A stretch of DNA of 64,000 bases from Bacteroidetes bacterium UKL13-3 (GTDB taxonomy: Bacteria; Bacteroidota; Bacteroidia; UKL13-3). The notes under the pieces are model-generated. The model saw only the letters and a program-made list of their open reading frames with translations. It was not told where the DNA came from and did no database searches. Shown one piece after another: positions 1-64,000 of the stretch. A program made the position numbers and the translations under genes. Within the stretch, counting starts at the first letter, position 1, and the number at the start of each line of letters is the position of its first letter. The stretch lies in assembly GCA_001602415.1 (NCBI GenBank), contig CP012155.1:2938824-3002823 (forward strand). The letters are read 5' to 3'.

Positions 1-84
1 CAAAGTACGAGTTGTTATTTAGGCGAAAAGTGCTTGATTTTTATTTGGGTAAAGGGTTGTATTAATTCATAGATTTGACAAGTT

Positions 85-1452
85 ATGGTAACGAAAAAAA
101 GCAATAAACTAATTTGGTATTTGGGTGCAGCTGCTGTTGTGCTTATTGTATTTGTAATAATTGGTAAAAAAGCGGGATGGATTGGGAAAGATGAAGGCAT
201 TAAAGTTTCGGTTACAAAAGTAGATCGCAAAACGATTATTGAAACAGTTTCGGCCAACGGAAAAATACAACCCGAAGTGGAAGTAAAAATGAGTTCGGAT
301 GTATCGGGTGAAATCAAAGAACTATATGTAAAAGAGGGCGACTCGGTGCAGGCAGGGCGTTTATTGGCCCGTATTGACCCAGAATTATATCAATCGGCAC
401 TCGATCGTTCGGAAGCAGCGTTAAACAATTCGAAAGCCAATCTTGCAAATGCACGTGCTCGTTTGTTGCAATCGGAAGCCAAGTTTAATGAGGTTGAGCA
501 GCAATACTCACGCAACAAAAAAATGTATGAACAAAAGTTGATTTCAGATGGTGAATTTCAAACAGCACAATCAACCTATATAAGCACCAAAGCCGATATT
601 GAAGCCGCAAAACAAACCGTTATAGGCGCACAGTTTACCGTAAAAACGCAAGAAGCGGGATTAAAAGAAGCAAAGAAAAACTTAACACGTACCGAAATTT
701 TTGCACCTGTGAGTGGCATTGTTTCCAAGTTGAACGTTGAAAAAGGCGAGCGTGTAGTAGGAACCTCTCAAATGGCTGGAACAGAAATGATGCGCATTGC
801 CAATTTGAATGATATGGAGGTGAGTGTAGATGTGAATGAAAATGATATTGTAAAGGTAAGCATTGGCGATACGGTAGAAGTAGAAGTTGATGCCTATAAT
901 AGTCGTAAGTTTAAAGGAATGGTTACTGAGATTGCTAACTCGGCAACCACCAGTTCAGCTACAACATCCGATCAGGTAACAAACTTTGTGGTAAAAATTC
1001 GAATTCTCCGCAGTTCGTATGCTGATTTGGAGAAAGCCTTTGGTAAAAAACGTTCTGTGTTCCGTCCGGGTATGTCGGCCTCTGTTGAAATTCAAACGGA
1101 ACACGCACATAATGTTATTGCATTGCCAATAGAAGCTGTAACCACGCGCAATAAAAATGATTTAGATACCACATCCATTGCGTCTAAAAGCACCCATAAA
1201 GCGGAAAAAAGTAAAGAAGATGTTGAAGTTGTTTTTGTTTGTGGAACGGATAATAAACTCTCTATTCGCCAAGTAAAAACAGGTGTTCAGGATGATAAGG
1301 TTATTGAAATTTTAAGTGGGTTGAAAGAAGGCGATGAAGTGGTAACGGGTCCTTACAGTGCTGTTTCTCGTACACTCAAACATGGAGATAAGGTTAAAAA
1401 GGTGAGCAAAGAAGAGTTGTTTGAAGGCTCGGTTGAGGTTAAAAAGGATTAG
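85..1452 (+). CDS. Membrane-fusion (HlyD/MacA-type) efflux adaptor
   Basis: Periplasmic adaptor that would link an inner-membrane ABC or RND pump to a TolC-type outer-membrane channel. The ATG start is followed by a short cytoplasmic tail and one membrane anchor (about residues 9-26). Next come the first half of a lipoyl-like domain (about 63-100, with DVSGEIKELYVKEGDSV), a long alpha-helical hairpin rich in Ala, Lys and Glu (about 105-195), the second lipoyl half (FAPVSGIVSKLNVEKGERV) and beta-barrel and membrane-proximal domains to residue 455. Length is normal for the family. No pump gene follows, because the next gene is convergent, so partners must lie upstream of the window or elsewhere. 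The adaptor class is secure; the substrate cannot be told. Confidence 0.9.
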   Translation: MVTKKSNKLIWYLGAAAVVLIVFVIIGKKAGWIGKDEGIKVSVTKVDRKTIIETVSANGKIQPEVEVKMSSDVSGEIKELYVKEGDSVQAGRLLARIDPELYQSALDRSEAALNNSKANLANARARLLQSEAKFNEVEQQYSRNKKMYEQKLISDGEFQTAQSTYISTKADIEAAKQTVIGAQFTVKTQEAGLKEAKKNLTRTEIFAPVSGIVSKLNVEKGERVVGTSQMAGTEMMRIANLNDMEVSVDVNENDIVKVSIGDTVEVEVDAYNSRKFKGMVTEIANSATTSSATTSDQVTNFVVKIRILRSSYADLEKAFGKKRSVFRPGMSASVEIQTEHAHNVIALPIEAVTTRNKNDLDTTSIASKSTHKAEKSKEDVEVVFVCGTDNKLSIRQVKTGVQDDKVIEILSGLKEGDEVVTGPYSAVSRTLKHGDKVKKVSKEELFEGSVEVKKD

Positions 1453-1728
1453 TTTTTTGGTAAGGCAAACCCATAACCCGCCCGTTGTCTCATACGTTGC
1501 ATCCGTAACTCGTTCCTGTTTAACCGATATGTTTAGCATTTGCCGTTCACCGTTCCTGGAATATGCTTTGTGCGAGTGAATGTTGACAGTAACGTTGTAT
1601 CTAAAAAACTGTTATTGTTCGTTAAGCTGATATCAATAAAAGCAACGCGTTGGGCCAACGAACCAATGTTCCCACCAACGAAAACGCTATGACTTTTTGT
1701 GAACGAGGAAACTTCTTTGTTGGTTAAC

Positions 1729-2541
1729 TTACTGAAAGATTGTTTTGAATACCTCTTTGATAGCAAGTGTTGCTAATTCATGTTTTGCAGAAATCATAAA
1801 TACACGACCATTATTGAGTTGCTGAACGTATTGTATCATTTTATGCTGAGGCGTAATCGTATCATTTTTACCTGCAACAAGAACGGTTTGAATTTGATGC
1901 TGATTAAGCAATTGTGCAAATGACCGAAAGTTGGTAGTTAATTTACGTTGTGCATACCAAGTTTTAAACACCTTTTCAAGTCGATTTGGTTTGCCAATAA
2001 ATTTAGAGGTAAAAACATACACCGAACGATTCAAAATACCGATCTTTTGTAATCGTTTTACCCATTCCATTAATTTGCGGTTGTTCTGCACAAAATATCT
2101 GAAAACCTGCAATCCAATAGGGTTGTTGGTTGTAAAGTTAAGGAATCGGTTAAAGGCAAAAGTAGGAGGCGAGATAAGAATAAAGTAATTAATTCGGTGA
2201 GGAAAGCTGCGTACCAATGCCCTTGCCATGCGTGCGCCCATGCTGAAAGAACAAACAGAAAAACTGCTTGCATGTAACCTTTCTTGCCTTTGTATTCCCA
2301 AAACAATCATTTTCATGTCATACTCTGTGAAGTCTTCAGCTTCTAACCACTCTGATTGTCCGTGCCAAAAAAAGTCAATTGCTATAACTGTAAATTTTTC
2401 TGAAAGCACGTTTTCAAAATACAAGAAATCGGCCGAGGTTTGACTGTATCCGTGGAAAGCCACCAGTATTTCTGAACCTTTACCAAAGCGATGATAAGAA
2501 ACAGGAGAATTTTTATAATAAAAGAGATGGGCCGCATTCAT
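1729..2541 (-). CDS. Alpha/beta hydrolase fold protein
   Basis: A 270-residue cytoplasmic alpha/beta hydrolase with no signal peptide. The oxyanion segment VAFHGYSQTS lies near residue 30. The nucleophile elbow reads SFSMGA, so the first Gly of the usual GxSxG is Ser. A candidate acid is in AGKNDTITP and a candidate catalytic His is in SAKHELA near the C-terminus. It starts at an ATG and stands alone: the upstream gene is convergent and the next gene (rnc) is 200 bp away. About 275 bp between its stop and the adaptor gene show no gene or clear structure. Substrate unknown; esterase or thioesterase activity is only a family guess. Confidence 0.8.
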   Translation of the reverse strand: MNAAHLFYYKNSPVSYHRFGKGSEILVAFHGYSQTSADFLYFENVLSEKFTVIAIDFFWHGQSEWLEAEDFTEYDMKMIVLGIQRQERLHASSFSVCSFSMGARMARALVRSFPHRINYFILISPPTFAFNRFLNFTTNNPIGLQVFRYFVQNNRKLMEWVKRLQKIGILNRSVYVFTSKFIGKPNRLEKVFKTWYAQRKLTTNFRSFAQLLNQHQIQTVLVAGKNDTITPQHKMIQYVQQLNNGRVFMISAKHELATLAIKEVFKTIFQ

Positions 2542-2743
2542 GTTCTAAAGATAGCGAATTGTAAGCGACATAAGGATGTGTTATATGAGTTAATTATGTT
2601 ACCTATTGCCAGACCTTTAGTTGAAGGCCGCTTTAAAATGTTTATTTGATTGTGAGAATCTCAGAAGAAGTTACGCTTAATGAATAGCTTTAATAAGAAT
2701 TGAGTGGAGGCATAATTGCAAATAGCCAACAGTTAACAGCTAA

Positions 2744-3481
2744 TTAAAGCTGTAAATTCAACTTCTCGCAGGTTTTTTCGGAAGCCATTTGTTCGGCTTT
2801 TTTCTTGGAAAGATGCTCAGCAGCACCGTATTCTTCGCCATCAATTTTTATACGTACCTTGTATATTTTTTGTTTGCGTGTTATCTCTTCATCGCTTTCA
2901 AAGTCGATGGTTTTATTGTTTTTCTGCACCCACTCAATCAACTTACCTTTATAGTTTTTTTCGGTAAACTCAAGTTTGTCAACATCAATATGGGTGAGGA
3001 GTTTTTTCTTGATAAATGCTTGTGCGCCAAAAAACCCTTTATCTAAAAAAATAGCACCAATAAATGCCTCGAGTGCGTTTCCAAAAATACTTCCCTTGAT
3101 GTTTTGTCCTACAGCACGTCTATCATAGGCTACAATCTCGTTTAATCCAATTTTAAGGGCCAGATCGTTTAAACTCTCACGGCTCACAATTTTGGAACGC
3201 ATTTCGGTTAAAAACCCTTCATCTTTAAATGGGAAACGGGAAAATAACATATTTGCAATAACGGTGTTCAATACTGAGTCGCCTAAATATTCCAGCCGTT
3301 CATTACTGTTACGCGATCCATTTTGGTGGATGGTGCTCGACATGGAGTGGTGACGCAGCGCTTGAATATAACAATCAAACTTAACAGGTAATGCACCCGA
3401 AATTTTAACTACTTTACGGTATACAACCTTGTGTTTAGAAAAATAGGAAAAGTAAATGCCGGATAGGAAGGTCCTGATCAA
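2744..3481 (-). CDS. rnc: Ribonuclease III
   Basis: Double-strand-specific endoribonuclease for rRNA and mRNA processing. The catalytic signature NERLEYLGDSVL is near residue 60, followed by the second metal-binding helix (ALEAFIGAIFLDKG) and a C-terminal double-stranded-RNA-binding domain ending in AAEHLSKKKAEQMASEKTCEKL. The most plausible start is the TTG at 3481, 13 bp after the fabF stop; the codon two triplets upstream is ATT, and no ATG fits the conserved N-terminal domain. Third gene of an acpP-fabF-rnc operon, an arrangement common in Bacteroidota. Confidence 0.95.
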   Translation of the reverse strand: MIRTFLSGIYFSYFSKHKVVYRKVVKISGALPVKFDCYIQALRHHSMSSTIHQNGSRNSNERLEYLGDSVLNTVIANMLFSRFPFKDEGFLTEMRSKIVSRESLNDLALKIGLNEIVAYDRRAVGQNIKGSIFGNALEAFIGAIFLDKGFFGAQAFIKKKLLTHIDVDKLEFTEKNYKGKLIEWVQKNNKTIDFESDEEITRKQKIYKVRIKIDGEEYGAAEHLSKKKAEQMASEKTCEKLNLQL

Positions 3482-3494
3482 TGCAATGTAGGTA

Positions 3495-4742
3495 TTAAAT
3501 TTTACGGAAAATCACTGTAGCATTGTGCCCACCAAAGCCAAATGTATTACTCAATGCAGCGTTGATAGTGCGAGGTTGAGCAACATTAAATGTAAGGTTT
3601 AGTCGTGGATCAATGTTTTCATCGTCAGTAAAATGGTTGATGGTTGGCGGAGCAATATTATGTTGCATAGCCATAATGGTTGCAATAGCCTCAACAGCAC
3701 CAGCACCACCCAATAAATGACCTGTCATTGATTTTGACGAACTGATATTTAACTTATAAGCATGTTCGCCAAATACAGCACTGATTGCTTTCAGTTCAGC
3801 AACATCTCCAAGAGGAGTAGAGGTTCCATGAACATTAATATAATCAATATCCGAAGGTTTCATGCCTGCATCTTCCAATGCCCAGTTCAACACATTCATA
3901 ACTCCTAATCCCTGAGGGTGTGGAGCAGTCATGTGATAGGCATCTGCACTCATGCCGCAACCTGCAATTTCGCAGTAAATTTTAGCACCACGAGCTACTG
4001 CATGATCGTAATCTTCAAGGATAATAGCACCAGAACCTTCGCCCAATACAAAACCATCGCGGTCTTTGTCGAATGGCCTAGAAGCAGTTTGTGGATCATC
4101 ATTTCTCTCCGAAAGTGCTTTCATATTGCTAAATCCACCCATTGCAGGTTCGTTCACGCAAGCTTCTGATCCACCGGTTACGATGATGTCGGCTTTGCCG
4201 AGTTTAATATATGTATAAGCATCTATCATCGCATTGTTGGACGATGCACATGCCGATACAGTGGTGTAGTTAGGGCCACCAAACCCATATTTTATACTAA
4301 TAAGCCCTGAGGCAATATCAGCAATCATCTTTGTGATGAAAAAGGGTGAGAAACGCGGGGTTCCGTCACCTCTTGCGTACTCCACCGATTCGTTGAAAAA
4401 GCTGGTTAATCCGCCAATTCCCGAACCCCAGATTACACCCACACGAGATTTGTTGATGGCATCCAAGTTAAGTTTTGAATCTTTAATCGCTTCTTCGCAA
4501 GTAACCATTGCAAAATGGGTAAACCTATCCATTTTACGGGCTTCTTTGCGGTCGATAAAATTTTCAACGTTGAAGTTTTTGACCTCACAGGCAAACTTTG
4601 TTTTGAATTTGGAAGTGTCAAATTGGGTGATGGGAGCGGCCCCACTCACCCCATTTGACAAACCATTCCAGTATTCTTGAACATTGTTACCAATGGGCGT
4701 TAAAGCCCCAAGGCCTGTAACAACTACTCTTCTGGATGTCAT
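3495..4742 (-). CDS. fabF: Beta-ketoacyl-ACP synthase II
   Basis: Condensing enzyme of type II fatty-acid elongation, joining malonyl-ACP to acyl-ACP in the cytoplasm. The 415-residue length is typical. The nucleophilic Cys is in VSACASSNNAM, the two catalytic histidines are in NVHGTSTPLGD and KSMTGHLLGGAG, and the N-terminus (RRVVVTGLGALTPIG) is diagnostic. It lies 26 bp downstream of acpP, its substrate carrier, and 13 bp upstream of rnc, so all three are probably cotranscribed. Confidence 0.97.
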   Translation of the reverse strand: MTSRRVVVTGLGALTPIGNNVQEYWNGLSNGVSGAAPITQFDTSKFKTKFACEVKNFNVENFIDRKEARKMDRFTHFAMVTCEEAIKDSKLNLDAINKSRVGVIWGSGIGGLTSFFNESVEYARGDGTPRFSPFFITKMIADIASGLISIKYGFGGPNYTTVSACASSNNAMIDAYTYIKLGKADIIVTGGSEACVNEPAMGGFSNMKALSERNDDPQTASRPFDKDRDGFVLGEGSGAIILEDYDHAVARGAKIYCEIAGCGMSADAYHMTAPHPQGLGVMNVLNWALEDAGMKPSDIDYINVHGTSTPLGDVAELKAISAVFGEHAYKLNISSSKSMTGHLLGGAGAVEAIATIMAMQHNIAPPTINHFTDDENIDPRLNLTFNVAQPRTINAALSNTFGFGGHNATVIFRKI

Positions 4743-4768
4743 GCAAATTTTTTTGTTTACTGCTAAAA

Positions 4769-5008
4769 TTAGCCTTTTACGTTTTGCTCAATATAAGTGA
4801 TGGCTTGGCCAACAGTACCAATTTTTTCAGCTTGGTCATCCGGAATAGCGATATTGAATTCTTTTTCGAATTCCATAATCAACTCCACCGTATCCAATGA
4901 ATCGGCACCTAAATCATTTGTGAAATTAGCTTCGTTGTTAATTTCGCTTGTTTCAACACCAAGTTTATCCATGATGATTGTTTTTACTCTTTCTGCTACG
5001 TCAGACAT
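4769..5008 (-). CDS. acpP: Acyl carrier protein
   Basis: A 79-residue acidic carrier that holds acyl chains on a phosphopantetheine arm. The attachment serine is in [15 protein letters not shown], the classic DSL motif. It leads the acpP-fabF-rnc operon. The AT-rich upstream DNA to about 5100 contains, on the minus strand, a TTTTG followed about 13 bp later by TTTATTTG, a partial match to the Bacteroidota promoter, so transcription probably starts there. Confidence 0.97.
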
Positions 5009-5236
5009 TGTATTGTAATTTTAGTTTTGAATGTGCAAATAAAAGATATTTTTATTCAAAACAGCAAATTTTAAATTTTACCCTAATTTAAGATTGAAGT
5101 CACGTGATTACTGCATTTTGCCACAGTGAATTATAGATTTAACAAATGGTTCTAAAATACCATGTTATAATACCGTTAACATTCGGTTTGCCGGAGCTAA
5201 TTGTGTATTGTTGTGGGAGTATTTGTATTAGCATAC

Positions 5237-5653
5237 ATGAAGAAGGTTTTTCTCGACATTGGCTTTGATTATGACTTTTTGCTGCTAGGCATCGTTTCAC
5301 AGGAAAAGGCCCACAGGTTGGTTTGGTTTATTAATAACCAACTTTCATATCATTTTGCTCATGATGGAGAACTAGTGATGTATGAAGAAGAAGAACCTGT
5401 AGCGGCATATACTAAGTACGCGTTTAAAGATGAAATGAATCACCTCAAGTTTTTTATTGTAGAAAACAAGGATGAATCGTCATACTTAATTCCAGAATTG
5501 CGGCAGGTTGATTTTTTTATGATGATTAAAGGAGCGCTTGATTTTTTGGATGTTAAAACCCTCATAACAAATATGAAACCCATTGAACCCATTCAGTTAA
5601 TTACAGAAATTGATCATCAGAAATTGAAATCAAAGCAAAACTTAATATTTTAG
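5237..5653 (+). CDS. IPExxxVDY family protein
   Basis: Small conserved Bacteroidota protein of unknown function, named for a motif seen here as IPELRQVDF (final Tyr replaced by Phe) in the middle third. I chose the ATG at 5237 (MKKVFLDIGFDYDF) because the family begins just before the phrase about the first beta strand; an in-frame TTG at 5201 would add 12 hydrophobic residues. It ends 38 bp before pyk in the same direction, a pairing seen widely in the phylum, so the two are probably cotranscribed. No catalytic motif is visible. Confidence 0.85.
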   Translation: MKKVFLDIGFDYDFLLLGIVSQEKAHRLVWFINNQLSYHFAHDGELVMYEEEEPVAAYTKYAFKDEMNHLKFFIVENKDESSYLIPELRQVDFFMMIKGALDFLDVKTLITNMKPIEPIQLITEIDHQKLKSKQNLIF

Positions 5654-5691
5654 CAGATAGTTAGTGTATAAAATACACAAAATAATATAGA

Positions 5692-7125
5692 ATGAAAACA
5701 AACGGATTTAATAGAACCAAAATTGTTGCAACCATTGGTCCTGCAACATCAAGTTACGAAATGTTGAAGGCCATTATCGAAGAAGGAGTAGATGTATGCC
5801 GGTTAAATTTCTCACATGGTAGTTATGACGACCATCGCACCGTGGTTGAGAATATACGCAAGGTGAATGCAGACACACAATCCTACACTTCCATTTTACT
5901 GGATTTACAGGGACCAAAATTACGTGTAGGCGAAATGGTGAATGGAAAGGTAGAGTTGATTACCGGAACCACCATAACGGTTACAACCACCGAAATGATT
6001 AGTACCGCATCAAAGGTGTACGTTAAATTTCCAAACCTCGCACAAGATATTAAACCCGGTGAGCGCATTTTATTGGATGATGGAAAGTTGGAGCTGGAAG
6101 CATTGAGTACCGATGGTAATGCTGAAATTAAATGCTTGGTAAAATTTGGAGGCGTACTTTCGTCCCGCAAAGGATTTAACTTACCCGACACCAAATTATC
6201 GATCCCGGCTATGACAGAAAAAGATAGAGCGGATTTAGCGTTTGGGTTGGAAATGAAAGTGGATTGGATTGGCCTCTCATTTGTGCGCAAGGCAGAAGAC
6301 ATTGCCGAGCTTAAAAACATCATTGAAGCAAATGAATGGAAACCGCGCGTAGTGGCAAAAATAGAGAAGCCTGAAGCGATGGATAATATTGATGAGATTA
6401 TTGCCGCTACGGATGGTGTGATGGTTGCCCGAGGAGATTTGGGTGTGGAAATGCCGATGGAGCAAGTTCCGGTTATTCAAAAACGTATTGTTAAAAAATG
6501 TATTGAAGCAGGTAAACCGGTGATTATTGCTACACAGATGATGGAGAGCATGATTACCAGTCCTTCGCCTACCCGTGCCGAAGTGAACGATATTGCCAAT
6601 GCGGTAATGGATGGGGCAGATGCGGTAATGCTAAGTGCTGAAACCTCTGTAGGTGCCTATCCAATTTTGGCAGTGCGCAACATGCAAAAAACAATTGCCG
6701 AGGCGGAAAAAACCAACGCACCGTATTATAAAGGTAAACGTCCTTCGGAAGATTCTTCGTCTTTCCTGAGTGATGAAATTTGTTTTACGGCCGTGCGTAT
6801 TTCCGATCACCTGAAAGCAGAGGCTATTGTAAGTATGACTTTCTCAGGGTATACAGCTTACAAAATTTCATCGTTTCGTCCCAAAGCGTTGATTTACATT
6901 TTTACCGGAAACATGCGATTAATTAACACCCTCAGTTTGGTATGGGGTGTACGTGCCTTTTATTACAAAGGCTTTGACAGTACCGATCAAACCATGCAGG
7001 ATGTGAATGATATTTTAAAAGAAAAAGGATTGGTTCAAAAAGGAGATATTGTGATTAATACCGCAAGCATGCCTATTAAGGAGCGAGCCAAAACAAATGC
7101 TATTAAAATTACGGAGATTGGGTAA
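5692..7125 (+). CDS. pyk: Pyruvate kinase
   Basis: Last ATP-forming step of glycolysis: phosphoenolpyruvate plus ADP to pyruvate plus ATP. The start TKIVATIGPATSS, the substrate loop CRLNFSHGSYDDH, the catalytic-lysine region VVAKIEKPEAM and the metal-binding MVARGDLGVEMP are all intact. The C-terminal regulatory domain is present, and 477 residues is normal. It follows the IPExxxVDY gene and ends at a strong bidirectional terminator. Confidence 0.98.
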   Translation: MKTNGFNRTKIVATIGPATSSYEMLKAIIEEGVDVCRLNFSHGSYDDHRTVVENIRKVNADTQSYTSILLDLQGPKLRVGEMVNGKVELITGTTITVTTTEMISTASKVYVKFPNLAQDIKPGERILLDDGKLELEALSTDGNAEIKCLVKFGGVLSSRKGFNLPDTKLSIPAMTEKDRADLAFGLEMKVDWIGLSFVRKAEDIAELKNIIEANEWKPRVVAKIEKPEAMDNIDEIIAATDGVMVARGDLGVEMPMEQVPVIQKRIVKKCIEAGKPVIIATQMMESMITSPSPTRAEVNDIANAVMDGADAVMLSAETSVGAYPILAVRNMQKTIAEAEKTNAPYYKGKRPSEDSSSFLSDEICFTAVRISDHLKAEAIVSMTFSGYTAYKISSFRPKALIYIFTGNMRLINTLSLVWGVRAFYYKGFDSTDQTMQDVNDILKEKGLVQKGDIVINTASMPIKERAKTNAIKITEIG

Positions 7126-7140
7126 TTATTCCTCGGATAC

Positions 7141-7171
7141 AAAAAAGCGCAATTCATGATTGCGCTTTTTT
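7141..7171. terminator. Bidirectional intrinsic terminator between pyk and HD gene
   Basis: A perfect 13-bp inverted repeat (AAAAAAGCGCAAT / ATTGCGCTTTTTT) with a 5-nt loop, GC core and flanking A and T runs, so it can stop transcripts from both converging genes. The stop codon of the minus-strand HD gene touches its right edge. Confidence 0.9.
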
Positions 7172-7827
7172 TATGCTTTTCCGTCCCACTCGTTGTAAAA
7201 CTGAGTGAGGTAGTGTTCCATGAATTCATGCCTTTGTGCTGCTAATTTTTTGCCGGATGCTGTATTCATGAGATCTTTAAGCAGCAATAATTTTTCGTAA
7301 AAATGATTGAGGGTAGGAGCATTACTGTTCTTGTATTCTTCCTTGCTCATGTTCAGGTTGGGTTTGATAGCTGGGTTGTATAACTCACGGTTTTTAAATC
7401 CACCATAATTAAACGCTCTTGCAATGCCTATAGCTCCAATAGCATCCAACCTGTCGGCATCCTGAACAATATCCAATTCGAGGGTGCGTTGGGTGGTAAG
7501 ATTATTACCTCCTTTAAAAGAAATATTACGGATAATGAACACAACTTGTTGAATGATATCGTCACTAAGCGACAAGGATGTTAAGAAGGCTTCGGCTTTT
7601 TGCGGTCCGAGTTCTTCGTCTCCGCCATTAAATTTTGAATCGGCAATATCGTGCAGCAAAGCACCCAACTCAACTACCAGTATATCCGATTGCTCCGTTT
7701 GCGCAATGGTTTTCGCGCTTTTCCAAACACGTTCAATATGAAACCAATCGTGACCGCCTTCCGCATTGGCCAACTCTTGTTTCACATACGATATTGTTTG
7801 CTCAATAATATCAGCTGAGGTCCGCAT
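7171..7827 (-). CDS. HD-domain phosphohydrolase
   Basis: Metal-dependent phosphohydrolase of the HD superfamily. Visible metal ligands are the His of GGHDWFHIERV, the His-Asp pair in LGALLHDIADSKF and the late Asp in DADRLDAIGAIGIARAF. That last motif is typical of the YedJ-like group, whose substrates are poorly known. The ATG at 7827 gives 218 residues and leaves a 4-bp gap after rpiB; a TTG 18 bp upstream would overlap rpiB. Probably cotranscribed with rpiB and perhaps tatC. Confidence 0.88.
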   Translation of the reverse strand: MRTSADIIEQTISYVKQELANAEGGHDWFHIERVWKSAKTIAQTEQSDILVVELGALLHDIADSKFNGGDEELGPQKAEAFLTSLSLSDDIIQQVVFIIRNISFKGGNNLTTQRTLELDIVQDADRLDAIGAIGIARAFNYGGFKNRELYNPAIKPNLNMSKEEYKNSNAPTLNHFYEKLLLLKDLMNTASGKKLAAQRHEFMEHYLTQFYNEWDGKA

Positions 7828-7831
7828 CAAG

Positions 7832-8263
7832 TTATGCGCAGGCAATTTTACTCACACGGTTCTGGTGACGACCGCCCTCAAACTGAGCTGTTAAAAATGC
7901 CGTAACAATTTTTTTAGCCAATTCAATATCGACAAAACGAGCCGGTAAACACAATACATTCGCGTTGTTATGCAAGCGGGCAAGGCTTCCCAACTCTTCG
8001 TTCCAACATAAAGCGGCACGAATTCCTTGGTGTTTATTAGCCGTAATAGCTACACCGTTTCCACTTCCGCAAATCAAGATACCCAAGTCATTCTCACCTT
8101 TTTCAACCGAAGCGGCTAAAGGATGAGCATGATCAGGGTAATCAACAGATGCTTCCGATGAAGGTCCGAAATCGGCTACTTCATGTCCTTGTAATGTTAG
8201 CATTTCAGTAATCACTAGTTTGTAGGTAAATCCGGCATGATCGCCTCCAATTGCTATTTTCAT
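7832..8263 (-). CDS. rpiB: Ribose-5-phosphate isomerase B
   Basis: Interconverts ribose 5-phosphate and ribulose 5-phosphate in the non-oxidative pentose phosphate pathway. The N-terminal GGDHAGF, the catalytic loop ICGSGNGVAITANK with its active-site Cys, and the HNNANVLCLPAR segment identify the RpiB/LacAB family at its usual 143-residue length. It sits 15 bp after tatC and 4 bp before the HD gene. Confidence 0.95.
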   Translation of the reverse strand: MKIAIGGDHAGFTYKLVITEMLTLQGHEVADFGPSSEASVDYPDHAHPLAASVEKGENDLGILICGSGNGVAITANKHQGIRAALCWNEELGSLARLHNNANVLCLPARFVDIELAKKIVTAFLTAQFEGGRHQNRVSKIACA

Positions 8264-8278
8264 ATAGGTATTATTTTG

Positions 8279-9109
8279 TTACTTTTTCCCTTTTTCTACC
8301 GCTTTTGCCACAAAAATACTCAGTTCATATAATCCGTACAACGGAACAAACATCATTACTTGACTGGCAACATCGGGTGATGGTGTTAAGATACCCGATA
8401 AGATGAGAATCACTACAATGGCGTAACGTCTGTTTTTACGCATCCAACTGCTGCCAATCAATCCAATTTTACTCAGGAAATAAACTAGGATTGGCATCTC
8501 AAAAATAAGTCCGGTTGCAAATGTTAAGGTTGAGATAAATGAAATGTAAGACTCTAGATTGATTTCATTACTTACCAATTCACTTACTTTATACGAACCC
8601 AAAAAATTGATGGAAAGAGGCGAGAGAAAAAAGTATCCAAATAATATTCCGGCAAAAAATAGCATAGAACTAAAGAATACCAAACCTTTAGCGTAGTTCT
8701 TTTCCTTGGTGTTTAATGCAGGTTTAATAAAGCGCCAAAACTCCCACAACACATAAGGAAATGACATGATCAAGCCCGATATAAAGGCAATGAAAATGTG
8801 CTGTGTAAATTGCCCCGACATACTAATATTGGATAACACAAACCCCATTTCTTTAACACAATATGCATCAGTTCCGGTTAACCTAAATGAAAAATCGCAC
8901 AATAATCTGTATGTCCAGAAGTCAATGCGCGTAGGACCGAACAAAATCACATCAAACAATATGTACTTGTTCACAAAGGCAATAACAGCCATTAAGATAA
9001 TGGCAATAGCCGAGCGAAACAAATGCCCGCGCAAAGCGTCAATATGATCGAAAAAGGACATTTCCTTCTCGTTTTCAAATAGGTTATCGTTTAACTGATC
9101 AAGTGCCAT
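8279..9109 (-). CDS. tatC: Sec-independent translocase subunit TatC
   Basis: Core receptor of the twin-arginine pathway, which exports folded proteins across the inner membrane. The N-terminal cytoplasmic MSFFDHIDALRGHLFRS matches the conserved F-x-H-L/I-x-x-LR motif. Six hydrophobic segments can be drawn, and the FVPLYGLYELSIF stretch near the C-terminus is typical. The long loop after the first helix is usual in Bacteroidota. No tatA/B is in the window. The 230 bp upstream, shared with the divergent reductase gene, hold no clear structure. Confidence 0.95.
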   Translation of the reverse strand: MALDQLNDNLFENEKEMSFFDHIDALRGHLFRSAIAIILMAVIAFVNKYILFDVILFGPTRIDFWTYRLLCDFSFRLTGTDAYCVKEMGFVLSNISMSGQFTQHIFIAFISGLIMSFPYVLWEFWRFIKPALNTKEKNYAKGLVFFSSMLFFAGILFGYFFLSPLSINFLGSYKVSELVSNEINLESYISFISTLTFATGLIFEMPILVYFLSKIGLIGSSWMRKNRRYAIVVILILSGILTPSPDVASQVMMFVPLYGLYELSIFVAKAVEKGKK

Positions 9110-9339
9110 AAATTGTGGTGCGAAAATAACATTTATGTAGCCGAATGAAAGCAGTAAATATTATTTGTTATTTACAAGTATGAAGCATTGTTTGGAAATG
9201 AATGTGTGAATTTGCAAACGGTTAAATCAATTAGCCTATTGCGGAAGTTTGAATGCTTTTGTTTTTGACGAACTAATTACCCTAATGAGTCGAGCTTTGA
9301 TTTTCAAACCTTGTAATTCTTCTGTTAAATTTGAACCCA

Positions 9340-9867
9340 ATGAGAAAAGTAATTGTAAACATTGCTGTTAGTTTAGATGGTTACATTGCCCACGAAGATG
9401 GCAATATTGATTGGCTGTCAATGGTAGAAGTTCCCGGAGAGGATTATGGCTATGCTACTTTTTATGACACCATTGATACTGTTGTGATGGGACGAAAAAC
9501 ATACGAAAAATTACTATCGTTTGGCATTCCATACCCCCATTCTCAAAAGCAGAGTTATATCATCAGCAAAACACTTTCCGGTTCTAAAAACCAATCCATT
9601 GTGTTCTTTAATGGCGATGTAAAAACACTTGTTACCGATTTAAAACAGCTGGATGGTAAAGATATTTTTATAGATGGAGGAGCACAACTTGTGCAGAGCT
9701 TACTCAAAGAAAAACTCATTGACAACATCGTAATTTCTACTATTCCTGTATTGTTAGGAGGTGGAATTCGCTTGTTTAACGGGGAATTGCCATTCCAAAA
9801 ACTTCAACTCCTCCGTACAAAATCGTTTGATAGTGGATTGGTTCAATTTCACTATACTTTGGTATAA
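9340..9867 (+). CDS. RibD C-terminal / dihydrofolate reductase-like protein
   Basis: A 175-residue NADPH-dependent reductase fold of the RibD C-terminal family. The N-terminus MRKVIVNIAVSLDGYIA and the later MGRKTYEKLLSFG and FIDGGAQLVQSLL segments are diagnostic. I took the ATG at 9340; an in-frame TTG at 9331 would add three residues. This stand-alone form is usually of unknown substrate and should not be read as true folate reductase. It stands alone in its transcription unit. Confidence 0.85.
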   Translation: MRKVIVNIAVSLDGYIAHEDGNIDWLSMVEVPGEDYGYATFYDTIDTVVMGRKTYEKLLSFGIPYPHSQKQSYIISKTLSGSKNQSIVFFNGDVKTLVTDLKQLDGKDIFIDGGAQLVQSLLKEKLIDNIVISTIPVLLGGGIRLFNGELPFQKLQLLRTKSFDSGLVQFHYTLV

Positions 9868-9929
9868 ACATCTCTTGAAAAACCTATTTTTTTTTGCGTT
9901 AATTGCCTTCTAAAATCTTAAAAAATTAT

Positions 9930-10538
9930 ATGAAAAAGATAATCGTTGCACTCACACTTTTAGTAACAGTATTCAGTAGCATTTCTGTACAGGCCAAAAA
10001 GCCCAAATTGGAGAAAGGTTTGTATGCCGAAATTCAAACAAACAAAGGAAAAATATTATTGAAACTGGCGTTTGAAAAAACGCCTTTAACCGTTGCCAAC
10101 TTTGTTGGGCTTGCCGAGGGGAAAATTAAAAATTCGGCAAAAGCAGTAGGTGTTCCGTATTATGATGGATTGAAATTTCACCGTGTTATTTCCGATTTTA
10201 TGATTCAAGGTGGAGATCCTTTGGGAAATGGAACTGGAGGCCCCGGATACGCTTTTGGAGATGAGTTTTTGCCTGAGTTTCGTTTCACAGGACCTGGCAT
10301 TTTGGCTATGGCTAACGCTGGTCCTAAAACTAACGGTAGTCAATTTTTTATTACACACAAAGAAACGCCATGGTTAAATGATCGTCATACCATTTTCGGA
10401 CATGTTGTTACTGGGCAAGATATTGTTAATACCATTCAACAAAATGATGTGATAGAAAAAATAAAGATTATTCGTAAGGGTCGTCCGGCCAAAAAGTTTA
10501 AAGCCGAAAAAGTATTTGAAGAGTTGAGAAATAAATAG
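9930..10538 (+). CDS. Exported cyclophilin-type peptidylprolyl isomerase
   Basis: Prolyl cis-trans isomerase acting on folding proteins outside the cytoplasm. The ATG at 9930 opens a clear signal peptide (MKKIIVALTLLVTVFSSISV, then QA). The cyclophilin core follows: FHRVISDFMIQGGDP, GGPGYAFGDEF, then AMANAGPKTNGSQFFITH with the catalytic and binding residues, and WLNDRHTIFGHVV. A basic C-terminal tail follows. The upstream in-frame TTG at 9903 would spoil the signal peptide. Confidence 0.93.
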   Translation: MKKIIVALTLLVTVFSSISVQAKKPKLEKGLYAEIQTNKGKILLKLAFEKTPLTVANFVGLAEGKIKNSAKAVGVPYYDGLKFHRVISDFMIQGGDPLGNGTGGPGYAFGDEFLPEFRFTGPGILAMANAGPKTNGSQFFITHKETPWLNDRHTIFGHVVTGQDIVNTIQQNDVIEKIKIIRKGRPAKKFKAEKVFEELRNK

Positions 10539-10624
10539 TAACTTTCAACATGTTAAGCATTGTGTAAGGCAATGTTGCAACTCATAAATTAGTGTTATTG
10601 ACTACTCCAATAAACTGAACCAAC

Positions 10625-12184
10625 ATGAAAAAATTACTTCTATCAACTGCGGCAAGCTTATTTTACTTGGGCTTTGCCACGGCACAAACTGCCACTCAAC
10701 TCATTGAAATTAACAATGTAAAGGCTTTGATTACCAACACTGGTCCTTTATTTTTTGATGGGAACCAAGCCGTTTTTAATATTCCCAAAACCGGAAACAA
10801 AAGCACTGTTTTCTCTGCATCGCCATGGATTGGAGGAATGCACAACGGTGAGTTATACATGATGGCCGAAACCTACAGGCAGAGTGGGAAAGATATGCAA
10901 GAAGGTCCTGTAACTGATGTTTACAGTCCGAGTCATATGGCTTATTGGGATCGCATTTGGAAGGTTTCGAAATCCAATATCCAAACATTTAGAGATTTGG
11001 TTGCCCAAAGCCAAGTTCCAGATACAACAATTTACAAAGACATTTATACTTGGCCAGCGAGGGGTAATGTTTTTGGTGGAGATACCACTAGAGAGTACGC
11101 TCCTTTTGTGGATGTTGATAGCGATGGATTGTATGATGCTTTAGCAGGTGATTATCCTAAGATTAAAGGCGATCAATGCTTGTATACCATTATGAATGAC
11201 GACACGGTGCACACCGAATCAACAGGGAAAACGATGCGATTGGAAATTCACCGTACTGTATATGCCTACAACCAAATTGGACCGCTAAACAATACGCTGT
11301 TTGTTGATTATAAAGTTATCAATAAGTCGAGCATAAACTATGATTCATTGTTGTTCTCTTCTTTTGTTGATTTTGATTTAGGCAAGTATGATGATGATTT
11401 TGTAGGAACAGATACCGCACGCAACATGATTTATGCATACAACGGTGATCCCAACGATGATGCACCATCAGGTTACGGAACAAATCCACCTGCCCAAGGA
11501 TGCGTGTTGCTCAATCACAAATTGTTATCGAGCATGTATTATAATAACCATTCCGGATCAATTTCAGGAAATCCTGTAGCGGCTAAAGATTACTACAATT
11601 TTATGCAAGGAAAATGGAAAGATGGATCGGATAAATATGCAGCTGATTCTGGTTTTGGAGCAACAGCGCCCGTTACCCCTTTTTCGTTTGGAGGTGACCC
11701 TTGCACCGGCAGCGGTTGGTGGGAAGGTGGTGCCGGTTCAACGCCTGGTGATAGAAGAATTTTAGGTACAATCGACCTTGTAAAGTTAGCCCCTGAACAA
11801 TCATTGGATGTAACACTTGCTTTTGTTTATGCCAGAGCAGCAACCGGTGGTCAAATTGCCTCGCTGTGTGCCTTGAAAGGAGCTGTTGATACCGTTATAA
11901 CTTGGTATAAAAATGGCGGCACAACAATGAGTGTTTTTGAAAACGCCAAACAAACACTTTCGTTTTCAATGTATCCAAATCCGGCAAAAAATATAGTATC
12001 AATAGAAGGGCTCAAAGCCAAAACCGCCTCCGTTGGTGTGTATGATATTACTGGTAAACAATTGAAAAGTCTTTCAATTCAACATTCAGGTAACATAAAT
12101 ATAAGTGATTTATCGGCAGGTATATATTTTGTAAAAGTTACATCGGCAGATGGAACTGCAACAAAGCGCCTGGTAATAGAATAA
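10625..12184 (+). CDS. T9SS type A sorting domain protein
   Basis: A 519-residue exported protein. A signal peptide (MKKLLLSTAASLFYLGFATA) leads a large unassigned body rich in Asp, Thr and aromatic residues, with a calcium-type DVDSDGLYDALAGD segment. The last 75 or so residues form a type A T9SS sorting domain: MYPNPAKNIVSIEG, then a GVYDITGKQLKSL strand, and a final SAGIYFVKV with a short basic tail. Such proteins cross the outer membrane through the type IX system and are attached to the surface or released. The body has no recognised catalytic motif. Confidence 0.85.
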   Translation: MKKLLLSTAASLFYLGFATAQTATQLIEINNVKALITNTGPLFFDGNQAVFNIPKTGNKSTVFSASPWIGGMHNGELYMMAETYRQSGKDMQEGPVTDVYSPSHMAYWDRIWKVSKSNIQTFRDLVAQSQVPDTTIYKDIYTWPARGNVFGGDTTREYAPFVDVDSDGLYDALAGDYPKIKGDQCLYTIMNDDTVHTESTGKTMRLEIHRTVYAYNQIGPLNNTLFVDYKVINKSSINYDSLLFSSFVDFDLGKYDDDFVGTDTARNMIYAYNGDPNDDAPSGYGTNPPAQGCVLLNHKLLSSMYYNNHSGSISGNPVAAKDYYNFMQGKWKDGSDKYAADSGFGATAPVTPFSFGGDPCTGSGWWEGGAGSTPGDRRILGTIDLVKLAPEQSLDVTLAFVYARAATGGQIASLCALKGAVDTVITWYKNGGTTMSVFENAKQTLSFSMYPNPAKNIVSIEGLKAKTASVGVYDITGKQLKSLSIQHSGNINISDLSAGIYFVKVTSADGTATKRLVIE

Positions 12185-12221
12185 TATAAGTGTAAACATA
12201 TTTTCAGAAAAATTAATACCC

Positions 12222-12268
12222 AAAACACAAAGCCGCTCGTTACAAAATAATCAGCGGCTTTGTGTTTT
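12222..12268. terminator. Bidirectional terminator with 16-bp perfect stem
   Basis: AAAACACAAAGCCGCT at 12222 pairs perfectly with AGCGGCTTTGTGTTTT ending at 12268 across a 15-nt loop. It lies exactly between the convergent T9SS type A gene and the glycosyltransferase gene and can serve both strands. Confidence 0.9.
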
Positions 12269-13135
12269 TTAAAGTACTTCGTAATTCTTGTATTCAAACA
12301 ACCTCACTCCCGTTCGTTTTTCAATAGTATATAGCAACCAATCTTTTAGCTTAAACTTTTTCTTACTTACATCCCAGCTAAAATTCCAGTTCATACGCTT
12401 AAGGCGCTCAGTCATCACCTGCGGATGTGTTCCGGTAAATTTTTGCAACGAATCAATCACCGAGTAATCGTATGCATTGGCTTCGGCAACATTTTCTTTT
12501 ACCCAATTATCATCGTGCCACATCTTATGAAAATTTTCCTGTTTGGCTTGTTGAAATCGCGGATCTTTTACCCAGCCATAATGAAAAACACATGCACCAA
12601 TAGTTTTCACTTTTAGTTTTTGTCCGTTCTTTCTAAATCCTTGTGCATCGCGGTAGGAACGTATGCTTTTATCGTTGCGAATAATGCGAATTTCATTTCT
12701 GTACCAGGTGCGCGAATCGCCAACATAATCATAACTGCCATAAAAGTGTTCGTACGAAAGCAATAGTCCTTCTACTTCTTTATGTGCTGCATATTTCTCA
12801 CAGCTCGCAACAATTTCTGAATGGTATTTTTCGTGTATCACTTCATCCCCTTGTAGGTAAAAACACCAATCGGCATTGGTTATTGCATCAAAGGCTTTGT
12901 TGGTTTCCTCTGCCAGTACCCTGCCACCTTCACGTAAACGATCATCCCAAACCGTATCCACTATTTTTATTTTAGGAGATGCAATTGACTCAATCAGTTT
13001 GCGGGTTTCATCTTCCGAATTCCCAACGGCTACAACATATTCGTCTACTATAGGTAAAATGCTGAGGATGGATTCCACAATCGGATAATCGTATTTAAGG
13101 GCATTGCGAACAATAGTGAAACCAACCAATTTCAT
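12269..13135 (-). CDS. Family 2-type glycosyltransferase
   Basis: A cytoplasmic GT-A-type sugar transferase of 288 residues. The N-terminus VGFTIVRNALKYDYPIVESI, a nucleotide-binding stretch (DEYVVAVGNSEDETRKLI) and an acidic site in ADWCFYLQGDEVIHE in place of a classic DxD fit the family. There is no membrane segment. Acceptor and sugar are unknown, and no neighbouring polysaccharide genes point to a pathway. On its own strand a TATTTTTG lies about 30 bp upstream of the ATG and may be the -7 box. Confidence 0.82.
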   Translation of the reverse strand: MKLVGFTIVRNALKYDYPIVESILSILPIVDEYVVAVGNSEDETRKLIESIASPKIKIVDTVWDDRLREGGRVLAEETNKAFDAITNADWCFYLQGDEVIHEKYHSEIVASCEKYAAHKEVEGLLLSYEHFYGSYDYVGDSRTWYRNEIRIIRNDKSIRSYRDAQGFRKNGQKLKVKTIGACVFHYGWVKDPRFQQAKQENFHKMWHDDNWVKENVAEANAYDYSVIDSLQKFTGTHPQVMTERLKRMNWNFSWDVSKKKFKLKDWLLYTIEKRTGVRLFEYKNYEVL

Positions 13136-13234
13136 GCGAAAAATCTTATTTAGATTGATTCCAAAAATAGATTATTTTCGCAGTCGAAAAAAGGAAAGCT
13201 AAGTTTTTACAACGTTTTTCACAATTACGGAATC

Positions 13235-13456
13235 ATGAAACTTTCACACTTAACGTTCGGACAAGAGGCGGTTGTAGAGCAAATCAACGATAATGAACTT
13301 TCGTTAAAGCTTCTCGAGATGGGCTTATTGCCGGGCGAAACAGTTGCATTAGAAAATATTGCACCCTTTGGGGATCCCATTGCTATTAGAGTGGGAGAAT
13401 ACAAAATGTGTTTGCGATTGGAAGATGCTGATTGTGTTGTGGTTCACTTAAAATAA
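13235..13456 (+). CDS. feoA: Ferrous iron transport protein A
   Basis: A 73-residue SH3-like cytoplasmic accessory protein of the FeoB iron(II) transporter. The pattern LKLLEMGLLPGETV and the ending IAIRVGEYKMCLRLEDADCVVV are characteristic. It lies 56 bp upstream of feoB on the same strand, the standard order. Confidence 0.95.
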   Translation: MKLSHLTFGQEAVVEQINDNELSLKLLEMGLLPGETVALENIAPFGDPIAIRVGEYKMCLRLEDADCVVVHLK

Positions 13457-13512
13457 ATTCTCATCTGCTTGGAGTTTGCATTGTAAAGGCAATACCCCAA
13501 CATTGAAATAGA

Positions 13513-15627
13513 TTGACTTTGAAACAGGAACTTACGGTTGCATTGGTTGGTAATCCGAATAGCGGTAAAACGTCATTGTTTAACGCGCTTACCGGTTTAA
13601 ATTATAAAGTGAGCAATTTTCCAGGAACAACCGTTGAAAAGAAAACGGGAAGTACCAAACTGAATGAGGATGTTACCGCTCAAATCATAGATTTACCAGG
13701 CACTTACAGCTTGTATCCCAAATCGGCTGATGAATTGGTTACCTACGAATTGTTACGCAACAAATCGGAAACCAATTTTCCTGATTTGGTTCTGTTTATT
13801 GCCGATGCTTCTAATCTCAAACGAAACTTATTACTGCTCACCCAAGTTGCTGATTTAGGCGTTCCCGTGGTGTTGGCCCTTAACATGGTGGATCTTGCCG
13901 AACGTAAAGGCATTTTTTATGATGAGCAAATATTATCGGAAGCACTAAATATTCCGGTGCTTTCCATCAATGCTCGCAAACGTACAGGTGTTAAAGAGAT
14001 AAAAGAAAAACTGCTGAATGAACATGCTCGCAACAGGGTAAAATATTTCTCACTCGACTTTTTAGATACTAAGTTTTTAGATGAATTAAGCGATTTTACT
14101 GACAAGCGAAATCATTACGCAGCACTGCAATATGCTATTAATGCGGCACATCTTATCAGTACAAAATCAAAATACATTCGAGAGATTTTTGACAAATATC
14201 AATTTGATGCACGCGCATTTCAAGAGAAAGAAATTTTAGAGCGGTACCACTTGATTGATGATGCTGTGCGGTTGAGTCGTAGACAAAAACCAGGAACACA
14301 TGCTCGGTCGTTTTCGCAAAAAGCAGATAAAATTTTAACACATCGGTTTGCGGGAATTACCATTTTTCTCGGTCTGTTATTTTTGGTATTTCAGGCTATT
14401 TTTTCGTGGAGTGTGTTACCGATGGAATGGGTTGAAATCGGATTTGTAAAATCATCGGAGTGGGTTGAACGAACGTTACCGGCAGGAGTATTAAATGATT
14501 TGCTGGTGCATGGTGTATTGGCCGGATTAAGCGGGGTAATGGTTTTTCTTCCTCAAATTATTATCCTGTTTGCTTTCATTGCCATCCTCGAAGATGTTGG
14601 CTATATGGCTCGTGTGGGGTTTATCATGGATCGCATCATGCGTCCATTCGGAATGAATGGAAAATCTATTGTTCCGTTAATTAGCGGCATGGCTTGCGCG
14701 GTTCCTAGTATCATGGCCACGCGGAGCATTGAAAACAAAAAAGAAAGACTCATTACCATTTTGGTTACGCCTCTGATGAGTTGTAGCGCAAGGCTGCCGG
14801 TGTATACGCTTCTTATCGCAATGTTGATTCCTGAAGATGCCAAATGGGGTCCGTTTAACTTACACGGAATTGTATTGATGCTAATGTATTTATTAGGATT
14901 TGCAGCTGCATTGTTCAGTGCATTTATTTTCAAATTTTTCATCAAAGCCGAACGCAAAAACTTCTTCTTGATGGAGCTGCCAAGCTATAAGCTTCCAATT
15001 GTTCACAACCTTTTGATTACGCTGTATGATAAAGGTGCTGCGTTTGTGTGGGGAGCAGGAAAAATTATTGTTGCTGTATCCATTATTTTATGGGCATTGG
15101 CATCTTTTGGTCCTACCAACAGCATGAAACGTATTGATGAAAAATACATAACATTGGCAATGGAGGCTAACCAACCCTATACGCTTGAAGAACTTGCCAC
15201 GCAAAAAAATACAGAGAAACTGCAAGCATCATATGCAGGAGAATTCGGAAGGTTAATTGAACCTGTAATTAAGCCAATTGGTTTTGATTGGAAGATTGGC
15301 ATTGCCTTACTTACTTCATTAGCAGCCCGTGAGGTTTTTGTAGGAACCATGAGCACTATTTATAGTGTGGGTGGCGATGTGGATGATTTACATTCCATCC
15401 GCAACAAGATGAGCAATGAAAAAGATCCTGTTACGGGTAAGCCAATTTTTTCGATAGCTGCGGTATTATCCTTAATGGTATTTTATGCCTTTGCGCTGCA
15501 ATGCATGAGCACCGTGAGTGTGGTTCAAACCGAAACCAAAAGTTGGAAATGGGCCACTATCCAGTTTGTATACATGACGGCTTTGGCTTACTTGAGTAGC
15601 TTGTTGGTGTTTACGATGTTGAGTTAA
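13513..15627 (+). CDS. feoB: Ferrous iron transporter B
   Basis: Inner-membrane iron(II) transporter with an N-terminal GTPase. G-domain motifs: GNPNSGKTSLFN (G1), DLPGTYSLYP (G3) and NMVDLAERKG (G4). A helical spacer to about residue 270 is followed by the membrane domain with the two Gate-like repeats, which carry the conserved Cys residues in SGMACAVPSIMATR and TPLMSCSARLPVY. The start is TTG (13513 or 13519), as no ATG fits before G1. 704 residues is normal. Together with feoA it supplies iron in low-oxygen conditions. Confidence 0.97.
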   Translation: MTLKQELTVALVGNPNSGKTSLFNALTGLNYKVSNFPGTTVEKKTGSTKLNEDVTAQIIDLPGTYSLYPKSADELVTYELLRNKSETNFPDLVLFIADASNLKRNLLLLTQVADLGVPVVLALNMVDLAERKGIFYDEQILSEALNIPVLSINARKRTGVKEIKEKLLNEHARNRVKYFSLDFLDTKFLDELSDFTDKRNHYAALQYAINAAHLISTKSKYIREIFDKYQFDARAFQEKEILERYHLIDDAVRLSRRQKPGTHARSFSQKADKILTHRFAGITIFLGLLFLVFQAIFSWSVLPMEWVEIGFVKSSEWVERTLPAGVLNDLLVHGVLAGLSGVMVFLPQIIILFAFIAILEDVGYMARVGFIMDRIMRPFGMNGKSIVPLISGMACAVPSIMATRSIENKKERLITILVTPLMSCSARLPVYTLLIAMLIPEDAKWGPFNLHGIVLMLMYLLGFAAALFSAFIFKFFIKAERKNFFLMELPSYKLPIVHNLLITLYDKGAAFVWGAGKIIVAVSIILWALASFGPTNSMKRIDEKYITLAMEANQPYTLEELATQKNTEKLQASYAGEFGRLIEPVIKPIGFDWKIGIALLTSLAAREVFVGTMSTIYSVGGDVDDLHSIRNKMSNEKDPVTGKPIFSIAAVLSLMVFYAFALQCMSTVSVVQTETKSWKWATIQFVYMTALAYLSSLLVFTMLS

Positions 15628-15642
15628 CGAGAAACAAAATTT

Positions 15643-15836
15643 GCCACCGATTTATTTTTAAAATTCGAATATTTAGCGGCTTTAAACTCCTAGCAACAAC
15701 TCAAAATCATCTGTGATAATCAGTGGCGATTGATTGTTTGCCGCAGATTCACACAGATTTATTTTTTTAATTCGCGGAATTAGCGGCTATTAAACTACTC
15801 TCTAAAACTCAAAGATCATCTGTGCCTATTAGTGGC
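15643..15836. repeat. Two tandem short elements with inverted ends
   Basis: Two related copies (15643-15727 and 15740-15836) separated by 12 bp fill the gap between feoB and the next gene. Both end in an ATCTGTGnnnAnnAGTGGC type sequence (15709-15727 and 15818-15836) and share central AATTCG and TTAGCGGCT words. Copy 2 begins with GCCGCAGATTCACACAGAT, close to the reverse complement of both ends, so each unit can fold end to end. Copy 1 lacks about 8 bp of the left arm. No coding capacity. They resemble MITE- or REP-like elements. Confidence 0.75.
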
Positions 15837-15838
15837 AT

Positions 15839-18800
15839 TTACCTCAATAATGTAACCGAACCTGAGTAGCGGTATAGTTTGCCGCTAAAGCTGGTAGCGT
15901 TTACTTGGTAGATGTATACTTCCTGCGGACAATCTTCTGATGTATTTATCATTTTTCCATCCCATCCTTCGTTTGCATTGGTGGTTTTGAACACCAATTG
16001 GCCCCAGCGGTTAAACACAAATACCTCTACCGATAAATGTCCGTTAGCTATTACTTTAAACTTTCTGTTACAATCAATGTCTCCATCACAATTACTCAAC
16101 TTACTATCTGGTCTGAATGCGTTTGGTATAAACACCGTAATATCCGGATTGATTCTGATTTTGTTGGTCACCGAGTCTATACAGCCATATTCACTCGTTA
16201 CATACAACGTTACATCCTTTTGAGCTGTATCGGCTGCATATTCAATATTCACCGGATTGGCATCAGTTACCTTGCGGTTTTCCGGTCGGGTTGGGTCAGG
16301 GCCCGGACCTAAGTTCCACAAATAACTCAACTTGCTTCCATCTATTATTGTTGATTTGTTGATGAAGTTAAAGAACGGTTTAGCAATGGTAGTAAATGGT
16401 GGATCAGCCTCAAAGTCGGCCTCCGGAACAGCATGTGCCGTTACCATTGTCCACTTACTGGTGCTTGTACACGCTGGTGTGGTATTGGTGCTCACCGTGA
16501 GTTGTAACCTGTGAATACCAGATGTGGTGGTTTGGTAATCCGTTATCGTGCGCTGCGTCATCGAGTCATTGTCCGTGTCTGTTATGCCCGGTTCGTTCTC
16601 CCATGTCCAAGTGAAGTTCGCGTTTTGCACTCCCGTAGCTCCCGATCCAAACAATGGCGTAAACGGTACGCAGTTTTCGATGTTTTCTGACAAGATAGTC
16701 GCATCCGGTGCTCTGTTAATGGTGAGTACCGTGCTCGAAGTTACCGTATCACATTGGTCGCCATTGGTGGTGGCATACAATCCGTAGGTTTTCTTTTGTG
16801 TTACCGCACTCAGCGTTACCTGCCCATTTTGAATATCCGTTTGCCCAATGCGGTAGCTTGCCGGTGTGGTGCCTGTGTTTAATATACCGTCTCCACCTGA
16901 GCGCCAAGCGTAATCAAACGTATCAATTGGTGCCGTTGTTAAACTTAGCTGTACCAAGCTATCATAGCTGCATATAGCATTGATACTCGCTATTTGTATG
17001 GTTGGTTGGGCTTGAACATAAATGATGTTTGTATCCGTTGCCGTACAACCATTAATTGGCTCTACGCTCTTATCCGTATACTTCATAATCAGTAAGTGTA
17101 ATCCTGGTGAGGCTGTTTGGCTGTTAAACACTCCTCTAGAAGTATTGACCGTTAGGTCAGGGTTGTCTCCAAACGAAGCTGAACCCGAAAACTGTAAATT
17201 GCTAGTTACCTGGGTAGTTCCCATGATTCCAATCGGGTTGGAGGCAAACGGACGGAAGTATACATTGCGCGTGTTCTGGCACACAAACAACGAATCTGCC
17301 ACTCGATTGTTGTAACGCAAATCGGCTATTGGTACCCTTGCTACTCTTAGGTTCATACTATCTCTTACTTCACATCCTGTCGATTTATCTACATAATACA
17401 ATTTGTAAACACTGTTGGTGGTGCTGTTGGCAAACGTTATGGCTGTGCTGCCTGCAAAAAAGTCCTGACCGCTGTTGCGAATAGCGTTATCGTTGTTCAA
17501 TGCTGCATTGGCTGCTATCCATTGTGGTGCGCCTGCATAAGGTACGCCCGTTGAGGTGGTGAGTGTGGCTCCTGTTTTGCTTTTTATGTTGAATAGCGGC
17601 TCGTTTTTACATACTGTAATATCTGATCCTGCATCAATAATTGGAATACTCGTTACGTTAAACTGAACCGTATCGCTGTTAAAGCAAGAGATTTCAGTAG
17701 GTGTTGATTTGTTATACGTTTGCGTGTACTTGTAGGTAACTACGTTTACTGTTGGGATTTTTTGTACCCCTGCTGCCAGTGGGTTAAAGTCGAAACGTTT
17801 ACCGCTGATGCCCACAGGGGTGGTTGTTACACCCGGACCTGTCCACTCCTCGCCTTCTCCCGTGCTTCCGCCACTTGGACTGTGCCTGCGGTTGGCAAAC
17901 GTAATATTGTATACGCCTGCATTCTCGCACCATACCAGGGTGGCACCTGCATCTACTTTTGGGTTACCATAAATCCGGATATTGGCCGAATCAGTGGCCG
18001 TACAACCTCCAAATGTTTGTGGTGCCGTGTATTTATAAGTTATCCAATTGTCAAACACTCCTATCGTATCTTTATTCGGGTTGTTTTGCAAGCTGTTAAT
18101 GCGTACCTGTGTGCCCGAGTTAATGATGGCCCCAGGAGCTTTAGAGTAACTCCAAAGGCTTATGCTTCCTGGTCCTGCTTGGTTGGTTCCAAAGCCCGGT
18201 AAGTTTACCACCGTGCCACTGCGGCATGTTGGTGTGGCTTGAGGGCGCGTAAGAATAGGTAAGGGTTTTACCGTTATCAGTACCGTATCCGTTACCGAAC
18301 ATTCTTTGTATTTGGCTGCCGTATCGGGTTGGCTATTGTATACCCTTACTTCATAAGCTGTGGTGGTTGCCGTGTTTAACGGACGAACACCTACATTGGG
18401 ATTGTATCCTTTGGCGCGTACAATAGTGCCTGTGCTTAAATCGCGCCATTGGTATAATTGGCCTCCTGAAGCTCTAAGCCTTGCTGTATCGCCAAAACAA
18501 ATCGTGGTATCTAAGCCTGCATTGGGGAAAATTTGGTTGTTTACATACAACTGCATCGTATCATATTGTACGCAGTTTACCGTGTCGGTCATCTTTACCG
18601 TATACAAGCCGCTTGCCCAGCGTTGAATGGTGCGTGTGGTATCACTTGTGCTCCACTCATACTTTTTCATATTGCCTGTGTTATTGCCTGGATCCAGCGT
18701 AAACGTATCGCCATAACAGATGCGGCTTGAGTCTGGTAATAAGCCTACTGGTAATGGTGTAACCCTTACCCGAACAGAGTCGAAGCGGAAGCATCCATCT

Positions 18801-20671
18801 AAATCCTGTACTCTTATGGTGTAATAGCGAGTAGAGGTTGGTGCTACTGTCATGTTACCATTGGCAAATACCGGTGCATTCAATGGTGGTAAAGCTGTGC
18901 CTGCTTCGTACAAGTTATTGTACCAGCGGTATGTATAAGGCGCTTTGCCGTATTTGGCAGTGGCGGTTATCGGTACGCTACCGCCTGCGCAGTTAATGGT
19001 ATCGCGCACAATAGGTTTTACTATGGTATCTACTCTAAGCGTATCGTAAAAAACCCTTGTACACATAATACCGCTTGAACCTTGGGTGGTGGCGGTAAGC
19101 AGCACCAAATATTTACCCGGTTCGCTGTATTGAATAACCGGACAGGTACTTACGTTGGTAAATGCATAAGGGTTATTACTTAAGCTAAAATCCCCAGGGA
19201 AGCGCGAGATTTGCCATTGAACCAATTGCGGTACAATGCTCGGTTTTTTATTGGTGTAAAACGGTTGAAATTTCCCGCACTTTAAATCGCCCGGATTAAT
19301 TTGTAAATCCGCTCGACCCAATACTTTTACCGAGAAAGCACGTGTTACCCTGCCCGGGTTGGGGCAGCGGTTATCTTTTGCCGAAACGGTGAAATAGTAT
19401 GGGTTATTGCTTACCTGGTTATCAGTAGGTGTCCAGCAAAACTGCCACTCATCCTCGCGCGGACCACCCAATGGGGCAGGTTTTCTGCGGTTGGCAACAC
19501 TATAGGTAGGTTTAAAGGTAGCGCCCAAACTCGCTATGGAGGCATTCCAGCTTAAATAGGTTGTGTCCGATATTAACGGTGGTATAAAATCGGTATCTTT
19601 TGCTGTTACGGTAAAACAGAGTTGTTCACCTGCACATGTCTCCCAACTGGTTTTGGGGGCGTTGGGATTGCTGCCGTTGGGTGGATTGGTAATAAGCCGT
19701 GGTGTGTTATTGGGCGGGCAGTTGGCCAGCACCACCATTTGGATATCTCTTCGGGTAATTCCGATAACCGTTGGAACACCGTTGATGGTTTTCCATTGTT
19801 TAACTTCAATACACATGATACCATAGAAGTTTTGACCACCTGCATTACCAGGAGTAAAAGAAATATCTCCAGTTAAAGGATCGCAACGAATACCACCCGG
19901 AAATTCAGCGTTAGCATCACCTGACCAAGGCATTGGTCTGTTAAAAGCCCAAGGAGCGCTGTAAGTAACTGAGCTATTGAATGCTTGCAAAGCCGGGGCA
20001 AATGCAAAGGATAAAGAATCAAAGTCGGGGTCTACTGCACCATTGTTAAACACATAGTTTTCGCCACCACACATAACCGCAAAAGGATCATTACTCAACT
20101 CAGGGGAACTATTACATGGAGAAACGGACAAGCAACGATTAACGACTGCATCAACATAAAAATTTTGCCATGTAGCACCGGTATTGATCTCGGCATTACG
20201 GCAACATTCTGTGAACGCAAAACGAACATTACAACACGTGGTAGGAATACCTGATGTTGGACCAATATTGGCAAACCCTTTGAACTCGTAACGCTCAATT
20301 GCAGGAGTATAGGAACCCGCAGCAACACAATTCATGTTTGTACAAATGCTTTTTGCATTTGGGCAATCCGGATTCCCCCCAACATCTCTAACACTAACTA
20401 AACTTAACTGAAAACTGCCAAAATTAGACGAAGCACAACTTGGGTCGGCACCAAATATTTGTAATGTACGCGTGCATGCTGCACCGCAGGTTTGTGGACA
20501 TACCGGAATACCGGTACAAGCACGATAAAAAACAAATGTAACCTCAAACACTCCGGGCGTACTGGTACACTTGTAGGTAATATCACTTCCTACAACGTGA
20601 TCCGCAGATGCTGTAAAGTGAATTAAGGAGAACAGTAGTAGACATACTAGTGTGTAAAACCTTTTTAGCAT
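15839..20671 (-). CDS. Giant T9SS type B surface protein (gliding-motility CTD)
   Basis: A 1610-residue exported protein. The ATG at 20671 opens a good signal peptide (MLKRFYTLVCLLLFSLIHFT, then ASA); the open frame extends 21 residues further without one. The N-terminal half holds Cys-rich segments (many paired Cys in the first 200 residues). The middle has repeated Ig/PKD-like modules with DTTICFGDTARL-type starts. The final 90 or so residues form the type B T9SS domain: FIPNAFRP, VFVFNRWGQLVF, GWDGK, and a closing SGSVTLLR. Such proteins act as surface adhesins or filament components. It is a single-gene unit divergent from the PLP enzyme. Confidence 0.88.
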   Translation of the reverse strand: MLKRFYTLVCLLLFSLIHFTASADHVVGSDITYKCTSTPGVFEVTFVFYRACTGIPVCPQTCGAACTRTLQIFGADPSCASSNFGSFQLSLVSVRDVGGNPDCPNAKSICTNMNCVAAGSYTPAIERYEFKGFANIGPTSGIPTTCCNVRFAFTECCRNAEINTGATWQNFYVDAVVNRCLSVSPCNSSPELSNDPFAVMCGGENYVFNNGAVDPDFDSLSFAFAPALQAFNSSVTYSAPWAFNRPMPWSGDANAEFPGGIRCDPLTGDISFTPGNAGGQNFYGIMCIEVKQWKTINGVPTVIGITRRDIQMVVLANCPPNNTPRLITNPPNGSNPNAPKTSWETCAGEQLCFTVTAKDTDFIPPLISDTTYLSWNASIASLGATFKPTYSVANRRKPAPLGGPREDEWQFCWTPTDNQVSNNPYYFTVSAKDNRCPNPGRVTRAFSVKVLGRADLQINPGDLKCGKFQPFYTNKKPSIVPQLVQWQISRFPGDFSLSNNPYAFTNVSTCPVIQYSEPGKYLVLLTATTQGSSGIMCTRVFYDTLRVDTIVKPIVRDTINCAGGSVPITATAKYGKAPYTYRWYNNLYEAGTALPPLNAPVFANGNMTVAPTSTRYYTIRVQDLDGCFRFDSVRVRVTPLPVGLLPDSSRICYGDTFTLDPGNNTGNMKKYEWSTSDTTRTIQRWASGLYTVKMTDTVNCVQYDTMQLYVNNQIFPNAGLDTTICFGDTARLRASGGQLYQWRDLSTGTIVRAKGYNPNVGVRPLNTATTTAYEVRVYNSQPDTAAKYKECSVTDTVLITVKPLPILTRPQATPTCRSGTVVNLPGFGTNQAGPGSISLWSYSKAPGAIINSGTQVRINSLQNNPNKDTIGVFDNWITYKYTAPQTFGGCTATDSANIRIYGNPKVDAGATLVWCENAGVYNITFANRRHSPSGGSTGEGEEWTGPGVTTTPVGISGKRFDFNPLAAGVQKIPTVNVVTYKYTQTYNKSTPTEISCFNSDTVQFNVTSIPIIDAGSDITVCKNEPLFNIKSKTGATLTTSTGVPYAGAPQWIAANAALNNDNAIRNSGQDFFAGSTAITFANSTTNSVYKLYYVDKSTGCEVRDSMNLRVARVPIADLRYNNRVADSLFVCQNTRNVYFRPFASNPIGIMGTTQVTSNLQFSGSASFGDNPDLTVNTSRGVFNSQTASPGLHLLIMKYTDKSVEPINGCTATDTNIIYVQAQPTIQIASINAICSYDSLVQLSLTTAPIDTFDYAWRSGGDGILNTGTTPASYRIGQTDIQNGQVTLSAVTQKKTYGLYATTNGDQCDTVTSSTVLTINRAPDATILSENIENCVPFTPLFGSGATGVQNANFTWTWENEPGITDTDNDSMTQRTITDYQTTTSGIHRLQLTVSTNTTPACTSTSKWTMVTAHAVPEADFEADPPFTTIAKPFFNFINKSTIIDGSKLSYLWNLGPGPDPTRPENRKVTDANPVNIEYAADTAQKDVTLYVTSEYGCIDSVTNKIRINPDITVFIPNAFRPDSKLSNCDGDIDCNRKFKVIANGHLSVEVFVFNRWGQLVFKTTNANEGWDGKMINTSEDCPQEVYIYQVNATSFSGKLYRYSGSVTLLR

Positions 20672-20835
20672 AGTTATGAATGTATAATTTTTATAGTGTT
20701 TAACAAACCCGCTTCTGTTGTTTTGGGTATTCAAACCTAAGCGTTTGATTTCTTAAAATTGTCTTAAAATTTGCTTAACAAATTGATTTAAAGGAAAAAT
20801 TATGATTATAACAGAAATGATTGTATGTTGAACTT

Positions 20836-21945
20836 ATGAATTTGCAAGACACTTTTTTACACAAAGAGTTTGATATAAACAGTAAAATCTGGCAAAGTCC
20901 TGAAGGCAACTTGCTTGATATTCATTTCTTAGCCCAATTCCCTATTGACTTTATTCGTTCTAGAAACTACAATTTATGGCGCTATCGCGAAGCTATTCCC
21001 ATTCAATCAGATAAACATATTGTTTCATTTAACGAGGGTTTTACACCACTGCTAAGTATTGATTTTAATGGCAAAAAGATTGGTATTAAACAAGAGCAAT
21101 TGTTTAGCACAGGATCCTATAAAGACCGCGGAGCAACGGTGCTCATGAGTAAAGTGAAAGAGTTAGGAATTGGTAAGGTGGTGCAAGATTCGAGTGGAAA
21201 TGCAGGATGTGCAATTGCTGCGTATGCCGCTGCTGCCAATATTGATTGTTCAATTTATTTACAACAAGATACATCGCCTGCAAAAATTGCACAAATGAAG
21301 GCTTATGGTGCAGCTATTCATTTTGTAAACGGGTCTCGAGAGGATGTTGCAGATGTAACACTCAATGCTGCACAAGATGCATATTATGCTAGCCACAGTT
21401 GGAATCCCTTCTTTTTTCAGGGAACAAAAACGTTTGCGTATGAAGTATGCGAACAACTTGGATGGCGCGCTCCAGATAGTGTTGTATTACCTGCTGGAAA
21501 TGGTACACTCATCATTGGTTGCTATATTGGATTTATGGATTTATTGCATGCAGGGGTTATAGATAAAATGCCCAAATTAATTGCTGTGCAAAGCGAAAAC
21601 TGTGCTCCACTTGCGGAGGCTTTTTTTAAAAACAAAACTGCATATTCCAATATTAACTCACAACCAACCTTAGCCGAGGGTATTGCTATCGCAAAGCCAG
21701 TGAGAGGAAACCAAATGTTACAATATGTAAAAGAAAGCAAAGGCACTTTTGTAATAGTTTCTGAAATTGAAATAAAAAATGCTTGGAAAGTGTGTGCCTT
21801 AAAAGGGTTTTATATTGAGCCAACTTCGGCTGCTACCATTGCAGGATTATTGAAATACATGGATGGATATCCTCACGAAGAAATTATTTCACTTTTTAGT
21901 GGACATGGACTTAAAAGTACTGATAAAATTCTTACCCTCGTTTAG
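20836..21945 (+). CDS. Threonine synthase-like PLP enzyme
   Basis: Fold-type II pyridoxal-phosphate enzyme. The PLP lysine lies in GSYKDRGATVLMSK (the family's S/F-x-K-D-R-G), the phosphate loop is PAGNGTLIIG, and QDSSGNAGCAIAAYAA is the asparagine loop. AVQSENCAPLAEAF and the ending LFSGHGLKS are typical of threonine synthases, which turn O-phosphohomoserine into threonine. An in-frame TTG at 20821 precedes the ATG at 20836. The exact substrate is uncertain, since related threonine ammonia-lyases share these motifs. It overlaps the convergent deaminase gene by 4 bp. Confidence 0.8.
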   Translation: MNLQDTFLHKEFDINSKIWQSPEGNLLDIHFLAQFPIDFIRSRNYNLWRYREAIPIQSDKHIVSFNEGFTPLLSIDFNGKKIGIKQEQLFSTGSYKDRGATVLMSKVKELGIGKVVQDSSGNAGCAIAAYAAAANIDCSIYLQQDTSPAKIAQMKAYGAAIHFVNGSREDVADVTLNAAQDAYYASHSWNPFFFQGTKTFAYEVCEQLGWRAPDSVVLPAGNGTLIIGCYIGFMDLLHAGVIDKMPKLIAVQSENCAPLAEAFFKNKTAYSNINSQPTLAEGIAIAKPVRGNQMLQYVKESKGTFVIVSEIEIKNAWKVCALKGFYIEPTSAATIAGLLKYMDGYPHEEIISLFSGHGLKSTDKILTLV

Positions 21946-22805
21946 GCATATCTGCTCAACGATCCTAATAACCCACCTGTATGAATGAGTAGTATCTTGT
22001 CGCCCTTTTTATAATATCCTTGCTGTGTTAATTCAATCACCGCCCTTACCATTTTTGCTGTATAAACCTGATCGAGAAGGATACCTGTTTGCTGGGCAAA
22101 ATCATCCATAAAATCAAATAACTGCGGACTTGTTTTGGCATAACCACCTTCATGAAATTGATGATGAACCGTCCACGAATGTTTATGTCCAACACTTGCT
22201 TCTATCTCAATATTAAGCGCTTCGGCACCTTTTAATACACAAATCCCATCTGCGTGAATTCCCTTTTTTATGGCCGCTTTCGCTAATCCTGCAAAGGTTG
22301 TTCCTGTTCCGATTGCACACGCAACATGTGTAAAACCATCTACATTATTGAGAATCTCTTCGCACCCTTTCATTGCTAATTCACCTTTACCTCCTTCATC
22401 AATAAAATACCAATCTTGATGAGCATTACTATCAAACAATTGCTGTTTATTTTTATACGCTTCACGAGAAACAAATAACAACTCCATGCCCCAGGTTACG
22501 CACAACCCCAACATGTGATTGGAAACCTTTTCACCTCTCACAAAAGCCATCGTTTTAAAACCGTACATTGCTCCAGCGCAGGCTAACGCAACCAAATGGT
22601 TGGAGTAAGCTCCTCCAAAACTTACTAAAGTGGTTTTTTCTTTTTCTCTTGCATCAGCAAGTACGTATTTGAGTTTACGCCATTTGTTGCCTGACACAAA
22701 AGGGTGAATAGTGTCTTCACGTTTCATATACACTTCTACTTCAGCATTCGAAAAAATGGGCCAATGTATGGGTTGAATAACGGGTTCAAAAGTTAGCTCA
22801 AGCAT
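21942..22805 (-). CDS. ACC deaminase / D-cysteine desulfhydrase family
   Basis: A 287-residue fold-type II PLP enzyme. The lysine motif is SGNKWRKLKYVL, followed by SFGGAYSNHLVALA and the glycine loop ACAIGTGTTFAGLA near the middle; HTGGLLGSL closes the protein. These fit the 1-aminocyclopropane-1-carboxylate deaminase / D-cysteine desulfhydrase family; the sequence alone does not separate the two activities. It overlaps the upstream membrane-protein gene by 8 bp, so it is translated from the same operon. Confidence 0.85.
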   Translation of the reverse strand: MLELTFEPVIQPIHWPIFSNAEVEVYMKREDTIHPFVSGNKWRKLKYVLADAREKEKTTLVSFGGAYSNHLVALACAGAMYGFKTMAFVRGEKVSNHMLGLCVTWGMELLFVSREAYKNKQQLFDSNAHQDWYFIDEGGKGELAMKGCEEILNNVDGFTHVACAIGTGTTFAGLAKAAIKKGIHADGICVLKGAEALNIEIEASVGHKHSWTVHHQFHEGGYAKTSPQLFDFMDDFAQQTGILLDQVYTAKMVRAVIELTQQGYYKKGDKILLIHTGGLLGSLSRYA

Positions 22806-24117
22806 GTTGTGTTGATTTGGGTTGCGTTAAGGAATATGATGCACACAATACACCAATTAACAACAAAGGGAATATAGGAACTCTATATCTGGAAACACCA
22901 ACAGGACCAGTTGCTAAAGCAATATATGCTACCAATATCAACAACATGTTTCGCAGCGGTTTATGATTCATCTTTAAGAGAGCATATATGAATAAACACA
23001 CAACAACAATATTCCATAGTAAGCTAAGCAACAATAACACAAATACACCTTCCGGTGTTTTTTGAATATAACTCTCAATAGCAGAAGCGCCTCTGGTTTG
23101 CGTTTCATGCATTAAACCTAATGTACCTTTTTCCTCGAGAGCAAAAAAGTGGAACATATCAAACCGTCCTGGATCGATGAAAAATGCAACAACACCCTTA
23201 ACATACACTTTGGCAAACGAAAAGGGATGTTGAAAAATGAACGTGTTTGCTCTATCATTCATGATGGTGAGTCGGGCGCCATAATTTGGTGCCGCATTAG
23301 CTTCTTCCATTACAGCCGAAATAGCACTATCGGCAAATGTTTCTCCCTTAGCAGCAAGCAGCGTATACCGCGCATTGTATTTTAATTGGTTGATACTTTT
23401 AATGCTGCTGTAATGGTAATATCCAGTGGCGTGTTGGTTTTGAAAACAGATACTGTGAAAAGTTAATACCACTATAATTTGAGGTACAACCCATTGCCAA
23501 CTAACTTTTTGTTTAAAAATATAGGAAAGCATGAAACCCCAGACAATAAGAGGAAGAAAAAGGGAGATTGGCTTGGTTAACAAACACAGTGATAACAGAA
23601 CTGCAAGCCATAAACTGTTGTTGAATGACGGTTTCTGCATAAAACGGAAAAGCGTAATCAGAATGCAAACCAGCCAAAGTTGAAACAGTATTTCCGTCAT
23701 CACAAAATTGGCATGAATCATTTGTGCTGGATACAAGGACACCGCAATCATAAACAAACGCTGAGTTTTTGCAGAGCCATATCCGTTTTGTTTAACAAAA
23801 ACATAAACCAGCCAACATGTATAAATGCTGATGATGTTTTGAAAGACTAACACTGGAACAATTGATTCGGAGAACATCCGAAAAAAAGCAATTAAGCCTG
23901 CGTACAATGGAGGGCGAATCGAAAAATAATCAACCAACAACGGTGCGTTCCAGTCTTCTGCATACCATGAACCGTTGGCCAACATGTTATCAGCCTGCAT
24001 GGCATATCCAAACGAGTCAATCAGGTAAAACCCTCTAAAATGTAAGGCTGTAAAAAAATAAAAAACATGAACAATAATGAGCCAATATAGAGGAAGATAT
24101 GGTTTGCATTTAAACAC
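22798..24117 (-). CDS. Polytopic membrane glycosyltransferase-like protein
   Basis: A 439-residue inner-membrane protein with about ten hydrophobic segments. An acidic pair in a periplasmic loop after the first helix (YLIDSFGYAMQADNML) and a second loop (APLLVDYFSIRPPLYAGLIA) fit the GT-C / ArnT-PMT layout of lipid-linked sugar transferases. The start is GTG, 3 bp past the LysM gene's stop, and the end overlaps the deaminase gene. Activity and sugar are unknown. Confidence 0.65.
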   Translation of the reverse strand: MFKCKPYLPLYWLIIVHVFYFFTALHFRGFYLIDSFGYAMQADNMLANGSWYAEDWNAPLLVDYFSIRPPLYAGLIAFFRMFSESIVPVLVFQNIISIYTCWLVYVFVKQNGYGSAKTQRLFMIAVSLYPAQMIHANFVMTEILFQLWLVCILITLFRFMQKPSFNNSLWLAVLLSLCLLTKPISLFLPLIVWGFMLSYIFKQKVSWQWVVPQIIVVLTFHSICFQNQHATGYYHYSSIKSINQLKYNARYTLLAAKGETFADSAISAVMEEANAAPNYGARLTIMNDRANTFIFQHPFSFAKVYVKGVVAFFIDPGRFDMFHFFALEEKGTLGLMHETQTRGASAIESYIQKTPEGVFVLLLLSLLWNIVVVCLFIYALLKMNHKPLRNMLLILVAYIALATGPVGVSRYRVPIFPLLLIGVLCASYSLTQPKSTQHA

Positions 24118-24119
24118 AG

Positions 24120-25733
24120 TTAGCGTATTCTAAGTTTAGCACCAACCGGAATGGTATTATCAATAATATCGTTTAGCTTTCTAATTTGCTCGGGTGTAAC
24201 ACCGTATTTGCGACTCAACGAATAGAGTGTTTCTTTCTCTTTTACAGTATGATAAACTGGTTCATCCAGATTTTCCGTTACTTTTTCTTCGGTTGCCTTC
24301 TCTCCGTTTAAGGGAACAACAATGAGTTCTTCTCCCACATGAATGGAATCCGATTGCATTTCGTTTAATGCCTTAATTTCATTTACAGTGGTGTTATATA
24401 GTCGTGCAATCGAATATAATGTTTCACCTTGACGAACCTGATGATAACCAGGAATAACACTTTCTTCATTTGGTTTAATTGCCGGCTGGTTTGGATTGAT
24501 AATTAAGCGCATTCCCACTTTAATGTTTTCATTTGGTAGGTTGTTTAACATCTTTATTCCATCAACTTGCACGTTGTATTTTTTGGCGATAGAAAAAAGC
24601 GTTTCGCCCCCTTGTACAAAATGAAAAAAAGCCATGTCTTCTTTTACGCCATGCGCTTCAACATCATATTTATCTTCAGGAATTGCAGGAGCTATTGTTT
24701 CAATGTTCTTTTTAGGATCATCATAAATTCTGTCGTTGTATGCAGTATCAACTGCAATAGTAGGTGTGCTTCCGGTTCGCAGTTTAATTGCATCCAATCG
24801 TTTGCTTCGTAAGTAAACTGTTTCGCCTGCTGCTGGTTCTTCGCCTTCTTTCATCCGGTTATACTTGTATAACCGTGATAGTTTGATGGCAAAACGTTGC
24901 GAAATAATATGAATGTTCTCCGTAGGGCCAATCTGATATGTTTCAACCAACCCTTTGTAGTTCTTGGGTTTCAGGTATAAAGTATCTCCGGCTGTGATAT
25001 TATCCGACTTTGATAAATCATTGTATTTGTAAATTTGCCAAACACGCATATCGTAAGCCGAAGCAATACTTGCAAAACTCTCTCCTTGTTTCACCACTAT
25101 AGCCGGTATATTGTTTATGATGAGGCTTTTTTGCTCGGCAATAACTTCTTTTTTCTCAGCAATAATTTCTTTTACTTCAACTTCGGTTGGTTTTACCAAA
25201 TCAAACCGTTGAAGATTGTTTTTTTCAATAGTGGCAATCAAAATTTCTCCGTACCTTGGATTCGTGGCATAACCGGCTTTACGCAAACCCATTGCCCAAC
25301 TTTTATAATCGGTAGGTTCTAAATCAAACAAAAAAGCATAGCGCGAACCTTTCATCAAAAAATCAGAATGATTTTTGTAAGAATCCAATGGAGTAGGATA
25401 TTTGCGAAAACACTCTTGTGGAGCATCGTCATCTTCATTTAATGTTTCTCCTTTCCAATCGGCTTTACACTTAATACCAAAATGATTGTTTGCTTGCAAT
25501 GCCAATCGGCTGTTTCCATTACCCGACTCTAACAAGCCTTGTGCGAGTGTGATACTTGCGGGAATGCGGCTGCGGTGCATTTCCTCTATGGCTATTTTTG
25601 CATATTTCTCAACATACTGATCTACCGTCATCTTAAACGGAAATTCAGGTGTTGGAACAGGCTGAGCTTTTGTTAGGAGTGTTGTGAGAACTACAATAGT
25701 GAGAATAAAGAAATTTTTAACGTATCGTTTCAT
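24120..25733 (-). CDS. Exported glucosaminidase with five LysM domains
   Basis: Peptidoglycan hydrolase cleaving the glycan chain, likely in cell separation or remodelling. The ATG at 25733 opens a signal peptide (MKRYVKNFFILTIVVLTTLL). The glucosaminidase domain (about residues 45-175) shows SITLAQGLLESGNGNSRLA with the catalytic Glu and NNHFGIKC. Five LysM-like repeats follow: the first two are weak (GESFASIASAYDM, NIHIISQRFAI), the last three strong (GETLFSIAKKYNV, GETLYSIARLYNT, KETLYSLSRKYGV). Lead gene of a three-gene operon with the glycosyltransferase and the deaminase. Confidence 0.92.
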   Translation of the reverse strand: MKRYVKNFFILTIVVLTTLLTKAQPVPTPEFPFKMTVDQYVEKYAKIAIEEMHRSRIPASITLAQGLLESGNGNSRLALQANNHFGIKCKADWKGETLNEDDDAPQECFRKYPTPLDSYKNHSDFLMKGSRYAFLFDLEPTDYKSWAMGLRKAGYATNPRYGEILIATIEKNNLQRFDLVKPTEVEVKEIIAEKKEVIAEQKSLIINNIPAIVVKQGESFASIASAYDMRVWQIYKYNDLSKSDNITAGDTLYLKPKNYKGLVETYQIGPTENIHIISQRFAIKLSRLYKYNRMKEGEEPAAGETVYLRSKRLDAIKLRTGSTPTIAVDTAYNDRIYDDPKKNIETIAPAIPEDKYDVEAHGVKEDMAFFHFVQGGETLFSIAKKYNVQVDGIKMLNNLPNENIKVGMRLIINPNQPAIKPNEESVIPGYHQVRQGETLYSIARLYNTTVNEIKALNEMQSDSIHVGEELIVVPLNGEKATEEKVTENLDEPVYHTVKEKETLYSLSRKYGVTPEQIRKLNDIIDNTIPVGAKLRIR

Positions 25734-25893
25734 ACATACGAAAGTAACGTTAGAGGCCACGTAAACCTTATTCTCTCACTGCTGATTTCCCACACCTGCA
25801 TGCTTATGTATCTAAAAACGCACACTTCTAAATTCTTGTTTCTTTTCACTCTCACAATAAATCTTAAATTTGTTGCCTCAACACATTTTGATA

Positions 25894-28005
25894 ATGCAAA
25901 AACTATCATTCAACTGGCTTTCTCTTATACTCCTTTTTGGTCTTAACAATACGTTATTTGCTCAACTGCACCAGCAACCCTCGGTACTCAAAAAAACTCC
26001 AGAGTGGAAAATAACGGCCGACAAAAAAGAGGTAAAAGTAGGTGATGAACTCACGCTTACGCTAACCAGTGATATTGAAAGAGATTGGTACATGTACTCC
26101 AACGATTTTGATCCGAACCTAGGACCTATTGTTGCAGAAATAACATTTGATAAGAACAAAACTTTTGAACTTGTAGGAAAAACAATTCCTATTGGATCAA
26201 AAAAGCACTTTGAAGAAGTGTGGAACGGCAATGTTTCTATCTTTACGGGAAAAGCTGTATTTAAACAAAAAGTAAAAATATTGAATGTTAATCCTCAAGT
26301 TAAGATCAACCTTTATTTCCAAGAATGTTCTGAAGTTACAGGTGTGTGTATGCCTCCATTTGAGCAAAGCTATGAGGTAAAAAATGTGTTTACAGTAACA
26401 ACAACTTCGGGAAATGAGTCAGCGGGTGGCAGCCCGCAGTCGGCCGTTTCCCCTGATACTGCAGCCGCAGAACAACCATTAGACTCAGCGCAAAACTTAA
26501 CCAACAATCAACAACAAACTGATAGTAACACAGCGCAAACAGCCGCCAATAAACCAGCATCCGAAGATTCGTTTCTTGGGTTTATAATTGTTGCCTTTTT
26601 GGGCGGTTTGGTAGCTGTGGCAACTCCTTGTGTGTTCCCAATGTTACCAATGACTGTTTCGTTTTTCACCAAAAAAAGTGAAACCCGCACACAAGGAATT
26701 ACCCGCGCTTCTATTTTTGGATTTTCTATTATTGCCATATATGCATCATTGGGATTGTTGTTTGCCTTCTTTGGCTTGGGGCCTGATTTTGGAAACTGGT
26801 TAAGCACGCACTGGTTGCCCAATATTTTATTCTTCATTATTTTTATGGTATTCGCAGCCTCCTTCTTTGGGTTGTTTGAAATTACGTTACCACATGGTTT
26901 CGTAAACAAAGTAGATTCCAAATCGAGCATGACAAGTTTGGGTGGTATCTTCTTTATGGCATTCACATTAGTATTGGTGTCGTTCAGTTGTACGGGCCCA
27001 ATTGTTGGAAGCTTATTAATTGATGCTGTTGGTGGTAAGTTTTTAAAACCCTTACTGGGTATGGCTGCTTTTGGTGCCGGATTAGCATTACCGTTTACAT
27101 TGTTTGCCATCTTCCCAAGCTTCTTATCTAACTTGCCAAAATCAGGAGGGTGGTTAAACTCGGTAAAGGTGGTTTTAGGATTTATAGAAGTTGCTTTTGC
27201 CTTCAAATTTTTGAGTACAGCCGATGTGGTTTACCATTGGGGAATTTTAGATCGCGAAATATATCTGTCTATTTGGATTGTTGTTTCATTTTTATTGGGA
27301 ATGTATTTATTGGGCAAACTCAAATTCAGTCATGATAGTGATATGCCTTATGTGAGTGTTCCCCGTTTTGCATTGGCATTGGTTTCGCTCACATTTGGAG
27401 TTTACATGATTCCGGGATTATTCGGAGCTCCGCTCAAAGGATTGTCTGGATTACTTCCTCCTATGCAAACGCAAGATTTTGTATTGGGTAGAGAAACTCA
27501 ATCAACACAACAACACAGCAACCAATCAACAAATATTAAACATGCTGAATTCCTCCATTTACCGCATGGGTTAACAGGATACTTTGATTACAAACAGGCT
27601 TTGGAGGAATCGAAAATACAAGGCAAACCCATCTTTATTGATTTTACGGGACATGCTTGTGTGAACTGCCGTAAGATGGAAGAATACGTTTGGGCTAAAC
27701 CCGAAGTATTAAAACGGCTACAAAATGATTTTATCATTGTGAGTTTATATGCTGATGAACGGAAAGAATTAACGGAAAGTGAATGGTATACTTCGCCTCG
27801 CGATGGTAAAGTAAAAAAGACGATAGGTGAGCAAAACCAGGATTTACAAATCACCAAATACAACTTTTCGGCACAACCGCAATACGTGGTGATTGATGGA
27901 AATGAAAACCAACTTTCGGGACCTAACTTTTTTGATACCGATGAACAAAAGTTTATTGACTTTTTAGATAAAGGCAAAAAAGCATTTGAGGCAAACAAAA
28001 AATAA
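25894..28005 (+). CDS. dsbD: Thiol:disulfide interchange protein DsbD
   Basis: Transfers electrons across the inner membrane to periplasmic thiol proteins. The ATG at 25894 opens a signal peptide. An N-terminal domain follows, with a Cys pair region at [16 protein letters not shown] Gln/Ser/Ala-rich linker leads to eight membrane helices with the redox Cys residues in [11 protein letters not shown] and [10 protein letters not shown]. The C-terminal thioredoxin domain has [23 protein letters not shown] lies 22 bp before the start and may be the -7 promoter box. The gene continues into gmhA after 4 bp. Confidence 0.92.
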
Positions 28006-28009
28006 GATA

Positions 28010-28576
28010 ATGAATTCCATCAAACAACATTTTACCGAAGCACAAACCATCCTCAATCAGTTTTTAGCAGATGATAAAAACTTTGAAGCCATTGAAGCTG
28101 CAGGGAAATTAATGGTTGCCGCATTGCAGCAGGATAAAAAAATTATCAGCTGCGGGAATGGCGGGAGTTTGTGCGATGCTATGCATTTTGCCGAAGAACT
28201 TACAGGTCGTTACCGCGATAATCGTAAACCGTTAGCTGCTATCTCTATCAGCGACCCTTCACACATGGCTTGTGTAGGTAATGATTACGGATATGAGTTT
28301 GTGTTTAGTCGATATTTGGAGGCACTTGGAAACGAGGGAGATGTGTTGTTGGGAATATCTACCAGCGGCAATTCTAAAAACGTATTAAATGCTATTGAGG
28401 TAGCTAAACGCAAGGGAATTAAAGTAGTTGGACTTACTGGAAAAGATGGTGGAAAAATGAATGGTTTATGCGATGTAGAAATTCGTGCACCACATAGTTT
28501 ATACGCAGATAGAGCGCAGGAAATTCATATCAAATGTATTCATTCACTTATTGATTATATTGAAGGTAATGTATAG
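28010..28576 (+). CDS. gmhA: Sedoheptulose-7-phosphate isomerase
   Basis: First step of ADP-heptose synthesis for the lipopolysaccharide core. The SIS fold shows [18 protein letters not shown], the active-site [10 protein letters not shown] and the C-terminal metal-binding [13 protein letters not shown]. Starting at the ATG at 28010 gives 188 residues, the family's usual size. It follows dsbD by 4 bp and is probably translationally coupled. The 218 bp after its stop hold a weak hairpin (AAATAGGA / TCCTATTT near 28590-28627) that may be its terminator. Confidence 0.93.
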
Positions 28577-28794
28577 TGATTTTAAACAAAAAATAGGATA
28601 ATAAAATAGCTTACTTTTTTCCTATTTATTAATGACCCCCATTTAACTTGATTACATAATGCAATAGCCCAACTATTAAAACTAATTTGTTTAGTCAATC
28701 GGTATGACATACAAGATTGCTAAAACAATAGTAGGATTAACTCTATAAATAGATGATAAAATAAACACCAAAATCAGAAGAAAAAAGCCTTTTG

Positions 28795-30099
28795 CTACTC
28801 TTGCGTCCAATTGGCTCTATCCATCGGACTAAATTGCCATGGAGCCTGATTGTTTTCTAGGTTTGTAAACATATTATTAATGGTACCAGGTGCCGATGAT
28901 TGTTCCATTACTTTAAACCTGCGCATTTCCACAATCATCTCCATCGGATTAATGTTTATCGGACAGGCTTCCACACAAGCGTTACACGTATTGCAAGCCC
29001 ACAGCTCAGCTTCACTCACATAACTGTGCAGATTTTTACCATCATCCACAAAGGTTCCATTGTTGGCATCAATATTTTTCCCTACTTCTTCTAACCTGTC
29101 ACGCACATCCATTACAATTTTACGAGGCGATAATAATTTGCCGGTAATGTTTTGAGGGCAGCTTGAAGTGCATCTTCCACATTCTGTGCAGGAGTATGCA
29201 TCCATCAAATTTTTCCAAGTAAAGTCCTGCACATCTTTTACCCCAAAACTTGTTGGAGGTGTATAGCCTTCTGGAGTAGCAGCGCTTGGGTCTAACATCA
29301 GTTTCACCTCTTGCGTAACTGATGCCATATTGTTTAAATTGCCTTTAGCGTTTAAGTTTGAATAGTAAGTGTTTGGAAAAGCCATGATGATATGAAAATG
29401 CTTGCTAAAAGGCAGGTAATTCATAAAAGCAAATATGCCGATGATATGAAACCACCACATTCCGCGTTCCAACATCATTAATGTTCCATCGCTCAAAGAT
29501 TCGTAAAACGGAACCACCAACCAACTGCTAATTGGGAATGACCCAGCTTTCATGTAATGCTCTGCTCCACGTAATTGCAGCAACTGATCGGCTGCGTTCA
29601 TTTTAAGCAGCGCACCCATCAACACAATTTCAACAAACAAAATGGTTGTTGCATCTTGGTTTGCAAAACCTTTTAATTCCGGACTTTGAAAACGCTTAAG
29701 TTTAATGATATACCTGCGGCATAAAAAGATAACGCAAGCAACCAAAACGCCCAATGCCAATATTTCGAAAAAGCCGATGGCCATATCATACACAGGCCCC
29801 AAAAAAGAAAGTACACGATGCGTTCCAAAAATGCCATCAATCAGTATTTCGAGCACTTCAATATTAATAAGCACAAAGCCTATGTAAACAATTAAATGCA
29901 ACAAAAATGGAATGGGGCGGGCTGCCATTTTAGTTTGTCCAAAAGCTACTTTAAACATGGTTTTCCAGCGCTCTGGTTTGTTATCGCTAATGTCTATGTC
30001 TTTGCCTAGCAGAATGTTTCTGCGAATAGTGCCTAAGTTTTTAGCGAAAAAGTAGGTGGCAACTCCCGAAATTATTAGAAAAAGTATTTGTGCTATCAT
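28795..30099 (-). CDS. Membrane 4Fe-4S dicluster protein (HdrE/HdrD-related)
   Basis: Probable membrane electron-transfer protein. Five or six hydrophobic segments in the first 260 residues resemble a nitrate-reductase gamma / HdrE cytochrome domain. Two cytoplasmic 4Fe-4S motifs follow: CTECGRCTSSCP and CNTCNACVEACPININP. In this phylum the gene is usually followed by a second Fe-S protein with two CCG domains; here 28577-28794 is noncoding and the next gene is convergent. It may work with a distant partner in quinone or lactate-linked redox chemistry. Confidence 0.8.
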   Translation of the reverse strand: MIAQILFLIISGVATYFFAKNLGTIRRNILLGKDIDISDNKPERWKTMFKVAFGQTKMAARPIPFLLHLIVYIGFVLINIEVLEILIDGIFGTHRVLSFLGPVYDMAIGFFEILALGVLVACVIFLCRRYIIKLKRFQSPELKGFANQDATTILFVEIVLMGALLKMNAADQLLQLRGAEHYMKAGSFPISSWLVVPFYESLSDGTLMMLERGMWWFHIIGIFAFMNYLPFSKHFHIIMAFPNTYYSNLNAKGNLNNMASVTQEVKLMLDPSAATPEGYTPPTSFGVKDVQDFTWKNLMDAYSCTECGRCTSSCPQNITGKLLSPRKIVMDVRDRLEEVGKNIDANNGTFVDDGKNLHSYVSEAELWACNTCNACVEACPININPMEMIVEMRRFKVMEQSSAPGTINNMFTNLENNQAPWQFSPMDRANWTQE

Positions 30100-30184
30100 G
30101 GTAGGATGGCTTGTTTGCTCACAATAATAGTAAAAATTAGTGGAGCGCTAACACAAGAAAAAAATTTAGAAAAGTTAAAAATGA

Positions 30185-30215
30185 TTTGCATCGTATGCGA
30201 AATATCTTACTTTTG
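30185..30215 (+). promoter_or_regulatory. Promoter of tRNA-Phe
   Basis: TTTG at 30185-30188 and TACTTTTG at 30208-30215, separated by 19 bp, match the Bacteroidota sigma-A pattern TTTG-N19-TAnnTTTG. The tRNA begins 15 bp downstream. Confidence 0.8.
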
Positions 30216-30229
30216 CATCCCCAACAAAT

Positions 30230-30305
30230 GGTGCGGTAGCTCAGTCGGTAGAGCAAAAGACTGAAAATCTTTGTGTCGGGGGTTCGATTCCCTCCCACAC
30301 CACCA
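30230..30305 (+). tRNA. tRNA-Phe (anticodon GAA)
   Basis: A 76-nt cloverleaf: acceptor GGTGCGG with CCACACC, D-arm GCTC/GAGC, anticodon stem AAAGA/TCTTT with loop CTGAAAA, T-arm GGGGG/CCCTC around TTCGATT, and an encoded ACCA end. The acceptor stem has a C5-A68 mismatch and the T stem a G-T pair. Its last 15 nt coincide with the left boundary of the integrated element, so the 3' end may come from the element. Confidence 0.95.
30291..30304 (+). repeat. attL core (tRNA 3' end)
   Basis: CCTCCCACACCACC, covering the T-stem 3' strand from its second base, the acceptor 3' strand and ACC. Identical to the repeat at 34351-34364; identity stops at both sides (30290 C versus A; 30305 A versus C). Confidence 0.88.
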
Positions 30306-30317
30306 CTAAAAACAGAT

Positions 30318-30352
30318 AAAGCCCTGAATATTAAGTTATTCAAGGCTTTTTT
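30318..30352 (+). terminator. Terminator after tRNA-Phe, supplied by the element
   Basis: AAAGCCCTGAATA pairs with TATTCAAGGCTTT (one mismatch) and a T run follows. It lies inside the element and would now end the tRNA transcript, in place of the host terminator displaced to 34371. Confidence 0.8.
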
Positions 30353-30361
30353 GGTTTTGTC

Positions 30362-30381
30362 TACTGAAACTATACTGAAAC
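30362..30381 (+). repeat. Left-arm pair of TACTGAAAC sites
   Basis: TACTGAAAC at 30362-30370 and again at 30373-30381, an 11-bp period, 58 bp inside the left core repeat. The same pair with the same spacing and orientation occurs in the right arm. The layout fits arm-type binding sites of a tyrosine integrase or its excisionase (inference). Confidence 0.6.
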
Positions 30382-30517
30382 TTTTCGATTGAATGGGGGT
30401 GTTTTCGAACAAAAGATTTTAGCATGGTCCATTTTCTAAGTTGGCATGTGAAAATATTGATTCACCAGCGGTTATAATGTAAGAATCAGTAGAAATTTAA
30501 TGACTACCCATCTGGTT

Positions 30518-30533
30518 GGTAAGATTTCTTACC
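30518..30533. repeat. Perfect 16-bp palindrome after the Rep-like gene
   Basis: GGTAAGATTTCTTACC, a 7-bp stem with a 2-nt centre and no T run, 25 bp past the stop of the Rep-like gene. Could be an operator, a transcription end or part of a replication origin. The rest of 30382-30557 shows no gene. Confidence 0.5.
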
Positions 30534-30557
30534 TAATTGATACACTATAAAAAGGGA

Positions 30558-31505
30558 TTATGTGATTTCTTTTGCCTCTAGTTGGCTGCTTAAGTCATAT
30601 TCACTTTGCCCTGAAGATTGAATCTTTTTGAAATTGCCTTCAATCTGCCTTTTTCTGGCTTTCTTATCTTCTTTATTTAGTTTACACTCAGGTATTGACT
30701 TAATTCTTTGCATAAGTAAGTCTTCTGAATTGAAATGATAAAGGGCTTCTAGTTCTTTAAGTACTATCAATGGAAGTGTACTTGAATTGATGTCTTTCTT
30801 TTCTTTCGGTAATTTAATTATTCCTGTCTTCATGATGTTTTTATAAGTTTGGATTAAATCTGTTTTGCATTGTAGAAGGAAGCTATCTGATAAGACTTCA
30901 TTCACAAAAAGAGTTCTATTCTTGAAATGTATTTCTGGCTTCTTATAGTGGTTTTCTACCTTTAAATAGTGCTTTGTCTTATCATAGCCATGAAAACTGC
31001 TTAAATCAGCCCTAATAGCTTCAGGCACCTTGTTTTTAAGATTCTTGCCAGCATCATACATCTTATGAATCAGAGTAGGACCAGTATAATATTTGCCAGC
31101 CAGTACATTTTTATTGAAATATGGCTGTAAGTGTTTCCCATTATAGCTGATATGGTTTGAAAGTAATTCATCAGTTGGCTTTTCTGTTTGTAAAATGGTG
31201 CCAAATTCAAAAGACCTAATTTCAGCATCAAACAAATTCAGATTAAGCATCTCTGAAGTGTACTGTATAGCATCAATCAACTGTGATTTATTGCACACAA
31301 AATTATGTCCTTGCCAGAAGTATGGAAAATTAGCCTTCAGCCTTATCTCTGATGTCCTATCATTGAAGAAAACTTCAATTTTATTCACTCCTTTAAGTGT
31401 GAATTTTTCTGTTCCAGAATGATAGCTAGCTTCATGTTCCAGATAATTCAAACAAAGCTTATCTTTGCTTATGCCTTTGGTTAATTCAGTATAATCAAGG
31501 TTCAT
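30558..31505 (-). CDS. Phage/plasmid replication-initiator-like protein
   Basis: A 315-residue protein, the last gene of the element's operon. It follows the pattern of Bacteroidota phage/plasmid replication proteins: a strand and aromatic segment (RLKANFPYFWQGHNF), an acidic-glycine motif (IRSFEFGTIL), a basic-tyrosine motif (LIHKMYDAGKNLK) and a charged strand ending in YLKVENHYKK. The match is from memory of family layout, so the assignment is tentative; if right, it would nick or bind the excised circle to start replication. The C-terminal 60 residues are highly charged. It starts 2 bp after the previous stop, behind the leader GGATAATT. Confidence 0.5.
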   Translation of the reverse strand: MNLDYTELTKGISKDKLCLNYLEHEASYHSGTEKFTLKGVNKIEVFFNDRTSEIRLKANFPYFWQGHNFVCNKSQLIDAIQYTSEMLNLNLFDAEIRSFEFGTILQTEKPTDELLSNHISYNGKHLQPYFNKNVLAGKYYTGPTLIHKMYDAGKNLKNKVPEAIRADLSSFHGYDKTKHYLKVENHYKKPEIHFKNRTLFVNEVLSDSFLLQCKTDLIQTYKNIMKTGIIKLPKEKKDINSSTLPLIVLKELEALYHFNSEDLLMQRIKSIPECKLNKEDKKARKRQIEGNFKKIQSSGQSEYDLSSQLEAKEIT

Positions 31506-31507
31506 AA

Positions 31508-31975
31508 TTATCCTTTCAGAAGCCCATTTTTTGGGCTTTTGTTATTTAGGAATGTGAGCAAATAATTACAAACTGATACTAAGTAATTAACCTTTGCCAT
31601 GCCAATGAACAAATGCACTTGAAATGAATGTTTGCAGTTATTTGTACTGTGGATGATTAGCAAGTCATAAACATTGAATCTTTCATCTATTTCACCCCAG
31701 CCAACAAATGAAGGGTAAGATTCAACTGAAGTGATTTTGGTATGAACAATCCTTTTATTCAAGGTGTAATACTTGCCAACTTCATTCAGCTTATAAGTTC
31801 CATTTATCTCGAAGTACGCCTTTCTTTTACCCTCCTTGCCAGAATAAGGCATGAATGATAATCTTTGAGGCAATAGATTAACATTACCCTCTTTCAGATA
31901 GAAACTGCTTTTTGTACCCTCTTTTAACTCATAAGTAAGTACATGATGTGATGCCCTTATAAATTCAGTATTCAT
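31508..31975 (-). CDS. Element-encoded protein of unknown function (155 aa)
   Basis: Not recognised. It has no signal peptide, mixed beta and alpha character, an SFQVHLFIGMAKVNYL segment that could be a buried strand-helix, and a basic C-terminus. It lies 11 bp after the HTH gene and 2 bp before the Rep-like gene, so it is part of that operon. Its start sequence GGATAATTATGAA is identical to that of the next gene, pointing to a shared initiation context. A role in replication or copy control is a guess from position only. Confidence 0.7.
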   Translation of the reverse strand: MNTEFIRASHHVLTYELKEGTKSSFYLKEGNVNLLPQRLSFMPYSGKEGKRKAYFEINGTYKLNEVGKYYTLNKRIVHTKITSVESYPSFVGWGEIDERFNVYDLLIIHSTNNCKHSFQVHLFIGMAKVNYLVSVCNYLLTFLNNKSPKNGLLKG

Positions 31976-31986
31976 AATTATCCAGA

Positions 31987-32277
31987 TTATTTGTTACTGA
32001 TATAATGGCTATTCAAAAAGCTGTCAATGTCTTTTCTTTTAACCCAGATTTTAGAGCCAAACTGTATGAATGGAATAGTTCTTCTATCCCTATAAGTTTG
32101 CCATGTCTTTTGGCTGATGCCTAATAGTTTGGGGACCAGCTTTGATTCAATGTAGCTTGCTGAAAGTTCTTCTTCAGTCTTCTTAGAAAGGGCTTCTTTG
32201 ATTTCAAGTAAGCCTTGTTTGATTAGTGTAAGTTCTTCTTGTGGGATTACACTTAAATTGATTCCTTCTGTTTGCAT
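31987..32277 (-). CDS. Helix-turn-helix (excisionase/HTH_17-type) protein
   Basis: A 96-residue DNA-binding protein. An N-terminal coiled helix (LTLIKQGLLEIKEALSKK) leads to a winged MerR/excisionase-like domain: KLLGISQKTWQTYRDRRTI, then PFIQFGSKIWVKRKDIDSFL, the usual signature of HTH_17 family proteins. In integrative elements such proteins steer excision or repress the operon. It lies between the unknown 201- and 155-residue genes, a few dozen bases after the former. It could bind the TACTGAAAC arm sites (inference). Confidence 0.82.
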   Translation of the reverse strand: MQTEGINLSVIPQEELTLIKQGLLEIKEALSKKTEEELSASYIESKLVPKLLGISQKTWQTYRDRRTIPFIQFGSKIWVKRKDIDSFLNSHYISNK

Positions 32278-32344
32278 GATTTTGATAAATAAATTTTATC
32301 AAAATTGATGCTACAAGGGCAATTGAATAGGAAGTAAAGTATGG

Positions 32345-32950
32345 CTATTTTGAGGCTGTTTGCTTCTTATTGTAATTCTTAATACCTGCCTTAATTGCTT
32401 CAGCTGAATATGCTTCAGCTTCAACACAAATAACTTCTTCAAATATGGTTTGTATGGCTTTGTATACTTTTGACTTATTACTTTTATAAGGTGTTAATTC
32501 TTGTAATATGCTATACACATTGAATGAAAAGTGTTCCTTCAGTTTAACTGTTTCTTTTGCTGGCTTGCCTGTTTTCAATAGTTCCTTATCAGTTTGCTTT
32601 TCAATTTGTCTTCCTACTTCAGGGCTGTTTTTTATTGCCCTTGTAATGGCTTGTAATATGTAAGAATCAGTAATTTCAGATTCAATTCCATTAATTTCAA
32701 ATACCATTCTTGAAGGATAGTTCTTCCCTGACTTGTTCAAGTGGTTTATAAATGCCTTGAAGGATTCCAGCTGCTTTTCATTTCTTCTTGAAGGGTTAAT
32801 ATTTTTTGATTCAATAGAAATATAATCCCAGTACATTGAATTAAAGTTTAAACAGAATGGCAATAGCTTTTCAAATGCTGGCTTCAGGTCCCTGTCAGTA
32901 TTTACCATTGCCTCCAATTTGGCTTTTATTTCAGTTTGCTTCTGCTTCAT
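32345..32950 (-). CDS. Element-encoded helical protein of unknown function (201 aa)
   Basis: Not recognised. It is a soluble, Lys/Glu/Asn-rich protein, predicted mostly alpha-helical, with an aromatic patch (FCLNFNSMYWDYISI) near residue 35 and a basic C-terminus. Its start codon overlaps the integrase stop by 4 bp (ATGA), so it is translationally coupled to the integrase and may assist recombination. No catalytic or metal motif is visible. Confidence 0.72.
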   Translation of the reverse strand: MKQKQTEIKAKLEAMVNTDRDLKPAFEKLLPFCLNFNSMYWDYISIESKNINPSRRNEKQLESFKAFINHLNKSGKNYPSRMVFEINGIESEITDSYILQAITRAIKNSPEVGRQIEKQTDKELLKTGKPAKETVKLKEHFSFNVYSILQELTPYKSNKSKVYKAIQTIFEEVICVEAEAYSAEAIKAGIKNYNKKQTASK

Positions 32951-34179
32951 GATGTATGCTGTTTATTTCTTTGTTCCATTGCTCTTACATGCACTTCATC
33001 AGCTGCATCAATATCAATTCCCTTCAAGTATCTTTCTGTTACTTTTATATCAGATTGCTTCAGTAAGTTCTTAATATCATAAACAGATACACCTGCCTTC
33101 CTTAGCATGTCAGCATATGAATGCCTGCTAATGTGGAAAGTAAGGTTTATTTGAATTTCAGCCATATCAGCTATACTCTTAAGCCCTAGATTTATCACAG
33201 CTGTTTTACTTGAAATAAGGTTATCAAATGCTAAACTTTCATTCACTTTTATACTGTTATCTAGTATCGGAAAAACAAAATTTTCAGGGCTTCTATTATC
33301 TGAATACATATCTAATATATTCAGGGCTTCAGGTATTAAAGTAATTTCTTGCAGTTCACCATTCTTATTGATAGTATGCTGAAGCTTGTTCCCTCTTATG
33401 TCTTTCCATTTTAATTGAATAATATCTCTTATTCTTTTACCAGCACAATAGAATGAAAAAAGGAAGTAATTTCTAACATGCCAAAGTATAGTGTTTTCTT
33501 CAAGTTCTAATGCTTCCAATCTTCTAATTTCTTCAATGGATAGCCTTTGTTTATTTGCCTTAATCTCTGATAGTTTTTTCACTAAAAAAGGATTTTTCCC
33601 CTCATGTACTTCTTCTGAATAAGCATCGTATAAAATAGTCCTGATTGCTCTTAAGTTTGATATAACCGAATTCTGATTAAGTTCTTTTTTGCTTATGAGA
33701 TATGTTTCATACCTGTTAAGAAAGCTAACATTTACTTCAGCAAACAAAAGGTCTGACTTGTATTTCTTCAGATTATTAAATTTTGATTTCAAGTGCTTAT
33801 AATAGCTTGCTGATTTATTGTGTAAGTAGTATTCGAGCTTTTGTTCATAGTATTCTATAAAGCTACCAGTATTCTTATGCTTTATTTCATGAATGATATT
33901 CTTTGGAGTTGGTAGCTGTTTGTTTTTTTCAAGGTCCCCTTTTGCATTTTTTGCAGCATCTATAAAATTTTCAAGTTCTTCATTCAACTTCTCATGGCTA
34001 CCATTTATTTTCCTTATCCATTTGCCATAATCTGCTTCCTTGTTGAAGTCTTCTTCTTTGACAAAAATTCCTGTTGAAATCCTTTTCATTTTTCTATTTT
34101 CAGTAATTCTTAACATGATGCCATGTGTAGAATCTACTTTTGGCTTGCTATTCAGTTCTAGCTTGTATGTTATTGCCAT
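32947..34179 (-). CDS. Tyrosine recombinase (integrase)
   Basis: Site-specific integrase of the Bacteroidota phage-integrase family with an N-terminal arm-binding domain (about residues 1-90), a SAM-like core-binding domain (about 100-200) and a catalytic domain. Catalytic residues by motif: Arg in CAGKRIRD (about 249), His-x-x-Arg in HISRHSY (349/352) and Tyr in VTERYLKG (384). The position usually His or Trp in LGHSD reads Gln (LKQSD, about 375). The ATG at 34179 (MAITYKLEL) fits the family better than the TTG at 34203. First gene of the element's operon; integrates into tRNA-Phe. Confidence 0.92.
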   Translation of the reverse strand: MAITYKLELNSKPKVDSTHGIMLRITENRKMKRISTGIFVKEEDFNKEADYGKWIRKINGSHEKLNEELENFIDAAKNAKGDLEKNKQLPTPKNIIHEIKHKNTGSFIEYYEQKLEYYLHNKSASYYKHLKSKFNNLKKYKSDLLFAEVNVSFLNRYETYLISKKELNQNSVISNLRAIRTILYDAYSEEVHEGKNPFLVKKLSEIKANKQRLSIEEIRRLEALELEENTILWHVRNYFLFSFYCAGKRIRDIIQLKWKDIRGNKLQHTINKNGELQEITLIPEALNILDMYSDNRSPENFVFPILDNSIKVNESLAFDNLISSKTAVINLGLKSIADMAEIQINLTFHISRHSYADMLRKAGVSVYDIKNLLKQSDIKVTERYLKGIDIDAADEVHVRAMEQRNKQHTS

Positions 34180-34200
34180 ATCTTCAGTAATTATCTTATA

Positions 34201-34208
34201 CAAAAGTA
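34201..34208 (-). promoter_or_regulatory. Putative -7 box of the integrase operon
   Basis: On the minus strand this reads TACTTTTG, a perfect TAnnTTTG, 21 bp upstream of the chosen ATG. The -33 region coincides with the two TACTGAAAC sites (GTTTCAGTA on this strand), so proteins bound there could control the integrase. Confidence 0.55.
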
Positions 34209-34212
34209 AGCT

Positions 34213-34234
34213 TACTGAAACAATACTGAAACAA
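34213..34234 (+). repeat. Right-arm pair of TACTGAAACAA sites
   Basis: Two exact, head-to-tail copies of TACTGAAACAA (34213-34223 and 34224-34234), matching the left-arm pair in word, spacing and orientation. They lie immediately upstream of the integrase -7 box and 116 bp inside the right core repeat. Confidence 0.65.
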
Positions 34235-34350
34235 ATGTTATATTTAGTTACATCCTTTTACATTCATGAAATGCTTGTGAGTAGCTATAATTGTTATATT
34301 TGTAAGGATTAAGGGATAATTGAAGATAATCAAATAAATATATTGTGTTA

Positions 34351-34364
34351 CCTCCCACACCACC
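34351..34364 (+). repeat. attR core
   Basis: Second copy of CCTCCCACACCACC. It is followed by CAACAA and a terminator, which is the expected remnant of the host tRNA-Phe 3' flank displaced by integration. The next base makes ACCC, not ACCA. Confidence 0.88.
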
Positions 34365-34370
34365 CAACAA

Positions 34371-34402
34371 CCCTGTAAGTAAATTACTTGCAGGGTTTTT
34401 TT
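34371..34402 (+). terminator. Displaced host terminator of tRNA-Phe
   Basis: CCCTGTAAGT pairs with ACTTGCAGGG around AAATT, then seven T. Lying 7 bp past the attR core, it would have ended the tRNA transcript before integration. Confidence 0.82.
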
Positions 34403-34615
34403 GTGCTCGAGTACACTTTGGGGTACACTATTTTTGTTCCAAGCTGGTTTTGTACTCGCATCATTTATTATAACACAACCTACCGTATTGCATTAACATT
34501 AAGTTAGAACCTTTCCATTGGAGTATTAGAGAAATACTTTCAGCATAAGCTAACAATAACAAATAATATTTCACAAATTCCTTTGTTTAACCTATTTATC
34601 TTTAGTATTGCCTCC

Positions 34616-34837
34616 ATGCAACCCGATCCAGAAATACTTAAAAGCCTTGTAATAACCCGAATGCCATTTGGCAAGTACAAGGATTATTTGTTATGCGATT
34701 TACCCGATTTTTACCTGGAGTGGTTTGCTCGGCAAGGATTTCCCAAAGGAAAGTTGGGTATGCAATTGCAAACGGTTCACGAAATTAAACTCAATGGCTT
34801 AAACGATATTTTAGCTAAGCTCAAACAAATGAAATAG
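34616..34837 (+). CDS. DUF3820 family small protein
   Basis: A 73-residue cytoplasmic protein. The core RMPFGKYKDYLLCDLPDFYLEWFARQGFPKGKLG is characteristic: the MPFGK-Y-K and YL-W-F words define DUF3820, whose function is unknown. The ATG at 34616 is preferred; the open frame extends 11 residues upstream with only a non-ATG start. It is the first host gene beyond the integrated element, 106 bp from the AlbA_2 gene in the same direction. Confidence 0.85.
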   Translation: MQPDPEILKSLVITRMPFGKYKDYLLCDLPDFYLEWFARQGFPKGKLGMQLQTVHEIKLNGLNDILAKLKQMK

Positions 34838-34942
34838 ATTGTTTATTGTTTCAATCAGTAACGCACAATCAGTATACACCAATAATGTGCAAAGAAAAAA
34901 TAAATGGTGTTTGAGCAGCGCTGAAATCCTATTTTCGCCAGC

Positions 34943-35581
34943 GTGCAGCGCCAACCATTACATTCCATTTTACAACTCATCACCAAAGGTGAAGGCGAAA
35001 CGTTGGATTTCAAAAAAACCATTTCTTCGGCTGCTAAAATTGCGAAAACCCTTTCCGCGTTTTCCAATCACAAAGGAGGAAAATTGCTTATTGGAGTGAA
35101 TGATAATAAAACCCTTTCGGGTGTGCGCAGTGAGGATGAAAAATATATGCTTGACTTGGCTGCCGGATTTTATTGTAAACCTGAAGTTACGCTTACCATT
35201 AATGAATGGGAGTTAGGAGGCAAAACAATCATTGAGGCCATCATTCCTGAGGCCATCAATAAGCCAGTTTATGCAAAAGATGAAGATGGAAAATGGTGGG
35301 TGCATATTCGGGTAAAAGATCAATCACTCCTTGCCAGTAAAGTTGTGGTAGATGTATTGAAACGCGAAACAAAAAAAGAAGGCTCACTCATTACCTATAC
35401 CAAGCACGAAGAGTCCTTACTTCATTATTTAGGCGATAACCCAAAAATTACTTTAAAGGAGGTATGTAAGTTACTTAATATTTCGAGGTGGCGTGCCCAA
35501 CGAATGATAGTAAACCTCGTGAGTGCAGGCGTAATCCGCAACCACACTACCGAGAAAGAAGAGTTTTATACGCTAAGTTAG
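34943..35581 (+). CDS. AlbA_2 / Schlafen-type DNA-binding protein with winged helix
   Basis: A 212-residue cytoplasmic protein. The AlbA_2 domain shows GEGETLDFKKTISSAAKIAK, the AFSNHKGGKLLIGVNDN strand-loop and a later IPEAINKPVYAKDEDG. The last 60 residues look like a winged helix (LKEVCKLLNISRWRAQRMIV). Such proteins are usually taken as transcription regulators, though nucleic-acid or nucleotide functions are possible. The start is GTG at 34943; no ATG precedes the domain. Confidence 0.82.
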   Translation: MQRQPLHSILQLITKGEGETLDFKKTISSAAKIAKTLSAFSNHKGGKLLIGVNDNKTLSGVRSEDEKYMLDLAAGFYCKPEVTLTINEWELGGKTIIEAIIPEAINKPVYAKDEDGKWWVHIRVKDQSLLASKVVVDVLKRETKKEGSLITYTKHEESLLHYLGDNPKITLKEVCKLLNISRWRAQRMIVNLVSAGVIRNHTTEKEEFYTLS

Positions 35582-35589
35582 CAAGGTCT

Positions 35590-35790
35590 TTAGTGCTTAA
35601 CTTCCATTAACGAATCCTCAGAAATAGCATCAATCTGTTGTTGAATCACTTTTTCCATTGAATCCATTGCTGCCTGATCTTGTGCAACCTGCATTTCAAC
35701 CACTTTGGTTTCGGATGAAGTTGGCTTTGTTTCTCCACCACAACTTGCAAGTAATAATGTTGAAACAGAAAGTATAAATAAGTTTTTCAT
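35590..35790 (-). CDS. Small putative lipoprotein
   Basis: A 66-residue protein with a lipoprotein signal peptide and lipobox LLASC (Cys at 17). The remainder is an acidic, Gln/Met-rich helix of about 40 residues. Not recognised. It starts 11 bp after lptB on the same strand, so it is likely cotranscribed, but a role in lipopolysaccharide export is only suggested by position. Confidence 0.72.
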   Translation of the reverse strand: MKNLFILSVSTLLLASCGGETKPTSSETKVVEMQVAQDQAAMDSMEKVIQQQIDAISEDSLMEVKH

Positions 35791-35801
35791 AGTACTGGTA
35801 A

Positions 35802-36527
35802 TTAAGATCGTAAAACAAAATTTTGCCCAAGATAAACTTTTCTCACCATCTCGTCATCGGCTAGTTCTTGTGCCGTTCCGCCCTTTAAAAGTTTTCCTTC
35901 AAACAACAAATAAGCTCTATCTACAATCGACAATGTTTCGTGCACATTATGATCGGTAATAAGAATGCCAATATTACGGTGCTTAAGTTGTGCTACAATT
36001 TGTTGAATATCTTCTACAGCAATTGGATCAACACCAGCAAAAGGCTCGTCTAACAATACAAAACTTGGGTTTACGGCCAACGCTCTGGCAATCTCTGTTC
36101 GTCTGCGTTCTCCACCTGAAAGCACACCACCTAAATTATTGCGTACACGGTTTAAGCTAAATTCTTCCAAGAGGCTTTCCATTTTTTCGATGCGCTCTTT
36201 TTTGTTGAGCTTGGTCATCTCCAAAACGGCCATAATATTATCGGCAACACTAAGGGTTCTGAACACAGAAGCCTCTTGAGGCAAATATCCAATCCCTTTT
36301 TGCGCACGTTTGTACATTGGTAAATCTGTAATGTCTTCATCATCCAACATCACTTTGCCTTCATCGGGTTTTACAATACCAACAGTCATGTAGAATGTTG
36401 TGGTTTTACCGGCACCATTAGGCCCCAACAACCCAACGCATTCGCCTTGCTTCACATATATAGAAACATCGTTTACAACGGTGCGTTTTTTATAACGTTT
36501 AACGAGGTGTTCAGTCTTTAAAATCAT
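35802..36527 (-). CDS. lptB: LPS export ABC ATPase LptB
   Basis: Cytoplasmic ATPase that powers lipopolysaccharide extraction from the inner membrane with LptF/G. The 241-residue length is typical. Walker A is [12 protein letters not shown], the Q-loop region is [10 protein letters not shown], the signature is [17 protein letters not shown] and Walker B is [13 protein letters not shown], followed by [11 protein letters not shown] with the switch His. The neighbours are a small lipoprotein and, 49 bp upstream, the PurF-like gene. The permease genes are elsewhere. Confidence 0.95.
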
Positions 36528-36576
36528 TTACAATAAATTATTAATATGCACATTTACACATCGTCACATTTGCAAA

Positions 36577-38472
36577 TTAATATGCCCTTGCACTAATACC
36601 TTCCATGAAGTTGATAAACGCTTTGTTCACTACTTTATTTCCTCCCGGAGTTGGATAGTTTCCGCTAAAGTACCAATCGCCTTTGTGGTCTGGACAAGCC
36701 TCATGCAATCCTTCAATTGTTTGGTAAATCACGCTTACTTCGGCTTTTAAGTCATCCGGACGAAGGATTTCAGCAATTTTGTTACTGATTTGTTCATCCG
36801 TGAACGGAGCATACAATTCTTTAACATGGTTAACTACTTCTTCTTTCGGAATATTTTCTTGAGCTTTACATTTGGCATAAACCTCTTGCAGCAAATGTTC
36901 TTGCTTGGTATCTTTTAACAAAGCCAGCATTGCCTGAAAAGCAACAAAGTCTTTTAAGCGACTCATATCAATTCCATAACAATCTGGATAGCGAATTTGC
37001 GGTGCAGAAGAAACAACAACAATGCGTTTGGGGTGCAAACGATCTAAAATACGCAGAATACTGGTGCGTAAGGTCGTTCCTCTCACAATCGAATCATCAA
37101 TAACAACCAACGTATCTTTATCATTTCTCACCAAACCATAGGTAACATCGTATACGTGTGCCACCATGTCTTCGCGGTGCTCATCATCGGTAATGAATGT
37201 GCGAAGTTTGGCATCCTTTACAGCCATTTTTTCCCTGCGGGGTTTCAGGTCAATCAACTTTTTCAGCTTTTCCTTATCAGGATTCGGACCCATTTTCATG
37301 ATTTCCGAAGCTTTGTATTCGCTCAAATAATCAAGTACACCATCAATCATTCCGTAAAAAGCTGTTGCGGCAGTATTGGGAATGTAAGAGAATACCGTGT
37401 TTTCAATATCGTAGTCTATACTTTTAAGAACCGTATCGCTTAATAAATACCCAAGCTTTTTCCGCTCTTTGTAAATATCTCTATCGTTTCCTCTGGAGAA
37501 ATAAATACGTTCAAACGTACATGATTTTTTCTCCATTGGCGTAACCACGTTTATTTCGCTGATACTTCCATTTTTCTTAACGATAAGAGCACTACCTGCA
37601 CCCAATTCTTTTATTGAACTGAGGGGAACATTAAACCCTGTTTGAATGGCAGGGCGTTCGCTTGTTACCACCAAAACTTCATCATCTTGATAATAAAAAC
37701 AAGGACGAATACCAGCAGGATCGCGCACCACAAACGAATCTCCATGTCCTACTAATCCGGCCAAAACATATCCTCCATCCACATCTCTGAGCGAGCGTTT
37801 CAGGATTTTTTCAATGTTCATGTTATCAGCAATGAGTGAGGTGATTTCGCGGTTGCTGTGCCCCATCTTTTTGAAAAAGGCAAATTGGTTTTGGTTTTCC
37901 TCATCCAAAAAATGCCCAATTTTTTCGAGCATGGTTACCGTATCGGCTTTTTCAACCGGGTGCTGTCCCAATCCAACCAAAATATCAAACAACTCATCAA
38001 CGTTAGTCATGTTAAAGTTGCCGGCCAACATTAGGTTACGGGTCATCCAGTTGTTTTCACGAATAAAAGGATGGCATAAGTCTGAAGCGCTCCCTCCATA
38101 AGTACCATAACGCAAATGCCCGAGCAAAATCTCACCCACAAATGGCACTTTTTCCTTCATGTGGTTTGAGTCTTTTAGCTCTTCTTTATTTGCGTTTGCG
38201 TTAATTTTTTTGCTCACGCTGGCAAATATTTCGGCAATGGCTCCACTTCCGCTGGCACGTCTACGAAAAACATAAGGCGAACCTGGCTTAGGATCCAACT
38301 TAATAACACCCAACCCCGCACCATCTTGTCCGCGGTTATGTTGTTTTTCCATTAACAGGTAAAGTTTTTTTAAACCATAAAGGTTTGAGCCATACTTCTG
38401 TTGGTAGTATTCAAGCGGCTTTAGCAAGCGGATGAATGCGATTCCGCACTCATGTTTTATTGGATCACTCAT
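36577..38472 (-). CDS. PurF-like amidophosphoribosyltransferase (long form)
   Basis: Class II glutamine amidotransferase fused to a phosphoribosyltransferase, the enzyme type that starts purine synthesis. The N-terminus is MSDPIKHECGIAF: the nucleophilic Cys is residue 9, so it needs removal of eight residues to be N-terminal. NRGQDGAGLGV and the PRPP loop LVVIDDSIVRGTTLR are present. At 631 residues it exceeds classical PurF by about 130, through insertions and a C-terminal extension (about 500-631). This form occurs beside ordinary PurF in many Bacteroidota; whether it makes phosphoribosylamine is unproven. Confidence 0.85.
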   Translation of the reverse strand: MSDPIKHECGIAFIRLLKPLEYYQQKYGSNLYGLKKLYLLMEKQHNRGQDGAGLGVIKLDPKPGSPYVFRRRASGSGAIAEIFASVSKKINANANKEELKDSNHMKEKVPFVGEILLGHLRYGTYGGSASDLCHPFIRENNWMTRNLMLAGNFNMTNVDELFDILVGLGQHPVEKADTVTMLEKIGHFLDEENQNQFAFFKKMGHSNREITSLIADNMNIEKILKRSLRDVDGGYVLAGLVGHGDSFVVRDPAGIRPCFYYQDDEVLVVTSERPAIQTGFNVPLSSIKELGAGSALIVKKNGSISEINVVTPMEKKSCTFERIYFSRGNDRDIYKERKKLGYLLSDTVLKSIDYDIENTVFSYIPNTAATAFYGMIDGVLDYLSEYKASEIMKMGPNPDKEKLKKLIDLKPRREKMAVKDAKLRTFITDDEHREDMVAHVYDVTYGLVRNDKDTLVVIDDSIVRGTTLRTSILRILDRLHPKRIVVVSSAPQIRYPDCYGIDMSRLKDFVAFQAMLALLKDTKQEHLLQEVYAKCKAQENIPKEEVVNHVKELYAPFTDEQISNKIAEILRPDDLKAEVSVIYQTIEGLHEACPDHKGDWYFSGNYPTPGGNKVVNKAFINFMEGISARAY

Positions 38473-38518
38473 AAATGAGCAGCGAAGTTAAGCAATAAAT
38501 ACCGTGCTCAAAACATGA

Positions 38519-38974
38519 TTATTTTTTGGCATTTTCGATTGCCGAGTCTAAAATCTTGATAAAATCATCCGGGCCTTTATATCCGGGATCAATTACTAAA
38601 CTATTTTTTCCGGGAGTAATGTAATAAACAGTTGGAAACCCTGTTGATTTACCCTGACATAACAAGCTATAAAGCTGTAAGTTGGTAAGGGTTTGGTCGC
38701 CTACTTTGTAGCTGCTGTGTTCAACTTCAGGGTTAAATTTTATGGCCACAAAATGCTGGTTTATTTTTTTCACTACATCGGCATTGGTATAGGTATCGCG
38801 ATCCATCTTTTTACACCATCCACACCACTCTGTATAGGCATCTACCAAAATAATTTTGTTTTGTTTGAGTGCTTTTTCATAGCCGGTGTTCCAATCTTCC
38901 CAAACAAGTTTTTCTGTTTGAGCGAAAAGAGATGTTGCGGTAAAAAACGCGAGTAAAAAGAATAGCTTTTGCAT
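38519..38974 (-). CDS. Exported thioredoxin-family protein
   Basis: A 151-residue periplasmic thiol protein. Signal peptide MQKLFFLLAFFTATSLFAQ, then a thioredoxin fold with redox motif EWCGWCKKMDRDTY. FPTVYYITPG holds the cis-proline. Compared with DsbD in this window it is a stand-alone C-terminal-domain-like protein and could take electrons from it (inference). Single-gene unit, 45 bp after the start of the upstream divergent region. Confidence 0.9.
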   Translation of the reverse strand: MQKLFFLLAFFTATSLFAQTEKLVWEDWNTGYEKALKQNKIILVDAYTEWCGWCKKMDRDTYTNADVVKKINQHFVAIKFNPEVEHSSYKVGDQTLTNLQLYSLLCQGKSTGFPTVYYITPGKNSLVIDPGYKGPDDFIKILDSAIENAKK

Positions 38975-39067
38975 GATGTGAAGGTAATAAAGTATTTTTA
39001 AAGCGACAAGAAATGTGCCGAGAAGTGTTAATTGTCTTTTATTTGCAAAACAAAAAGAGAAACCATT

Positions 39068-39316
39068 ATGACCAATAACGATATACTAAAAAAACTCCGT
39101 GTGGCACTTAAGCTAAAAAACACAGATATTATTGATATTTTAAAGTTAGTGGATTTCAGGATTTCGGAAAGCGAATTGGGCGCATTGTTTCGCAAGGAAG
39201 ATCATCCCAACTACAAAGAATGTGGTGATCAAATTTTACGCAATTTCTTAAACGGTTTGGTTATTCATTTGCGCGGGCCCATGCCAGAGCAAAAAGAAAA
39301 CGATGTGAAAGGATAA
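39068..39316 (+). CDS. DUF1456 (YehS-like) protein, single repeat
   Basis: An 82-residue cytoplasmic protein with the family's pattern TNNDILKKLRVALKLKNTDIIDILKL and a later ELGALFRKEDHPNYKECGDQILRNFLNGL. YehS of enteric bacteria holds two such repeats in about 155 residues; this one holds one. The start at 39068 is chosen because it opens the conserved motif. Function unknown. It lies 71 bp upstream of the DUF4175 gene and may be cotranscribed. Confidence 0.88.
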   Translation: MTNNDILKKLRVALKLKNTDIIDILKLVDFRISESELGALFRKEDHPNYKECGDQILRNFLNGLVIHLRGPMPEQKENDVKG

Positions 39317-39387
39317 GTCTATATTTTACACATCATAAAGCCAACACACATTCGTTATAAATTGCTACATTCGCTTGCTTGGTGTTT

Positions 39388-42300
39388 ATGAACGAAAATA
39401 GTTATACCTCTTTATTGCAACGACTTGATGGTTTTATCCGCAAGTATTACAAAAACCAACTTATACGTGGCGCAATTTATTTTGCTGCTGCAACACTTCT
39501 CTTTTTTCTGTTGGTTATTGTGCTCGAATATTTTGGTCGTTACCAAAGTAGCGTGAGAGCCGCCCTCTTTTATTCGTTTATATGTGTTTCGGGATTTTGT
39601 TTGGTGCGTTTTGTATTGCTTCCACTGGCTAAATTATACAAGTTGGGCCAAACCATTGATTATAAACAAGCGTCAGTTATTATTGGAGAACACTTTCCGC
39701 AGGTAAAAGACAAACTCCTCAATGTATTGCAATTAAAAAATGATGCAACCGTTGGCGATCATTCACTTATTGATGCAGCAATCAAACAAAAAACAGCTGA
39801 ACTTACGCCCATACCTTTTGCATCAGCAATTGATTTGAGCAAAAATACGCGCTACCTCAGGTATGTTATTGTTCCAATTTTATTATACGCCATAGTATAT
39901 ATTATTGCCCCCTCAATGATTAGCGATAGTAGTAAGAGGGTGTTATACTACAATCAAACATTTAAACCCGTTGCGCCTTTTTCGTTTGCTGTTGAAAACA
40001 GCGAGTTAAATGCACAACAGTTTTCAGATTTTGACCTCAAGGTAAAAGTGGCTGGTACTGCCTTGCCAAACGAGGTGTATGTTGAGATGGGTGGCAATCG
40101 CTATAAAATGCAGCAACAAGATAACATGCATTATGCATACACCTTTACCAACGTTCAAAAAGATATTCCTTTTGTGTTGCATGCAAGCGATTTTTATTCG
40201 GATGAATATCTTCTTAAAATAATTGCCAAACCGCTTATTATTAAATACCGTGCTAAGTTGGATTTCCCAGCCTACTTGGGAAAAAAAGCAGAGTGGATGG
40301 ATAACCCAACCGACTTAACCATTCCGGCAGGAACAGTTATAAATTGGCAGTTTACTACCACAAATACCAATGAAATATTATTGGGTTTTGCTGGACAATA
40401 CCTGAAAGCAGAAAACAAAAGCAAAGACGAGTTTAGTTATAGCAAGAAATTTTTTGTGAGCACCAACTACGTGATAAAAACTCAAAACGAGGCAATGTTC
40501 AATAGCGATTCAATGCAATATGTTGTTACTGTTTTACCCGATGGTTTTCCAACTATTACCGCTGATGAAAAACAAGATTCGGTTAGCGGCAAACAACTCT
40601 TTTTTATTGGCGATGCAAGCGATGATCACGGTATTACACGATTAGCCTTTAACTATCAACTTAAACGTTTTGAACAAAACAAGCAGGAACCACGACAAAT
40701 GCAGTGGATACCTATTGAACGCAACGGGACCAATATTCGTTTTTACCACCAACTAAACTTAATTACAATTGGTGTAATGCCTGGCGATGAGCTCTCTTAC
40801 TATTTTGAAGTGTGGGATAACGATGGTGTAAATGGATCAAAGTCGACCAAAACGGCTGTAAAAGAACTGAAAGCTCCAAGCGAAAAGGAATTGGAAGAAA
40901 AAACCGAAGCAGGCAGCAGCGCCTTGAAAGACAAGATGGAGCAAGCTATTAAAGATGCAAAATCGTTGCAAAAAGAAATGAAGGACTTGGAGCGCAAGAT
41001 ATTGGACAAAAAAGAACTTACTTGGGAAGAGAAGAAGAAAATGGAAAAACTTTTGGAGCAACAAAAGGAGTTGGCAAAGAAGTTGGCAGACATTAAAAAG
41101 GAGAATGAAAAACTAAACAAGGAAGAAGCTGAATATAAAAAGCAAGAAGAGAGCATTATTGAAAAGCAGCAGCAGTTAGAGAAAATGTTTAATGAGTTGA
41201 TGGATGATGAGATGAAAAAACTCATCAAAGAGATGGAGAAAATGTTACAGCAGCAGAACAAAGACCAAATGAAGGATGAGATGGAGAAAATGCAGTTGAA
41301 TAACAAAGATGTAGAGAAAGAACTCGACCGCATGTTGGAGCAGTACAAAAAACTTGAACTTGATAAAAAGCTTGAACAAACCATTGACAAGCTTGATAAG
41401 CTAGCTAACAAGCAAGAAGAACTTGCCAAGAAAACAGAAGAAAGCACCAAAGGCAAAACCAATGATGAAAAGAAACAAGCGAAAGAAGAACTGAAAAAGG
41501 AGCAAGAAAAATTAACCGAACAATTTAAAGATTCGAAGGAACAGCTTAAGGATATTGAAGAAAAAAACAAGGAGTTAGAAGAACCTGAAGAGTTAGAAAA
41601 TACTCAAGAAGAACAAAAGGAAATTGAGCAACAACAAGAGGAAAGCGAAAAAGATATTGAGAAAGGCGACAATAAAAAGGCAAGTGAAAAGCAACAAAAG
41701 GCTGCTCAAAAAATGAAGCAGATGTCGCAAAAAATGAAAAGCAAAAAGCAGGAGCAAGAAGAGAAAGAGTTAGAACTGGATGCACAGGCATTGCGCGAAA
41801 TATTGGAGAATACGATTCAACTCTCCAAAGACCAAGAGGAGTTGATGGAACAGTTGCGGAGTATCAACGGTTACAACCCACAGTTTGTAGAGGCTGCACA
41901 AACTCAGAAGAAGATAAAAGATAACGCCAAAATTATTGAAGATAGCTTGTTGAGTTTGAGCAAACGGGTGGCCGAAATTAGCTCGTTTGTAAACAGGGAA
42001 GTTTCGAAACTGAATGATAACCTCGACCGCAGTGTAAAGGGATTTGGTGCACGAAATTTTATGGAAATTCGTACCCGCCAACAATACAGCATGACAGCCG
42101 CCAATAACCTAGCCGTTATGTTAAGCGATGTGCTCAAACAAATGCAAGATCAAATGAGTGGGAAAGGCGATGGACAAAAAGGAAAAGGTAAACCCAAACC
42201 TGGCAAAGGGAAGGGTAAAGGACAGGGTAAAGGAAAAAGTTTGAGTGAGTTGAAAAAAGCCCAAGAAGAGTTGAACAAACAACTGCGCGAAGGCCTCAAT

Positions 42301-42852
42301 AAACAAGAGGGCGATAAGGGTAAAGACGGACAAAAACCAGGAGGCGATAAACCAGGCGACAAGTCGGGACAAGGCAAACCGGGTATGGGAATGCCTGGTA
42401 TGGGTGGCATGAGCAGCCAGGAGTTTGCACGTATGGCAGCGCAGCAACAAGCAATACGTCAGCAGATGCAAAAAATGCTTCAACAAATGGGCAGCAAAGA
42501 AAAAGAAGGATTGGGCGGTAACGGCAAGTTGCAGGAAATGCAGAAGTTGATGGAACAAACCGAAAAGGAGCTGTACAACAAACAACTCACCAATCAATTG
42601 TTGCAACGCCAAGAAGAGATTGTAACACGCTTATTGGAATCTGAAAAGGCGGAACGCAAACAAGAGCAAGACCAAAAACGCGAAGCTGAGCAAGCCAAAG
42701 AAAAACCCGCTCTACCGCCTCCAAGTTTTGATCAGTACATTCAACAAAAGAATAAAGAGAAAGAATTACTGGAAACCATTCCGGCCGATATGCAACCTTA
42801 CTACAAAGAGAAGACGAAAGAGTATTTTAAGAAGGTGGGTGCGCAGTATTAA
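39388..42852 (+). CDS. DUF4175 large membrane protein with charged coiled coil
   Basis: A 1154-residue protein of unknown function, common in Bacteroidota and some proteobacteria. Two hydrophobic helices (about 29-48 and 57-78) and a third near 165-180 anchor it; a beta-rich extracytoplasmic region follows to about 490. Next comes a Lys/Glu/Gln-rich coiled coil to about 790, a Gly-Lys tract (KGKGKPKPGKGKGKGQGKGK) and a Met-Gly tract (GMGMPGMGGM). The last 100 residues are again charged. ATG at 39388; a TTG at 39379 would add three residues. No enzyme motif seen; a scaffold role is a guess. Confidence 0.85.
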   Translation: MNENSYTSLLQRLDGFIRKYYKNQLIRGAIYFAAATLLFFLLVIVLEYFGRYQSSVRAALFYSFICVSGFCLVRFVLLPLAKLYKLGQTIDYKQASVIIGEHFPQVKDKLLNVLQLKNDATVGDHSLIDAAIKQKTAELTPIPFASAIDLSKNTRYLRYVIVPILLYAIVYIIAPSMISDSSKRVLYYNQTFKPVAPFSFAVENSELNAQQFSDFDLKVKVAGTALPNEVYVEMGGNRYKMQQQDNMHYAYTFTNVQKDIPFVLHASDFYSDEYLLKIIAKPLIIKYRAKLDFPAYLGKKAEWMDNPTDLTIPAGTVINWQFTTTNTNEILLGFAGQYLKAENKSKDEFSYSKKFFVSTNYVIKTQNEAMFNSDSMQYVVTVLPDGFPTITADEKQDSVSGKQLFFIGDASDDHGITRLAFNYQLKRFEQNKQEPRQMQWIPIERNGTNIRFYHQLNLITIGVMPGDELSYYFEVWDNDGVNGSKSTKTAVKELKAPSEKELEEKTEAGSSALKDKMEQAIKDAKSLQKEMKDLERKILDKKELTWEEKKKMEKLLEQQKELAKKLADIKKENEKLNKEEAEYKKQEESIIEKQQQLEKMFNELMDDEMKKLIKEMEKMLQQQNKDQMKDEMEKMQLNNKDVEKELDRMLEQYKKLELDKKLEQTIDKLDKLANKQEELAKKTEESTKGKTNDEKKQAKEELKKEQEKLTEQFKDSKEQLKDIEEKNKELEEPEELENTQEEQKEIEQQQEESEKDIEKGDNKKASEKQQKAAQKMKQMSQKMKSKKQEQEEKELELDAQALREILENTIQLSKDQEELMEQLRSINGYNPQFVEAAQTQKKIKDNAKIIEDSLLSLSKRVAEISSFVNREVSKLNDNLDRSVKGFGARNFMEIRTRQQYSMTAANNLAVMLSDVLKQMQDQMSGKGDGQKGKGKPKPGKGKGKGQGKGKSLSELKKAQEELNKQLREGLNKQEGDKGKDGQKPGGDKPGDKSGQGKPGMGMPGMGGMSSQEFARMAAQQQAIRQQMQKMLQQMGSKEKEGLGGNGKLQEMQKLMEQTEKELYNKQLTNQLLQRQEEIVTRLLESEKAERKQEQDQKREAEQAKEKPALPPPSFDQYIQQKNKEKELLETIPADMQPYYKEKTKEYFKKVGAQY

Positions 42853-42989
42853 AAGATAAAAACAAACGTTAACTTACATGTCACGGACGAAACGTCCGCG
42901 ACAACGGGGGGCATTGAGTAAAAGATAAGAACAAACGTTAACTTGACAAGTCATGGACGGAAATGTCCACCTGAACGGGCGCCATAAAG
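42851..42989 (+). repeat. Tandem 69-bp repeat, two copies
   Basis: Copy 1 (from 42851) and copy 2 (from 42920) share AAAGATAA-AACAAACGTTAACTT, then a CACGGACG-type hairpin and an AACGGG end. Copy 2 has decayed hairpin arms (TGGACG / TGTCCA). The first copy starts at the stop codon of the DUF4175 gene. Confidence 0.75.
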
Positions 42990-43610
42990 ACATCTTTTAA
43001 TATAAAATTTGGTTTAGTATAAATTAATATGATTGAAAAGGCTCTGTTCACGCTAACATCTTGTTAGTGTGAATTCAGAACGGCAAACGTTGAATGCATC
43101 GGAATGCTTAAGCGCAGCACACACCAAATGAGGCATAATTGTGAGGTTATTTAAAACAGTTAAGATAGGATTAGCATGGGGAATTCTTCTTTCGCACTAA
43201 CGGGACGTTAGCGCGAACATGGCAACTAATCCTATTAACCTCAACTGAGGCTTCAAACAACTCCCAAGTTCACGCTAACATCTAGTTAGTGTGTATTCAG
43301 AAGTCAATTGCTGAACGTATCGGTTAAACAGGGAAGAGACACGGACGGTAAGTCCGCGACAACGATACTGTCCAAAAAAGCCGCTCACATGCGGCCTGTA
43401 TCCTTTGGTTTTAAAATCTTGTCTATCGTGCGCTCCGGTTGAGACTTCGCTTCGTTATTTCGTTTGTTTTGTCATTGATCGTTCTAATGCACACGGACGG
43501 CACGTCCGCGTGAACCCGCGTTTAGCAATCGAATCACCGAACTTTACTTCACAAAAAAGAGGCTGTTCTCGTATTGAGACAGCCTCTTTTTCATTGAAAT
43601 GAATCCATTC
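42853..43610. repeat. 758-bp gene-free block of palindromic repeats
   Basis: Two hairpin families alternate. Type A, CACGGACGnnACGTCCGCG: 42881-42900, 42951-42972, 43338-43358, 43490-43512. Type B, TTCACGCTAACA-tct-TGTTAGTGTGAA: 43047-43073, 43191-43217 and 43269-43296; the first and third continue into a shared 25-nt tail up to TATCGG/CATCGG. Around the middle type B copy, GTTAAGATAGGATTAG and CTAATCCTATTAAC form a second, outer inverted repeat (43159-43174 / 43227-43240). A GCCGC/GCGGC hairpin lies at 43379-43394. No credible gene. Confidence 0.8.
43553..43591. terminator. Bidirectional terminator of the giant T9SS gene
   Basis: AAAAAAGAGGCTGT pairs with ACAGCCTCTTTTT across a 12-nt loop. 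It lies 20 bp beyond the stop of the minus-strand T9SS gene and would end its transcript. Confidence 0.88.
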
Positions 43611-46600
43611 TTATCGAATCAATGTGATTGATCCTGTTTTGGATTTATCCGATTGACCTCTCAATTGGTAATCGCAAATGTAGTAGTATACTCCTGCAGG
43701 ACATTCAGAGCCTGTATTGTCGGTCTTACCATTCCACATAATCTTAGGATCACCGCTCTCGAACACTTTACCACCCCAACGGTTGTAAATGGTTAACTTA
43801 AATTTCTGAACCCCTTCTGTGCGCACTTTAAACTCATCATTTGTACCATCCCCGTTTGGCGTAAATACATTTGGAATTTCAAAGTCGATATTGAAGGTAT
43901 TCTTGATTTTGATACACGTATCTACAAAACATCCTTCGCTTTCGTTTAATCCTTTAGCAAAGGCTCTTAAGCAAATCTCAAAGGTTCCGGTATCGTTATC
44001 CAAATCAAAGCTGTAATTACGATCTTGATTGGTTCCGTTATAGGTAAACTTAGGAGCTGATGCACCATCCTTTGTTACAGTCCAAACATAGCTAACGTTA
44101 ATTGTAGTATCAGAATTGTTAATTAAGCTCACCTTTGGCATTGGCTGTTTTAAGGTGTCAATGCTAAACAACGGTGCAGGATAAACAACATTTATACTCA
44201 ACGTATCTGGAATTCTACAATTAGCCGCTGCTGATGGTGAGAAGGTATCTGGATTGAGAATGCCTGGTCTGGCAATAACAATATACTTACCTACCTCAGT
44301 GAATGTTTTAGGGAACGTATAATCTGACTGTTGGTTTTTATAAATCGAATCGGTTTTTACTGTATCATTCAAGTACGACACATAGCTGTATGACAATACT
44401 AGCTTATCCGACTTATTGGTAATTTGAACAGGTTTATCCTTACAAATCACATTCTTATCAACCAATACTTCATGCTTAATCTTCTTGATGGTAATTCGAA
44501 TTTGAGCTTGATCCGGTGTATCTGGATATGCAACTAAAGCACACTTATTCGGACTACCAAAGGCTCCATCGGAACCAACGGCAAAGATGCTGAACGTTCC
44601 AGTATCGTTATAAATATACTCCAACGTATCTCTTCTGCCAAAAACAGTTGTTTGGGTTGCATTACCCCAATCAAAATAAGTTGTTAGTGTTGGCGTATTG
44701 TTCGGGTTTGTATTACCATTTCTATCTATAAACTTACCGAGTGAGTCGGCCATATTTACCAATTTAACCCTAAACGGAGCACAACCAATGGTATCTCCCG
44801 GATTCAATAATCTGAATGCTGGACGTGGTCCACGAATAAACACTGTATCATATGTTGTATCCTTACATCCTAAATAGCTTTCCGAAACTAGTTTAACTCT
44901 AAACAAACCATTGGTTCGATATGGCCAGGTTGGCTTAAAGTTATTAAACGATTGCCATTGAATGGTATCAAATTTATTCTCACCAAACCACCAGTAATTT
45001 GTTTTTACACTATCAATGGCTTTACCAGCACCTATTTTCATGCTTGATGAATCGATGAACGTTGCAAATTCACCACAATTGAAAATGTTCTTAGGAAAAC
45101 CACCTCCATCTTTTAAGTAACCGATTTTAGCAACTGGTTTTGAAATACTCACATATCTATAGCAGGTATCAAAACGGCCTAAACTATCTTTAGATAACAT
45201 CGTGATTCTGTAGCGTCCGTATGTTGAGTATCTGTGCACTGGTCTCATTGATGAATCAATTGGTGTTCCATCTCCAAAATCCCAGTATACTCTCTCAGGA
45301 ACTATTGTATCAATTACAAATCTTCCTTGGTATGGTATAAATGGAACAATGTTTTGAATAGGACGAGGATCACCCACGTCTTGTCTCCAAAAATCAGCAC
45401 TGTCAATTTGCAAATCATCAAAAGGAAAACCTAAAGTTCCTGCAAATGCAGCACTTTGGGTTACCGCAGGTACGAAAGGCAATTCTGTAACCCGACAATC
45501 GAAACGGAAGTACCTCAATGAATCAACAAACTTTATAGGCTCGTTTTCGCAATACATGGTATCTTTTTGGTCTTGGGAGTTTAAAATATCAAATGTATCA
45601 ACAATACCAATGGTTACTGGCCTTGCAAAGGTTTGTGTACAGCCTCGTTTACTACCAATTAAGTGGATAATATTACCTGTACGCGAGCCTGGCAGTTTAC
45701 GAGCAACTTCCCAACTTGTTCTCTTAAATGTATGTTTTATTGGCAAGAACATCAATGCCGTATCAATAATTTGACTAGGCGGGAAGTAACTGATCGTGTC
45801 AAAGTTGTTTAATGTATCACGTTTACCCGAACATTTGTCTACCACTATAATTTTTCCTGGAATAGCATTGCGATCAATAATGTTAAAGATACGATAAAAG
45901 TTTGTTGCCAATACTGTATCAACCTCAACTCCAGCGCGCAAGCCTCCTGTTTGTTGTAATGTTGTTCCGCCAATAGTGATTAAGTTATTCCATACATTCC
46001 ATGTTGAATCCCATCTTATAACTGATCCATTCGGAACCCCAATAATCGCATTATCGGTAATTTTATATTCACCATTCTTGGTTCCCGGAGGATTTGCTCT
46101 TGTAATAAGTGTTACTGGATTAAGAGAGTTTGTAAGTGTCCAAGCTGCCGCTGTACTATCAAAATAGTATCTAACGTAAGGACCACCTGGAGCCCTTATT
46201 GGCCAAACGGTTGAATCCATAACAACAGGCGTACCGCTGTAAAAATCAAGGTTATAACGCACGCGCCTTACGCCATTAATGTAAAAACCATTGTTGTAAT
46301 CAGCTATTGAATCAGCATAGTAGAACGAATCCACAGTTAAGGTATTATCTCCCCAATCCCAAACCGAATATTTAATATCATCCTGAACACTATCTTGATA
46401 ATGAACAGTGATATCTTCACCTTTATGTCTCAATTTGCAATTTCTTGGCTCAACATCAAAACGAGCAGTTAGGTTGTTAATGCGCAAGAAGCGGTGATAC
46501 CAAACAGTATCCGACATACATTTAGGGAACTTACAATCTGTATACTCAACATCAACTACTTCAACCAACAGCGGACCCACTAATTCAAATCGTCTATTTT

Positions 46601-49600
46601 TAATTTGGCTAAATGCGTACTGATAGTTTTGTGGAGCACCTGGTATTGGGCTATTTCCCGAATTGTATTTAACAGGTGAGGTAATAGCGTTGAAATAATT
46701 TTGGTAATAGGTTGGATCGTTCTGATATTGCTGCAACGGCACTGATTTAAGCACGGTGTCCTTACACCCACTGCCAATAACAATACCAACTGTTATCCAT
46801 CCTTGAGCTGTATCAGCTGGAGGCGGCACGTTTTGCGGAGCGTTTAATCCGTAGTGAAAAACAATTCTTGTTGATGCTGAACTTTGCCATGCACGCGGTG
46901 CCGGTGTAAAGTTTGGATTTGACCAAAATGCAGGCAATACTCGCCCTCCTGGTGTAGTAGAAGGAGTTCCAGGTATTGGCGTTGCCATATTACCCGTCCA
47001 CGACATAAATCCATCGAGCACGCATGGTGTATTATCTAAACGATCAGCTAACGAATCGAAGTTAAACAAGATGAATGTTTGTCCGCAATTAGGAACAACA
47101 CCAGGCAAGTTGCCAAAACCTGATAATTCAAAATTTACCACATTCGGATTAGCACCCGGGCATTCTCTGCCGGATTTACCCATTCCTCTTCCATCTGCTC
47201 TCGCTATTGGTAACTGTACCGAAGCTTCCATTTTACAGTCTACGGAATCAAATAAAGTAGAGTCCAAATCACCCATTCCTGCGGTAGTTTCGTTGTTAAA
47301 CGAATCTTGTAAATTCATGCGCACGGTTACACACCTTGAAATAGTTCGGATAAATGCATATTTATAGAATGTCATATTTCCGCCACCAGGAACTATATCA
47401 GTACCATTTATGGTGTAATTTTTATTCAACCATCTGTATGAAACAGATGTGCTTGGTTCAATTGTTCCGCTTTGTATGGTTGGATACTCTCCACGAGTGT
47501 TAATCAAGCTAGGCCTCCAAGGATCGGGTAAATTACGTAAATTAATTTGCTCACCTTTTTGGATGTCGCGACTGTTATTGGTTCCAAAATCGATGGTGTC
47601 AATGCGCACCCATAATCCGAATGGAGCAGGACCGGTACCTTGTGTTAACGACCATTCACCTGTTGTTGGTTTCAAAAATATAGGCTTGCCCCACCACATT
47701 GAATCTGCAGGGTGAATAGGTGTTAATCCTGCTCCGTTACCAAATCTTGTTGGATCCCATGGCATAAAATCATGCCCTGTTAAATACCATCTGTAAACGG
47801 TATCCCAATTCGGATAATGGTGTCGTGGTAAACTATCATATGAAAACTTACAATTCATTCTACCGCCATATACCTGCTTGTTGGCTATAAAATAATGGTC
47901 ACTGTTTAAGTACTGATCCATTGCACTTGTCCATGCTCTGAGGGTATCAACAATAACACCAAATGTTGCGTAAGCCGGTTTGTATACAGCATTGTTATAG
48001 CGTACCCATGTTTTACCATTATCGTAAGTTATAGAATCAAGATATCGTATGGCAAATGCTGAAGGGTTATTAGCATCGGCTAAATAAGGAGGGAATCCAG
48101 CTTTAGGCACCGAGAATGAAGTACATTGAGGAGCGAAGTTGTCGTCAAAATCCCATTTCCGATACATCTTACGCGATTTATAATGTTGCGCAGTATTTAC
48201 AAAATCTACAGTATCTGAAGGACCGCATTGGTTCTTTTGGTTTGGCTTAATTACAATGTCATTTTGTGGATCTTCAATTCGTGAAAAAGGACCCAGTATT
48301 CTTACACCGTAACCATATAAACCATAACCCGCAAACGTGTCATATTTTAATGGCGGAATGGGATTTTTTTGCTGGAGGTAAGTAAAGTTTAATGGTAATA
48401 AAATCGTATCACGCAATACACCGCCTGCTTTAAACAATAAGGTATCGTTACTAATGTAGTATAAAGGTCTTTCATGTTTTCCTTTGTATACATATAAGGT
48501 ATCGGAGCGATAGGGATTACCCGACATAATATATTTGCCCGTATAGGTTAGTGCATATAAGGAACCCTTACCATTAGGTCTTACAATGGTATCGGTAAAA
48601 AATACTGGGCGTGATTCCGCATCCAAAGTATCGTTGTTGGCATATATGTATTTATCAATATACTTATCACTGCGAAGTGTAACACCTGAGTAATACGTAA
48701 ATCTAACTGGGGTGGGGCATACATTACTAATAGTTAGTGAAACATTGTATGTACCAATACCACCCACAAAAGTATGGCAGGGTGTCCAGCTGTTAAGGTC
48801 AAAATTTAATTGTTGCGATTGTGGATCATTAAAATTCCACAAGAAGTCTCCTGTACCAGGAGAGGCAAAAGAAATAGGTGTTTGTTTGAAGCAAACTGAA
48901 GCGCTGTTTCCACTACCCAGACAAACAGAATCGCGCAAGCTAAAGTCGGTTGCTGATTTGGTTGTTACAATGTCAAATTCAAACACAATATTTTTAGGAA
49001 TTGCTTTAGGTGCATTTGCTGAAGTATAACGGATGCTATCAACACAACCCGTAAGATCCTTAACTGATAACAATGGCGAAAACTCTCCATTAATCAAAAA
49101 ATCATGTCCGATGGTATCATAAAAAGCAGTTTCATCCAAATCGAAAGGTGCTGTTGCTGTATATTTTGTTCCATCACCAAACTCCCATGTATAGCTTTGT
49201 AAATTAGCTAGAGGAACTGGTGTTTTGTTGGTAAACAAATAGTTTGAAATAAAGCAAGGCCCTTTACGCATTAACCAAGTAAACTCAGGTTTAATATTGG
49301 GCTTAATAACAATTGGTCGTTGTGGCGGCAAGAAAGTGTCCTTGCGACAACCCAGACTATCAATAGCTCTTAGGGTTACTGTAAAACTACTCGGAAAGGT
49401 ATAAGTGTGACATACCGATGTTGCATTGGTAACACTATCCACTCTAGCATCCCCGTATTCCCAAATGTATTGCACAATTGGTGAACTTGGGGCAGACGCA
49501 CGGGTTGTTAAATTGTTTAAACATGCATTATTGTTTTTGAAACACTGTGTATCATTTCCGTTAATCGCAAAGCTCGTATTCGGAAGATTATACACCGTAA

Positions 49601-49940
49601 TGGCTATTGTTGGGGATGTTACCCTGCTCAAATCACTCAGTCGGGCAACAACATATACATTGTGCACCCCTGGAGGAAAAATAACTGAAACCGATCGTTG
49701 AGTAGATTGATTAACGGTTGAATCCTTTCCAGTTGTTGTTCCTGGATGGTAAAATACGTAATCTGTAACAACAACACCATTAGGCAAACCCAATGGAGCG
49801 GTTACCTGAATAATGGTGTTATTCCCTTCACAAATAACAGCTGGTGCGTATGAAGCTGTTAATACTTGCGCTTGGGATAGGAATGATGATGCAACCAAAA
49901 GCAGAACAACATTGAGTGTTGTGTACAGTTTGTTGCGCAT
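43611..49940 (-). CDS. Giant T9SS type B surface protein (2109 aa)
   Basis: A very large exported protein built of PKD-like modules: WEFGDGTKY, WDFDDNFAP, WDWGDNTL, YWDFGDGTP and others occur along its length, with many Asp/Asn and Tyr residues. The signal peptide MRNKLYTTLNVVLLLVASSF-LSQA starts at 49940; the frame stays open 31 codons upstream to 50033, 4 bp after the preceding gene, so a longer N-terminus is possible. It ends in a type B domain: IPNVFTPNGDGTNDEF, IYNRWGGKVFESG, GSITLIR. It is third in the sigma operon. Likely a filament or adhesin; no enzyme motif. Confidence 0.88.
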   Translation of the reverse strand: MRNKLYTTLNVVLLLVASSFLSQAQVLTASYAPAVICEGNNTIIQVTAPLGLPNGVVVTDYVFYHPGTTTGKDSTVNQSTQRSVSVIFPPGVHNVYVVARLSDLSRVTSPTIAITVYNLPNTSFAINGNDTQCFKNNNACLNNLTTRASAPSSPIVQYIWEYGDARVDSVTNATSVCHTYTFPSSFTVTLRAIDSLGCRKDTFLPPQRPIVIKPNIKPEFTWLMRKGPCFISNYLFTNKTPVPLANLQSYTWEFGDGTKYTATAPFDLDETAFYDTIGHDFLINGEFSPLLSVKDLTGCVDSIRYTSANAPKAIPKNIVFEFDIVTTKSATDFSLRDSVCLGSGNSASVCFKQTPISFASPGTGDFLWNFNDPQSQQLNFDLNSWTPCHTFVGGIGTYNVSLTISNVCPTPVRFTYYSGVTLRSDKYIDKYIYANNDTLDAESRPVFFTDTIVRPNGKGSLYALTYTGKYIMSGNPYRSDTLYVYKGKHERPLYYISNDTLLFKAGGVLRDTILLPLNFTYLQQKNPIPPLKYDTFAGYGLYGYGVRILGPFSRIEDPQNDIVIKPNQKNQCGPSDTVDFVNTAQHYKSRKMYRKWDFDDNFAPQCTSFSVPKAGFPPYLADANNPSAFAIRYLDSITYDNGKTWVRYNNAVYKPAYATFGVIVDTLRAWTSAMDQYLNSDHYFIANKQVYGGRMNCKFSYDSLPRHHYPNWDTVYRWYLTGHDFMPWDPTRFGNGAGLTPIHPADSMWWGKPIFLKPTTGEWSLTQGTGPAPFGLWVRIDTIDFGTNNSRDIQKGEQINLRNLPDPWRPSLINTRGEYPTIQSGTIEPSTSVSYRWLNKNYTINGTDIVPGGGNMTFYKYAFIRTISRCVTVRMNLQDSFNNETTAGMGDLDSTLFDSVDCKMEASVQLPIARADGRGMGKSGRECPGANPNVVNFELSGFGNLPGVVPNCGQTFILFNFDSLADRLDNTPCVLDGFMSWTGNMATPIPGTPSTTPGGRVLPAFWSNPNFTPAPRAWQSSASTRIVFHYGLNAPQNVPPPADTAQGWITVGIVIGSGCKDTVLKSVPLQQYQNDPTYYQNYFNAITSPVKYNSGNSPIPGAPQNYQYAFSQIKNRRFELVGPLLVEVVDVEYTDCKFPKCMSDTVWYHRFLRINNLTARFDVEPRNCKLRHKGEDITVHYQDSVQDDIKYSVWDWGDNTLTVDSFYYADSIADYNNGFYINGVRRVRYNLDFYSGTPVVMDSTVWPIRAPGGPYVRYYFDSTAAAWTLTNSLNPVTLITRANPPGTKNGEYKITDNAIIGVPNGSVIRWDSTWNVWNNLITIGGTTLQQTGGLRAGVEVDTVLATNFYRIFNIIDRNAIPGKIIVVDKCSGKRDTLNNFDTISYFPPSQIIDTALMFLPIKHTFKRTSWEVARKLPGSRTGNIIHLIGSKRGCTQTFARPVTIGIVDTFDILNSQDQKDTMYCENEPIKFVDSLRYFRFDCRVTELPFVPAVTQSAAFAGTLGFPFDDLQIDSADFWRQDVGDPRPIQNIVPFIPYQGRFVIDTIVPERVYWDFGDGTPIDSSMRPVHRYSTYGRYRITMLSKDSLGRFDTCYRYVSISKPVAKIGYLKDGGGFPKNIFNCGEFATFIDSSSMKIGAGKAIDSVKTNYWWFGENKFDTIQWQSFNNFKPTWPYRTNGLFRVKLVSESYLGCKDTTYDTVFIRGPRPAFRLLNPGDTIGCAPFRVKLVNMADSLGKFIDRNGNTNPNNTPTLTTYFDWGNATQTTVFGRRDTLEYIYNDTGTFSIFAVGSDGAFGSPNKCALVAYPDTPDQAQIRITIKKIKHEVLVDKNVICKDKPVQITNKSDKLVLSYSYVSYLNDTVKTDSIYKNQQSDYTFPKTFTEVGKYIVIARPGILNPDTFSPSAAANCRIPDTLSINVVYPAPLFSIDTLKQPMPKVSLINNSDTTINVSYVWTVTKDGASAPKFTYNGTNQDRNYSFDLDNDTGTFEICLRAFAKGLNESEGCFVDTCIKIKNTFNIDFEIPNVFTPNGDGTNDEFKVRTEGVQKFKLTIYNRWGGKVFESGDPKIMWNGKTDNTGSECPAGVYYYICDYQLRGQSDKSKTGSITLIR

Positions 49941-50037
49941 GCTGCTATTACTTCCCCGAAGTTTTTTGGCAGCGTTCATTTGGGTAAAAAACATAGTCGC
50001 TAACATATATATATTATTTATCATTTTCAACATTTAA

Positions 50038-50964
50038 TTAAAGGAGAGCTACTTTTCCAATTTTTGTTTGCTCGGTTTGCATACCTTTTAACTGATACCT
50101 AAATATCATAAAATACGTTCCCGGAGTACACATTAATCCTGATTTATAGTCTCTTCCATCCCAGTTCAGGTTTTTGTCGTTACTTTCAAATACTTTGTTT
50201 CCATTCTTATCCATTATGGTTAAAAAGTAGGACTGTTCATTCTCAATAGGAATCACAAATCGGTCGTTTTTGCCATCTCCATTTGGCGTAATTACGGTTG
50301 GAATAAACAGTTCACTGTTTTCATTAGGGTGAGAATCTGTTGTTGGCTCTTCCCTTTCTTGGGTGGTTTCTTCGAGGTCTTCTGATATATGAGTTTCCTT
50401 TTTACCAATATCTTTGGTTGAAGAAACAACAGCGCTCGGAACAATTATTGGTTTTTCATCCGATTTTATTTCCGGCAATGGTTGTGCTTTGACTATCATT
50501 TCCGAAGCTGGTTTTTCATCCTGCAGCATCTCTATGTCGCCTCTTTTACTTTTCACAATTACCGTTTGGTTTGAAGGCATTTGCGAAGGAGCAGATGTGG
50601 ATTTAGCTTCACCCGAACCAGACTCAATTGGAGATTCGGTAACCGATAGCAACTCTTTCTGCTCGGCTTTAGATGATGAAACTGATTCACTATCCACTTG
50701 TGCTGATAACTCCTGTTTGTTTGAGTTTTCTTTTTCAGTTAACAACACATATCCTGTAACAACCGAGGCACCAATAGCTATCGTTGCAATTATTTTAACA
50801 ACCAAACTCGTGCCTTTTACCGCAGCAGTTATGCCTCCGGCAGCCTGAGTTGCTTGCGCTGCCTGAACACCTTGCTCAATACCCTGCCACACATTGGGGG
50901 CATCGGGAGCAAAGTCAACAAAGTTGTCCTTCAGCAATTTATCTATGTTATTCAAGTCACTCAT
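50038..50964 (-). CDS. Membrane anti-sigma-like protein with a T9SS-type CTD
   Basis: A 308-residue single-pass membrane protein, start overlapping the sigma factor stop by 4 bp. Residues 1-50 (IDKLLKDNFVDFAPDAP, then NVWQGIEQ) match the short cytoplasmic head of Bacteroidota anti-sigma-like proteins. A membrane helix covers about 53-75. A Ser/Glu/Pro-rich periplasmic linker runs to about 215. Residues 218-308 form a domain like the type B T9SS signal: FIPTVITPNGDGKNDRF, then VFESN and NWDGRDY. It departs from true cargo: NRWG reads DKNG, and the end is GKVALL with no terminal Arg. There is no cleavable signal peptide. Regulator role is inferred. Confidence 0.72.
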   Translation of the reverse strand: MSDLNNIDKLLKDNFVDFAPDAPNVWQGIEQGVQAAQATQAAGGITAAVKGTSLVVKIIATIAIGASVVTGYVLLTEKENSNKQELSAQVDSESVSSSKAEQKELLSVTESPIESGSGEAKSTSAPSQMPSNQTVIVKSKRGDIEMLQDEKPASEMIVKAQPLPEIKSDEKPIIVPSAVVSSTKDIGKKETHISEDLEETTQEREEPTTDSHPNENSELFIPTVITPNGDGKNDRFVIPIENEQSYFLTIMDKNGNKVFESNDKNLNWDGRDYKSGLMCTPGTYFMIFRYQLKGMQTEQTKIGKVALL

Positions 50965-51512
50965 TGGTTTGTGCCCGCTTTCTGTTTATTAATTATTGCT
51001 TGCTGAAGTAGCACCCTTGCTCTCGATAGTTGGGACTTTGATGTTCCCTCGTTTATCTGAAGCAATTCGGCAATTTCGGCATGCGAGTAGCCTTCTACAA
51101 TATATAAGTTCAATACATTTCGATAACCAGGCGCCATTCCCTGCATAATCTCCAGTATTTCTTTTCTGCTCATGTTTCCAATGGTATCATCTTGCTGAAC
51201 ATGGTTTGAAGCAGCAGCCACATCATCATGATACATATGGTTTTTATTAGAACGGTAGTATTCAAGTGCGGTATTTACAAAAATGCGTTTCATCCATCCT
51301 TCAAAACTTCCCTGAAACCCAAATTGCCCCATTTTGGTAAACACCTTTATGAAACCATCTTGCAAAATATCTTTGGCTTCATCGTATGTGTTACTGTATC
51401 TCAAGCAAATACCGAACATGGTTCGTGCGTATTTTTCGTACAACTTTTTTTGAGCCTTTCCATCGCCCTTCACACACGCTGCTACAAGTTCTTGCTCATT
51501 TAAGTTGGTCAC
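50961..51512 (-). CDS. ECF-family RNA polymerase sigma factor
   Basis: A 183-residue sigma-70 factor with only regions 2 and 4. Region 2: LYEKYARTMFGICLRYSNTYDEAKDILQD, then GSFEGWMKRIFVNTALEYYR. Region 4: YRNVLNLYIVEGYSHAEIAELLQI, and GTSKSQLSRARVLL as recognition helix. GTG start. First gene of a three-gene operon with the membrane CTD protein and the giant T9SS protein; it starts only 26 bp from the divergent 1565-residue gene. It probably controls surface or secretion genes, as ECF sigma factors linked to T9SS do in this phylum (inference). Confidence 0.93.
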   Translation of the reverse strand: MTNLNEQELVAACVKGDGKAQKKLYEKYARTMFGICLRYSNTYDEAKDILQDGFIKVFTKMGQFGFQGSFEGWMKRIFVNTALEYYRSNKNHMYHDDVAAASNHVQQDDTIGNMSRKEILEIMQGMAPGYRNVLNLYIVEGYSHAEIAELLQINEGTSKSQLSRARVLLQQAIINKQKAGTNQ

Positions 51513-51538
51513 GCTTTTACTATGAATTATGTTAACAG

Positions 51539-54500
51539 ATGAATTTAGATTCGCTAAGGTTGCAATGGTATCATTTTTTCTTAAAACTTTCTAAATGCGC
51601 TTCATTTGTGTGTTTTAAACCTTACTTTAGTGCCATATTCCTATTTGTGCGCTTGGTTAAATCCGTTCATATCACTTTCTACTATTTTTGGATTGTTGCC
51701 TTTTTTCAAACGGTAACAGCCGAAACGGTTCATCCTGCCACACCCTTTGCTTCACTGCAATTTATCGAAAACAAGGGACAATGGGATAATAAGGCAACAT
51801 TTATGGCTTCCGTTTCTGGTGGTCATTTATTTGTAGAGCCCAACGCACTCCATTTTATTTTTAAAAATGCTGATGATGTTGCTGCTGCCTTTAAACACCC
51901 GCGAGCATTTGAAGATAATTTTAAATCTTTTACCGTTCGCAGTCATGCATTGCGTATTGAGTTTGAGGGCAGTTTAGATAATCCAGGTACATACGGAGAA
52001 AATCCACAATCTGCCTATTACAACTACTTTTTAGGCAGTGATCCATTATACTGGAAAACGCAGGTAAAATCCTTTAGTGAAGTGCACTTTACGCAGCTGT
52101 ATGCAAACATTGGCGCGGCACTTTATTCGTCCGAAAACAACAACCTTAAATATGATTTGATTGTTTACCCTGGTGGTCGGGTTTCGGATATTGTATTGAA
52201 TTATAAAGGTCAGGAATCGATTGCTTTAAAAGATGACGGATTGCACATTAGTACTAGTGTGAACAGTTGGAAGGAAGAGCACCCATACGCTTATCAAATC
52301 ATCGATGGTGTTACCCATGAAATCCCTTGTTCATTTATATTAAAAGAAAATCGTGTTTCCTTTAACGTTGGAAATTACAATCCTTCATATGCCTTAATTA
52401 TTGATCCGCAACTCATCTTCTCAACCTATTCAGGCTCTAGCGTTGATAATTTTGGCCACTCATCTACCTACGATAAAGATGGTAATTTATATGCGGCAGG
52501 TATTGCTACCAGCCCAACCGATTTTGTAAACGGACGTTACCCAACAACACCTGGTGCGTTTCAACAAGTTTGGGGAGGTGGCGTAGGATCTTGGCCTCAA
52601 GCTGGTTTCCCTTGCGATATTACTATTAGCAAATATGTGCCCGATGGAAGTGCGCTCATTTATGCAACCTATTTGGGAGGTAACAAAAACGATTACCCAC
52701 ACAGTTTGGTTACCGATAAGTACAATAATCTTGTGGTTTTTGGAACTACACTTTCGGCTAACTACCCTGTTAAAACAGGATGTTACGATGTTTCGTTTAA
52801 CGATTCGTTTGATATTATCGTTACCAAACTTTCGGCTGATGGAATCCAACTCATCGGTTCAACGTATGTTGGAGGGAGTGGGGTAGATGGTATTAACGTT
52901 GCTGATTCGCTGCGCATGAATTACGCAGATGAGTTTAGAGGAGAAGTTATTATTGATAATGCTAATAATATTATTGTAGCAACTTCAACAAGTTCGGCCA
53001 ATTTTCCGGTAACTGCTGGGGTGGTTCAATCCATCAAAAATGGCAGGCAAGATGGTTGTATTTTCAAATTGGATAGTTCACTTAAAGTATTAAAATCATC
53101 AACTTTTATAGGTCAACCCAACAATGATGCATTATACTCTTTAGATGTAGATAATAGCGGAACCATTTATTTTGCAGGAGGAACACAAAGCCAAACGTTT
53201 AGCGTATCGCCCAATAGTCACCTTTCGTCATACAGAGGTGGTTTTAGTGATGGTTTTGTGGGGCGAGTTAACTCAACACTCAGCTCGCTGCAAAACTTTA
53301 GGTATTGGGGAAGTGCTGCTTATGATCAGGCGTATTTTATAAAACTCGACCCGGCTAATAATCCCGTGGTGTTTGGTCAGAATTACGACTCGGTTCCGGT
53401 AATTGGCAATGTATACTTAAACCGAAACAGTTCACTCTTTGTAACCAAGTTTAACCCCTCGTTGGATAGCATCATCTTTTCAACTATGATTGGCGATTCG
53501 ATTAAACGTAACGCATTACCACCAAGCGCGTTTATGGTTGATGAATGTGGTGTAGTTTATGGTTCGGTTTGGGGTGGAGCAACAAATAGTAATAGTCGTT
53601 TTGCTACCACACACCCAGCAGGGAGTTTCACCAGTACAACCATAAATATGCCTGTTACAGCCGATGCCTTGCAAAAAACAACAGATAACAGCGATTTTTA
53701 TTTATTTGCGCTTGATCAAAATGCTTCCTCCCTCTTGTATGGCTCATATTTAGGGGAATCGGGAGCAGCCGATCACGTGGATGGGGGAACTAGCAGGTTT
53801 GATAAAAAAGGTGTTATCTATCAATCAGTTTGTGCCAGTTGTAATAGAGGAACATCAGGATCGTTTCCCACCTCAGCTGGGTCTTACTCGCAAGCAAATA
53901 AAAGCCCAAGGTGCAGCAATGCCAGCTATAAACTTGATTTTAGGAAAAGCAATGTGGTATATGCCTCGTTTAATTTTGCTCCCAAAAAATTCTGTCTCGA
54001 CTCGTATATTGTTGTTAACTATACCAATACCTCCTTTAATGGAAAATACCATCATTGGTATGTAAATGGCGTGTTGCGCGATACCTCGCTCAATTACAAA
54101 GATACTATTCGCACAGCCGGAACATACACCATCAAACTGGTAGAAATAGACTCGTCACGTTGCAGCATTTCGGATAGTAGCACTCAATCATTTACAACAA
54201 GCATTTCGGCCAAAGCTTCTTTTACTGTTACCAAGGATAGTTGCTCGCCATCTTATACATTTACCAACACGTCAACGCCATTCTCTATTCCGTTTAGATG
54301 GTATTTTGGAAACGGAGATACTTCTGGTGTAAACTTGGTAAAGAAAACATTTCCGGCAAACGGCAACTATCAGGTAATGCTGCTAACCAACCCCGGTTCG
54401 AGTTGCGTTGATACGGCTTTATACAACCTTATTTACGATTCATTAGACCATCTTGTCAAAGCATCCTTTTATCCGCTCGATAGTTTTAGTTGTGAACCCG

Positions 54501-56236
54501 CAGGCTTTACGTTTATCAATACCAGCAATAAGTTTAGCAACCTAAAATGGTTTATTAACGATACTTTGGTTGGGACAAAATTTGTGCTCGATACCTTTTT
54601 TTATAAGGGAAAGTATCGGGTAAAACTTGTTTCCAGCGACTCTGCTTCATGCAATAAAATTGACAGCAGCACACGACTGATTACTGTTGTTCCGTTTGTT
54701 TATCCCGATTTCACCTACGTACAAGATACTTGCTCGTATACCATTGCATTTAAAAATACCTCTATTCGTTTGCCTGAGGATACCGTTTCCTTTTTATGGA
54801 AATTTCCACCGGCATTCAGCTCAACCCAAAGCGATGCCTCATTTAAGTTTGATACAGCTGGAAAATATATTGTAACGCTGATTGCCAATCCGGGTTTACC
54901 TTGCGCCATGACCACCGGAAAAGAAGTAACAGTGAATTCACTGCCTGGTGTATTGAATGCCTTTTTTACTCCACAACCCCAACAAAGTTGTACTCCGGCA
55001 ATTATTACTTTTACCAATCTTTCAACCAATCAGCAATCACAGGAATGGTATTTTAATGATGCTCTTAAATCAACATCGCTCAACATTACCGATACATTTT
55101 ATAAAGACACCATCATTAGGGTAAAACTCAAAGTATTTAGTAACGCTACTTGTTCACCCATTGATAGTTTTGATACAACCATTACCATCATTAACAATAC
55201 GCGTAGTAAGTTTTCGTTCATTCGCGATACATGTTCGGCTAATATCATCCTTAAAAATGAATCGAGTGCCGATAACAACCAACCCCTAACCTACAAATGG
55301 TATTTTGGCGATGGCGATTCGTCAACGGCAGAAAGCCCCAAACATCTTTATAAAAAAGACAGCACATACACCATACAATTGATTACCAACCCGGGAAGCT
55401 TTTGTGCTGATACCAGCGAACAACTAGTAACCTATCAGTTTACCGAACATTTGCTCCAAACTTCCTTCGCCTTAACCGATACTGTTTTTTGTTCTCCGGC
55501 AATAATTAATACCACAAACACTTCGTTTAACGGGCAATTATACCGCTGGTACGTAAATGGAACTCCGGTGAGTACCAAGATTAATTACATGGATACGTTT
55601 ATTGCACCTGGAAACTACCGCCTTACCTTAATTGCCTTGAACGATGCATCGTGCAACAAACAAGATAGCATGGTGCGAAATATTACAGTTTATCAATCGG
55701 GCACTCCTGATTTTTTAGTTACACGCGATAGTTGTTCCTTAGTTGTTCAGTTTAAAAATCAATCTGTTTCACCAACAGGTTTTCCGCTTCCTTATATTTG
55801 GTATTTTGGTGATGGCGATTCATCTACCGAGAAAAATCCAACCCACCAATACACAACAACCAAGTTGTACACCATTCAACTCATCACAAATGCGAATACG
55901 TTTTGTGTAGATACAGCTACGCAAACATTATATACTGAAGGAGATTCATCGCAAGAAGTGGTGGTTCCAAATGTGTTTACGCCCAACAATGATGGGATTA
56001 ACGACTGTTACCGAATTACAGGTATATCGCAAAAATGTGATGTGTTCAACATAAGTATTTACAACCGTTGGGGCGATCTGTATTATGAATCAACGAACCC
56101 AGCCGCCTGCTGGAACGGGAAAAATGAAGCCGGCATAAACGCTTCGGAAGGTGTGTACTATTATATTCTAAAAATAAAGAAGAAAGACCAGCCTCAATTG
56201 GAAAAACACGGCACCATCACACTTATTCGTGAATAA
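51539..56236 (+). CDS. T9SS type B protein with DUF7948, SBBP and alternating PKD-like modules
   Basis: A 1565-residue exported protein. After the N-terminus comes a DUF7948-like domain (FIENKGQWDNKATFMASVSG), then beta-propeller-like SBBP repeats with ATYLGG and STYVGGSG words. From about residue 815 four pairs of two PKD-like module types alternate, each with two Cys. The end is a type B domain: VPNVFTPNNDGINDCY, IYNRWGDLYYES, GTITLIRE. The first 58 residues are atypical; a TTG or GTG near 51647-51653 would give a normal signal peptide ending TVTAE. Probable surface adhesin. Confidence 0.85.
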   Translation: MNLDSLRLQWYHFFLKLSKCASFVCFKPYFSAIFLFVRLVKSVHITFYYFWIVAFFQTVTAETVHPATPFASLQFIENKGQWDNKATFMASVSGGHLFVEPNALHFIFKNADDVAAAFKHPRAFEDNFKSFTVRSHALRIEFEGSLDNPGTYGENPQSAYYNYFLGSDPLYWKTQVKSFSEVHFTQLYANIGAALYSSENNNLKYDLIVYPGGRVSDIVLNYKGQESIALKDDGLHISTSVNSWKEEHPYAYQIIDGVTHEIPCSFILKENRVSFNVGNYNPSYALIIDPQLIFSTYSGSSVDNFGHSSTYDKDGNLYAAGIATSPTDFVNGRYPTTPGAFQQVWGGGVGSWPQAGFPCDITISKYVPDGSALIYATYLGGNKNDYPHSLVTDKYNNLVVFGTTLSANYPVKTGCYDVSFNDSFDIIVTKLSADGIQLIGSTYVGGSGVDGINVADSLRMNYADEFRGEVIIDNANNIIVATSTSSANFPVTAGVVQSIKNGRQDGCIFKLDSSLKVLKSSTFIGQPNNDALYSLDVDNSGTIYFAGGTQSQTFSVSPNSHLSSYRGGFSDGFVGRVNSTLSSLQNFRYWGSAAYDQAYFIKLDPANNPVVFGQNYDSVPVIGNVYLNRNSSLFVTKFNPSLDSIIFSTMIGDSIKRNALPPSAFMVDECGVVYGSVWGGATNSNSRFATTHPAGSFTSTTINMPVTADALQKTTDNSDFYLFALDQNASSLLYGSYLGESGAADHVDGGTSRFDKKGVIYQSVCASCNRGTSGSFPTSAGSYSQANKSPRCSNASYKLDFRKSNVVYASFNFAPKKFCLDSYIVVNYTNTSFNGKYHHWYVNGVLRDTSLNYKDTIRTAGTYTIKLVEIDSSRCSISDSSTQSFTTSISAKASFTVTKDSCSPSYTFTNTSTPFSIPFRWYFGNGDTSGVNLVKKTFPANGNYQVMLLTNPGSSCVDTALYNLIYDSLDHLVKASFYPLDSFSCEPAGFTFINTSNKFSNLKWFINDTLVGTKFVLDTFFYKGKYRVKLVSSDSASCNKIDSSTRLITVVPFVYPDFTYVQDTCSYTIAFKNTSIRLPEDTVSFLWKFPPAFSSTQSDASFKFDTAGKYIVTLIANPGLPCAMTTGKEVTVNSLPGVLNAFFTPQPQQSCTPAIITFTNLSTNQQSQEWYFNDALKSTSLNITDTFYKDTIIRVKLKVFSNATCSPIDSFDTTITIINNTRSKFSFIRDTCSANIILKNESSADNNQPLTYKWYFGDGDSSTAESPKHLYKKDSTYTIQLITNPGSFCADTSEQLVTYQFTEHLLQTSFALTDTVFCSPAIINTTNTSFNGQLYRWYVNGTPVSTKINYMDTFIAPGNYRLTLIALNDASCNKQDSMVRNITVYQSGTPDFLVTRDSCSLVVQFKNQSVSPTGFPLPYIWYFGDGDSSTEKNPTHQYTTTKLYTIQLITNANTFCVDTATQTLYTEGDSSQEVVVPNVFTPNNDGINDCYRITGISQKCDVFNISIYNRWGDLYYESTNPAACWNGKNEAGINASEGVYYYILKIKKKDQPQLEKHGTITLIRE

Positions 56237-56271
56237 TCAGTACGAGTATTAATCACTAATGTCTTGTTCGA

Positions 56272-56700
56272 TTAACCCTTGTTTATCACATCCCAGCTAT
56301 GGTCGCCAAGCAATTTTACTGAGGCAATATACTTGCGTGAGTTTTTAGAACGCCCCCATTCATCTGGTCCAATAAGTGATAATAAGAAATGATCATCCTT
56401 TTCGTATAAGTGATATACTTGATTTACAATTGGCGTAAAACGCATATCCGACTGGTAAATTTGTTCCGAAATTTTTAACCTGCCCTCGATTTCACGAACC
56501 TGCTGCATAATTAAATCAGCCTGTTTTTTCAACATTCCAATTTCCTGATTCGCATAATAGTGCATAGCCTCTACTGCGTTGGCACGAATTTTATTTTTAT
56601 CCTCGGGCCGTATCACCGGAGAGCCAATACTCAGCGGAATAGGTGACAATGAGGCCTCGCCTGTGTAACTCTCAAATGGAACGGTTTCTTCTGTAGTCAT
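56272..56700 (-). CDS. DUF2452 family protein
   Basis: A 142-residue cytoplasmic protein of unknown function. Family words are SPVIRPEDKNKIRANAVEAM, a helical middle (KKQADLIMQQVREIEGRLKI), MRFTPIVNQVYHLYEKDD, and SLIGPDEWGRSKN. Single-gene unit convergent with the T9SS gene, with 35 bp between the stops. No motif suggests an activity. Confidence 0.88.
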   Translation of the reverse strand: MTTEETVPFESYTGEASLSPIPLSIGSPVIRPEDKNKIRANAVEAMHYYANQEIGMLKKQADLIMQQVREIEGRLKISEQIYQSDMRFTPIVNQVYHLYEKDDHFLLSLIGPDEWGRSKNSRKYIASVKLLGDHSWDVINKG

Positions 56701-56864
56701 ATTGAATCTGATGTGTTGACGGTGTAATTTAACCTTTTACCTATAATAAAAGATGCTTTTACCGCTTACAACAACATTACAAACATATTGAAGGCAAAAT
56801 GGTTTAAATTTGTGCGGGTTGTATTCAACAATCCCGTTGATTCGTTAACCAAATAGTCAATTCA

Positions 56865-57707
56865 ATGAATGTAAAGATAGAAATAGATGATAATTCGGGC
56901 TTTTGCTTTGGGGTGGTATACGCCATTCAAATGGCCGAAGATATTTTGGATGAAAAAGGACACTTATATTGTTTAGGTGATATTGTTCACAATGATGAGG
57001 AAGTAGAACGTTTGCGCAAAAAGGGATTGAAGATTATTGACCATGAAGCATTTGATAAGCTAAGGGGTGAAACCGTTTTAATACGTGCACATGGAGAACC
57101 TCCTGAAACCTATAAAAAAGCTTTAGATCAAGATATTGAACTCATTGATGCATCATGCCCTGTGGTGCTTAAACTCCAAAACCGTGTTCGTGAGGCCTAC
57201 AATGATGACGAGCAAATAATGATTTACGGAAAACACGGACATGCAGAAGTTATTGGATTAAAAGGCCAAACAAACGGTGATGCTATTGTTATTGAAACCT
57301 TTGAAGAACTCGATAAAATTGAGTTGCCGAAAAAAATTCAGCTATACAGCCAAACAACCAAACGCACCAAAAATCTTTATGCCCTGCGCGATAAATTGGT
57401 TGAGCGAGGTGTGGAAGTTGATTTTAATGATACACTGTGTCGCCAAGTTTCCAACCGTGATATTCAGTTACGCGAATACGCAAAACGGTTTGATAAAATT
57501 GTTTTTGTTTCGGGCAAAAAGTCATCTAACGGAAAAGTATTGCACGATGTGTGTAAAGATGTAAACCCTAATACTTTTTTTGTGAGTTCGAAAACAGAAT
57601 TGAAAAAAGAATGGTTCTCCGAAAACGATACTGTTGGCATTTGTGGGGCTACTTCAACACCTCAATGGCAAATGGAAGATGTTCGTGATGCCATTCTTGC
57701 CTTGTAA
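56865..57707 (+). CDS. ispH: 4-Hydroxy-3-methylbut-2-enyl diphosphate reductase
   Basis: Last step of the non-mevalonate isoprenoid pathway, giving isopentenyl and dimethylallyl diphosphate. The three 4Fe-4S cysteines are in SGFCFGVVYAI, IDASCPVVLKLQNRV and VGICGATSTPQW. DTLCRQVSNRD and the conserved His of RAHGEPPE are present. 280 residues is typical of the phylum. A TAAATTTG at 56805-56812 is a candidate -7 box upstream. The 100 bp after it show nothing. Confidence 0.96.
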   Translation: MNVKIEIDDNSGFCFGVVYAIQMAEDILDEKGHLYCLGDIVHNDEEVERLRKKGLKIIDHEAFDKLRGETVLIRAHGEPPETYKKALDQDIELIDASCPVVLKLQNRVREAYNDDEQIMIYGKHGHAEVIGLKGQTNGDAIVIETFEELDKIELPKKIQLYSQTTKRTKNLYALRDKLVERGVEVDFNDTLCRQVSNRDIQLREYAKRFDKIVFVSGKKSSNGKVLHDVCKDVNPNTFFVSSKTELKKEWFSENDTVGICGATSTPQWQMEDVRDAILAL

Positions 57708-57815
57708 AAACACATTGATGAGTAAAGCATAGAAGCCTCGTAAAATCGATGCTAAACGCTATCAGTAAAAATAAAACACCTTATATAAACTTAACAACCC
57801 AATACAAACTTGAAT

Positions 57816-58391
57816 ATGAAAAGAATCTTATTTTCCGTTTTAACTATTGCTGCATTAGCCTTGGGCTTTGCATACGCCACCAAACCATCTAAAATCATGA
57901 CACCACCACCAAAAACCTTTCACGAATTGTCAATTAAATCATTGGACGGAAAATCGGTGATTACGTTCAGCAACTTTAAAGGCAAGAAGGTATTGTGCGT
58001 TAACACTGCTTCCGAATGTGGTTACACGCCTCAATATGCCGACCTTCAAAAGTTAGCCGACAAATACAAAAATGAATTAGTCATCATTGGTTTTCCTTGC
58101 AATCAGTTTGGTGGCCAAGAGCCTGATGACGCCAGCAAAATCGGAGCCTTTTGCAAAGCACGTTTCGGTGTAACCTTCCCGTTAACCGAAAAAATTGACG
58201 TTAAAGGCGACAACCAACATGATGTATACAAATGGTTAAGCAACAAAGAATACAACAAGGTAAAAGATACAAACGTTCGTTGGAATTTCGGCAAGTTTTT
58301 GATAGATGAAAATGGAAAATTACTTGAATACTTCCCTTCTCAAGTAACTCCAATGGATGCACAAATAACATCACTCATCGAAAAGAAATAA
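57816..58391 (+). CDS. Exported glutathione peroxidase-family protein (Cys type)
   Basis: A thiol peroxidase of 191 residues. The ATG at 57816 opens a hydrophobic signal-like segment (MKRILFSVLTIAALALGFAY), so it is probably exported. The peroxidatic Cys is in NTASECGYTPQY; FPCNQFGGQEP and VRWNFGKFLID complete the Gln-Trp-Asn triad of the family. Selenocysteine is not used. It is followed by a strong terminator. In vivo it likely uses thioredoxin rather than glutathione (family knowledge). Confidence 0.92.
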   Translation: MKRILFSVLTIAALALGFAYATKPSKIMTPPPKTFHELSIKSLDGKSVITFSNFKGKKVLCVNTASECGYTPQYADLQKLADKYKNELVIIGFPCNQFGGQEPDDASKIGAFCKARFGVTFPLTEKIDVKGDNQHDVYKWLSNKEYNKVKDTNVRWNFGKFLIDENGKLLEYFPSQVTPMDAQITSLIEKK

Positions 58392-58411
58392 CCAACAGCA
58401 TTAGCAATTTT

Positions 58412-58445
58412 AAAAATGCCATTCTGCTTTCGGATGGCATTTTTT
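58412..58445 (+). terminator. Terminator after the peroxidase gene
   Basis: AAAAATGCCAT pairs perfectly with ATGGCATTTTT around an 11-nt loop, ending in a T run, 21 bp past the stop codon. Confidence 0.9.
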
Positions 58446-58474
58446 GTGTATTCCTTATATTAAAATATTCTCTA

Positions 58475-59557
58475 ATGGCTGAACCTCTTAAAAATCTGTA
58501 CACTCGTGAACTACTTGAACAACTAGGCAATTTGCTTCAAAAGCAGTACAAAGCGTTTGATAAAAAAGCCTTCTTTAAAACAGTGTTTGATAAAGAATGG
58601 CCAAACCGAGAATTGAAACAACGAATGCGGCATATTACCAAATGCATCCACCAGTTTTTACCGATGCCTTATGCACAGCAGATAGGTATTCTCACTCCTA
58701 TTGCACATCATTTCAATGGATTTGTAGCTATTTTATTTCCCGATTTTGTTGAAGTATATGGAATTGAATACCCCGATATTTCAATACCCGCATTGGAACA
58801 TCTTACCCAATACAGCAGCAGCGAATTTGCCGTGCGCCCTTTCATTATTCGCTACGAGAAACGCATGGTTAAACAACACCTGCAATGGGCAAAAAGTAAA
58901 AACCACCACGTTCGCAGGCTAGCTAGCGAAGGTATTCGTCCGCGTTTACCATGGGCCATGGCATTACCCGTATTTAAAAAGAATCCATCAGCAATACTTC
59001 CCATTTTAGAATTATTGAAAGCTGATGAAAGTGAATACGTGCGCAGAAGTGTTGCCAATTGTTTAAATGATATTTCAAAAGACCATCCTGATATTGTACT
59101 AACAATAGTAAAACACTGGAAAGGTATTTCGCCACAAACCGATTGGATTGTAAAACACGCTAGTAGAGGATTACTCAAACAAGGACACACAGCGGCATTA
59201 AGTGCATTTGGACTAAACCATAAAGTAAAAGTTGAGGCAACTAACTTCGCCATCAGTAAAACTAACTTACCCATTGGCGGTAAATTCGAGTACTCCTTTT
59301 CTATTAAACTCAACGAAAAGAAGACTCATGATGTTAGACTTGAGTATAAAATATATTATCAAAAGGCTAATGGTAAGCAGAACCCTAAAGTTTTTCAAAT
59401 TGGAACCTACAGCCTAAAACCGAGGCAAACACTTACCATCAATCGATCACATGCTTTTGCTGATTTAACAACGCGTAAACACCACAAAGGAGATCATAGA
59501 ATAGTGGTGGTGGTAAATGGAAAAGAAACGGCAGAATTACCCTTCATCTTGCACTAA
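58475..59557 (+). CDS. HEAT-repeat DNA alkylation repair (AlkD-like) protein
   Basis: A 360-residue helical protein. Residues 1-240 form the AlkD-type fold: FDKEWPNRELKQRMRHITKC, FIIRYEKRMVKQHLQWAKS, EYVRRSVANCLNDISKDHPD, and TDWIVKHASRGLLKQGH, all typical of bacterial DNA alkylation repair proteins that release bulky or charged N3/N7-alkyl purines. The last 110 residues form a beta-rich domain (about 250-360) absent from short AlkD. Activity is not proven for this long form. Confidence 0.85.
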   Translation: MAEPLKNLYTRELLEQLGNLLQKQYKAFDKKAFFKTVFDKEWPNRELKQRMRHITKCIHQFLPMPYAQQIGILTPIAHHFNGFVAILFPDFVEVYGIEYPDISIPALEHLTQYSSSEFAVRPFIIRYEKRMVKQHLQWAKSKNHHVRRLASEGIRPRLPWAMALPVFKKNPSAILPILELLKADESEYVRRSVANCLNDISKDHPDIVLTIVKHWKGISPQTDWIVKHASRGLLKQGHTAALSAFGLNHKVKVEATNFAISKTNLPIGGKFEYSFSIKLNEKKTHDVRLEYKIYYQKANGKQNPKVFQIGTYSLKPRQTLTINRSHAFADLTTRKHHKGDHRIVVVVNGKETAELPFILH

Positions 59558-59626
59558 AAATACTACAAGAAGTTTTTAGGGTATTGTTTACTTTTGCGCC
59601 CTCACGTATTCAAAATCTTATTATTC

Positions 59627-60628
59627 ATGAAAGTAGCTGTAGTGGGTGCAACCGGCTTGGTTGGCACCGTGATGTTAAAAGTATTAGCCGAACGAAACTT
59701 CCCTGTAACCGAACTCATTCCGGTAGCATCTGAAAAATCTGTTGGCAAAAAACTTTCATGGAAAGGTAAGGAATACACCGTTCACAGCTTGGAACAAGCT
59801 ATTGCAGCCAAACCCCAAATTGCACTCTTCTCGGCAGGTGGTTCTACTTCGTTGGAGTGGGCACCTAAATTTGCCGATGCTGGTATTTTTGTGATTGATA
59901 ACTCATCTGCATGGCGCATGGATCCAACCAAAAAACTGGTTGTTCCCGAAATTAATGCCGATGCTTTGACGGTTGGCGATAAAATTATTGCCAATCCAAA
60001 CTGCTCAACCATTCAAATGGTATTGGTATTACATCCCATCCATCAAGCATACGGAATTAAACGCGTGGTGGTGTCTACCTACCAAAGTGTTACAGGAACA
60101 GGTGTAAAAGCGGTGCAACAATTAGAAAACGAACGTAACGGAGTGCAAGGCGAAATGGCTTACAAGTTCCCCATTGATAAAAATGCCATTCCGCAAATTG
60201 ATGTGTTTATGGATAACGGTTACACCAAAGAAGAAATGAAAATGGTGAACGAAACCAAAAAGATTTTGCGTGATGATTCAATACTTGTTACCGCAACATG
60301 TGTGCGCATCCCGGTAATGGGCGGTCACAGCGAGAGCGTAAACATTGAATGCGAGAGATCTTTTGACATAGCCGATATCAAAACCATGCTGAGCAACACA
60401 TCAGGGGTAACGGTAAAAGACAATCCGGCTAACTTTGAATACCCAATGCCTTTAATTGATGCCGATGGAAAAGATGATGTGTTTGTGGGAAGAATTCGAA
60501 GAGACGAATCGCAAAAAAACGCTCTTAACCTGTGGATTGTGGCCGATAATTTGCGCAAAGGTGCTGCAACCAACGCAGTACAAATTGCCGAATATTTGGT
60601 AAGCCATTTACTGGTTCAACCTTCATAG
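59627..60628 (+). CDS. asd: Aspartate-semialdehyde dehydrogenase
   Basis: NADPH-dependent reduction of aspartyl phosphate, the branch point to lysine, threonine and methionine. The ATG at 59627 starts MKVAVVGATGLVG, the nucleotide-binding loop. The catalytic Cys is in NPNCSTIQMV, and the conserved His is in GGHSESVNIE. 333 residues is normal. TACTTTTG at 59589-59596 is a likely -7 box. An in-frame ORF extension upstream has no support. Confidence 0.96.
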   Translation: MKVAVVGATGLVGTVMLKVLAERNFPVTELIPVASEKSVGKKLSWKGKEYTVHSLEQAIAAKPQIALFSAGGSTSLEWAPKFADAGIFVIDNSSAWRMDPTKKLVVPEINADALTVGDKIIANPNCSTIQMVLVLHPIHQAYGIKRVVVSTYQSVTGTGVKAVQQLENERNGVQGEMAYKFPIDKNAIPQIDVFMDNGYTKEEMKMVNETKKILRDDSILVTATCVRIPVMGGHSESVNIECERSFDIADIKTMLSNTSGVTVKDNPANFEYPMPLIDADGKDDVFVGRIRRDESQKNALNLWIVADNLRKGAATNAVQIAEYLVSHLLVQPS

Positions 60629-60903
60629 CTTGTGGTTTAAAACAGCATTTTTTTCTTATCAGCAGCATCAACATAATTGAACTGGTATTAGTAAAATTCT
60701 ACTTTTTTGCTTCACAACTTCTTAGAAGTTGAATCCTGAATGCTTGAAGGAAAAGCTAATTACACAAACAGCTTCATTCCAAGTAACTACATCCATAAAA
60801 TATTGTTTACACAACCCTTAGTTTTCTCAGTAAAATTTCACACATTTGCACCGCTTAAAAAATTCATACTCTGAACAATATTGCTGAAATAAAGCCATTA
60901 CTA

Positions 60904-61881
60904 ATGGCTCAACCATCCCCAAGGATCATTATCACAACCCACCACAAGCCGGATGCTGATGCTTTAGGCTCGTCATTAGGGTTATACAATTTCCTTAAGG
61001 AAATGGGCATCGCCTCAACAGTTGTGTCGCCAACAGATTATGGCGACTTCTTAAATTGGATGCCGGGAGAAACTACCGTGATCAACTTTGAGAGGGAAGA
61101 AGCAAAAGCCACACAATTGGTTCAAGAAGCTGATTTTATTTTTTGCTTAGATTTTAACGCGCTCAAACGCATTAATAAGTTGGGAGATATTGTTCGCGAG
61201 GCCAAATGCAAAAAAGTGATGATTGATCATCATTTAGAGCCAGAAGGTTTCGCTAATTATGCATTGTGGACCACACAAGTAAGTTCTACCTGCGAGTTAA
61301 TTTATCAGTTTATTGATATTTTAGGAGAGACAGATAAAATCACCAAAGATATTGCCTCGTGTTTATACGCTGGTATTATGACGGATACTGGAGGGTTTAG
61401 ACACAGCAGCACCTATCCAAGCACACACCAGGCAACTGCAGCGCTCATTGAAAAGGGTGCCGAGCCCAATAAGATTGTAGAAGCCATTTACGATAACTAC
61501 TCCGAAAGCAGAATGCGTTTTATAGGATATTGCCTAAACGATAAAATGCAAATTTTGCGCGAATACAACACCGCTTTAATTTGTGTTACCGCAGAAGAAC
61601 TAAAACAATTTGAAATTATTACTGGAGATTCGGAAGGGCTAGTGAATTATGGCTTATCCATCAAAGGAATCAAACTTTCAGTAATTATTATCGACCGAAC
61701 AGTTGCACGCAAAATGTCGTTTAGGGCAAAAGGAAATTTCCCTGCCAACGAGTTTGCTCGCAAGTATTTCAATGGTGGAGGGCATTTTAGTGCAGCCGGT
61801 GGCGAAAGCCAAGATACGATTGAAGCAACAGAACTTAAATTTAAACAAGCACTGGCCGACTATAAAACATTGTTGGCATAA
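60904..61881 (+). CDS. nrnA: DHH-family nanoRNase / pAp phosphatase
   Basis: Bifunctional oligoribonuclease and 3'-phosphoadenosine 5'-phosphate phosphatase, metal-dependent, cytoplasmic. Motifs: HHKPDADALGSSLG, FCLDFNALKRI, MIDHHLEPE (the DHH), GIMTDTGGFRHSST, and GGGHFSAAGG in DHHA1. 325 residues is typical. It leads an operon with two FKBP genes, the first starting 13 bp after its stop. Upstream, 60629-60903 holds no gene; a perfect palindrome (CAACTTCTTAGAAGTTG) lies at 60715-60731. Confidence 0.93.
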   Translation: MAQPSPRIIITTHHKPDADALGSSLGLYNFLKEMGIASTVVSPTDYGDFLNWMPGETTVINFEREEAKATQLVQEADFIFCLDFNALKRINKLGDIVREAKCKKVMIDHHLEPEGFANYALWTTQVSSTCELIYQFIDILGETDKITKDIASCLYAGIMTDTGGFRHSSTYPSTHQATAALIEKGAEPNKIVEAIYDNYSESRMRFIGYCLNDKMQILREYNTALICVTAEELKQFEIITGDSEGLVNYGLSIKGIKLSVIIIDRTVARKMSFRAKGNFPANEFARKYFNGGGHFSAAGGESQDTIEATELKFKQALADYKTLLA

Positions 61882-61894
61882 CACACATTCAAAG

Positions 61895-62743
61895 ATGAAA
61901 AACATGAAATATAAAATCACACTTGCCCTATTTGCAGCGGCAGCAATGCTAACCAGTTGCAACAAAATGGAAACCACCGAAAATGGTGTTGAGTACAAAA
62001 TTATTAGCCACGAAAAAGACGCACGTATGGTAGCATCTGGAGATATCTTGTTGCTAAACCTTCGCATTGCTACCGAAAAAACAGACTCTGTTATTTTAGA
62101 AACTTACACAACCAACAGCCCTCGTTATATCCCTTCTGAAGAGCCTGTATTAAAAGAAGTGTTTGCGATGTTATCAAAAGGAGATAGCGCTGAGATATGG
62201 GTTAATGCCGATACCTTATTCCAAAAAAGTTTTGGTGCCGAAAAACCAAAAAATATGGTTGATGGTGAAAAAGTGAAATTTATTGTTACGCTTGTTGATG
62301 TATTTAACCAACAGGAAATGCAACAAAAACAGCAACAGCAAATGGGGGATTTTATCACGAAAGACTCAGTAGCTGTGCAACAATTTTTGGCTACACAACA
62401 AAACGTGCAAACCACTGCTAGCGGATTAAAGTTTATTGTGAACAAAAAAACTACAGGTAAACAAGCAGCCAAAGGGAACAAAGTTAGCATGTTGTACAAA
62501 GGAACCTTGCTTAATGGCGAAGTGTTTGACCAAAACATGGACGGCACAAACCCTCCTTTTGAGTTTACTTTAGGCCTTGGTCAGGTAATTCCGGGTTGGG
62601 ATGAAGCCGTTGCAATGATGAAAGAAGGCGAAGAATACACATTAATTATTCCTTGGAAGTTGGCATATGGTGAACGTGGTGCCGGACCCATTCCTCCTTT
62701 TAGTACGCTGGTATTTGATGTAAAACTTGTTAAAGTAAAATAA
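61895..62743 (+). CDS. FKBP-type peptidylprolyl isomerase, lipoprotein
   Basis: A 282-residue envelope prolyl isomerase. The start at 61895 gives a lipoprotein signal peptide with lipobox AMLTSC. An N-terminal degenerate FKBP-like domain is followed by a Gln-rich linker (QQEMQQKQQQQMGD) and a C-terminal FKBP domain: KVSMLYKGTLLNGEVFDQN, GWDEAVAMMKEGEEYTL, GERGAGPIPPFSTLVFDV. A long open frame upstream lies inside nrnA and is not used. Second gene of the operon. Confidence 0.9.
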   Translation: MKNMKYKITLALFAAAAMLTSCNKMETTENGVEYKIISHEKDARMVASGDILLLNLRIATEKTDSVILETYTTNSPRYIPSEEPVLKEVFAMLSKGDSAEIWVNADTLFQKSFGAEKPKNMVDGEKVKFIVTLVDVFNQQEMQQKQQQQMGDFITKDSVAVQQFLATQQNVQTTASGLKFIVNKKTTGKQAAKGNKVSMLYKGTLLNGEVFDQNMDGTNPPFEFTLGLGQVIPGWDEAVAMMKEGEEYTLIIPWKLAYGERGAGPIPPFSTLVFDVKLVKVK

Positions 62744-62745
62744 TA

Positions 62746-63573
62746 ATGAAAAACAGAATTGCAACATTTTTATTAATGGCATGTGTTGCTTTTTCGGCAA
62801 CAGCACAAAAAGGTCAACCTAAAAAACCATCATCACCTAAATTAAAATTGAACGTGGAACAAACTACTGCAAGCGGACTCAAAATCAAATTACTGCAAGA
62901 GGGTAAAGGACCTAAAGCCGAATCGGGATTAACCGTATCTGTTCACTACACTGGAACATTAATGGACGGGAAAAAATTTGACAGCTCACGCGATAGAGGT
63001 CAGCCCATTAAGTTTAAGTTAGGTGAAGGCCGCGTAATAAAAGGTTGGGAAGAAGGTATTGCAATGTTAAAAGTTGGCGATAAAGCCTTGTTTACCATTC
63101 CACCAAGTATTGGATATGGCGATAGAGACATGGGTGTTATTCCTCCAAACTCCACCTTACAATTTGAAGTAGAACTGATGGAAGTTGTGGAAGGTCCAAA
63201 ACCATTTGATGTAAAAGGAAAAGATACCCTAACAACAGCAAGCGGTTTGCGCTACATCATTGTAGAAAAAACAAAAGATGCAACAGCACCAAAAGCAGAG
63301 GCCGGCAAAACAGTTAACGTTCACTACACAGGAATGCTACTAAGCGGAAAAGTGTTCGACTCTTCACGTGAACGTGGTACACCTTTTCAGTTTGCGCTTG
63401 GCCAAGGTCAAGTAATCAAAGGCTGGGACGAAGGAATTGCATTAATGCAGGTAGGAGATAAAATGCGTTTAATTATTCCTTCAGAGTTAGGGTATGGCGC
63501 CAATGGTGCAGGTGGTGCTATTCCTCCAAATGCTACGTTGTTGTTTGATGTAGAGTTAATGGGCGTTCAGTAA
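62746..63573 (+). CDS. Exported tandem FKBP-type peptidylprolyl isomerase
   Basis: A 275-residue periplasmic protein with a signal peptide (MKNRIATFLLMACVAFSATA) and two complete FKBP domains: VSVHYTGTLMDGKKFDSSRD, GWEEGIAMLKVGDKA and GVIPPNSTLQFEVELMEV; then VNVHYTGMLLSGKVFDSSRE, GWDEGIALMQVGDKM and GAIPPNATLLFDVELMGV. It starts 2 bp after the previous gene. Both active-site patterns look intact. Probably a chaperone for exported and surface proteins. Confidence 0.93.
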   Translation: MKNRIATFLLMACVAFSATAQKGQPKKPSSPKLKLNVEQTTASGLKIKLLQEGKGPKAESGLTVSVHYTGTLMDGKKFDSSRDRGQPIKFKLGEGRVIKGWEEGIAMLKVGDKALFTIPPSIGYGDRDMGVIPPNSTLQFEVELMEVVEGPKPFDVKGKDTLTTASGLRYIIVEKTKDATAPKAEAGKTVNVHYTGMLLSGKVFDSSRERGTPFQFALGQGQVIKGWDEGIALMQVGDKMRLIIPSELGYGANGAGGAIPPNATLLFDVELMGVQ

Positions 63574-63598
63574 ATTCTGATAAGAAACAATATCAAAT

Positions 63599-63630
63599 AA
63601 AGCCGTCACGAAATTCGTGATGGCTTTTTT
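63599..63630 (+). terminator. Terminator after the FKBP operon
   Basis: AAAGCCGTCACGAA pairs with TTCGTGATGGCTTT with one G-T pair, ending in six T, 25 bp after the stop. It separates the FKBP operon from the riboswitch. Confidence 0.88.
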
Positions 63631-63646
63631 GTTTAAAAAGCCTGAG

Positions 63647-63654
63647 TATATTTG
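63647..63654 (+). promoter_or_regulatory. -7 box ahead of the TPP riboswitch
   Basis: TATATTTG, a perfect TAnnTTTG, ending 6 bp before the first riboswitch stem, where the transcript would be expected to start. The -33 TTTG at 63628-63631 is 4 bp closer than ideal. Confidence 0.55.
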
Positions 63655-63658
63655 CACC

Positions 63659-63806
63659 GTCTTTAGGGGTGGCATAAGAAGTGATGATTAAGATTTACGA
63701 TTTGAGGATTATAAAATCTCAAGTCCAAAATCTCAAATCTCAAATCAAACTGTCTGAGATCAAACCCTTGGAACCTGCACAGGATAATGCCTGCGAAGGG
63801 AAAAGT
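63659..63806 (+). promoter_or_regulatory. TPP (thi-box) riboswitch with an extended P3 arm
   Basis: Conserved thi-box elements are present: TTTAGGGGTGGC at the 5' side, then CTGAGATCAAACCC, GGAACCTG, and AGGATAATGCCTGCG, ending GAAGGGAAAAG. P1 forms from CTTT (63661-63664) and AAAG (63802-63805). Between GGGGTG and CTGAGA lies an unusually long P3 of about 75 nt made of ATTTGAGGATT and CTCAAATCTCAAATC words that can pair. It binds thiamine pyrophosphate and controls the following gene. A short ORF crossing this region is a by-product. Confidence 0.92.
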
Positions 63807-63965
63807 AAGAAGTTTTCGAATTTGGTGTGCACGCTAAAGCGGCAACTTCTTTCTGTATGTTCAGTGATGAATATGCAGTACCATTCCAAGAGGGTTAAAC
63901 AAAATTTGAAGCGGACATCAACCCTTGATGCCGTGTTTGTTAAACCTTAATTCTAAGTATTCATT

Positions 63966-64000
63966 ATGCGTATTTTGTACGTAACAAGTTTTGCCCTATT
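63966..64000 (+). CDS. Start of a TPP-riboswitch-controlled gene, cut by window edge
   Basis: The ATG at 63966 opens MRILYVTSFAL and runs off the window. The hydrophobic start could be a signal peptide, as in the TonB-dependent thiamine receptors often regulated this way in Bacteroidota, or the first strand of a glycosyltransferase-like fold. The riboswitch upstream favours a thiamine-related role. About 160 bp of leader separate the two. Confidence 0.55.
   Translation, partial: MRILYVTSFAL

What the first reader, a model, noticed from the sequence alone, without database searches (positions are those of the whole stretch)
50038..51512. ECF sigma factor with a membrane partner that mimics T9SS cargo
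The gene overlapping the sigma factor by 4 bp encodes an anti-sigma-like cytoplasmic head, one membrane helix and a periplasmic linker ending in a 91-residue domain related to the type B T9SS signal. It lacks a signal peptide, its NRWG reads DKNG, and it lacks the final Arg, so it may be recognised by the secretion machine but not released. A saturated or idle T9SS could then change its hold on the sigma factor. The next gene in the operon is a giant true cargo, so the circuit would be closed. This is an inference from architecture; I know no described system that matches it exactly.
Basis: partly seen in the sequence, partly recalled or inferred. Interest (0 to 1): 0.85.

Follow-up and report, generated by a model that had tools for sequence, protein, structure and literature searches.

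The report
Anti-sigma factor wearing secretion signal
A bacterial gene switch (a sigma factor) is paired with a membrane protein whose outer end is a modified copy of the tag that normally sends proteins out through the type IX secretion machine, and the next gene makes a giant protein carrying the real tag; the trio is conserved across many Bacteroidia, so these cells may read the state of their secretion machine to decide how much cargo to make.

Summary
An ECF sigma gene overlaps by 4 bp a 308-aa protein made of a short head, one TM helix, a disordered tether and a well-folded type B T9SS domain (CTD). A 2140-aa type B cargo follows. It is not a one-off: sigma/CTD-partner pairs occur in 13 families of the class, and the adjacent cargo is conserved in the window's order and in many loci outside it. 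The head is homologous to heads of sigma-linked proteins that end in an outer-membrane beta-barrel (Dma architecture), which supports anti-sigma function. The CTD's closest solved relative is a T9SS substrate CTD bound in the translocon. RWG is present in 0/61 partners versus 43/45 cargos, so loss of NRWG is a family trait; loss of the final Arg is local. A conserved promoter, TTGCAACC-N16-CATC, precedes the sigma gene and an unlinked DUF1573 gene. Best reading: a Dma-like anti-sigma factor whose outer sensor is a T9SS-docking domain, controlling expression of its giant cargo. Binding, sensing and direction are inferred. New variant of a known kind.

The parts
50961..51512 (-). ECF sigma factor gene (183 aa, GTG start)
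   Evidence: Pfam Sigma70_r2 48 bits, Sigma70_r4_2 55 bits; 46-69% identical orthologues across the order
50038..50964 (-). Membrane anti-sigma-like protein with type B T9SS CTD (308 aa); overlaps the sigma gene by 4 bp
50845..50964 (-). Cytoplasmic head, residues 1-40 (NIDxLLKxxxxxFxPxxPxxVWxxI)
   Evidence: D8, P23 and W26 invariant or nearly so; hhalign to heads of barrel-type partners 98.3%, E 1.5e-14; helices 4-14 and 23-42
50737..50799 (-). Single TM helix, about residues 56-76
   Evidence: Kyte-Doolittle peak 2.0 at 58; helix 64-76 in model
50317..50736 (-). Periplasmic tether, about 140 residues, predicted disordered
   Evidence: pLDDT below 50; tether length 116-298 in all 61 homologues
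50041..50316 (-). Type B T9SS CTD-like domain (CHU_C), residues 217-308
   Evidence: PF13585 60 bits; best PDB fold match 8glk_D, T9SS NucA substrate-bound complex, E 8e-4
50200..50211 (-). DKNG (residues 252-255) in place of the cargo motif NRWG, at a beta-hairpin turn
   Evidence: RWG 0/61 partners vs 43/45 cargos; in this genome the partner is the only clear CTD without an [RK]WG motif; turn between strands 243-251 and 257-261
43611..50033 (-). Giant type B T9SS cargo (2140 aa, PKD repeats, C-terminal CTD with NRWG)
   Evidence: third gene of the conserved operon
51538..51564 (-). Conserved ECF-type promoter TGCAACC-N16-CATC (TTGCAACC with the next base), 26 bp upstream of the sigma GTG
   Evidence: only such site in the window; strict pattern upstream of sigma in 41/61 CTD-type loci vs 8/66 other loci; spacer of 16

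Best explanation
The second gene encodes a membrane-anchored anti-sigma factor built on the Dma plan (sigma-binding head, one TM helix, long disordered tether, outer-membrane-facing C-domain), in which the C-domain is a type B T9SS CTD that has lost NRWG. The head holds the ECF sigma factor at the inner membrane (inferred from homology and operon). The CTD docks on the T9SS outer-membrane apparatus, most likely a PorP/SprF-like shuttle or the SprA translocon also used by the neighbouring giant cargo, but cannot be exported like cargo because it is tethered and altered (inferred). When the machine is free, engagement of the CTD pulls on or exposes the tether and sigma is released; when giant cargo saturates the machine, the CTD is outcompeted and sigma stays bound (the direction is a guess). 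Released sigma transcribes from TTGCAACC-N16-CATC its own operon, including the giant cargo, and a secreted DUF1573 protein, which closes a feedback loop. Shown here: architecture, homologies, conservation, promoter, linkage, motif loss. Inferred: sigma binding, docking, release and its sign.
For: Head homologous to those of sigma-linked barrel proteins, which stand directly 3' of ECF genes. CTD folds confidently and its best PDB match is a T9SS substrate CTD in a translocon complex. Outside NRWG the partners keep the cargo pattern: key P, D, W and G at 100%, final L 77%. The adjacent cargo's CTD is the nearest CTD in the genome (43%, 80 bits; next 64 bits); similar CTDs can share one shuttle (PMC12618676). 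Only 3 PorP/SprF-like shuttles for about 19 other CTD proteins, none in the operon; SprA present. Order sigma-partner-cargo conserved in the order and in other families. Promoter at the sigma gene and at DUF1573 genes: 10/30 strict against a shuffled rate of 0.07%, 23/30 loose.
Against: No biochemical or transcriptional data. Mutating any of five conserved motifs of the SprB CTD abolished its secretion (PMC12618676); if NRWG is one of these motifs (not verified, figure not held) the partner CTD might not be recognised at all. Partner and cargo CTDs show no pair-specific similarity beyond phylogeny across genomes (cognate ranks scattered). In several loci (L152, L156, L159, L161, L162, L226, L263) no CTD cargo was found directly downstream, so cargo coupling is not universal. 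Core T9SS gene sprA shows no such promoter in the stretch held.
Confidence: 0.5

Rival explanations
1. Trans-envelope surface sensor: T9SS does translocate the CTD, which is then held at the surface by a PorP/SprF-like protein while the TM stays in the inner membrane. The protein spans both membranes like Dma and senses surface or outer-membrane state, not T9SS traffic.
For: Tether of at least 116 residues in all 61 homologues could span the periplasm; type B CTDs are held at the surface by PorP/SprF in P. gingivalis and F. johnsoniae (PMC9143113); sister proteins carry an outer-membrane barrel; final Arg or Lys kept in most homologues.
Against: NRWG lost in 61/61, while export of a type B CTD needs its conserved motifs (PMC12618676).
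Confidence: 0.25
2. The CTD is only a co-opted periplasmic Ig-like domain that binds another ligand, for instance nascent giant cargo or its PKD repeats, without engaging T9SS.
For: NRWG loss; several homologues also carry PKD domains before the CTD.
Against: Other CTD signature positions stay cargo-like across 13 families; adjacent gene is a CTD cargo; best fold match is a T9SS substrate CTD.
Confidence: 0.15
3. Ordinary secreted cargo whose head and TM are an unusual, cleaved export signal; linkage to sigma reflects cargo regulation only.
For: CTD similarity to cargo.
Against: Head is homologous to heads of sigma-linked membrane proteins that have no CTD; no signal-peptide shape; RWG lost in all.
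Confidence: 0.05

Closest known systems
[quoted passage not shown] PMC13088901)
   Same: Gene next to an ECF sigma factor; N-terminal sigma-binding domain, one TM helix, long disordered tether, C-terminal envelope domain. Sigma-linked partners with that plan and an OMP_b-brl_2 barrel have heads homologous to this one.
   Different: C-domain is a type B T9SS CTD without NRWG, not a beta-barrel; operon contains a giant T9SS cargo. No direct sequence comparison with Dma1 itself was possible.
PorA / PorXY-SigP signalling in Porphyromonas gingivalis (PMC7712824)
   Same: A CTD protein feeds into an ECF sigma factor that controls T9SS-related genes.
   Different: PorA is a surface protein that acts through a two-component system; here the CTD is fused to a membrane protein encoded with the sigma factor.
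FlgM / sigma28 flagellar checkpoint (from general knowledge)
   Same: An anti-sigma factor carries an export signal of the machine whose late cargo its sigma factor transcribes.
   Different: FlgM is soluble and secreted; here the protein is TM-anchored and the signal is altered, so engagement without release is expected.
Type B CTD cargo with PorP/SprF shuttles (PMC9143113, PMC12618676)
   Same: CTD fold and most conserved positions.
   Different: No Sec signal peptide, RWG absent in all 61, sigma-linked.

Membership tests
Dma dual membrane-spanning anti-sigma | Encoded beside an ECF sigma gene | tested here: met
   4-bp overlap; all 20 fetched loci of the order
Dma dual membrane-spanning anti-sigma | Sigma factor of group ECF21 | not testable with these tools
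   No ECF group models held; NCBIfam gives only general ECF matches
Dma dual membrane-spanning anti-sigma | N-terminal head homologous to those of barrel-type, sigma-linked partners | tested here: met
   hhalign 98.3%, E 1.5e-14, without the TM; Dma1 itself not at hand
Dma dual membrane-spanning anti-sigma | One TM helix and long disordered tether | tested here: met
Dma dual membrane-spanning anti-sigma | C-terminal outer-membrane beta-barrel | tested here: not met
   CHU_C instead
Type B T9SS cargo | C-terminal TIGR04131/CHU_C domain | tested here: met
   PF13585 60 bits, over cut-off; TIGR04131 33.2 bits, under the 35 cut-off, in the protein scan and 36.2, over it, in the genome scan
Type B T9SS cargo | Sec signal peptide | tested here: not met
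   Charged head of about 50 residues before the TM; no dedicated signal-peptide predictor was available
Type B T9SS cargo | NRWG motif | tested here: not met
   DKNG; RWG 0/61 partners vs 43/45 cargos
Anti-sigma factor (function) | Binds and inhibits its sigma factor | not testable with these tools
   Needs binding and reporter assays
PorXY-SigP type circuit | Two-component system upstream of the ECF sigma | not tested
   porX/porY were not searched for in this genome

The most novel reading that the evidence does not exclude
A secretion checkpoint for type IX secretion: a tethered, non-releasable copy of the cargo signal competes with real cargo for the secretion machine, and the outcome sets the activity of the sigma factor that makes the cargo, a membrane-anchored counterpart of FlgM used by many Bacteroidia families.
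Probability: 0.33. Interest if true: 0.9.

Novelty: new variant of a known kind. Interest (0 to 1): 0.74.

Why it matters
How Bacteroidota match production of very large T9SS adhesins to secretion capacity is, to my knowledge, open; known regulation (PorXY-SigP) does not show how machine state is sensed. A conserved anti-sigma factor that carries a modified T9SS signal, sits beside its sigma factor and a giant cargo, and has a recognisable promoter makes that question directly testable. It also extends Dma-type anti-sigma factors from a barrel to an exchangeable envelope sensor, with the C-domain (CTD, barrel or neither) varying on the sigma tree.

Tried and rejected
Missing final Arg as evidence for 'recognised but not released': rejected, most homologues keep a basic end. 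Pair-specific co-evolution of partner and cargo CTDs: no signal beyond phylogeny. Control of core T9SS genes: no such promoter in the held stretch around sprA, and genome-wide the loose pattern is near its control count (17 vs 10), with few intergenic sites. Shuttle gene in the operon: none; the three PorP/SprF-like genes lie more than 300 kb from the operon. Sequence search of PDB with the CTD: only a weak hit to the Aureispira grappling hook protein. The search for related loci with the partner alignment failed, so named loci came from the sigma alignment. Literature: no paper found in the held library describes a CTD-bearing anti-sigma factor; the 2024 Dma1 paper is not held.

Full report
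WHAT IS THERE. The window is part of a complete 3.24 Mb genome. On the minus strand, 51512-50961 encodes an ECF sigma factor, 50964-50038 a 308-aa protein that overlaps it by 4 bp, and 50033-43611 a 2140-aa protein. The middle protein has a short charged head, one hydrophobic helix at about 56-76, a tether of about 140 residues and a C-terminal domain that matches CHU_C (PF13585) with 60 bits against a cut-off of 27. TIGR04131 scores 33.2 bits, just under its cut-off of 35, in the protein scan, and 36.2 in the genome scan. AlphaFold2 gives two head helices, a disordered tether (pLDDT below 50) and a C-domain with pLDDT of 94-98. Searched against the PDB by fold, the best match and the only one at E <= 0.001 is chain D of 8glk, the T9SS complex with bound NucA substrate. 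By sequence alone only a weak match to the Aureispira grappling hook protein is found.

IS IT MORE THAN ONE CASE. Full-length homologues occur in 51 of the 64 genomes of the order by profile, with partial matches in at least six more (my count from the table). In all 20 loci of the order that I fetched, the order is sigma, partner, large third gene on the same strand; complete cargos are 1510-2533 aa and end in a CTD, and in one locus the third gene is cut by the fetched stretch. In 296 genomes of the class further full-length matches appear outside the family. Fetched regions and 80 named sigma loci together with the window give 61 different CTD-bearing partners directly 3' of a sigma gene, in 13 families on the sigma tree. 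A complete CTD-bearing protein of 700-2533 aa follows in 45 of the 61. In a clade with several Flavobacteriales the cargo is often absent from the next position. Selection bias: these loci were chosen by similarity to the window protein or sigma, so frequencies do not estimate prevalence in the phylum.

WHAT THE HEAD IS. A profile of the head and TM finds the same head in other Bacteroidia in proteins directly 3' of ECF genes. Four of those tested end in an outer-membrane beta-barrel domain (OMP_b-brl_2). Profile comparison of heads without the TM, CTD type against barrel type, gives 98.3% probability, E 1.5e-14. The window genome itself has a second sigma with a partner that by eye looks barrel-ended (L063). 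This is the plan described for Dma1 and Dma2 of Bacteroides thetaiotaomicron, where the N-terminal domain is an anti-sigma domain and deletion of dma frees the sigma factor (PMC13088901). I could not compare directly with Dma1. Anti-sigma function is therefore an inference from homology, architecture and operon.

WHAT THE C-DOMAIN IS. Column by column, partners and cargos share the same signature: invariant P, D, W and G in the partners, G-x-Y, and a final L-x-R. One motif differs sharply: NRWG. RWG is present in 43 of 45 cargos and 0 of 61 partners. In the window genome all 19 other clear CTDs keep an [RK]WG motif, the partner alone does not; one further low-scoring hit, L021, is not a clear CTD. 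In the model DKNG forms a turn between two strands. In F. johnsoniae five conserved motifs of type B CTDs are each needed for secretion of SprB (PMC12618676). I infer that NRWG belongs to one of them, but the figure that defines the motifs was not available.

REGULATION. Directly upstream of sigma lies TTGCAACC-N16-CATC (51564-51538 without the first T). The spacer is 16 in nearly every site found close to a sigma start. The strict pattern is found upstream of 41 of 61 CTD-type sigmas and 8 of 66 others. The two other related sigma genes of this genome that I checked (L063, L064) lack it. Elsewhere in the genome one convincing intergenic site precedes a secreted DUF1573 protein (L277). Orthologues of that gene have the strict pattern in 10 of 30 and a looser form in 23 of 30, most at about 35-60 bp from the start; the shuffled rate for the strict form is 0.07%. 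In one genus a second conserved site precedes a small protein whose end looks by eye like a type A CTD. sprA is present but shows no such site in the stretch held. So the regulon looks small: the operon itself with its giant cargo, and DUF1573. That this sigma, and no other, uses the DUF1573 promoter is inferred.

LIKELY MECHANISM. Shared ancestry with sigma-linked membrane proteins points to sequestration of sigma at the inner membrane. The CTD points to T9SS. The adjacent cargo's CTD is the nearest relative of the partner's CTD in this genome (43% identity, 80 bits; next 64 bits), and in F. johnsoniae three CTDs with more than 44% identity to each other share one shuttle (PMC12618676). There are only three PorP/SprF-like shuttles for about 19 other CTD proteins, none in the operon, so shuttles are probably shared. 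A tethered, non-releasable CTD would compete with cargo for the machine, which would allow feedback on cargo synthesis. The sign is a guess: I favour engagement by a free machine leading to sigma release. The main rival is a Dma-like trans-envelope surface sensor in which the CTD does cross the outer membrane. Cross-genome comparison did not show pair-specific similarity of partner and cargo CTDs, which weakens, without excluding, direct competition.

NOVELTY. No paper found in the held library describes a CTD-bearing anti-sigma factor; the library is incomplete. By plan it is a variant of Dma; by logic it could be a T9SS checkpoint like FlgM. On the sigma tree the CTD label needs at least four changes on well-supported branches, so the envelope domain has been exchanged or lost more than once.

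Noticed in passing
G000:C1:1345095-1346307 (L277, L329), outside the window: DUF1573 secreted protein gene with the same ECF-type promoter as the sigma operon, found at 10/30 (strict) to 23/30 (loose) orthologues; its role is unknown.
   Followed up: partly
51539-56236 (+): Divergent 1565-aa type B cargo (DUF7948, PKD, CHU_C) beside the sigma operon. The ORF's first ATG abuts the sigma promoter; a GTG near 51647, before a signal-like stretch, is a likelier start. Several relatives also have a divergent CTD protein of about 935 aa here.
   Followed up: partly
L059, L164 and other partners of about 420-500 aa: Longer partners carry PKD domains between tether and CTD, as real cargos do.
   Followed up: partly
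L242:5098-6288 and L063: Partners with repeated heads: three copies of the (RERFxGHE...W..I) unit in L242, two W..I units in L063, suggesting binding of more than one sigma molecule or avidity.
   Followed up: no
L292, L293, L299, L300, L317, L318: In one genus a second TTGCAACC-N16-CATC site precedes a 227-234 aa secreted protein; the one read in full (L292) has a type A CTD-like end.
   Followed up: partly
G000:C1:2020403-2020618 (L009): Type B CTD match with an internal TGA stop, possibly a decayed cargo gene.
   Followed up: no
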